From positions 1 to 36,146 of the forward strand of contig CAIWZS010000531.1 in NCBI GenBank assembly GCA_903917235.1: a stretch of 36,146 bases of DNA, given 5' to 3'. The number at the start of each line of letters is the position of its first letter. The first letter of the stretch is position 1. A model generated the notes under the pieces. It was not told where the DNA came from, ran no database searches, and saw only the letters and a program-made list of their open reading frames with translations. Below, one piece after another: positions 1 to 36,146 of the stretch. The stretch comes from an uncultured Planctomycetaceae bacterium (GTDB lineage: Bacteria > Planctomycetota > Planctomycetia > Pirellulales > UBA1268). Made by a program: the position numbers and the translations under genes.

Positions 1-93
1 TGCACGGCGACCCCTCGGGGGCCATGGGACGAGGAGTGTCCGCTTTGCGCGGTGGAGGGGGTGGAGCTCCGATGTCGTATGCCAAGCCACTGA
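1..93 (+). CDS. C-terminal end of an upstream gene, possibly phosphoribosyltransferase-like (partial)
   Basis: Frame 1 is open from the left edge to a TGA at 91-93 and gives about 30 residues containing DEECPLCAVEGVELRC. The CPLC pair followed by a short hydrophobic tail resembles the C-terminal ends I associate with orotate-phosphoribosyltransferase-like proteins, but this is only a resemblance. This frame looks more protein-like than the glycine-rich frame 3 read over the same bases, so I treat the first 71 bases as belonging to the preceding gene. Its end would overlap the start of nnrD by 22 bp. Confidence 0.4.
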   Translation, partial: CTATPRGPWDEECPLCAVEGVELRCRMPSH

Positions 94-929
94 CCAACTA
101 CGGCATGCCGGAGGCTCCGGGTGGGCCGCAATTCATGGGTGGCGCCCCCGGCATGGCCGGCGCGCCGGCACTGACGGCGATGGCGGCGCTCCGCTCCGGG
201 GCGGGACTCGTCGAGCTGCTCGTGCCCGCGTCGGTCGCATCGATCGCCGCCTCGTTCGATCCGTGCGTCATGACCGCCGGTCTGCCGACCGATGCCGACG
301 GCGGCTTCTCCGCCGGGGCCGGCGCGTCCATCGCGGCCCGCGTGCAGCGGGCCGCGGTCGTGGCGATCGGTCCGGGAATCGGCCGCTCACCCGACGTGGT
401 CGGGATCGTGGCAGCGATCTGGCGCGACGCGGCGTGTCCCGTCGTCGTCGATGCCGACGCCCTCTGGGCGCTCGCCCGCCTGCCGCGGACGACATGGCCG
501 CTGCATGCCGGGCCACGGATCGTCACGCCCCATGCGGGCGAGATGGCCAGACTCGCGGGACACGAGGGGGAGCAGCGGGCCGAGCGCGACTGGCTCGAGC
601 AGGCGGCCCGCCACCTGGCGCATGATGCCGCCGTCGTGGTGGTGCTCAAGGGTGCCGGCTCGCTCGTCGTGGATGGCAGCGGCGAGTCACGCAACGAGAC
701 CGGCAATCCCGGACTCGCGACCGCGGGCACCGGAGACGTTCTGACGGGCGTCGTCGCCGCACTCGTCGCGCAGGGCCTCGCACCGTTCGCCGCGGCGCGG
801 CTCGGCGCGTGGCTGCACGGTCGCGCGGGAGACGTCGCGGCACAGGCGTTCGGCGAATGGTCGCTCACGGCACGGGACGTGATCGACCGACTCCACGTCG
901 CGATCCGCGAGGCCGCCCGCGCGGGCTGA
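72..929 (+). CDS. nnrD: ADP/ATP-dependent NAD(P)HX dehydratase (NnrD, YjeF C-terminal / carbohydrate kinase-like)
   Basis: Repairs hydrated NAD(P)H by nucleotide-dependent dehydration of the S-epimer; a cytosolic metabolite-repair enzyme of the ribokinase-like fold. Family motifs seen are AALRSGAGLVEL, DPCVMTAGL, a glycine loop in AIGPGIG, TPHAGEMARL, KGAGSLVVDG and the nucleotide-binding NPGLATAGTGDVLTG near the C-terminus. ATG 72 is preferred because GGAG at 63-66 lies 5 nt upstream; ATGs at 105 and 135 are alternatives, and the frame is also open to the window edge (ATG 24). The protein is 285 aa, near family size. The usual first strand (HKG..GRVLVVGG) is absent: MSYAKPLTNYGMPEAP runs directly into GGAPGMAGAPAL. 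The N-terminus is therefore either divergent or disturbed. It converges with pdeM (38 bp gap). Confidence 0.85.
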   Translation: MSYAKPLTNYGMPEAPGGPQFMGGAPGMAGAPALTAMAALRSGAGLVELLVPASVASIAASFDPCVMTAGLPTDADGGFSAGAGASIAARVQRAAVVAIGPGIGRSPDVVGIVAAIWRDAACPVVVDADALWALARLPRTTWPLHAGPRIVTPHAGEMARLAGHEGEQRAERDWLEQAARHLAHDAAVVVVLKGAGSLVVDGSGESRNETGNPGLATAGTGDVLTGVVAALVAQGLAPFAAARLGAWLHGRAGDVAAQAFGEWSLTARDVIDRLHVAIREAARAG

Positions 930-967
930 CGCCCGTCCGCACGGGGGTCCGAGCGGCCTTGCGTCGG

Positions 968-1675
968 TCAGCGCCGGCCGCGTGTCGCGAGCAGCGCGGC
1001 CCGCGTCACGTCCACGACACCGTCGTCTCGCGCGATCCAGAGCCGTAGGCCCTCGCGCGGCGTGACCCGCTCGCCGCCCGTGAACGAGCCGAAGGCGGGC
1101 ATCACGAGCCGTGCCTCCTCCGCCACGAAGCACCGTTCGGTCAGCCGGTCGCCGCTGGGGGCCCGGATCGAGACGGTGGGATGGAGGTGACCCGCGACGG
1201 TGAAGCAGGGCCCCCGGTCCGCGGGTGGAGGCGTGTCCGGCTCGTGGACGAAGTGAAACGGGGGTTCGTGGACCGTTGGCTCGCAGGCGTCGAGGCCGAC
1301 GTCGCGCGGCAGCCGCCCGACGGCGCGGTCGTGGTTGCCCGGCACGAGCACCACGCGGGTGCGCGGGAACGACCGCCGCGTCGCCGTGAACTCGGAGAGC
1401 ACGCGTTCGGTGCAGCCGCCCCGCGCGTGGAAGAGGTCGCCGAGGATGAGCAGCCGGTCCGCACCGGTGTCGCGGACGAGCGCCGCGAGCCGGGCCAGGT
1501 CGCGTGCCGACGTGCCCTCGGGCACCGGGATGCCGGCCCTCCGGAAGGTCGCGGCCTTGCCGAGGTGCAGGTCCGCCACGAGGAGCGTGCGGCTGACGGG
1601 AATCCACGCCGCCCGGCCCGACAAGAGCACGATGTCGGACGCCGTCGCGTCGGCCGTGCCGATCGTCGGTGTCAC
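968..1675 (-). CDS. pdeM: Ligase-associated DNA damage response phosphoesterase PdeM
   Basis: A calcineurin-like metallophosphoesterase found in the four-gene ligase-associated DNA repair cassette; predicted to act on DNA ends or phosphodiesters in the cytoplasm. Metal-binding motifs are in order: VADLHLGK (D35, H37), LGDLFHARGG (D80), PGNHD (N114, H115, D116) and GHLHP (H163, H165). The length of 235 aa fits the family. The start is a GTG at 1673-1675 whose bases overlap the helicase stop (GTGA), indicating translational coupling as the last gene of the operon. No ATG lies near the expected N-terminus. The family assignment is firm; the exact substrate is not known from sequence. Confidence 0.92.
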   Translation of the reverse strand: MTPTIGTADATASDIVLLSGRAAWIPVSRTLLVADLHLGKAATFRRAGIPVPEGTSARDLARLAALVRDTGADRLLILGDLFHARGGCTERVLSEFTATRRSFPRTRVVLVPGNHDRAVGRLPRDVGLDACEPTVHEPPFHFVHEPDTPPPADRGPCFTVAGHLHPTVSIRAPSGDRLTERCFVAEEARLVMPAFGSFTGGERVTPREGLRLWIARDDGVVDVTRAALLATRGRR

Positions 1676-4266
1676 GGGCGCGGCTCCCGCAAGGCGTCCA
1701 CGGCGGCGGCCTCCGGCGCGGCGTGACCCGCCGCCGTGCGCTCGAGCTCGGCGGCCATCTCGGTGATCCGCTCGAGCCACCCCTGCGACGTGAGCCGTGA
1801 CTGGATGAACTCCGCCCAGATCGGGAAGGCCAGCGGCGAGAGCCGCGGCGTCTCGACGACGTGGATCGAGCTCGTCGTGAGCCGGTCGAGCGTGTCGCGC
1901 AGCCTCTGGAATTCGAACTGCTGCTCGAGCACCTCGCGACGCGCCTGGGCGAGCAGCATGTTGTCGCGGTCGTGCTCCGCGAGCACGTCGAAGATGAGCC
2001 CCGCCGAGGCCTGCGTCTGCCGGTTCGTCCGGCCGGCACCCGACACGAGGCCGGCGACCCGCGCGATCTCGCGAAAATGCCGTCTGGCCATCTCGGTGCC
2101 GTTGAGGCACTCGAGCAGGTCGTCCAGCAGCCGGGCGGGGGAGAGGAGGCGCCGCCAGGCCGCCTCGTCGGCGGCGGGGACGGCACGGCCCGCGATCTCG
2201 AAGCCCCAATCGGTCGCGGCCATCGACAGCGTGCTCGCCCGGCGGCTCGCGATCCGCCACGCGACGAGGGTCGCGAGCCCCTCGTGCACGAGCCGGCCGG
2301 CGAACGGGAAGACGAAGGCGTGCTCCCCGTCGCGGCCCGACCAGCGTTCCACGAGCAGGGTGTCGTGGTCGGGCAGCCGGCTCCAGCGTGCCTGGATCTC
2401 GAGCAGGGGCAGGACCGCGCGCACCTCGCGGGGCAGGGGGCTCGCGGGGTCGGCCTGCCCGGCACGGCGGACGAGGTCGAGCACCGCCGATGAGAGCAGC
2501 GTGGAGAGCGGCATGCGGCCGCCGTTCCAACGCGGCACCTGCAGCCCCTGCGTGCCGCGGGCGCGCTTCACCCAGGCCGTCGTGCCATCGAAGCGGAAGA
2601 GCACGAGCGGCCGACCCGCGAAGAGGAAGCGGTCGCCGGTGTGGAGCCGCGAGACGAAGGACTCCTCGACCGTGCCCAGCCGCCCGCCGCGGAGCCACTT
2701 CACGTCGACGGTGGCATCGCCGCTGATCGTGCCGATGCTCATGCGATGCCGTCGCGCGATGCCGGGACTCGCCACGTACCAGCGGCCGAACCGCTCCTTG
2801 ATCCGGGCATAGTCGGGATAGGCCGCGAGCGCTGGACCGCCTCGCGCCGCGAAATCGAGCGCCCAGCGCCAGGCTGCGGGGTCGAGGTCGGCGAAGGCAT
2901 GGGTGGACCGCACCTCGGCCAGCAGCTCCTCCTCGCGGAAACCGCCGCTGCACGCGACGGTCACCACGTGCTGCGCGAGACAGTCGAGGGCGCCGGTCAG
3001 CGGGCGGCGGGCCTCGGCGACACGCCGGCTCGCCGCCTCGGTGGCGGCCGCACATTCCACCAGCTCCAGCGCGTGCGTGGGCACGCAGACGAGCCGCCCC
3101 GTCGCACCCGGCGCATGACCGCTGCGACCGGCGCGCTGCAGGAGCCTCGCGATGCCCTTCGGGCTGCCGACCTGCACGACCTGCTCGACCGGCCCGAAAT
3201 CGACGCCGAGGTCGAGGCTGGACGTGGCGACCACGCAGCGGAGGCTGCCGCGACGCAGTCCCTGCTCGGCATCCGCTCGCAGCGCGTGGTCGACCGAGCC
3301 GTGATGGAGCGCGATCGCGTCCTTCCAGTCGGGCCGCGCCGAGCGGATCGCGTCGTACCACCGTTCGGCCTGGGACCGCGTATTGGTGAAGACGAGCGTG
3401 GTGCTGGCCCGCTCGAGCACGTCGAGCACCTGGGGCAGGAGCCGCATCCCCATGTGGCCCGCCCAGGGAAAACGCTCGATCGGCGCGGGGATGAGGGTCT
3501 CGATCTGGAGCGGTCGCGGCACGTCCGCCGAGATGAGGCGGGCGGCGGCGGTGCGCCCCGGGCCGACGAGGGCGGAGACCGCCTCGGCCAGGTTCGCGAG
3601 CGTGGCCGAGAGGCCCCACGTCACGAGCCCCGGCCGGAATGCCCGCAGTCGCGCGAGCGCGAGCTCGGTCTGCACGCCGCGCTTGGTGGAGAGCAGCTCG
3701 TGCCACTCATCGACGACGACCGTGTCGAGCGCGGCGAAGACCTCGTGGGCGTCGTCGAGCGAGAGCAGGATCGAGAGCGACTCCGGCGTCGTGACGAGCG
3801 CGGTCGGCCAGCGCTCGCGGAGTCGCCGCCGCGCGGCGGCCGACGTGTCACCCGTGCGCAGCCCCACGGCCCATCCGGTGAAGGCCGGCCGCAGCGTCCG
3901 CAGCGGTTCCTCGAGCGCCCGCACGGTGTCACCCGCCAAAGCCCGCAGCGGCGTCACCCACAGGACCCGCGGGCCGACGCGCGAGGACGTCGCGCACGCG
4001 TCGCCTCCGACTGCCGCGCCCGCCTCCGCGCGGGCGAGCGCCCCGAGCCATGCGGCGAGCGTCTTTCCCGTGCCGGTCGGTGCGTGCAGCACGCCGCTCG
4101 TGCCCGCCTCGACCGCCCGCCACGTCTCCAGCTGGAATGCGAACGGCGACCAGCCCCGATGCGAAAACCAATCGACAAAGCGATCCACTGCCGCCATCGC
4201 GGAGGCCGCGTGCCGCGCCGACGCGGTCCGTCGCCGCGGTGGTGTGCCGTCGATTCGTGGGGGCAT
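1672..4266 (-). CDS. Ligase-associated DNA damage response DEXH-box helicase (Lhr-like)
   Basis: Superfamily 2 ATP-dependent DNA helicase of the Lhr type, third gene of the repair cassette. The N-terminal RecA domain has Walker A APTGTGKT (residues 62-69), a DEWH Walker B box in VVVDEWHELLSTKRG and motif III WGLSATLANL. The second RecA domain carries TSSLDLGVDFGPV and QRAGRSGH. A long C-terminal Lhr-core region follows, with PTHALELVECAA, the winged-helix zone and the DUF4145-like tail. The length of 864 aa is slightly long for the family; ATG 4197 (841 aa, MAAVDRFVDWF) is an equally plausible start, and neither has a Shine-Dalgarno site. It ends in a GTGA overlap with pdeM. A 251-bp repeat-bearing gap separates it from the ligase upstream. 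Confidence 0.93.
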   Translation of the reverse strand: MPPRIDGTPPRRRTASARHAASAMAAVDRFVDWFSHRGWSPFAFQLETWRAVEAGTSGVLHAPTGTGKTLAAWLGALARAEAGAAVGGDACATSSRVGPRVLWVTPLRALAGDTVRALEEPLRTLRPAFTGWAVGLRTGDTSAAARRRLRERWPTALVTTPESLSILLSLDDAHEVFAALDTVVVDEWHELLSTKRGVQTELALARLRAFRPGLVTWGLSATLANLAEAVSALVGPGRTAAARLISADVPRPLQIETLIPAPIERFPWAGHMGMRLLPQVLDVLERASTTLVFTNTRSQAERWYDAIRSARPDWKDAIALHHGSVDHALRADAEQGLRRGSLRCVVATSSLDLGVDFGPVEQVVQVGSPKGIARLLQRAGRSGHAPGATGRLVCVPTHALELVECAAATEAASRRVAEARRPLTGALDCLAQHVVTVACSGGFREEELLAEVRSTHAFADLDPAAWRWALDFAARGGPALAAYPDYARIKERFGRWYVASPGIARRHRMSIGTISGDATVDVKWLRGGRLGTVEESFVSRLHTGDRFLFAGRPLVLFRFDGTTAWVKRARGTQGLQVPRWNGGRMPLSTLLSSAVLDLVRRAGQADPASPLPREVRAVLPLLEIQARWSRLPDHDTLLVERWSGRDGEHAFVFPFAGRLVHEGLATLVAWRIASRRASTLSMAATDWGFEIAGRAVPAADEAAWRRLLSPARLLDDLLECLNGTEMARRHFREIARVAGLVSGAGRTNRQTQASAGLIFDVLAEHDRDNMLLAQARREVLEQQFEFQRLRDTLDRLTTSSIHVVETPRLSPLAFPIWAEFIQSRLTSQGWLERITEMAAELERTAAGHAAPEAAAVDALREPRP

Positions 4267-4517
4267 CGCGTACTCGAGCGAACGGGCGCCGAATCGCGAA
4301 CGGCGCGCCTCGGCACGCGTTCTTCTACACGATGCCGGCTCGGCACGTCCGCGTGCGGAGCCCCTCCCGGGCCGGTGAGGCGGGTGCGGAACGCCGCGTC
4401 CATTCGCACGTCTGGAGGCGCGCGCCACACGGGAAACCATGCGCACGTCTGGAGGTGTGCGCCAGACGGGAAACCCCGCCAGCGTCCGCGGGCGCACGCC
4501 ACACACCTGGGCTGCGC
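4267..4517. other. Intergenic gap inside the repair operon
   Basis: This 251-bp stretch lies between the ligase stop and the helicase start on the same strand, while the other junctions of the operon overlap. I see no coding frame with family resemblance in it. It contains a tandem repeat (separate entry) and no clear Shine-Dalgarno site before the helicase. It may hold a secondary promoter for helicase-pdeM or an mRNA structure. Confidence 0.6.
4405..4515. repeat. Three-copy 37-bp direct tandem repeat
   Basis: Copies begin at 4405, 4442 and 4479, giving an exact 37-bp period. Copies 1 and 2 share CGCACGTCTGGAGG and ACGGGAAACC and differ at about 5 of 37 positions. Copy 3 is degenerate but keeps CGT at the same phase and GCGCACGCCACAC (about 18 of 22 identical in that part). 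The array ends 2 bp before the ligase stop codon. There are no spacers, so it is not a CRISPR array. Copy 1 contains the palindrome GGCGCGCGCC, so the transcript could fold. Confidence 0.8.
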
Positions 4518-6197
4518 TCAGCGGGGGACGCCGCCGGGGATCATGCGACGCAGGTCGTCGAGCGTGCCCGCCTCGCTCGGCTGCTTGTCGCGCCGCCACC
4601 GCACGATCCGCGGAAAGCGCACCGCCACGCCGGACTTGTGCCTCGTCGACGCGCTCACGGCCTCGAAGGCGAGCTGGAAGACGAGCATGGGTTCGCAGAT
4701 GCGCACCGGGCCGTGCTTCTCGAGCGTCGTCGCCCGCACGATCCGGTCGACCTCGACGATCTCCGTGTCGGCGAGGCCGGAGTAGGCCTTCGCCACCGTG
4801 ACGAGCCGGCCTTCGTGCCACAGACCGAGCGTGTAGTCGCTGTGCAGCCCGGCGCGACGGCCGTGACCCGCCTGCGCGTAGAGCAGCACCGCGTCGATCT
4901 CCAGCGGTTCGATCTTCCATTTCCACCAGTCGCCGCGCGTCCGTCCGACACCGTAGGGACTCGCGCGTCGCTTGAGCATGAGCCCCTCGACCCCGCGACG
5001 ACGGGCCTCCGCGCGCAGGAGACCGAGATCGGTCCACGAGGCAGCCGATACGACGGGCGAGAGGAAGATGGCCGACGGCACCTGCGGCGGCCCCGCGCCA
5101 TGGGCATCGGTGCCCGCCGCGAACGGCGTGGGCACCAGCGCCTCGAGCCGCAGGCGACGCTCGTGCAGGGGCCGCCCGCGGAGGTCCTCTCCCCGCTCCT
5201 CGAGCAGGTCGTAGGCGACGAAGACGCAGGGAATGTCCTCGAGCAGCCGCCGCGTCACCGTGCGCCGGCCGCTCCGCCGCGAGAGCATCGAGAAGCCGAG
5301 CAGGCGGCCCCCGGCGACGGCCAGCAGCTCGCCGTCGAGCACGGTGCCGGCAGGCAGCGTCGCACCCGCCGCGACGATGTCGGGGAAGGCCTCGTTGACG
5401 AGCTCCTCGCCGCGGCTCCAGACCGCGACGTCGCTGCCACGTCGCACCAGCTGCGCCCGCATGCCGTCCCACTTCCACTCGGCCTGCCAGTCGGCGACGC
5501 CCCCGAGCGAGGCGACGTCGTGCCCCTCGGCGCCGTCGAGCGCCGAGGCGAGGAAGAAGGGATAGGGCCGGCGGTCGTCCGCGTCGTGCCGCTGGGGCGC
5601 GAGCAGCCGGCGGTAGGCCTCGCCATCGACGACGTCACCCCCCATGAGCCGATGCGCCATCACCGCGGGCTCGACCCCCGCCACCTCCGCGAGCGCCCGG
5701 GCGACGAGCGTGCGCGACACGCCGACACGGCAGCCACCGGTGAGGAGCTTGTGCCACACGATCCGCTCGCGCGACGCGAGCCGTCGCCAGGTCGCCAGCA
5801 CGACCTCGCGCTTCCGGGCCTCGGTCTCCTGCCGCAGGCTGTGGATCGTCGTCCGCATGAGCCGCGCGAGGCCGACGTCCGCCTCGTTCGCCCCCGCCGC
5901 TTCGTCGGCGGGTGCCGCCGGATCCGGCAGGATGAGCGCGAGCGTCTCGGCGAGGTCGCCGACGTGGGCGTAGCTCTCCTCGACGAGCCACGGTGGAAGA
6001 CCCGTGACCTCGGCCGCCCACTGCCGCAGCAGGCTCGTCGGGACCGCGCGGATCTGCCGTCCACCGGACAGCACGTCGATCGCGCAGGCGGCATCGTCGG
6101 GCGGCGCGGCCCGAAAATACGCCACGAGCGCCTCGAGCTTCTCGCTCGTTCGCGTCGTGCCGTCGAGCTGCCAGAACAGGTCGGTGAACGCTCTCAT
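4518..6197 (-). CDS. ATP-dependent DNA ligase (ligase-associated repair cassette)
   Basis: Joins DNA nicks through an enzyme-AMP intermediate. The protein is 559 aa. Residues 1-210 form an N-terminal DNA-binding domain ([20 protein letters not shown]). The adenylation domain has motif [12 protein letters not shown] with the nucleotidylated lysine at K242, then [47 protein letters not shown] (motif IV) and WWKWKIEP (motif V). A C-terminal OB fold covers about 430-559. Start ATG 6197 overlaps the exonuclease stop as ATGA, so the two are coupled. In this gene family the ligase is accompanied by an MBL exonuclease, an Lhr-like helicase and PdeM, all present here; the replicative NAD-dependent LigA is expected elsewhere in the genome. 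Confidence 0.95.
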
Positions 6198-7306
6198 TCG
6201 GCGGCCGTCCCCGGGATCCCGGCCGTGGCGGCGTCCGCGTCCGCCCCGGGCGACGGTGCCGTGCCGCTCGCGGGCGCCTCCGGGTCGTCGTCCTCCTCGA
6301 CGCCGACCGCGTCGGGCGAAGCCTCGCCCGTGAACCGCGTGGCGAGCGGCGCGGCATCGAGCCCGCGTTCCCGCAGCAGGCGGGCGAGCGGGTCGGCGAA
6401 CCCGTGGGTCACGAGCACCCGACGGGCGCTGCTGGCCTCGATCGCCGCGAGCAGCCCGGGGAAGTCGGCGTGGTCGGACACCACGAAGCCCTGCGCGAAT
6501 CCGCGCCGTCGGCGCACGCCGCGGAGCGTCATCCAGCCGGAGGCCATCGCGACGCTCGTCTCGCCGAAGAGCCGCAGCCACGATCCTCCGAGCACGCTGG
6601 GGGGCGCGATCACGAGCGCCCTGCCGCCACCGACGCGTCGGGCGCGCGGCGGCACTCGGTCGATCGGCGGGAGCCTCACGCCGCTCGCGCGGTACGCCTC
6701 CACCATCGTCATCACCGCACCGTGCGCGACGATCGGTCCGATCGACGGATCGACCAGGGCGGCGAGCCGCTGCGCCTTCCCGAGCGCATACGCGAGGACG
6801 ACGCTGGTCCGACCCGCGTCACGATTGCCGCGCCACCACCGGTCGAGGTCCGCGGCGATCACCTCCGACGAGGGCCAGCGGTAGACGGGGAGCCCGAACG
6901 TCGACTCCGTGACGAGCACGTCGCAGCGGACGGGCTCGAAGGGCGCACACGTCGGGTCGCGCTCGAGCTTGTAGTCCCCGGTGACGACCCAGGTGGTGCC
7001 GCCATGCTCGAGCCGCACCTGGGCCGACCCCAGCACGTGTCCGGCGGGGTGGAGCGACACGCGCACGCCGTTGATCAGGATCGATTCACCGTGCCGCACC
7101 ACGTCGATCGGTGCCTGGCCACCCATGCGGCTGCGCAGCACGAGTTTGCCCGGCGCGGCGCAGAGGTACCGACCGCACCCGCGCCGTGCATGGTCGGCGT
7201 GCGCGTGCGTGATGATCGCGCGCGGCACAGGCCGCCAGGGGTCGACGAAGAAGTCACCCTGGCGGCAGTAGAGCCCCGCTTCCGTGACCTCCACCAGGTC
7301 CTGCAT
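6194..7306 (-). CDS. Ligase-associated DNA exonuclease (metallo-beta-lactamase / beta-CASP-like)
   Basis: First gene of the repair operon. It is a 370-aa protein of the MBL-fold nuclease group related to SNM1/CPSF exonucleases. The metal site THAHADHA (H34, H36, D38, H39) is followed by [30 protein letters not shown] and SDHADFPGL, in the order expected for the family. The last about 45 residues are acidic and Ala/Pro-rich with no family resemblance, probably a disordered tail. ATG 7306 is the first start compatible with the fold; no Shine-Dalgarno site is visible. The stop overlaps the ligase start. Confidence 0.92.
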
Positions 7307-7375
7307 CGAGTGCCGCGGGACGGTCGACCCGCGGGAGCCGGTCGGTTCGCGGGCACCGCGGCCGGCGGCCGGCGA

Positions 7376-7744
7376 TTAGCGGTACGCCTGGGCGCCGACG
7401 GCCGGGAAGCGGTACCCGCCGAATCCGAGTGGAGCGTAGCGGGGCCAGTCCCCCGGGACGACCCCCGGCGGCGTGCCATACATCTTCCAGGTCGGCGTGC
7501 GGGGATTCGTCGGTGGCACGAAGTACTTGGGGCGCTGATGGGCTCCGGTCACGTAGGGCGAGGCACCGGGGGCGTAGGGTGCCTGGTCGCGAGGCGTGCC
7601 GAGCGAGGCGGCGGATCGCGGCCCGGTGAACCGCCGCCAGCTTTCGCCGCGGGCCTCGCCGCCGGCCAGCACGAGGGCCACGAGGGCGATCCCGCCGGCT
7701 GCCAGCATGGCGACGGGTGGAGCGATCGATCGAGTGCCCGTCAT
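7376..7744 (-). CDS. Small secreted hypothetical protein, Tyr/Pro/Gly-rich
   Basis: I do not recognise a family. ATG 7744 gives 122 aa with an N-terminal hydrophobic segment (PPVAMLAAGGIALVALVLAG) ending in GEARGES, which looks like a Sec signal with cleavage near ARG/ES. The mature part is short and rich in Pro, Tyr and Gly (YVTGAHQRPKYFVPP, TWKMYGTPPGVVPGDW). This composition fits small planctomycete cell-surface or periplasmic proteins, an inference only. An in-frame ATG-less extension upstream to 7942 is basic and low-complexity and is probably not translated. A TACCCT -10-like element lies 53 nt upstream. It is 69 bp from the exonuclease start and probably separately transcribed. Confidence 0.65.
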   Translation of the reverse strand: MTGTRSIAPPVAMLAAGGIALVALVLAGGEARGESWRRFTGPRSAASLGTPRDQAPYAPGASPYVTGAHQRPKYFVPPTNPRTPTWKMYGTPPGVVPGDWPRYAPLGFGGYRFPAVGAQAYR

Positions 7745-7797
7745 GGTCGGTCCCCGAGTCGTGGGCCCGACGTGTCCTGTCGTCGCCGCCCGCTCCG

Positions 7798-7803
7798 AGG
7801 GTA
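7798..7803 (-). promoter_or_regulatory. Candidate -10 element for the small secreted protein
   Basis: The minus strand reads GATACCCTCG here, with TACCCT as the hexamer, 53 nt before ATG 7744. It matches the TAnnCT pattern seen before several other genes in the window. No convincing -35 element was found. Confidence 0.25.
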
Positions 7804-7892
7804 TCGGCAGCCGGGGACGCGGTCGTCGATGCCGCCGACGGACGGGCATGGTGCGCGGGTCGGGCCGGTCGTGCGGGCTCGGACAGCCCCCA

Positions 7893-9551
7893 TCACCGCT
7901 TCCGTCGCCGGCGTTCCGGCTGGTCGGCCTCCTCGCTCGCATCGCCCGAGGGCGTGGGCGCTTCCGCCCCGGCCCAGGTCACGTCGATCGACACCCCGAA
8001 GACCTTCTCGAAGAGGGCGACCCGCCGCTTCGCGCCCCACAGGTCCACCTGGGGATCCTCGTCCGACACGGCCTCGACCCGCACGCCATCCTCCCGCACG
8101 CGGACCACCGCGTCGCGCACCTGCTGCGTGCGGCTGCGGTCGAGGCCGCCGGCCAGCCGCAGGATCGCGGCCATGCGCAGGACCCGCTGCTGCTCCTGGG
8201 ACGACAGCCTCGCGAGGTTGGCATGCTTCCGCTTCGGATCGGCGCCCCGGTGGTAGCGGGCGACGTTCGCGACGAGCTCGAGGTCGTGCGCGCGAATGCC
8301 GGGCAGGCGGCTGTTGCGGATGAGGTGGTAGCTGTGCTTGTGGTGCTGGTCGTAGTTGATGACGTAGCCGACATCCTGCAGCCGCGCGGCACACTCGAGG
8401 AGCAGCCGGTCCCCCGGCGGCAGCCCGAACGGCTCGACGAGCTGCTCGAAGATGCGACCCGCGAGCGCGGCGACCGCGCGGCCGTGCTCCAGTTCGCCGG
8501 AGCAGGCCGCGGCGAGCCGCTCGATGGCGAGCTCGCGTTGGCGGTGCTCATCCTCGTCGCGCGGCCCGAGGGAGTCGTCGATCATCTCCCGGAGGAGGCC
8601 GTCCCGCACGCCGCGGGTGTGCACCATGAGCGTGTTGACGCGGTAGCGCTTCATGAGCGCGGCGACGATCGTGAGGCCGGCGACGATGATGTCGGCGCGG
8701 TCGGGCATCATCCCGGGCAGCGTGCGGCGCTCGCGCACCGGCATCTTGACGAGCCGGTCGAGCAGGTGCCGCACCTCCGCCTGCGAGACGCGGTAGCCGG
8801 CCACCGGCAGCTCGCCCTGCCGCTTCGCCGCCATCATCAGGTCGGCCAGCGTCGTGAAGGTGCCGCCGCAGCCGACGAGGAAGTGGGGCGCGAAGAGCGG
8901 ACGGGCGGTGCGTTTCTTGAGGACCTCGGCCACCTCCCCCTCGAGCCGGGCCCGTCCGCGCTCCACGTCCACCGGTTCCGCCGCCTCGCCGAGCCCGAAC
9001 CGCTCGGTGAGCCGCACGGCACCGAGGGGTGTGGAGTAGATCGCCTCGATGAGGTTGCCCGTGGCGAAGACGATCTCGGTGCTGCCGCCGCCGATGTCGG
9101 CGACGACGACGTTCTTCCCCGTGAGGTCGAAGGCGTGCTGGACGCTCGTGAAGGCGAGCCTCGCCTCGCGCTCCCCGGAGATCACCTCGACGTCGAGTCC
9201 GATCTCCTCGCGCACGCGGCGGCAGAACTCCGGACCGTTGCGGGCCTCGCGCACGGCACAGGTGGCGATCGTCCGCAGCGCCGACACCTGGTAGCCCGCC
9301 GCGATCTGCCGGAACGAACGCAGTGCGGCCACCGTCGCCTCGATCGACGCGTCGTCGAGCACCCCCTCGGCCCCCACGCTGCGACCGAGGCGCGTGGGCT
9401 CCCGTTCCTCGTCGAGGATGCGGTAGGCGCCGCCGCGCAGCACCTCGGCCACGAGCAGCCGCACGCTGTTCGACCCGATGTCGATCGCCGCCAAACGACA
9501 GGCCATGTCGGCCGACAGGTAGATCTGCTTTTCGTCGCCGCCGTCGCCCAT
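7893..9551 (-). CDS. Ppx/GppA phosphatase family protein with C-terminal HD-like domain
   Basis: Exopolyphosphatase / pppGpp 5'-phosphohydrolase family, ASKHA fold, expected to act on polyphosphate or (p)ppGpp in the cytoplasm. The phosphate-1 loop is AAIDIGSNSVRLLVAE (about residues 21-36) and the second loop is VVADIGGGSTEIVFA; GCGGTFTTLADL follows. Residues about 340-510 form the HD-like domain with HHKHSYHLIRNS. The expected HD motif there reads AARLQDVGY, so the metal-binding His is Gln. The C-terminal tail RRRRKR is basic. ATG 9551 is chosen because GAGGAA lies 5 nt upstream and a -10 element overlaps the earlier ATG 9581. The length of 552 aa is usual for the two-domain form. Confidence 0.88.
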   Translation of the reverse strand: MGDGGDEKQIYLSADMACRLAAIDIGSNSVRLLVAEVLRGGAYRILDEEREPTRLGRSVGAEGVLDDASIEATVAALRSFRQIAAGYQVSALRTIATCAVREARNGPEFCRRVREEIGLDVEVISGEREARLAFTSVQHAFDLTGKNVVVADIGGGSTEIVFATGNLIEAIYSTPLGAVRLTERFGLGEAAEPVDVERGRARLEGEVAEVLKKRTARPLFAPHFLVGCGGTFTTLADLMMAAKRQGELPVAGYRVSQAEVRHLLDRLVKMPVRERRTLPGMMPDRADIIVAGLTIVAALMKRYRVNTLMVHTRGVRDGLLREMIDDSLGPRDEDEHRQRELAIERLAAACSGELEHGRAVAALAGRIFEQLVEPFGLPPGDRLLLECAARLQDVGYVINYDQHHKHSYHLIRNSRLPGIRAHDLELVANVARYHRGADPKRKHANLARLSSQEQQRVLRMAAILRLAGGLDRSRTQQVRDAVVRVREDGVRVEAVSDEDPQVDLWGAKRRVALFEKVFGVSIDVTWAGAEAPTPSGDASEEADQPERRRRKR

Positions 9552-9579
9552 GCAGCTTCCTCGGGGGAATGGAGCGGAC

Positions 9580-9585
9580 ATGATA
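9580..9585 (-). promoter_or_regulatory. Candidate -10 element for the ppx/gppA gene
   Basis: The minus strand reads GGTATCATG, with TATCAT matching TATAAT at five of six positions. Transcription about 7 nt downstream would give a leader of some 20 nt that holds the GAGGAA ribosome site before ATG 9551. It also argues against ATG 9581, which overlaps the hexamer. Confidence 0.4.
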
Positions 9586-9603
9586 CCGTTCGCCCACGCG
9601 CGG

Positions 9604-9609
9604 TAGACT
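9604..9609 (+). promoter_or_regulatory. Candidate -10 element for ribF
   Basis: TAGACT within GGTAGACTCC, back to back with the ppx promoter on the other strand. It would give a leader of about 100 nt before the TTG start of ribF. No good -35 is seen, and no FMN riboswitch-like sequence was recognised in the leader. Confidence 0.3.
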
Positions 9610-9714
9610 CCTCGGAGCCTCGCGTGCTCTCCTCATCACCCGGCGCGTGACGCGGGTCGTCGCCGTGCGACGCGACCGCAGCCCAGCGCCGCCCCCCACC
9701 TCGGCTCGCCCACG

Positions 9715-10758
9715 TTGTCCGGTTCGAGACCACCGTCCGACGAAGCCTCCGGGATCCCGCCGCTCGTCGTGCACGCCAGGCCCGGGCACGAGCCGGCGGG
9801 CTCGTGCGCCGTGTCCGTGGGGAACTTCGACGGCGTGCATCTCGGCCATGCCGCGCTCGTCGCGCGACTCCGCGAGGTGGCGGCGACGCACGCCGTACCC
9901 GCCGTCGCGCTCACCTTCGACCCGCACCCCGCGTCGCTCGTGCGTCCGGAGGCCGCACCGGTGCCACTCACCACGATTCCACGCCGTGTCGATCTGCTCC
10001 TCGCGCTCGGTCTCGACGCGGTCGTGGTCCAGCCCGCGACGCCGCAGCTGCTCGCGCTCGCCCCGCGACGCTTCTACGACCTCGTCCTGCGCGATCGGCT
10101 GCGGGCCGCGGCGCTCGTCGAAGGTCCCGATTTCCGGTTCGGCGTCGGGCGGAGCGGAGACATCGCGGCGCTGCGCGGGTACTGCCTGCCCGACGGCGTG
10201 GGGCTCGAGGTGCTCGCCCCCCTCGAGGTCGGCGCCGCACCCGTCTCGAGCTCACGGCTGCGCCGGTTGATCGCTGCCGGTGACGTGGCGGCGGCGAGCC
10301 GTCTGCTCACCGCGCCGTATCGCGTGAGCGGCCGCGTGGTGACGGGCGCGCGGCGCGGCGCGACCCTCGGTTTTCCGACGGCGAACCTCGCGGACGTGGT
10401 CACGCTCCTGCCCGCGCCGGGTGTCTATGCGGCGCGGGCGACCGCAGCCACCGGCCTCGCTGCACCCGACGTCGATCATGCGGCTGCGGTCCACGTCGGG
10501 CCCAACGCCACCTTCGACGAGACGACGCTCTCGGTCGAGGCACATCTCATCGGCTTCACGGGCGACCTCTACGGACGCACGCTCCACGTTGACTTCCTGA
10601 CGCGGCTGCGCGACACTCGACGGTTCGCCTCGGTCGAGGAACTGAAGGCGCAGTTGGCGATCGACGTCTCGGCGGCGGCCGATGCCGTGCGCCGGGCCGG
10701 CGACGACGCGATGGGCTCCGATCCCGGCCCCCGATCCACCGTCCCTCCCGCCCGGTGA
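9715..10758 (+). CDS. ribF: Bifunctional riboflavin kinase / FAD synthetase RibF
   Basis: Makes FMN from riboflavin and then FAD from FMN in the cytoplasm. The N-terminal nucleotidyltransferase has SVGNFDGVHLGH (residues 34-45 from the TTG), LTFDPHP and GPDFRFGVGRSGD. The C-terminal flavokinase has GRRGATLGFPTAN-type residues (GARRGATLGFPTANL), PGVYAAR, VHVGPNATF and VEAHLIGF with DLYGRTLHVDFLTRLR. The protein is 347 aa, slightly long. There is no ATG at the front: an in-frame TAG at 9604 limits the frame, leaving TTG 9715 or GTG 9769 as start, neither with a ribosome site. GTG 9769 would give a more typical 15-residue lead before the motif. The stop is 4 bp before the DHH gene, so the two are probably co-transcribed. 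Confidence 0.93.
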   Translation: MSGSRPPSDEASGIPPLVVHARPGHEPAGSCAVSVGNFDGVHLGHAALVARLREVAATHAVPAVALTFDPHPASLVRPEAAPVPLTTIPRRVDLLLALGLDAVVVQPATPQLLALAPRRFYDLVLRDRLRAAALVEGPDFRFGVGRSGDIAALRGYCLPDGVGLEVLAPLEVGAAPVSSSRLRRLIAAGDVAAASRLLTAPYRVSGRVVTGARRGATLGFPTANLADVVTLLPAPGVYAARATAATGLAAPDVDHAAAVHVGPNATFDETTLSVEAHLIGFTGDLYGRTLHVDFLTRLRDTRRFASVEELKAQLAIDVSAAADAVRRAGDDAMGSDPGPRSTVPPAR

Positions 10759-10762
10759 TCCG

Positions 10763-11767
10763 ATGCGACTCGACTGGTCCAGCCTCCTCGATCTGCTGCG
10801 CCGTTCGGAGCGGGCCGTGCTCACGAGCCACGTCCGCCCCGACTGCGACGCGCTGGGGAGCGAGCTCGGACTCGCCGGCGTGCTGGAGGCGATCGGATGC
10901 GACGTGCGCATCGTCAACGCGCAGGCGACGCCGGCGAACCTGCGGTGGATCGACCCGGAGGGACGCATCGAGTCGCTCGCCGAGCGGGTGCGGCCGGCCG
11001 ACCTCGCGGACCGCGATCTCCTCGTCGTGCTCGACACGAGCGCCTGGGCCCAGCTCGGGGCGATGGGCGACGTGGCCCGTTCGATGCGGGACCGCGTGGT
11101 CGTCATCGACCATCATGTGAGCGAGGACGACCTCTCCGACCGCTGGTTCAAGGACACGTCGGCGGAGGCCACGGCCCGGATCGTCTATGAGATCGCCCTG
11201 AGGCTGCGGGTGCCCCTCACGGAGCGGATCGCGACGCCCCTCTACGCCGGACTCTCGACCGATACGGGTGGATTCCGCTTCCCCTCGGTTTCCGGCGAGT
11301 CGTTCCGCGTGGCCGCCCGGCTGGTCGATGCCGGGGCGAGTCCGTCGACCGTCTACCGGGAGCTCTTCGAGCAGGACACGCTCGCGCGGCTCCACCTCGT
11401 GGGACGGACGCTCGCCGGCGCAACCACGACCCGCGAGGGCAGGGTGATCACGTCGACGGTCCGGCAGCGGGACGTCCGGGAGATCGGCGCCCTCCCGAGC
11501 GACACGGAGGACCTCATCAATCTCACGCTCGCGGTCAAGGGAACCGAGCTCGCCGCAATCCTCATCGAGCAGCCGGACGGCCGCGTGAAGGTGAGCTTTC
11601 GCAGCCGCGGGGCGGTCGACTGCTCGGCCCTGGCGGGATCGTTCGGAGGAGGCGGGCATCGTGCGGCCGCGGGCGCGATCCTCGACGGGCCGTTCGACGC
11701 GGCGAAGCTCCGGGTGGACGAGGCGGTCGACGAGGCCTGGCAGGCCGCGGCCGCCGTGGCCGTCTGA
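10763..11767 (+). CDS. nrnA: DHH/DHHA1 phosphoesterase (nanoRNase / pAp phosphatase-like)
   Basis: Predicted to degrade short RNA oligonucleotides and/or dephosphorylate pAp in the cytoplasm. The DHH domain has SHVRPDCDALGSE (D27, D29), VVLDTSAW and VIDHHVSEDD (D116, H117, H118), then LSTDTGGFRFPSV. The C-terminal DHHA1 domain carries VKVSFRSRG and the substrate loop GGGGHRAAAGA. The length of 334 aa is usual for NrnA. ATG 10763 lies 4 bp after ribF and fits the family start. Whether it acts mainly on nanoRNA or pAp, or on cyclic dinucleotide products, cannot be told from sequence. The Rieske gene follows after 17 bp. Confidence 0.9.
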   Translation: MRLDWSSLLDLLRRSERAVLTSHVRPDCDALGSELGLAGVLEAIGCDVRIVNAQATPANLRWIDPEGRIESLAERVRPADLADRDLLVVLDTSAWAQLGAMGDVARSMRDRVVVIDHHVSEDDLSDRWFKDTSAEATARIVYEIALRLRVPLTERIATPLYAGLSTDTGGFRFPSVSGESFRVAARLVDAGASPSTVYRELFEQDTLARLHLVGRTLAGATTTREGRVITSTVRQRDVREIGALPSDTEDLINLTLAVKGTELAAILIEQPDGRVKVSFRSRGAVDCSALAGSFGGGGHRAAAGAILDGPFDAAKLRVDEAVDEAWQAAAAVAV

Positions 11768-11770
11768 AAC

Positions 11771-11777
11771 AGGGAGG
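11771..11777 (+). promoter_or_regulatory. Strong ribosome binding site of the Rieske gene
   Basis: AGGGAGG lies 7 nt before ATG 11785 and is one of the clearest Shine-Dalgarno sites in the window. It fixes the Rieske start and suggests high translation. Confidence 0.7.
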
Positions 11778-11784
11778 CACGGGC

Positions 11785-12339
11785 ATGCAGGGGCACGATC
11801 CCGCGGTGGACGAACAGGGGGCCCGCCGAGGCTTTCTGTCCAAGGTCATGGCGCTCGCGGCGGGCGGCCTGGCGACGCTCGCGCCGGCGGGGGCCGGCGT
11901 GTGGGTGCTGCTCGATCCGCTGCGCCGCAAGAGTGCCGCGGCGTCGTTCCTGCGGGTGACGGAGATCGAGGCGATCCCGGACGACGGCGTGCCACGGCAG
12001 TTCCCGATCGTGACCGACCGCGTCGACGCCTGGACCGGCTTTCCCGCCGAGCCGGTGGGTGCCGTGTACCTGCGACGGGAGAAGGGGAGCGACGTCGTGC
12101 AGGCCCTCTCGGCGACGTGCCCGCACGCGGGCTGCTTCGTGGAGATGGAGCCTGCGGAGCACTGCTTCCGCTGCCCGTGCCACAACAGCTCGTTCACGCT
12201 CGACGGCGGCATCGTCGCCCCGAGCCCGAGCCCCCGACCGATGGACGAACTGGAGTGCCGCATCGGCCACGGCGGCGCCGTCGAAGTGAAGTGGCAGAAC
12301 TTTTTCACGGGCATCGCCGAAAAGGTGGCCCGTCCCTGA
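11785..12339 (+). CDS. Rieske 2Fe-2S protein of a cytochrome bc-type complex
   Basis: Electron-carrying subunit of a quinol:cytochrome oxidoreductase at the membrane. The N-terminus has a twin-arginine type anchor (ARRGFLSK followed by a hydrophobic stretch to about residue 43), so it is probably exported folded by Tat and stays anchored. Cluster ligands lie in CPHAGC (C112, H114, with disulfide C117) and CPCHNSSF (C130, H133, with C132); the usual Gly after the second His is Asn. The protein is 184 aa. It lies 54 bp before the cytochrome b-c fusion, which is its obvious partner. Confidence 0.93.
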   Translation: MQGHDPAVDEQGARRGFLSKVMALAAGGLATLAPAGAGVWVLLDPLRRKSAAASFLRVTEIEAIPDDGVPRQFPIVTDRVDAWTGFPAEPVGAVYLRREKGSDVVQALSATCPHAGCFVEMEPAEHCFRCPCHNSSFTLDGGIVAPSPSPRPMDELECRIGHGGAVEVKWQNFFTGIAEKVARP

Positions 12340-12393
12340 ACGCGACCGCACGCTGCGTCCCCCCACCCCCGACACGCACGCCCGACACGCACC

Positions 12394-14430
12394 ATGAGCA
12401 CCGCACAACGCCCCGGCGGCGGAGGCCTCCTCGGTCGTCTTGCCGATTTCTTCGACGATCGCACCGGCTATCGCGCGATCCTTCACGAGGCGCTCTACGA
12501 GCGCGTGCCGGGCGGCGCCCGGTGGCGTTACGTCTGGGGCAGCACGCTCGTGTTCGCCTTCCTCGTGCAGGTGATCACGGGGCTCGTGCTCTGGGCGAGC
12601 TACTCGGCGAGTGCCCAGACCGCCTGGGAGAGCGTCTACTACATCCAGCACGAGATGGCCGGCGGCTGGCTCCTCCGGGGCATTCATCACTTCATGGCAC
12701 AGGCGATGGTCGTCCTGCTGGCCCTCCATCTCCTGCAGGTCGTCATCGACGGCGCCTACCGGGCGCCGCGCGAGGTGAATTTCTGGCTCGGCCTCGTGCT
12801 GATGATGCTCGTCCTCGGCATGGCGCTAACGGGGTATCTGCTGCCGTGGGACCAGAAGGGCTACTGGGCCACACGCGTGGCGACGAATCTCGCGGGCCTC
12901 GTGCCACTGGTGGGTCCCGCGCTCCAGCAGCTCGTGGTGGGCGGCCCGGACTACGGTCATCACACGCTGACCCGCTTCTTCGCGCTGCACGCCGGGTTTC
13001 TCCCGGCCGGGCTCGTGGTGATGCTCGTCGTGCACCTCGCGCTCTTCCGCAAGCACGGCCTCCACGCGAAGCAGCCGCTCACGCGGCCCGACGCGATGTT
13101 CTGGCCCGATCAGGTGCTCAAGGATGCCGTCGCGATGCTCGCCGTCATGGCGGTCGTGCTCGGCGTCATCCTCGTACCCGCGGTGCGGACGATGCTCGCG
13201 GGTGGCACGGTGGTGCCCGGCGAACTGGGGGCCGAACTCGGCGCCCCGGCCGACCCCTCGCTCCCGTACGCGGCAGCCCGTCCCGAGTGGTATTTCCTCT
13301 TCCTCTTCCAGTTTCTCAAGGTGTTCGAGGGCTGGGGTGCCAGCGGCGAGTTCCTCGGCGCGATCGTCGTGCCCGGTCTCGTGATGACCGTCATGTTCCT
13401 GATGCCGATCCTCGGACACTGGCAGCTCGGGCATCGCTTCAACGTCGCTTTCACGTTCGGGATCGTGGCGGGAGCCGCGCTCTTGACCGGGCTCGCGCTC
13501 AACGAGGACTACTACGCCCTGTGGGTCGATCCGGCATCGCTCGCCGAGGCCGAACGGCTCGACGCGGAGACGGAGGGGGACGCGGCGAAGCTGGCCGCCG
13601 CGGTGGGCGGCGACCCGGCGAAGCAGGCGGAGGCGGAACGGCAGATCAAGCGGCTGCGCAAGGTCCGCCACTCGCGGGCGTTCCTCGCGGCGGCCCGCCA
13701 GGCGAAGGTGGACGCGGCCCGTGCGGTCGAGCTCGCGGGAAGGCCCGAGCGCATTCCCCCCGCCGGGATGCTCGAGCTCGTGCGGACCGATCCGGCGAGC
13801 CAGGGGCCGCGGCTCTTCGCGCAGCATTGCGCGAGCTGCCACGCACACGTCGATCCGACCGATCCGGCGGCGGCGACGGCGCTCGCGCACTCCTCCGCCG
13901 CGAACCTCTTCGGCTTCGGCTCGGCGGCGTGGATGCGGGGCCTGCTCGATGCCGATCAGGTCGGTGGCCCGGCCTACTTCGGCAACACGGCACACAAGGA
14001 GGGGGACATGGTGTCGTTCGTGACGGGCGATCTCGCCGATGCCGACACCTGGTCGCAGGAGGACATCGCCGCCGTCGTCGCCGCGATGGCGGCGGAAGCC
14101 GGCCTGCCCGAACCGGACGTGGGCCGGGAGGTCGTCGCCCGGGGACGCGACCTCGTCTCCAGCGGGGAGCGGTGCGGCGCCTGCCACGCCTTCGGCGACA
14201 ACGGCACCGACCTCGGATCGGCCCCCGACCTCAACGGGTGGGGAGGCCGCGAATGGATCGTGGGGATCATCACCGATCCGACGCACGCGCGGTTCTACGG
14301 CGACTCGAACGATCGCATGCCGCGCTTCGGCGTGTCCGACGAGGGGGAGAGCCCGGCCCTGACGGCGTCCGAGATCGGCATCGTCGCCGACTGGCTCCGC
14401 GGCCAGTGGTACCGGGCCGCCACGCACTGA
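12394..14430 (+). CDS. Cytochrome b fused to a diheme cytochrome c (bc complex core)
   Basis: Quinol oxidation and transfer of electrons to c-type hemes in one 678-aa chain. Residues 1-220 are the cytochrome b6-like part, with heme-ligand pairs H98/H112 and H199/H214; the second spacing of 15 is of b6f type, and GYLLPWDQKGYWA supports this. Residues 225-375 are the subunit IV-like part with the Qo-site PEWY at 297-300. After an Ala/Glu/Lys-rich linker (about 380-450) come two heme c motifs, CASCH (479-483) and CGACH (594-598), with RMPRF (M642) as a possible axial ligand. No separate cytochrome c1 gene is next to it, so this chain likely supplies that role. It forms an operon with the Rieske gene and converges with gdhA. 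Confidence 0.92.
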   Translation: MSTAQRPGGGGLLGRLADFFDDRTGYRAILHEALYERVPGGARWRYVWGSTLVFAFLVQVITGLVLWASYSASAQTAWESVYYIQHEMAGGWLLRGIHHFMAQAMVVLLALHLLQVVIDGAYRAPREVNFWLGLVLMMLVLGMALTGYLLPWDQKGYWATRVATNLAGLVPLVGPALQQLVVGGPDYGHHTLTRFFALHAGFLPAGLVVMLVVHLALFRKHGLHAKQPLTRPDAMFWPDQVLKDAVAMLAVMAVVLGVILVPAVRTMLAGGTVVPGELGAELGAPADPSLPYAAARPEWYFLFLFQFLKVFEGWGASGEFLGAIVVPGLVMTVMFLMPILGHWQLGHRFNVAFTFGIVAGAALLTGLALNEDYYALWVDPASLAEAERLDAETEGDAAKLAAAVGGDPAKQAEAERQIKRLRKVRHSRAFLAAARQAKVDAARAVELAGRPERIPPAGMLELVRTDPASQGPRLFAQHCASCHAHVDPTDPAAATALAHSSAANLFGFGSAAWMRGLLDADQVGGPAYFGNTAHKEGDMVSFVTGDLADADTWSQEDIAAVVAAMAAEAGLPEPDVGREVVARGRDLVSSGERCGACHAFGDNGTDLGSAPDLNGWGGREWIVGIITDPTHARFYGDSNDRMPRFGVSDEGESPALTASEIGIVADWLRGQWYRAATH

Positions 14431-14451
14431 ATGCCGGCCTGTGGCCGCACC

Positions 14452-14467
14452 GTGCCGACACCGGCAC
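14452..14467. terminator. Possible shared hairpin between convergent genes
   Basis: GTGCC-GACACC-GGCAC can form a 5-bp stem in the 40-bp gap between the cytochrome b-c gene and gdhA. There is no T-run on either side, so a role in termination is only a suggestion. Confidence 0.2.
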
Positions 14468-14470
14468 CGC

Positions 14471-15706
14471 TCAGGACAGCCCACCCAGCACGGTCGCCTT
14501 CGCCACCCGGCTGACGCCCTGCATGTAGGCGGCCGTGCGCAGACTCACCTGCCGTGCCGTGGCGAGCTGCCAGACCTGCTCGAACGACTCGGCGAGGATG
14601 CGGCCGAGTTCCTGGCGCACGCGGTTGATACCCCACCGGTAGTGCTGGCGGTTTTGCACCCACTCGAACCAGCTGGCGGTCACGCCCCCGGCGTTGGCGA
14701 GGATGTCGGGCAACACCAGCGTGCCGCGGGTATCGAAGATGGCGTCGGCGTCGGGGTCGATCGGAGCGTTCGCAGCCTCCACGATGATCGGAGCGCGGAC
14801 GGAGGCGGCGTTGGCCGCCGTGAGCACGCCCCCCAGGGCCGCCGGGATGAGCACGTCGCACTCGGCGGCGAGCAGCTCGGCGTTCGACATCGGATCACCC
14901 CCGGTGAATCCGGCGAGAAGCCCCCCATGGGCCCGCGCGTGCCGCAGGAGCTCGAGCACGTCGAGCCCCTCCGCGCGATGGAAGCCTCCTCCCGCGTCGG
15001 ACACCGCGACGATGCGGCACTCGGCGTCGGCGAGGAACTTGGCCGCGTGCGTCCCGACGTTGCCGAACCCCTGGATGGCCACCCGCGTGCCGGGCAGCGG
15101 CCGGCCGAGGCGGCCGAGCAGCTTCAGCGTCAGGATGCCCACGCCGCGCCCCGTCGCCTCCTCGCGACCGGGGAGGCCGTGATACTCGACCGGCTTTCCG
15201 GTCACGCAGGCGGGCGAAAAACCGTGGTACTTGCCGTACTGGTTCATGATCCACGCCATCACGTCGCCGGACGTGCCCATGTCGGGCGCGGGAATGTCGA
15301 CGTCCGGGCCGAACAGGTCGTGGATCGCGTCGACGAAGCGCCGCGTCAGCCGCTCCAGTTCGTGGGTGGAAAGCTCGGCGGGCGCGACCGCGATGCCCCC
15401 CTTCGCCCCGCCGTAGGGAATGTCGACGACGGCGGTCTTCCACGTCATCAGCGAGGCAAGCGCGCGGACCTCGTCGAGGTCGACCTGCGGATGGTAGCGC
15501 AGCCCGCCCTTGAGCGGCCCGCGGGCGTCGTTGTGCTGCACCCGGTATCCGATGAAGGTCGTCAGCTCTCCCGAGTCCCTCTCGATGGGGATGTGCACCT
15601 GCACCTCCCGCTTCGCCGTGAGCAGGAGCCTTCGCATGGGGGCGGACAGGTCCAGGTGATCGGCGGCCCGATCGAAGTAGATGCGGATGGCCTCACTCGC
15701 TCGCAT
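14471..15706 (-). CDS. gdhA: Glu/Leu/Phe/Val dehydrogenase (glutamate dehydrogenase family)
   Basis: Reversible NAD(P)-dependent oxidative deamination, most likely of glutamate to 2-oxoglutarate, in the cytoplasm. Substrate-site motifs are [11 protein letters not shown] (K66), [16 protein letters not shown] (K90) and AKGGI with catalytic K102; [11 protein letters not shown] follows. The Rossmann domain has [13 protein letters not shown], and [15 protein letters not shown] lies near the end. The length of 411 aa fits the short hexameric family. ATG 15706 has AGGAG 5 nt upstream; the frame reaches 15832 but the added part is unlike the family. A leucine or phenylalanine dehydrogenase is less likely, but substrate choice is not decided by what I can see. 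Confidence 0.93.
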
Positions 15707-15808
15707 GACAGCTCCTGCCGGTTCGGCATCGGCGACGCACACGCATGCTCGGCGGCTGTCGACGGATCCGACGGGCCCGGGCGCGCACCGATCGACGCGG
15801 GGTCGGGA

Positions 15809-15814
15809 GCATAG
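15809..15814 (-). promoter_or_regulatory. Extended -10 promoter element of gdhA
   Basis: The minus strand reads TTTGCTATGCTCC: hexamer TATGCT preceded by TGC, an extended -10 arrangement. It lies about 100 nt before ATG 15706. No TTGACA-like -35 is visible, which is acceptable for an extended -10. Confidence 0.4.
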
Positions 15815-15997
15815 CAAACCGTCCGCCTGCACGAGGCCGCCAACGCGTCACCCACCGCGGTCTCGCCCACCCGCCGCGGTCCACCCGCCGACGCGCGCCG
15901 TGAACGCGACGGCCCTCCGGGCGCGAACGGGGCCGCACCCCGTCCCGCGCCCTCGTCCTCCACGCGCCGAGGCGGTACGGTGGACCGCATCAGACGC

Positions 15998-16003
15998 TAC
16001 GAT
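15998..16003 (+). promoter_or_regulatory. Candidate -10 element of the pseudokinase-aroF operon
   Basis: TACGAT within GCTACGATTC. It lies 11 nt before an in-frame ATG at 16015 and 74 nt before the preferred ATG 16078. If transcripts begin near 16010, the start codon choice for the pseudokinase stays open. Confidence 0.3.
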
Positions 16004-16077
16004 TCTTCCCGCGGATGCGAGGGCGCGGCCGGTGCCGTGTCGTCCGCCCTCCACCCCGAAGCCGAGTCATCACGAGG

Positions 16078-18963
16078 ATGCCGCAGCCGACGGTCGTCGA
16101 ATTCTGGAACGCACTCGGACAGAGCCGCCTCGTCGGGCCGGCCGTCCTCTCCTCGATCCAACGCGAGCACGCGCAGCGGAGCGACGCGCAGGGAGCCGAT
16201 GCGGCCGCGGTCGCCAGCTGGCTCGTCGGCCGCGGGCTGCTCACGCGGTGGCAGGCGAAGCGGCTCCTGGCCGGGTCGCGCGGCCCCTGGTTCGTCGGTG
16301 AGTACCGGCTGCTCGATCGCCACGAACATCCTGGCAACGTGCCCCTCTTCACGGCTCGGCATGAGCCTTCCGGCCGCGTCTTCAGCATCGTGCTGCTCGG
16401 GTCACGACGCTGCGACGACCCCGCCATCTGGCCCGGAATCGCCCGCCGCGCCTCCGCGGCCATCGCCGCGACCGATCCGGTCCTCTCCCGTACGTGGTCG
16501 ATCGAGCAGGCGGACACGACCCGATTCATCGTCTGCGAGCAGGTCGCGGGCGAGTCGCTCGGCAGGGTGCTCACCCGATCCGGCGCGATGTCGCAGCGGG
16601 TCGCCGGTGCGCTCGGCCTGCGGATCGCGCGGAGCATCGCGTCGCTGCACGCGGCCGGCGAGGTGCATGGGGGCCTGTCGCTCGACGCGGTGCGACTGCC
16701 CAGCGGCGACGGGCCGGCCGATCCGGACGCCGCGCGTGTGCTGCAGTACCCGCTCGTAGGCGATCCGCATCTCGATCCGCCCCGAATCCCGCTCGAGAGC
16801 GACGAGGACCTCGAGCGCCTCGGCACCCGGGCGTCCTTCGTGGCTCCGGAACTGACCCGTCCCGACGCCGCCTGCGACGCGCGATCGGACGTGTACGCCA
16901 TCGGCTGCGTGCTCCACGCGCTCCTGACCGGACAGGTGCCCGGCTGGCGCGGCGAGCCGCGCGCCACGCTCCGGCAGGCCGCCATCTCGGGAGTGCCACC
17001 GCTCGGTCCGCCCGTCGTGCCGGAGGAAGTGGGAACGCTGGTGTCGTACCTGACGACACGGGACCCGGAGGCCCGCTACCGCACCGCGGCGGAGGCCGCC
17101 GAGGCGATCGCCGCCTGCTTCGGGCTCGACGCGGGCACGCCCCTGATGGGCGTGGATACCTCCCATCCCCAGCTGGCCGTGACGACCGACGCCTCCACCC
17201 GGCCCGCGGCGCGGCGCCCGTCGCCCCGGCGCACCTTCCCCAGCGGTGCCATCGCCGGGGCGGCGGCCCTCGTCATGCTCGTCGCGGCCGGAGCCTGGCT
17301 CGATCCGTTCGGTCTCTTCGACAAGGGCGGCACAGGCGGCGGCCTGCCGGGTGGATCCGACTCGAGCGCATCGACCGAGGCTCCTCAGGACGACGGCGGA
17401 GCGACCGCCCCGTCGTCACCCGACCCGGCCCTCGTGGCGTCGACCGCCACGCCGCCCTCCGCACCGGGAGACTCCCCGGCTCCGGCCCCCGCGGGCGTCG
17501 GGCCCGCGCCGCGCGCGAACGCGTCGCCCGCGGCGATCGCGCCCGTCGTGGTCGCAGACGATTCGTTGCCGTGGGCCGCACCGACGCACGGCTCCGCGCT
17601 CCCGTGGACGTATCTGCCGGGTGGCAGCCAGTTGCTTCTTGGCGCGAGGCCGGCGGAGATCATGGCCGACGAGGAGGGCCTGCTCTTCTTCAAGGCCCTC
17701 GGCCCGCTCGTGGAGTCGGCCGCCTCGTGGCTCGCTTCCGTCACCGGGTGCGGCCTCGATGGCATCGAGTCGGTGCAGGCGGGCTGGCAGGCCGCTGCGG
17801 ATGGCACGGTCCTGGGCGCGTGCGTCGTCCGGCTCGACGGTGGCCGCACCATTCCCGATCAGGACGATTTCCGCAGCCGGCAGTGGGGCGCGGAACGCGA
17901 GACGCAGGTGTCGGGCGAAACGATCCACCATGGGCCGCGCCTGGCGTTCTGGACGCCGAAGGCGGACGTGGGCCGCGTGCTCGTCGTCGCTCCGACCGAT
18001 TTCATGGAGGACATCGTCCGCGGGGGCACGTCGCCGCCGCCGCTGCCGGGCGACCTCGAGACGCTCGTCCCCACCCTCGACGGAGGCCGTCACCTGACGC
18101 TCGCGGTCGCCACCCACTATCTCTTCACCGAGGGCAGGGGAATCCTCAGCGGTCCTCTCGAGCGACTGGCCGAGCCGCTCGAGACGTTCTTCGGCGAGGA
18201 CGTCCGAGCCGCCGCCCTGTCGGCTCATTTCGGCAGCGACTTCTATGCCGAACTGGATGCCGTCAGCACGCTCGACAAAGCGGCCGGCGGGCTCGCCCCC
18301 GTGCTGCGGGAACGCATCGACGCCCTCCCCGACTCGGTCGAGGAGTGGATCGCCGCTCTCGCCCCGCACCCGCACGGGCGGCGTCTGGTCATGCGACTGC
18401 CGGGGATGCTTCGGGCGCTCGTCGCCAACCTGCGGTCGGGCGCGGAGGGTCAGGTCGCGGTGCTCAACGCCTACCTTCCGCGGCACGCCGGCCACAACCT
18501 CGCGCTGGCCGGAGAGCTCGTGCTCGCCCAGGCACCCGGAGCGGGGGCGGCGGCGGTCGCTGCGACGTCGGGTGCCACGCCGGCGGCCGCGGCCCCGCAG
18601 GACGCACTCGGGAAGCTGAAACGGCCGATGACGCTCGTGTTCGCCCGCGACACGCTCGAGAAGTCGGTGCAGATGATCGCCGACGAGATCGGCGTGCCGA
18701 TCGAGATCAACGGCGGCGACCTGCAGCTCGAGGGCATCACCAAGAACCAGAGCTTCGGTCTCACCGAGCGCGACTCGACCGCCGACGCGATCCTGCGGGT
18801 GATCCTCGGGAAGTCCAATGCCGAGGGCAAGCTGGTCTACGTGGTGCGACGTCAGGACGGCGCGGAGAAGATCGAGATCACGACCCGCGCCGCCGTCGCG
18901 AAGCGCGGCGACACGCTGCCGCCCGGTTTCGAACCGACGAAGGCTCCCGAGGAGAAGCGATGA
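16078..18963 (+). CDS. Membrane-anchored Ser/Thr pseudokinase with a large periplasmic region
   Basis: A 961-aa protein. Residues 8-80 match the N-terminal module of planctomycete Ser/Thr kinases ([28 protein letters not shown]). The kinase-like domain (about 75-350) keeps C-lobe structure, APEL (256-259), [15 protein letters not shown] (271-285) and DPEARY, but lacks catalysis. The Gly-rich loop reads [10 protein letters not shown], the VAIK lysine is replaced (FSIVLLGS), HRDLKPxN reads HGGLSLDAV (197-205), and no DFG is present. One membrane segment is at about 389-406, then a Pro/Ala/Ser linker, an unrecognised globular region (about 510-830) and a C-terminal STN/secretin-like module ([37 protein letters not shown]). 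Function is unknown; a scaffold or signal sensor is inferred. ATGA overlap couples it to aroF. Its start could be ATG 16015. Confidence 0.85.
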
Positions 18964-19976
18964 TCATCGTCATGGAAGCAGGTGCCTCGACGGCCGCGCT
19001 CGATCACGTGGTGCGGCACGTCGAGCGGCTCGGACTCCGGCCCCACGTGATCGTCGGCACCGAGCGCACCGTCGTCGCCGTCGTGGGCGACGAGCGCGGG
19101 GCGGCCTCGAGCGGACTCGAGACGCTGCCCGGTGTCGCGTCGGTGCTGCCGATCCTCGCGCCCTACAAGGTGGCCAGCCGCGAGGTCCGGGCCGAGCCGA
19201 CGGTCGTGCGGGCCCGGTCGCTCGTCGTCGGCGGCGGACGGGTCGGCGTGATCGCCGGACCGTGCTCGGTGGAGAGTCGCGACCAGATCGTCGAGACGGC
19301 GCGGGCCGTCCGCGATGCCGGTGCCACGGGGCTGCGGGGAGGGGCGTTCAAGCCGCGCACGAGCCCGTACAGCTTCCAGGGCCTCAAGGAGCGGGGGCTG
19401 GAACTGCTGGCCGAGGCGCGAGAGGCCACCGGCCTCGCCGTCGTCACCGAGGTGGTGGCCCCGGAGGATGTCGCGCTCGTGGGCCGGTACGCGGACGTGC
19501 TCCAGGTCGGCGCGCGCAACATGCAGAACTACCGACTGCTCGAGGCGGTGGGACGAACCCGGCTCCCGGTGCTGCTCAAGCGCGGACCGGCCGCCACCGT
19601 GGAGGAGCTCCTGCTCGCCGCCGAGTACATCCTCGACGGCGGCAACCACGCCGTGATGCTCTGCGAGCGGGGCATCCGCACCTTCGAGACCCACACCCGC
19701 TTCACGCTGCCGCTGGCGACCGTGCCCTGGCTGCAGGCCCGCACGCACCTGCCGGTCGTCGTCGATCCCAGCCACGGCACGGGACACGCCGCCCTCGTGG
19801 AGCCGATGGCGGCCGCCAGCGTCGCGGCTGGCGCCGACGGCCTGATCGTCGAGGTGCATCCCGATCCCGCGAAGGCGGCCAGCGACGGGGCCCAGACGCT
19901 CGACGTCGCGGGCTTCCGCCGCATGATGGAGGTCTGCCGGCGCGTGGCCGCGGCGGTGGGACGCGAGATCGGCTGA
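18960..19976 (+). CDS. aroF: 3-deoxy-7-phosphoheptulonate (DAHP) synthase
   Basis: First step of the shikimate pathway: phosphoenolpyruvate plus erythrose 4-phosphate to DAHP. Residues 1-70 are the ferredoxin-like regulatory domain of the type I-beta form ([10 protein letters not shown].., [16 protein letters not shown]). The TIM barrel has [69 protein letters not shown] and VDPSHGTGH. The length of 338 aa is standard. ATG 18960 overlaps the pseudokinase stop as ATGA, with GGAG at 18951-18954, so its translation depends on the upstream gene. It ends only 4 bp from the stop of mgtE on the other strand. The N-terminal domain suggests allosteric feedback control. Confidence 0.96.
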
Positions 19977-19980
19977 GGTC

Positions 19981-21324
19981 TCACCCGAGCAGGGCGAGCG
20001 ACACACCGGTGTAGATCACGATCCCGACGATGTCGACGATCGCCGAGACGAAGGGATTGCTCATGAGGGCCGGGTCGAGGCCGAGTGAGCGGAAGACGAG
20101 CGGCAGCACCGATCCGGCGAGCGAGCCGAGCACCACGACGGCCAGGATCGTCACGGGGATCACGAGCGCCTGCAGCGGCGTCGGCGCGTACACGAGCGCG
20201 AGCAGGTAGCCGGGGATCGCGAGGAGCGTGCCGAGAACGAGTCCCATCGCCACCTCGCGACGCAGGATGCGTCCGCAGTCGGACAGCCTGGCGTCGCCGG
20301 TCGACAGGGCGGTGATGACGAGGGTGGCCGACTGGTTGCCGGAGTTGCCGCCGCTGGCGATGACGAGCGGAATGAAGGCGACGAGCCACGCATGCCGGAT
20401 GGGCGACGTGGAGAGCACCATGGCCGTCAGGGCCGCGGTGGCGAAGAGGATCGCGAGCCACACCCCCCGCTTCCACGCCATCGAGACGATGCCGGCCTCG
20501 AGGTAACTCTCGCCGAGGGGCGAGATGGCCGCGATCCGCTGCGCGTCGTCGGTCGCCTCCTGCCGCACCTGATCGAGCACGTCGTCGTGGGTGACGATCC
20601 CCACGAGCCGGTTCCGATCGTCCACGACCGGCACGGCGAGGAAGTCGAACCGCGCGAGCTTGTCGACGGCCTCCTCCGCCGGATCGTCGACGCGGACGCT
20701 GATCACGTCCCGCTCCATGAGGTCGGCGATCAGGGACGTCGGCTTGGCGAGGATCAGGTCCCGGAGCGACACGGATCCGACGAGCTGCCGTTCGCCGTCG
20801 AGCACGTAGACGGAGTAGATCGACTCGCTGTCGGGAGCCTGCGAGCGGAGCCGCGAGATCGCCTCTCCCGCCGTGATATCGGCAGGCAGCGACGCGTACT
20901 CGGTGGTCATGAGCGACCCGGCGGAATCCTCCGGACAGGAGAGGAGCATCCGGATGTCGTGCCGCTCCGCCTTGGCGACGAGCGGAAGCAGATCCTCGAC
21001 CAGATCGGAGTCGAGTTCGCGGAGCAGGTCGTCGCGATTGTCCGCCGCCATCCACTCGAGCAGCCCGCCGAGGTGCGCCCGGTCACCCGACTTGACGAGC
21101 TCGACCTGCGTGGCCATCGGGTAGTAGGGGAAGATCTCCGCCTGCCGCTCCACGGGCACGGCGTCGAGCATGCGCCACAGCTCGGTTGGCTCGAGCCCCT
21201 CGGTGAACTCCGCGACCGTCGCCGGGTGGAGTTCCTCGGCGACCTCGCGCAGGCCGGCGGTATCCCCCTCGGCGAGCATCACCCGCAGTTCGGGGAGCAG
21301 GATGGGATTGGCGGCCGAGGGCAT
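19981..21324 (-). CDS. mgtE: Magnesium transporter MgtE
   Basis: Mg2+ channel/transporter of the inner membrane. The N-terminal superhelical domain is residues 1-125, then two CBS domains ([15 protein letters not shown] to about residue 255) that gate by cytoplasmic Mg2+. The membrane domain begins near [15 protein letters not shown] and holds the ion-path motif [18 protein letters not shown] with [15 protein letters not shown]. The length of 447 aa is standard. ATG 21324 has no Shine-Dalgarno site; the bases before it are pyrimidine-rich. It is divergent from the diheme cytochrome c gene (68 bp). Confidence 0.95.
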
Positions 21325-21377
21325 TGGCGGGAGAGGGAGGGGAGGGCGAGGGCGACGGACCGATGGCGGCCGACGCC

Positions 21378-21383
21378 TATACT
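21378..21383 (+). promoter_or_regulatory. -10 element close to the diheme cytochrome c start
   Basis: TATACT lies 9 nt before ATG 21393, so the transcript would begin at or very near the start codon. No Shine-Dalgarno site is present, which fits a leaderless or near-leaderless mRNA. Confidence 0.4.
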
Positions 21384-21392
21384 GCGATCACG

Positions 21393-24292
<2,900 letters not shown>

Positions 24293-24322
24293 TTCCGGGT
24301 TGCGAACTCGCGCGATGATGCA

Positions 24323-24337
24323 GCACGGATGACGTGC
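24323..24337. terminator. Possible hairpin between convergent thiC and cysS
   Basis: GCACG-GATGA-CGTGC forms a 5-bp stem in the 49-bp gap. It has no T-run, so its role is uncertain. Confidence 0.2.
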
Positions 24338-24341
24338 GGCG

Positions 24342-25937
24342 TCAGGTGCGCGACCAACGGGTGCCCGCCGGGCCGTCCTCGAGGGTGACGCCCGCGCCCC
24401 CGAGCCGGTCCCGAATCAGGTCGGCGGTCGCGAAATCCTTCGCCGCGCGGGCCCGGGCACGGATCTCGATCACGAGGTCCATCAGGCCGGCCACGAGCGT
24501 CCCGTCGGCGTTTCCCTCGGTGTTTCCCTCGGCCCGAGGCTCGCGGAGAAAGAGACCGAGGACGCCCGTGAGCTCCCGGAGCGCGAGGAGCATCGCGTCG
24601 AGCGTCTCGAGGGCGGCGGGAGACCGGGCTGTCTCGAGGGCGTGGGCGTCGATGTGCCGATTGACGACGCGCACGAAATCGAACAGGGTCGCCACCGCGA
24701 TCGCGGTGTTGAAATCGTCGTCCATCGCCGCGAGGAAGCGCGAGCGGAGGGCGGTCGCCTCCTCTCCGGCGGCGCCGATCGCGAGGTCTCCCGAGCGCCG
24801 ATCGCGCCGTGCCAGTTGGTGGAACGACCGTCCCGCGATCCGCTCGTACCGCGAGAAGACCCGCGTGAACGCCTCGAGCGCCCGCGCGCTCTCGGCGAGC
24901 GGCTCCTCGCCGAAATGGATCGGGCTGCGGTAGTGGGTCGAGAGCAGGAGGAGGCGGATCGCCTCGGGGCGATGACGTCGCAGCAGTTCCGTGAAGGGCT
25001 GGGCTCCAGTCGACTTCGAGATCTTGCTGGCGGCCTGCGCCGCGGCGTCGGCCGCCGCGTCGAGGGGTTCGCCGCCACGCGGTCGGCCGCCGACCTTGCC
25101 GGCGGCCGACCCCGCCTGCATGAGCCCGTTGTGCATCCAGAACGTCGCCATCGGGCACCCGTGGAGCGATTCGCTCTGCGCGAGCTCGTTCTCGTGATGC
25201 GGAAAGACCAGGTCGAGCCCGCCACCGTGGATGTCGAAGTGCTCGCCGAGAATCGCCTTGCTCATCGCCGAGCACTCGATGTGCCACCCCGGCCGACCCG
25301 GCCCCCACGGGCTCGGCCACGACGGTTCCCCCGGCTTGGCCGCCTTCCAGAGCGCGAAGTCGGCCGTCGATCGCTTCCGCTCCGCCGTCGAGCCACCCTC
25401 GCCCTGCATCTGGTCCACGGCGCGATTCGTCAATTTGCCGTAGTCGGCGTCCTTCGCGACGTCGAAGTAGACGTCGCCGTCGCTGGCGTACGCGAAGCCC
25501 TTGGCGACGAGCCCCTCGATGAAGGCGATGATCGTGTCGATGTGCTCCGTCGCCTTCGGCATCACGTCGATGCCGTCGACGCCAAGCGCCGCGAGGTTGC
25601 CGAGATAGTCGGCCGTCATCTCCTCTGCCAGGGCGCGCATCGTCGTCTCACGGGACACGCTTTCCGCGATGATCTTGTCGTCGACGTCCGTGATGTTGAC
25701 CACCCAGGTGACGGTCCACCCGGAGAAGACGAGGTGCCGCTTGATCGTGTCGAAGATCACCGGCCCCACCATGTGGCCGATGTGGCTCGGCTTGTAGACG
25801 GTCGGCCCGCAGAGATACATGCCGACGTGGCCGGGCCGCACCGTCACGAGTGGTGCCTTCGATCGTGTCAGCGTGCTGTAGACCTCGATCCGCGGCCTGC
25901 CGGCCGTCGCCGCGTCGATCGCCCCGGTCATCGTCAT
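24342..25937 (-). CDS. cysS: Cysteinyl-tRNA synthetase
   Basis: Charges tRNA-Cys in the cytoplasm. Class I motifs are MYLCGPTVYKPSHIGHM (zinc Cys and HIGH-type SHIGH), ITDVDDKII, WHIECSAMS, HGGGLDLVFPHHENELAQSE and KISKSTG as the KMSKS loop. Between WMHNGLMQAG and KISKS there is an Ala/Gly-rich insert of about 30 residues (SAAGKVGGRPRGGEP..). The C-terminal helical domain has AMDDDFNTAIAVATLFDFV. ATG 25937 is taken because AGGAGT is 9 nt upstream; ATG 25931 is 6 bases inside it. The length of 531 aa is a little above usual because of the insert. It lies 64 bp after ispF on the same strand. Confidence 0.96.
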   Translation of the reverse strand: MTMTGAIDAATAGRPRIEVYSTLTRSKAPLVTVRPGHVGMYLCGPTVYKPSHIGHMVGPVIFDTIKRHLVFSGWTVTWVVNITDVDDKIIAESVSRETTMRALAEEMTADYLGNLAALGVDGIDVMPKATEHIDTIIAFIEGLVAKGFAYASDGDVYFDVAKDADYGKLTNRAVDQMQGEGGSTAERKRSTADFALWKAAKPGEPSWPSPWGPGRPGWHIECSAMSKAILGEHFDIHGGGLDLVFPHHENELAQSESLHGCPMATFWMHNGLMQAGSAAGKVGGRPRGGEPLDAAADAAAQAASKISKSTGAQPFTELLRRHRPEAIRLLLLSTHYRSPIHFGEEPLAESARALEAFTRVFSRYERIAGRSFHQLARRDRRSGDLAIGAAGEEATALRSRFLAAMDDDFNTAIAVATLFDFVRVVNRHIDAHALETARSPAALETLDAMLLALRELTGVLGLFLREPRAEGNTEGNADGTLVAGLMDLVIEIRARARAAKDFATADLIRDRLGGAGVTLEDGPAGTRWSRT

Positions 25938-26001
25938 CTCGTTCGCACTCCTGGAAATCCACGTGTCCGGCCCGGTGCACACGGTGTGCCCGCCGACCCA
26001 C

Positions 26002-26490
26002 TCACTCGTCCCGATCCGACCGCTCGATGAGCACCACGCACTCGGCGGCGATCGCCTCCTCCGCACCGACGGGCCCCACGCCCTCTCCCGTCTTCGCCTT
26101 GAGCCAGACGGCCTCCTCGTCCACGTGGAGAATCCCGGCGATCCGTCGGCGGATCGCCGTCCGATGGGGGAGAATCTTGGGGCGCTGGGCGAAGATCACG
26201 CAATCCAGGTTCACGATCCGCCAGCCGGCCGCCGCGAGGCGACGCGCCGCCTCCGCCAGCATGCCGGCCGAATCCCGGCCGCGATTGGCGGGATCGGTGT
26301 CGGGAAACAACTCGCCGATGTCGCCGAGGCCGGCCGCCCCGAGCAGGGCGTCGGTGACCGCGTGCAAGAGCACGTCCGCGTCGCTGTGCCCCACCGCCCG
26401 GCGGTCGTGCGGGATCGTCACCCCTCCGAGCACGAGGCCACCGCCCGGCTCCAGTCGGTGCAGGTCGTGTCCGAGTCCGATGCGCGCCAT
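26002..26490 (-). CDS. ispF: 2-C-methyl-D-erythritol 2,4-cyclodiphosphate synthase
   Basis: Fifth step of the MEP isoprenoid pathway; forms the cyclic diphosphate with release of CMP. Motifs seen are GLGHDLHRL (metal D9, H11), GHSDADVLLHAVTDALLGA, GDIGELFPDTD and KAKTGEGVGPVG near the C-terminus. The length of 162 aa is standard. ATG 26490 has GGAGG 10 nt upstream. It shares a 49-bp divergent promoter region with the ABC exporter and is followed by cysS, probably in one operon. Confidence 0.96.
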   Translation of the reverse strand: MARIGLGHDLHRLEPGGGLVLGGVTIPHDRRAVGHSDADVLLHAVTDALLGAAGLGDIGELFPDTDPANRGRDSAGMLAEAARRLAAAGWRIVNLDCVIFAQRPKILPHRTAIRRRIAGILHVDEEAVWLKAKTGEGVGPVGAEEAIAAECVVLIERSDRDE

Positions 26491-26524
26491 GCTGCGGAAG
26501 CCTCCGGAGGATCCACCGTTTTCA

Positions 26525-26532
26525 CCTATACT
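26525..26532. promoter_or_regulatory. Overlapping divergent -10 elements for ispF and the ABC exporter
   Basis: CCTATACT holds TATACT (26527-26532) for the plus strand and TATAGG (26525-26530) for the minus strand. The plus element is 7 nt before ATG 26540, which predicts a leaderless mRNA. The minus element would give a leader of about 27 nt with the GGAGG site of ispF. The two polymerases would compete for the same bases. Confidence 0.4.
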
Positions 26533-26539
26533 CCCGCGC

Positions 26540-27589
26540 ATGGACAACTCCGCGAGCCGTTCGAAATCCGAGTCCACCCCGGTGATCGAGGTCGAGGGAC
26601 TCGCCAAGGAATACCGCGTCCATGACAAGCCCGAGGGCCTCGCGGCGAGCGTCCGCAGCCTGTTCCACCGCACCAGCCGGGTCGTCGAGGCGCTCCGCGG
26701 GGTGGACCTGCGGGTCGGACGCGGCGAATTCGTGGCGCTGCTCGGCCCCAACGGTGCGGGCAAGACCACGTTTCTCAAGCTGCTCTCGGGCATCATCACG
26801 CCCTCCCGCGGCACCGCCCGCGTCCTCGGGCACGTCCCCTGGGTGCGGGAGAACGAGTTTCGCCGGCGGTTCGCCCTCGTCATGGGCCAGCGCAACCAGC
26901 TCTGGTGGGACCTGCCCGCCGCCGAGAGTTTCCGGCTCCACCGCGAGATCTACCGGATCGAGCCCTCCCGCTTCACACGGGTTCGCGACGAGCTCGTCGA
27001 CCTGCTGGGGGTGCGGCAGCTCGTGCTGCAGCCGGTTCGAGAACTGTCACTCGGGGAACGGATGAAGCTCGAACTGGTGGCGGCGCTGCTGCACGAGCCC
27101 GAGGTTCTCTTCCTCGACGAGCCGACGATCGGACTCGACGTCGTCGCCCAGCACACGATCCACGCCTTCCTGCGTCACGTGCAGGCGGAGCGACGCGTGA
27201 CGGTGATGCTCACCACGCACTACATGAAGGACGTGGCGGCCCTCTGCGAGCGGGTGATCGTGATCACGCACGGCGACATCCTCTACGACGGGTCGCTTGC
27301 CGACATCGTCGATCGCTTCACGACCCACAAGATCGTCACGCTCGACCTCGACGAGGTGCCGTCCCCGGCGCGCGTCGCCCGCTACGGGTTCCCCTGCGAG
27401 GTGCGCGGGCCGCGGGTCGTGCTCCGGGTCGATCGCGGCCGCATCGCCGAGGTGCTCCCCGATATCCTGCGCGACGAGGGGGTCCGCGACGTGTCGGTGG
27501 AGGACGTGCCGCTCGAGGAGATCGTGGCTGAACTCTTCCGCTCGACGCGGACGCGTCCCGTCGGGGCGCCTGCCGGGGCCGCCCCATGA
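26540..27589 (+). CDS. ABC transporter ATP-binding protein (ABC-2 exporter type)
   Basis: Powers export by the two permeases that follow. Walker A is LLGPNGAGKTT (from about residue 68), the Q-loop region is MGQRNQLWWDL, the signature is ELSLGERMKLEL (LSLGE in place of LSGGQ), and Walker B is VLFLDEPTIGLD, with TTHYMKD as the H-loop. The Q-loop with W-W-D and the SLGER signature are typical of the COG4586-type ATPases that pair with DUF990 permeases. The length of 349 aa includes a roughly 80-residue C-terminal domain (LDLDEVPSPARVARYGF..). ATG 26540 is 7 nt after TATACT. The stop overlaps the first permease start (ATGA). Substrate unknown. Confidence 0.93.
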   Translation: MDNSASRSKSESTPVIEVEGLAKEYRVHDKPEGLAASVRSLFHRTSRVVEALRGVDLRVGRGEFVALLGPNGAGKTTFLKLLSGIITPSRGTARVLGHVPWVRENEFRRRFALVMGQRNQLWWDLPAAESFRLHREIYRIEPSRFTRVRDELVDLLGVRQLVLQPVRELSLGERMKLELVAALLHEPEVLFLDEPTIGLDVVAQHTIHAFLRHVQAERRVTVMLTTHYMKDVAALCERVIVITHGDILYDGSLADIVDRFTTHKIVTLDLDEVPSPARVARYGFPCEVRGPRVVLRVDRGRIAEVLPDILRDEGVRDVSVEDVPLEEIVAELFRSTRTRPVGAPAGAAP

Positions 27590-28479
27590 GCGGGCGGAGC
27601 GTGCCCCTCGAGCCCGACCGGCACGTGGCGTCGCCGCGGTTGCTCGAGGGCCTGCGGGTGTGGTGCACGATGCTCGCCATCTGCCTCGAGGAGCGGCTCG
27701 TCTACCGGGGAGACTTCCTGCTCGGCACCGCGATGCGGTTCCTGCCGATCGTCACCCAGATCTTTCTCTGGACGGCCGTCTTCTCCGCCACCAGCCGCGC
27801 CGACATCGCCGGCTACACCCGCGACGACGTCGTCGCCTACTACCTGCTCACGATGCTCACGCGGGCCTTCTCCAGCATGCCCGGCCTCGCGGGCGGCATC
27901 GCCCGCAGCATCCGTGACGGTTCGATCAAGAAGTTCCTCGTCCAACCGGTGGACTTCATCGGCTTCCTGCTCGCCGCCCGCGTGGCCCACAAGCTCGTCT
28001 ACTACGCCGTGGCGATCGTCCCCTTCGCGGCGGTCTTCCTGCTCTGCCGCGGCTATTTCCCACCACCGCCTGACGCACCGACGGTGCTCGTCTTCCTCGC
28101 GTCGCTCGTGCTCGCGTTCCTGCTCGGATTCTTCATGGAGGCGACGCTCGGCATGCTCGGCTTCTGGGTGCTGGAGGTGTCGAGCATCGTGTTCGGCTAC
28201 ATGCTCGTGCAGTACCTCCTGTCGGGTCACATGTTTCCGATCGACATGCTCGCCGGCATCCCCACGGGCATCCCCGGCGTGAACGTCGCCGATCTGGTCC
28301 AGTGGCTCCCGTTCGGCTACACGGCCTACTTTCCCGCCGCGGTGTGGCTCGGCAAGATCGAGGGGGAGGAACTGTTCCGTGCCCTGGCGGTCGAGGTCGG
28401 CTGGGTGGTCGTGATGGCGATCGCGTGCCGGGCCGCCTGGCACCGCGGAACGCGCCGCTACGGCGCGTTCGGAGGCTGA
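27586..28479 (+). CDS. ABC-2 family permease (first subunit)
   Basis: A 297-aa inner-membrane protein with about six hydrophobic segments (FLLGTAMRFLPIVTQIFLW, LVYYAVAIVPFAAVFLL, VLVFLASLVLAFLLGFFM and others). DGSIKKFLVQPVDF, and the overall layout, match the DUF990-type permeases. It starts in an ATGA overlap with the ATPase gene, so it is translationally coupled. A 60-bp gap holding a promoter-like element separates it from the second permease. Confidence 0.88.
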   Translation: MSGRSVPLEPDRHVASPRLLEGLRVWCTMLAICLEERLVYRGDFLLGTAMRFLPIVTQIFLWTAVFSATSRADIAGYTRDDVVAYYLLTMLTRAFSSMPGLAGGIARSIRDGSIKKFLVQPVDFIGFLLAARVAHKLVYYAVAIVPFAAVFLLCRGYFPPPPDAPTVLVFLASLVLAFLLGFFMEATLGMLGFWVLEVSSIVFGYMLVQYLLSGHMFPIDMLAGIPTGIPGVNVADLVQWLPFGYTAYFPAAVWLGKIEGEELFRALAVEVGWVVVMAIACRAAWHRGTRRYGAFGG

Positions 28480-28498
28480 TCGCTCAGGCCGCAGGGTT

Positions 28499-28528
28499 TT
28501 GCCCCGTCCCACCGGGACGCGGTACGCT
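28499..28528 (+). promoter_or_regulatory. Internal promoter candidate before the second permease
   Basis: TTGCCC (28499-28504), an 18-nt spacer and TACGCT (28523-28528). This is the best -35/-10 pair I see in the window. It sits 11 nt before ATG 28540, which has no Shine-Dalgarno site. Confidence 0.4.
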
Positions 28529-28539
28529 CTGCAGCTCCC

Positions 28540-29358
28540 ATGAGCCGCTACCTCGCGATCTTCCGCACGTTCGCCCGCGCCTGCCTCGTGCGCGACATGA
28601 CGTTCCGCGCGAACTTCCTGCTCGAGTGCCTCACGAGCCTCGGGTGGATGTCGATGAATCTCGCCTTCTATCTCCTGGTCTTCACGTTCACGCCCGAGAT
28701 CGGGGCCGGCAGCGGCTGGACGAAGGCGCCCTTCTTCGCGTTCGTCGGCACGGGTCTCATCGTCAACTCGATCGTGCAGGCGCTCTTCATGCCGAGCGCG
28801 GAGGAGCTCACGGAGATGGTGCGCACGGGCGGGCTCGACGCCGTGCTCGTCCAGCCGCTCGACGCCCAGTTCCTCGTCTCCATGCATCGCGTCGACTTCT
28901 CGTCGTTTGCCAACGGCCTCGTCGGCGTCGGGCTCGTGGCGTGGGCCGTGCCCCGTCTCGAGCACGCCCCCGGGCCGATCGCATGGCTGGTCTATCCGCT
29001 CACGATCCTGTGCGGCGTCGCGATCCTCTACGGCCTCGTCATCATGCTCGCGGCCGCCACGATCCTCATGGGGCGCAACCAGAGCCTCTACGACTTCTGG
29101 TTCTATCTCACGAACTTCTCCCGCTATCCGGCCGAGATCTACGCGGGACCCTGGGGCGGACCGCTGCGTGCGGTCTGCACATTCGTGATTCCCATCCTGC
29201 TGGTGGTCAACGTGCCCGCGCGGGTGCTCGCCCGACCGCTCGCCGGCGAGGCCTGGTGGGCCGTGGTGACCGCGCTGCTCGCCGCCTGCGCCTCACTCGC
29301 CGTGTCGCGCGCGGTCTTCCAGGCGGCCCTCGCGCGGTATCGTAGTGCGTCGAGCTGA
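28540..29358 (+). CDS. ABC-2 family permease (second subunit)
   Basis: A 272-aa membrane protein with about six hydrophobic segments; GGLDAVLVQPLDAQFLVS parallels the DGSIKKFLVQPVDF region of the first subunit, showing common ancestry. NQSLYDFWFYLTNFSRYP and the C-terminal FVIPILLVVNVPARVLARP are typical of the COG3694-type partner permease. With the two genes before it, it makes a complete exporter. It may also be transcribed from its own promoter. The export substrate is not shown by sequence. Confidence 0.88.
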   Translation: MSRYLAIFRTFARACLVRDMTFRANFLLECLTSLGWMSMNLAFYLLVFTFTPEIGAGSGWTKAPFFAFVGTGLIVNSIVQALFMPSAEELTEMVRTGGLDAVLVQPLDAQFLVSMHRVDFSSFANGLVGVGLVAWAVPRLEHAPGPIAWLVYPLTILCGVAILYGLVIMLAAATILMGRNQSLYDFWFYLTNFSRYPAEIYAGPWGGPLRAVCTFVIPILLVVNVPARVLARPLAGEAWWAVVTALLAACASLAVSRAVFQAALARYRSASS

Positions 29359-29395
29359 TCGGGGCCCGCGGCCCGCCACGTCCGGATGCCAGAGC

Positions 29396-30817
29396 ATGCC
29401 TGCGAGCGTCGAGGACCGCGCGAAGACGGGATCGAGCGACGTCGGCCGGGCGCGCGGTCTGCACGAGGACCTCGCAGCGGTGCTGATCGGCGCGGGCCTC
29501 GTGATCCTGGCCCTGGCCGTGACATGGGCCGGGCGCCCCGACGGCGATCGCGCGAGCCGGGAGGCCCACCCGAAGGGCTGGCCGACGCCGCTGGCCGCCA
29601 CGGTCGGACTGCCGGGAACATGGACCGATTCGCCCCTGGCGGCGTTCCGTGACGGGAGCGGCCGAGTCGCCGTCGCGCCGGTGGCGCTCGGCATGGGCTG
29701 GGTGGTGGCCGTCGGCACGCTCGGCGCGGTGCTCGGCGGTGGCAGCGTCAGGCGGTTCCTCCCGGGCGGGGCGCTGCTCGCGGCGCTCACGTGCCTGGCG
29801 TATCTCCTCGCCGCACAGAAGGTCGTCAAATTCTACAACCTCGAGTATCCCCTCTGGGCGCTCGCCGTCGGTCTGCTCGTCGGCAACGTCGGCGGCGTGC
29901 CGCGGTGGCTCACGCCCGCCCTGCTCGGTGAGTTCTTCATCAAGACGGGGCTGGTCGTCTTCGGTGCCGAGGTGCTCGTGAGTCGGCTCCTCGCCCTCGG
30001 CCTGCCGGGACTGATGACCTCCTGGATCGTCACGCCCGTCGTGCTCGTCAGCACCTACCTGTTCGGCGTGCACGCGCTCCGCATCCCGTCCCGGCCGCTC
30101 TGCATGACGCTCGCGGCGGACATGTCGGTGTGCGGCGTGTCGGCGGCGATCGCCACGGGGGCGGCGTGTCGCGCGAAGAAGGAGGAGCTGTCGCTGGCGA
30201 TCGGCCTCTCGCTCTTCTTCACCGTCATCATGATGGTCGCGATGCCGCCCGCGATCCGCGCACTCGGACTCGATCCGCTCGTGGGCGGCGCCTGGATCGG
30301 CGGCACGATCGACGCCACCGGCGCCGTCGTCGCGGCCGGTGAATCGCTCGGCAAGGACGTGGGCGAGGTCGCAGCGACCGTGAAGATGATCCAGAACTCC
30401 ATGATCGGGCTGATCGCCTTCGCCGTGGCCGCCTACTGGGCCGGCTGGATCGATCGGGACGTCTCCGGCCCGCGCGGCACGCTCCTGGGCGAGGCGTGGC
30501 GCCGGTTTCCACGCTTCATCCTCGGGTTCCTCGGGGCGTCGCTCGTCTGCTCCGCGCTCCACGGCCTCGGTCCCGCCGAGGCGCTGTGGGTCGAGGGGGC
30601 CACGACCGGCTTCACCGCACGGGTGCGGGGCTGGCTGTTCTGCGCGGGGTTCGTCTGCATGGGTCTGCAGACGAACGTCCGTGAGCTCGCCCCGCTGCTC
30701 GCCAGCGGCCGGCCCGTCGTGCTCTACCTGCTGGGACAGGCGCTCAATCTCGTCCTCACGCTGGGGATGGCGAGCCTCACGTTCGGGTGGCTGTTTCGCA
30801 ACGCGGTGGCTCCATGA
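29396..30817 (+). CDS. YeiH/UPF0324 family putative sulfate exporter
   Basis: A 473-aa polytopic inner-membrane protein. Family hallmarks are AVGLLVGNV, EFFIKTGLVVFGAEVL, MTLAADMSVCGVSAAIATG, GGTIDATGAVVAAGESLG, VKMIQNSMIG and GLQTNVRELAPLL. About ten to twelve hydrophobic segments are present. Residues about 50-100 are a polar insert (GDRASREAHPKGWPTPLAA) that the short bacterial family members lack. ATG 29396 is taken; an in-frame start at 29345 would overlap the permease and has no family support. The stop overlaps the following small gene (ATGA). The sulfate export name comes from the family and is not demonstrated here. Confidence 0.9.
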   Translation: MPASVEDRAKTGSSDVGRARGLHEDLAAVLIGAGLVILALAVTWAGRPDGDRASREAHPKGWPTPLAATVGLPGTWTDSPLAAFRDGSGRVAVAPVALGMGWVVAVGTLGAVLGGGSVRRFLPGGALLAALTCLAYLLAAQKVVKFYNLEYPLWALAVGLLVGNVGGVPRWLTPALLGEFFIKTGLVVFGAEVLVSRLLALGLPGLMTSWIVTPVVLVSTYLFGVHALRIPSRPLCMTLAADMSVCGVSAAIATGAACRAKKEELSLAIGLSLFFTVIMMVAMPPAIRALGLDPLVGGAWIGGTIDATGAVVAAGESLGKDVGEVAATVKMIQNSMIGLIAFAVAAYWAGWIDRDVSGPRGTLLGEAWRRFPRFILGFLGASLVCSALHGLGPAEALWVEGATTGFTARVRGWLFCAGFVCMGLQTNVRELAPLLASGRPVVLYLLGQALNLVLTLGMASLTFGWLFRNAVAP

Positions 30818-31062
30818 CGGGCCTCGCGCCGCTCCGTCGGTCCCCGGCCGCGCGGCTCGCGGCGGCCGCAGCGCTGACGGCGCTCGTCTGGTGCGGCCTG
30901 CTGCCGTGGGTCCTCGAACTCGGTCCCGTGGCCCGGCACGTCGCCCTCATGGAGGCCCGCCGCGTCGATCCGTCGGCGATGTACTACACCGAGCTCGAGA
31001 GGCTGCCACTGCGTCCCGCGTGGGTGGACGACGTGCTCGTGCTCTGGCCATCTCCGTGGTGA
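30814..31062 (+). CDS. Small single-pass membrane protein coupled to the YeiH-type transporter
   Basis: An 82-aa protein starting in an ATGA overlap with the transporter. Residues about 13-34 are one hydrophobic segment (LAAAAALTALVWCGLLPWVL), followed by a soluble tail (VALMEARRVDPSAMYYTEL) and LPLRPAWVDDVLVLWP. I do not recognise a named family. The coupling suggests an accessory subunit or a protein of equal dosage with the transporter. It is below the length at which shadow frames can be excluded by size alone, but the overlap, the direction and the hydrophobic layout support it. Confidence 0.7.
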   Translation: MTGLAPLRRSPAARLAAAAALTALVWCGLLPWVLELGPVARHVALMEARRVDPSAMYYTELERLPLRPAWVDDVLVLWPSPW

Positions 31063-31068
31063 TAGACT
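31063..31068 (+). promoter_or_regulatory. Candidate -10 element of the TIM-UbiA-TIM genes
   Basis: TAGACT in GATAGACTTC, immediately after the stop codon of the small membrane protein and 28 nt before ATG 31097. No -35 was found. Confidence 0.3.
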
Positions 31069-31096
31069 TCGAGGCAGTCATCGGGACACGCCCGCC

Positions 31097-31963
31097 ATGC
31101 CGCTCCGGCTCGCCTTCAGTTCCAACGCCTACCTGGACGTGCCGGTGGAGACCGCGATCGAGCGGATCGCCGCGGCGGGCTACCGCGGCATCGAACTGCT
31201 CGCCGACGTGCCGCATGCGTGGCCCGCCGGCCTGCTCGCCGGTCAGAAGGCCGCGATCCGGATGGCCCTGCAGGACCACGGGCTCGCGATTTCCAACATG
31301 AACGCGTTCATGATGAACGCGGTCGCCGACCCGAGGCAGCCCTATTGGCATCCGGGGTGGACCGACCCGGACCCGCACTACCGGGCGATCCGCCGGGAGC
31401 ACACGAAGCGCGCGCTCGGGCTGGCGGCGGAACTCGGTGCCAGGTCGATCTCGACCGAGCCCGGCGGCGAGGTGCAGCCGGGGCAGACCCGGGAGGAGGC
31501 GCTGGCGATCTTCCTCGACGAGATCGGGCCCGTCCTCGAGGTGGCGGCCGCGTGTGGCGTGGCCCTGCTCGTGGAACCGGAGCCGGGACTGCTGATCGAG
31601 CGGTTCGGCGAGTACCTCGACTTCGCGTCACGGCTCGACCACCCGTCGCTCGGGCTCAACTTCGACGTCGGCCATGCCTTCTGCGTGAGTGAGGATCCGG
31701 CCGAGTGGGTGCCCCGGATGAAAAGCCACACGCGGCACTACCACGTGGAGGACATCGCGGCGACTCGCGTGCACCACCATCTCGTGCCGGGAGAGGGGGC
31801 GATCGACTTCGCGGCCGTGCTCCGCGCGATCGCGGCCTGCTCGCCCGACGCCTGGGTGACCGTCGAGCTCTACCCCTACCGGGACCGCCCCGACGAGGCG
31901 GCCCGCGCCGCCCGCGCCCACCTGCTCGCCGTCGCGAACGCCGCGGGCGTGGAGCTCGCCTGA
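31097..31963 (+). CDS. Sugar phosphate isomerase/epimerase-like TIM barrel protein (first copy)
   Basis: A 288-aa xylose-isomerase-like / AP endonuclease 2 fold protein, probably cytoplasmic and metal dependent. Likely metal ligands lie in LLVEPEPGLLI (Glu), LNFDVGHAF (Asp, His), HYHVEDI (His) and VTVELYPY (Glu); HHLVPGEGAIDF is a further family motif. MNAFMMNAVADPRQPYWHPG is unlike generic isomerases and may define its substrate. The UbiA gene follows after 1 bp. The third gene of the trio has the same motif series, so the two are paralogues. The substrate is unknown; the name gives only the fold. Confidence 0.88.
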   Translation: MPLRLAFSSNAYLDVPVETAIERIAAAGYRGIELLADVPHAWPAGLLAGQKAAIRMALQDHGLAISNMNAFMMNAVADPRQPYWHPGWTDPDPHYRAIRREHTKRALGLAAELGARSISTEPGGEVQPGQTREEALAIFLDEIGPVLEVAAACGVALLVEPEPGLLIERFGEYLDFASRLDHPSLGLNFDVGHAFCVSEDPAEWVPRMKSHTRHYHVEDIAATRVHHHLVPGEGAIDFAAVLRAIAACSPDAWVTVELYPYRDRPDEAARAARAHLLAVANAAGVELA

Positions 31964-31964
31964 C

Positions 31965-32939
31965 ATGGCGGCACCTGCGACCGCGCTCGACTGGATCAGG
32001 CTCCTGCGGCTGCCGAACCACGCGACCGTCGTCGCCGACGTGGCAGCCGGGTACCTCGTCGCGGCCGGCCTGCGCGGTGACCTCGCGTGGCCGGGTCCGG
32101 AGGCGTGGTGGGCGATTGGCGCCGGGGTGGCGCTCTACGCGGCCGGCATGGTGCTCAACGACGCCTACGACCTCGACATCGACCGGATGGAACGCCCCGA
32201 GCGCCCGCTGCCGCGCGGGGTCATCGCTCGCTCCACCGCGTTCGCGGCGGGCGGCCTGCTGCTCGTGGTCGGTGCCGCCGCGGCATGCGGCGCCGCCTTC
32301 GCACGCGCGTCGCCCTGGCCGGCATTCGTCGGCGCCGGCCTCGTGCTCGCCATCTGGTCCTACGACTCCGGACTGAAGGCGACCGCGTGGGGCCCCGTGG
32401 CGATGGGCATCTGCCGCGCGCTCGCCTGGCTGCTCGGCCTCACCGCGGGCGGCGGCCCGCACGGCCCGCAGTGGCTCCTGCCGCTGGGCATGGGAACGTA
32501 CGTCGCGGGCATCACGATCTTTGCCCGGGACGAGGCCCTGGCCGTGCGGGCTTCCGCGCCGGAAGGAGACGCACGTGGTCCCGACCACCTGACGCTGCGT
32601 CTCGGTGCGGCGGTGATGGCCGCCGGGCTCGTGCTCTCTTCCGTGCCTGTCTGGCGCCTCTTCGGCGGCGACATGCCTCTGCCGGGCACGGCCCTGCCCG
32701 TATCGAACTGGCTGCTGCTCTGGGGGATCATCTCCGCGTCGATCCTCGTCCGCTCCCTCCCGGCACTCGTCTCGCCCGCGCCCGCCCCCATCCAGGCGGC
32801 CGTCGGCAACGCGATCCTGTCGATCATCACGCTCGACGCGATCCACGTGCTGGCGGAGTGCGGTGAACGATGGGCCTTCGTCATCCTGTCCCTGCTCGTC
32901 GTGCCCGTCGTGGGCAGGCGGCTCGTGCCGCCGACGTGA
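31965..32939 (+). CDS. UbiA-family prenyltransferase, EboC-like
   Basis: A 324-aa inner-membrane protein with about eight to nine hydrophobic segments. The first Asp motif is VLNDAYDLDIDRMERPERPLP, followed by GPVAMGICRALAWLLGL. The position of the second Asp-rich motif reads GITIFARDEALAV and is poor in Asp. The ERPERPLPRG and GP..MG.CR.L..LLG words resemble what I recall of EboC, the UbiA-like protein of the ebo cluster; this comparison is from memory. It would join an isoprenyl chain to a soluble acceptor, which could be the product of the neighbouring TIM barrels. ATG 31965 follows the first TIM gene by 1 bp. Confidence 0.88.
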   Translation: MAAPATALDWIRLLRLPNHATVVADVAAGYLVAAGLRGDLAWPGPEAWWAIGAGVALYAAGMVLNDAYDLDIDRMERPERPLPRGVIARSTAFAAGGLLLVVGAAAACGAAFARASPWPAFVGAGLVLAIWSYDSGLKATAWGPVAMGICRALAWLLGLTAGGGPHGPQWLLPLGMGTYVAGITIFARDEALAVRASAPEGDARGPDHLTLRLGAAVMAAGLVLSSVPVWRLFGGDMPLPGTALPVSNWLLLWGIISASILVRSLPALVSPAPAPIQAAVGNAILSIITLDAIHVLAECGERWAFVILSLLVVPVVGRRLVPPT

Positions 32940-33000
32940 GCCGACGACGTCCGATCGCGGTCGCTGCCGTCATCACACCGGCCCATCCGGGACCCCGCCC

Positions 33001-33837
33001 ATGCGACTCGGCTTCAGCACGAACACGCTCGCGGACGTCGATCCCGCGACGGTGCTGCCGACGCTCGCGGGACTCGGCTACGAATCGCTGGCCATCACGC
33101 TCGACCGACACGTCCTCGATCCGTTCGCACCGAACATCGCCGCGGAACTGACGCGGTGGCGTCAGGCGCTCGCCGCCGCCGGCATGCGGTGCGTGATCGA
33201 GACGGGCGCCCGACACCTGCTCGACCCGCTGGTCAAGCACGAGCCCACGCTCGTCTCCGGCAGCGCCGCGGCGCGGGGTCGTCGCAGTGACCTGCTCGTG
33301 CGTGCGGTCGACGTGGCCGGCGATCTCGACGCGGACTGCGTCTCACTCTGGGCGGGCGTCGTCCGGGACGCCGCTCCAGCGGACGTCCTGTGGGAGCGGA
33401 TCACGACGGCGTTCCACCCGGTGCTGGCGCACGCGGCCAGGCGTGGGGTGCGACTCGGCTTCGAGCCGGAACCGGGCATGTTCATCGACACCCTCGACCG
33501 CTGCGATGAGCTGCGCGACCGGCTGGGTCGTCCCGCCCATCTGGGCCTCACGGTCGATCTCGGCCATCTCGAGTGCATGGGGGAGCGTCCGGTGGGGGCC
33601 CGCCTCGGCGCACGGGTCCGCGACGTCGTCAACGTGCACGTGGACGACATGCTGGCCTGCCGTCACGAGCATCTCCCTCTCGGCGCGGGCGACGTCGACT
33701 TCGCGGCCGCGCTCGACGCCCTGACGGCCGGCGGTTACCGCGGCGGACTCCACGTCGAACTGCCTCGGCAGTCGCACCGGTGGCTCGACACCGCTCGGCA
33801 CTCGGCCGCCTTCCTGCGTCCGCTGCTCGGGGACTGA
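33001..33837 (+). CDS. Sugar phosphate isomerase/epimerase-like TIM barrel protein (second copy)
   Basis: A 278-aa protein of the same fold as the first copy, with parallel motifs: GFEPEPGMFI, LTVDLGHLEC, VNVHVDDML, HEHLPLGAGDVDF and LHVELPRQ. Outside these the two differ strongly, so they are old paralogues with probably different substrates. Residues about 75-90 (TGARHLLDPLVKHEPTLVS) are again unlike generic isomerases. ATG 33001 lies 61 bp after the UbiA gene with no clear ribosome site or promoter. It ends 10 bp from the convergent ferredoxin gene. Confidence 0.87.
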   Translation: MRLGFSTNTLADVDPATVLPTLAGLGYESLAITLDRHVLDPFAPNIAAELTRWRQALAAAGMRCVIETGARHLLDPLVKHEPTLVSGSAAARGRRSDLLVRAVDVAGDLDADCVSLWAGVVRDAAPADVLWERITTAFHPVLAHAARRGVRLGFEPEPGMFIDTLDRCDELRDRLGRPAHLGLTVDLGHLECMGERPVGARLGARVRDVVNVHVDDMLACRHEHLPLGAGDVDFAAALDALTAGGYRGGLHVELPRQSHRWLDTARHSAAFLRPLLGD

Positions 33838-33847
33838 TCCCGAGGCC

Positions 33848-34207
33848 TCACACCCACTCCGGCGGCGGCTCGACCGCGTCGGCCGCCCGGCGACCGGCAT
33901 CCGCCCTGCCGGAACCGGCGAGGCGGCTGGGGGCCTCGAGCGCCATGTCGGCATCGCAGGTGATCTGGCACGAGAGCCGCAGCCCCGGCGTACCGGCGAC
34001 GCCCTTCGCCGCGAGCACGTCCCGCTCGGCCTTCGTCATGCGTCCCGGCTCGCCTGCCGAGAACACGACGCGGCACGTCGTGCAGCGGGCGACGCCGCCG
34101 CAGGAGTGCAGCTGGTCGATGCCGCACTCGTCCTCGAGGGCGTTGACCAGGCGCTTGCCGGCCGGCACCTGGAACGTCCCGACCCCGTTCACCGTGATGT
34201 TCGGCAT
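33848..34207 (-). CDS. 2Fe-2S ferredoxin, adrenodoxin type
   Basis: A 119-aa electron carrier. Cluster ligands are in HSCGGVARCTTC (CX5CX2C) with the fourth Cys in LRLSCQI. The fold core spans residues 1-85 (MPNITVNGVGTFQVPAGKRL). The last about 30 residues are Ala/Arg-rich and probably disordered. GAGGGAG at 34214-34220 lies 6 nt before ATG 34207 and overlaps the stop of the upstream gene. No reductase or oxygenase partner is next to it, so its redox partner is unknown. Confidence 0.92.
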   Translation of the reverse strand: MPNITVNGVGTFQVPAGKRLVNALEDECGIDQLHSCGGVARCTTCRVVFSAGEPGRMTKAERDVLAAKGVAGTPGLRLSCQITCDADMALEAPSRLAGSGRADAGRRAADAVEPPPEWV

Positions 34208-34218
34208 CGCATGCTCCC

Positions 34219-35841
34219 TCAGGTGCCGGCCGCGGCGTTGGCGGGAGCCGGCTTGGGCTTGGGCGTCTTGTCGTCGAGGTTGGCGGTGAGATCCTCGGCG
34301 GCGAGCATCGACGGCACGCCTCCCTCCGGAACCTCCAGACCGCTCGTCCACATCAGCGCGTTGAGCATCAGGCGGCGAAAGTCCTCGTTCTCCCAGCTGG
34401 CATGGAAGTGCGCGCCGGTGCAGCCGAATCCGCGTCCACCGGCGGGGCGCTCGTAGGCCCACGCGAGCACCTCGCGCGAACCCTTGTTGCCCCGCACCGT
34501 CGGATTGTTGCTGTGCGGACCATCCGGACGCTCGCGCGTCGCGTCGGGCGGGACGGCGGTGAGGATGTCGGTCAGCCCGGTCTTCGGCTCGCGAAATCGC
34601 ATGTGGTAGTACCACTCGTCGTTGATCTCGAAGGGCTTCACGCCGCGGCAGATCGGATGGCCCTCGGCCAGACGCGTCTGGGCGAGCATCCAGTGCGGAT
34701 TCACCGACCAGTGCGTCTCGAAGTAGCCGCCGGTCCAGTCGAGGAATTCCGGACCGCCTTTCTCCTTGGGCACCTCCACCGCGTAGTGGAGGCAGGCGAC
34801 GCCCACGCCCCGCTTCGCGAGCGCGTCGATCTGCGCGAGCCGGTTGCTCTGCACCACGGGGTGCCCGTTGCCGCCGTCGGCGAAGAAGAAGATCGCATCG
34901 GCGTTGTCGAACGCGGTGGGATCGGCGGGCCAGCCTCCGGTGTGCACCGCCGTCACCAGCTCGGGCATGGCGTGCGGCGCCGTGAAGCCGTCGAGGCATT
35001 TCTCGAGGAGCATCACCCCGGCGCGGTGCTCGTGCTGACCCGGGCCGTGGCTCGGCCGACCCGCGACCATCACGAGCTTCTTCCGGCCGTCGGCGAGCTT
35101 CAGCCGCTTCAGGCGGATGTCCTTGAATTCCACCTTCATCGGCGGTCCGGCATGCACCTGCAGCGCGAGCACGCCCTCGAGCGACCGCTTGTCCACCTGG
35201 TCGTCGGTCGTCTCCGACATGAGTTGCCCGTTGATGAAGTGCTGGAGCCGCGGCCCCTTGGCGACGATGCGATAGTCATTCCAGTCACCGAGACGGATGC
35301 CCTCCTGGAGCTTCGCTGCATCTCCGATCGGCTCGCCGGGCCGCTTCTCCCCATCCGCCCCGATCGTCACCCGCTGCCCCCGCAGGCAGAGGATGCCTCG
35401 TCCGCGCTCCTCGTAGAGGATTCCCGAGAACTTGGTGCCCGACTCGAAATCGGCCTGATACCCGCCGACCACGAAGTCGCCGAAATCGCGACTGCGGTAC
35501 TGGATGCCGCTGTTGCCACCGGTGAGCCGATACTGCAGCGTGAGCTCGAAGTCATCGAGCAGACCCTGCCGCCACACGAGGAACGTGTTGCCCTTGGTGG
35601 GCTTCTCGGCGGTGGTCTCCCCGATGATGGTGCCATCCTCCACGCGCCAGAACTCGGGCTTGCCCTCCCAACCGTCGAGCGTCTTGCCGTCGAAGATCGG
35701 CACGAACGCGGCATCGCCCGGATCGGCGGCGACGACTCCTCCGCCCGACATGACGCAAGCACCCGCGACCAGCGCGCAGGCGAGACCAAGAAGCGAACCG
35801 CGTCCGACGCACGCGATGGCGGACCAGACTCGACGCGACAC
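34219..35841 (-). CDS. Secreted DUF1080 / ThuA-like fusion protein
   Basis: A 540-aa protein with an N-terminal signal (LLGLACALVAGACVMSGGGV, cleavage possibly after VAA). Residues about 46-260 are a DUF1080 / 3-keto-disaccharide hydrolase-like domain (FVPIFDGKTLDGWEG, TGGNSGIQYRSRDFG, GDWNDYRIVAKG, GPPMKVEFKDIRLKRL). Residues about 265-515 are a ThuA-like domain (KKLVMVAGRPSHGPGQHEHRAG, CLHYAVEVPKEKGG, GHPICRGVKPFEINDEWYYH). This points to extracytoplasmic sugar handling. The tail is Pro/Lys/Ala-rich. The start is a GTG at 35841 with GGAGGA at 35849-35854; the ATG at 35848 is out of frame. The ferredoxin follows after 11 bp. Confidence 0.92.
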   Translation of the reverse strand: MSRRVWSAIACVGRGSLLGLACALVAGACVMSGGGVVAADPGDAAFVPIFDGKTLDGWEGKPEFWRVEDGTIIGETTAEKPTKGNTFLVWRQGLLDDFELTLQYRLTGGNSGIQYRSRDFGDFVVGGYQADFESGTKFSGILYEERGRGILCLRGQRVTIGADGEKRPGEPIGDAAKLQEGIRLGDWNDYRIVAKGPRLQHFINGQLMSETTDDQVDKRSLEGVLALQVHAGPPMKVEFKDIRLKRLKLADGRKKLVMVAGRPSHGPGQHEHRAGVMLLEKCLDGFTAPHAMPELVTAVHTGGWPADPTAFDNADAIFFFADGGNGHPVVQSNRLAQIDALAKRGVGVACLHYAVEVPKEKGGPEFLDWTGGYFETHWSVNPHWMLAQTRLAEGHPICRGVKPFEINDEWYYHMRFREPKTGLTDILTAVPPDATRERPDGPHSNNPTVRGNKGSREVLAWAYERPAGGRGFGCTGAHFHASWENEDFRRLMLNALMWTSGLEVPEGGVPSMLAAEDLTANLDDKTPKPKPAPANAAAGT

Positions 35842-35914
35842 GTGGCATTCCTCCGGGAGGCGGGCACTCGGCGCGGGCGACAGTCGTCCGCCGCCAGAGC
35901 CACCCTCGGGCCGA

Positions 35915-35920
35915 AGTGTA
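35915..35920 (-). promoter_or_regulatory. Candidate -10 element of the DUF1080-ThuA gene
   Basis: The minus strand reads GATACACTTC with TACACT as the hexamer, about 73 nt before the GTG start. It fits the TAnnCT pattern of the other candidates. Confidence 0.35.
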
Positions 35921-35972
35921 TCGCGCCACGAGGCGACACGAAGCCGTGCCCCGCGATCGGGATGGCGCCCGC

Positions 35973-36146
35973 TCAGAACGCTCCGGGCGTCCCCGTGGAT
36001 CCGGCCCGGGGAAGGACGTTGTCCCGGAAGGCCATCGGATCCAGCCCCAGCCTGTCGAATACTCCCTGGAGCCCCACGACCCGAACCCCCGCCTCTTTGG
36101 CGCTTTTCATCGCCTCGTTCCGACGATCTTGATCAGGTTGCCGCCA
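35973..36146 (-). CDS. C-terminal fragment of an unrecognised gene running off the right edge
   Basis: On the minus strand a frame open from the edge ends at TGA 35973-35975 and gives 57 residues, including EAMKSAKEAGVRVVGLQGVF and LDPMAFRDNVLPRAG. I do not recognise the family. Its codons differ from the neighbours (AAA, AGG, GGG, GTA, CTT are used). A second frame at the edge reads GGNLIKIVG before meeting a stop near 36108, which would join well to the main frame, so a frameshift near 36115 is possible. It could equally be a short gene from ATG 36110 (45 aa). Confidence 0.35.
   Translation of the reverse strand, partial: WRQPDQDRRNEAMKSAKEAGVRVVGLQGVFDRLGLDPMAFRDNVLPRAGSTGTPGAF

Follow-up and report, generated by a model that had tools for sequence, protein, structure and literature searches.

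Among the closest described counterparts of the locus analysed here is the ebo operon (eboABCDEF), which is found in eustigmatophyte plastids, Bacteroidota and Cyanobacteria (PMC5133447, PMC6282210). Its product has been proposed, from EboD, to be an isoprenoid-cyclitol; eboA and eboG have been described as alternatives to each other, and the ebo genes of three planctomycetes as unclustered (PMC5133447). Deletion in Nostoc punctiforme revealed that the ebo genes are needed for the scytonemin monomer to reach the periplasm, assigning them a role in metabolite export (PMC6282210). The ebo system was described in 2016.

The window, a stretch of 36,146 nucleotides from an uncultured Planctomycetaceae bacterium, contains two genes for xylose-isomerase-like TIM barrels, TIM1 and TIM2, enclosing a gene for a UbiA-superfamily protein (Table 1). 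The start of TIM2 was set at the ATG at 33001 instead of 32863, since alignments with homologues begin at the former position and the longer ORF runs into the UbiA gene. The barrels present matching motifs (VEPEPG / FDVGH / YHVED / TVELY in TIM1 and FEPEPG / VDLGH / VHVDD / HVELP in TIM2) and both carry all four expected metal ligands, which in TIM2 correspond to E155, D186, H213 and E253. This is the arrangement that a preliminary description of this DNA had reported, down to the single base separating TIM1 from the UbiA gene. We consider it likely that the trio provides three of the steps in an ebo-type pathway, and that this variant of the pathway obtains its ring from inositol-3-phosphate synthase (MIPS, PF07994) instead of EboD.

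Table 1. Genes of the trio and of the region upstream of it in the window.
Feature	Position	Strand	Pfam match
ABC transporter ATPase, DrrA-like, first gene of ABC-2 exporter	26540..27589	+	PF00005, 84 bits
ABC-2 permease 1	27586..28479	+	PF06182, 69 bits
ABC-2 permease 2	28540..29358	+	PF06182, 125 bits
Membrane protein (YeiH-like), between exporter and trio	29384-30817		PF03601
TIM1, xylose-isomerase-like TIM barrel, 288 aa	31097..31963	+	PF01261, 134 bits
EboC-type UbiA-superfamily membrane prenyltransferase, 324 aa	31965..32939	+	PF01040, 70 bits
TIM2, second xylose-isomerase-like TIM barrel, 278 aa	33001..33837	+	PF01261, 118 bits

Searches with NCBIfam models returned EboC (NF035940) as the best match for the UbiA protein, with 146 bits, ahead of the SCO3242 family (120 bits), DGGGP synthase (55 bits) and heme O synthase (35 bits). 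These scores fall short of the EboC model cut-off (250 bits) and of the curated cut-off for the SCO3242 family (260 bits). The EboC model is narrow: the EboC protein of an annotated Deinococcus ebo operon attains 96 bits against the same cut-off, less than the UbiA protein of the window. All 43 homologues scanned matched the model, and a plasmid search with the window protein yielded two weak matches only. The first Asp motif (NDAYDLDID) is conserved, with ND..D...D and YD...K invariant; in place of the second, the window and nearly all planctomycete relatives have T..AR.E. A T...E form of this second motif also occurs in EboC-type proteins from four further clusters, including operonic EboC, indicating that what had been noted as a poor second motif is a trait of the family. 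The likening of this protein to EboC in the preliminary description is supported by the family search, at a score below cut-off.

The neighbourhood of the trio was compared across 80 independent loci, retrieved by TIM1 from named planctomycete genomes. The EboC-type gene adjoins TIM1 in 68 of these loci, with TIM2 next in 46. The neighbourhood is conserved in related genomes, a point that the preliminary description had proposed to check. An EboF-type gene is located directly 3' of the trio in 27 of the 80 loci and directly after EboC in 10, and EboB lies near the trio in several. Adhaeretor mobilis, which has MIPS, shows the order TIM1-UbiA-TIM2-EboF. The retention of the TIM1-UbiA pairing at this frequency argues that the adjacency is not due to chance. 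It would have to be so if the UbiA protein were a quinone, heme, chlorophyll or ether-lipid enzyme that happens to lie between unrelated sugar enzymes, a reading that finds some support in the nearest solved structure (PDB) to the predicted UbiA model (pLDDT 93), an archaeal DGGGP synthase. Given that EboC outscores all of these families by far and that the second Asp motif follows the EboC pattern, we regard this reading as very improbable. Upstream of TIM1, an ABC-2 exporter was identified in 44 of the 61 loci with enough sequence on that side, and its association with the trio is suggested. Its place directly upstream of TIM1 is kept in several Pirellulales families, and the YeiH-like protein that follows it here was seen at this place, among the loci compared, in the window's own family only.

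The two barrels share 31% identity (E 2e-20) and are homologous, as implied by their earlier designation as paralogs, but they are not the outcome of a recent duplication: a haloarchaeal barrel is nearer to TIM1 (46%), and a barrel from Streptomyces nearer to TIM2 (48%), than the two are to each other. In a tree, TIM1 likewise grouped with the haloarchaeal barrels and TIM2 with that of Streptomyces, on long branches. The predicted model of TIM1 (pLDDT 91) presented its top fold match to the L-xylulose-5-phosphate 3-epimerase UlaE (3cqi/3cqj, TM about 0.85).

The preliminary description had invoked EboE as the counterpart of a barrel in the trio. Neither barrel can be identified as EboE by sequence, with 27 bits for TIM1 and no match for TIM2 against a cut-off of 250. 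What relates TIM1 to EboE is instead their mutual exclusion across 146 genomes of the order Pirellulales. TIM1 was detected in 104 of these genomes and true EboE, above the cut-off and at other places, in 34; a single genome has both, 103 have TIM1 only, 33 EboE only and 9 neither, the last including three incomplete genomes and four that have lost several ebo genes jointly (see below). Permutation within families resulted in a mean of 8.8 shared genomes and a minimum of 3 in 20,000 rounds. The exchange is also seen inside the window's genus, where one genome (G025) has EboE and the others listed have TIM1. The distribution of TIM1 is that of a replacement for EboE, and TIM1 is a candidate to stand in for this protein.

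The same 146 genomes, in which presence calls rest on draft assemblies and score thresholds, were used to survey the remaining ebo components. EboC-type, EboF-type and EboB-type genes were found in 136, 137 and 134 genomes, respectively, making ebo-type genes close to universal in the order. All three are missing in the same four genomes (G114, G130, G138 and G141; one family, 90-92% complete), which points to a joint loss. Two EboF types, about 40% identical, occur in the Pirellulales (L094:4568-5950 and L048:10110-11510); one follows the trio, and the other sits elsewhere and is nearer to the EboF of Streptomyces and Deinococcus.

The genome of the window encodes an EboB with 417 bits and 58% identity to Deinococcus EboB on another contig (G000:C180:10914-11705). 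Directly upstream of it lies a small gene homologous to the operonic EboG of Deinococcus, the score between the two being 159 against 61 for the best of 2,000 shuffles. The EboA model returned no match in this genome, but it was also silent on its controls. The only DHQ-synthase-like gene is AroB, discarding a hidden EboD, and a MIPS gene is present on a third contig (C324:13226-14395). EboE was not found, its best match in the genome being TIM1, with 26 bits against the cut-off of 250. Searches with both EboF types detected nothing convincing. With a draft assembly of 553 contigs that is 93% complete, this does not amount to absence; a 43% match over 65 residues on contig C41 was rejected, as it covers a part of the query ORF that lies before the probable start of EboF. 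The sister genome G132 likewise gave no EboF, and EboB is missing from it too. The ebo parts of this genome are thus dispersed over separate contigs, with no single operon. Of the components that the preliminary description had proposed to seek elsewhere in the genome, EboB was recovered, and EboA, EboD and EboF were not; EboG and a cyclase, MIPS, were found as well. The view of the trio as a reduced or variant ebo system stands as far as the variant is concerned; rather than reduced, and despite the lack of a match to EboF in this assembly, the system is scattered, and it is probably of an inositol type, with a prenylated cyclitol as its predicted product.

This dispersal, together with scores below the EboC and EboE model cut-offs, could also be accounted for by a separate epimerase-prenyltransferase pathway of the Pirellulales, merely homologous to ebo and making a lipid of its own, with EboB and EboF serving something else. 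Such a pathway would leave unexplained why the four genomes without EboC also lack EboB and EboF, why EboF directly follows the trio in a third of the loci and EboB is nearby in several, why TIM1 and EboE exclude each other, and why the archaeon Halobaculum holds all parts in one cluster (see below). We consider it unlikely.

MIPS was identified in 90 and TIM2 in 84 of the 146 genomes, and 83 contain both (TIM2 only, 1; MIPS only, 7; neither, 55), a number that none of 20,000 within-family permutations reached. MIPS and canonical EboD, called above 330 bits with the next group at 200, present the opposite pattern: no genome has both, 90 have MIPS alone and 29 EboD alone, and none of 20,000 permutations was as low. 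EboD was also never found together with TIM2. The control pairs TIM1-MIPS and EboE-MIPS showed little association. The gene pairs were chosen after seeing the data, but the size of the effects makes it unlikely that this selection is their cause. Furthermore, MIPS and EboD occupy a shared slot, held by MIPS in one family (f7, 9 genomes) and by EboD in another (f3, 5 genomes), with divergent glycogen synthase (glgA) and aminotransferase genes on one side and, in many cases, an RNA helicase gene across from them; glgA is visible at the four of five EboD loci that reach far enough. As judged from gene content and position, MIPS replaces EboD in this ebo variant, and TIM2 goes with MIPS.

In three of the genomes with EboD (G117, G121 and G137), the gene after EboC encodes a distant relative of TIM2 in which the ligand set E-D-H-E has become R-D-Y-R, with three of the four ligands lost; the remaining EboD genomes examined gave no TIM2 next to EboC. 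The ligands are intact in MIPS genomes, which suggests that TIM2 catalysis is needed only if the ring is supplied by MIPS. The R-D-Y-R proteins (L036:9172-10104, L063:8840-9670 and the ORF starting at L258:4528) are kept as intact ORFs and might have acquired a new, non-catalytic role.

In many organisms MIPS supplies inositol for lipids and could do so here, TIM2 has a weak similarity to IolE (25 bits), and the TIM2 and MIPS genes are unlinked in the Pirellulales. MIPS and TIM2 could accordingly be thought to belong to an ordinary inositol or inositol-lipid pathway, linked to ebo by accident. We deem this improbable in view of the location of TIM2 directly 3' of the EboC-type gene, the mutual exclusion of EboD and MIPS, their common slot, the loss of ligands from the TIM2-slot protein where EboD replaced MIPS, and the occurrence of MIPS inside the ebo clusters of two other phyla.

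Like the eboABCDEF operon, the genome of the window combines an EboC-type prenyltransferase, an EboB-type hydrolase, a xylose-isomerase-like barrel and a cyclase, and most of its Pirellulales relatives share the EboF-type phosphatase as well. It differs from the operon in its dispersed genes, in having EboG for EboA, MIPS for EboD and TIM1 for EboE, and in the additional TIM2. The eboG-type operon of Deinococcus (L105) shares the EboG-EboB pair, but contains EboD and canonical EboE, and lacks MIPS, TIM1 and TIM2. On a Streptomyces plasmid (L106), MIPS, an SCO3242-type prenyltransferase, a TIM2-like barrel, EboA, EboB, EboE and EboF are found in a row. This cluster resembles the variant described here in its MIPS, its EboC-like prenyltransferase, its barrel with 48% identity to TIM2 and its EboB and EboF, and departs from it in the presence of EboA and canonical EboE and the absence of TIM1. 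On a plasmid of Halobaculum salinum (L109), EboF, MIPS and EboB precede a barrel-UbiA-barrel arrangement whose first barrel is 46% identical to TIM1. All these components recur in the variant of the window and its relatives, but in this archaeon the second barrel is nearer to TIM1 than to TIM2 and all genes are clustered. The openly accessible literature searched yielded no report of an ebo cluster of the MIPS type.

MIPS converts glucose-6-phosphate to inositol-3-phosphate, most xylose-isomerase-like barrels act as metal-dependent isomerases or epimerases, and UbiA proteins attach prenyl chains to acceptors at the membrane. In the pathway that we propose, MIPS would form inositol-3-phosphate through this reaction, known for its family, and TIM2, as a putative metal-dependent enzyme of the epimerase/isomerase type, would turn the inositol-derived ring into an intermediate common with EboD genomes. 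TIM1 would perform the step of EboE, and the EboC-type protein would prenylate the ring at the membrane, in keeping with its family. EboB with its small partner EboG, and an EboF-type phosphatase, may hydrolyse or trim the precursor or the product. The predicted end product is a membrane-bound prenylated cyclitol aiding the synthesis or export of another metabolite.

The MIPS variant provides independent support for the cyclitol idea (PMC5133447). The substitution of EboD, in the same slot, by an enzyme of known reaction, accompanied by a dedicated epimerase-like barrel, makes a cyclitol-derived compound testable as an inositol-like prenylated lipid. The data also depict the ebo enzymes as interchangeable modules, some of which, MIPS among them, are unrelated replacements. 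A more tentative extension, which we think possible but would not yet favour, is that ebo systems across bacteria and archaea make a prenylated cyclitol lipid, with a ring from EboD or MIPS and epimerases (TIM2, TIM1/EboE) leading to one common product that would act as a carrier or cofactor in moving metabolites across the membrane.

A further 23 genomes, including G001, G013, G019, G036 and G038, have neither MIPS nor EboD, and most of them have EboB, EboC and EboF, which might reflect a third source of the ring or a different logic. Inspection by eye of the genes flanking EboC at three loci without MIPS and EboD brought up no third ring enzyme. In the Streptomyces cluster, a gene of the ScyD/ScyE family (L106:2079-3278) is located directly before the MIPS-type ebo genes, recalling the association of scytonemin and ebo genes in cyanobacteria.
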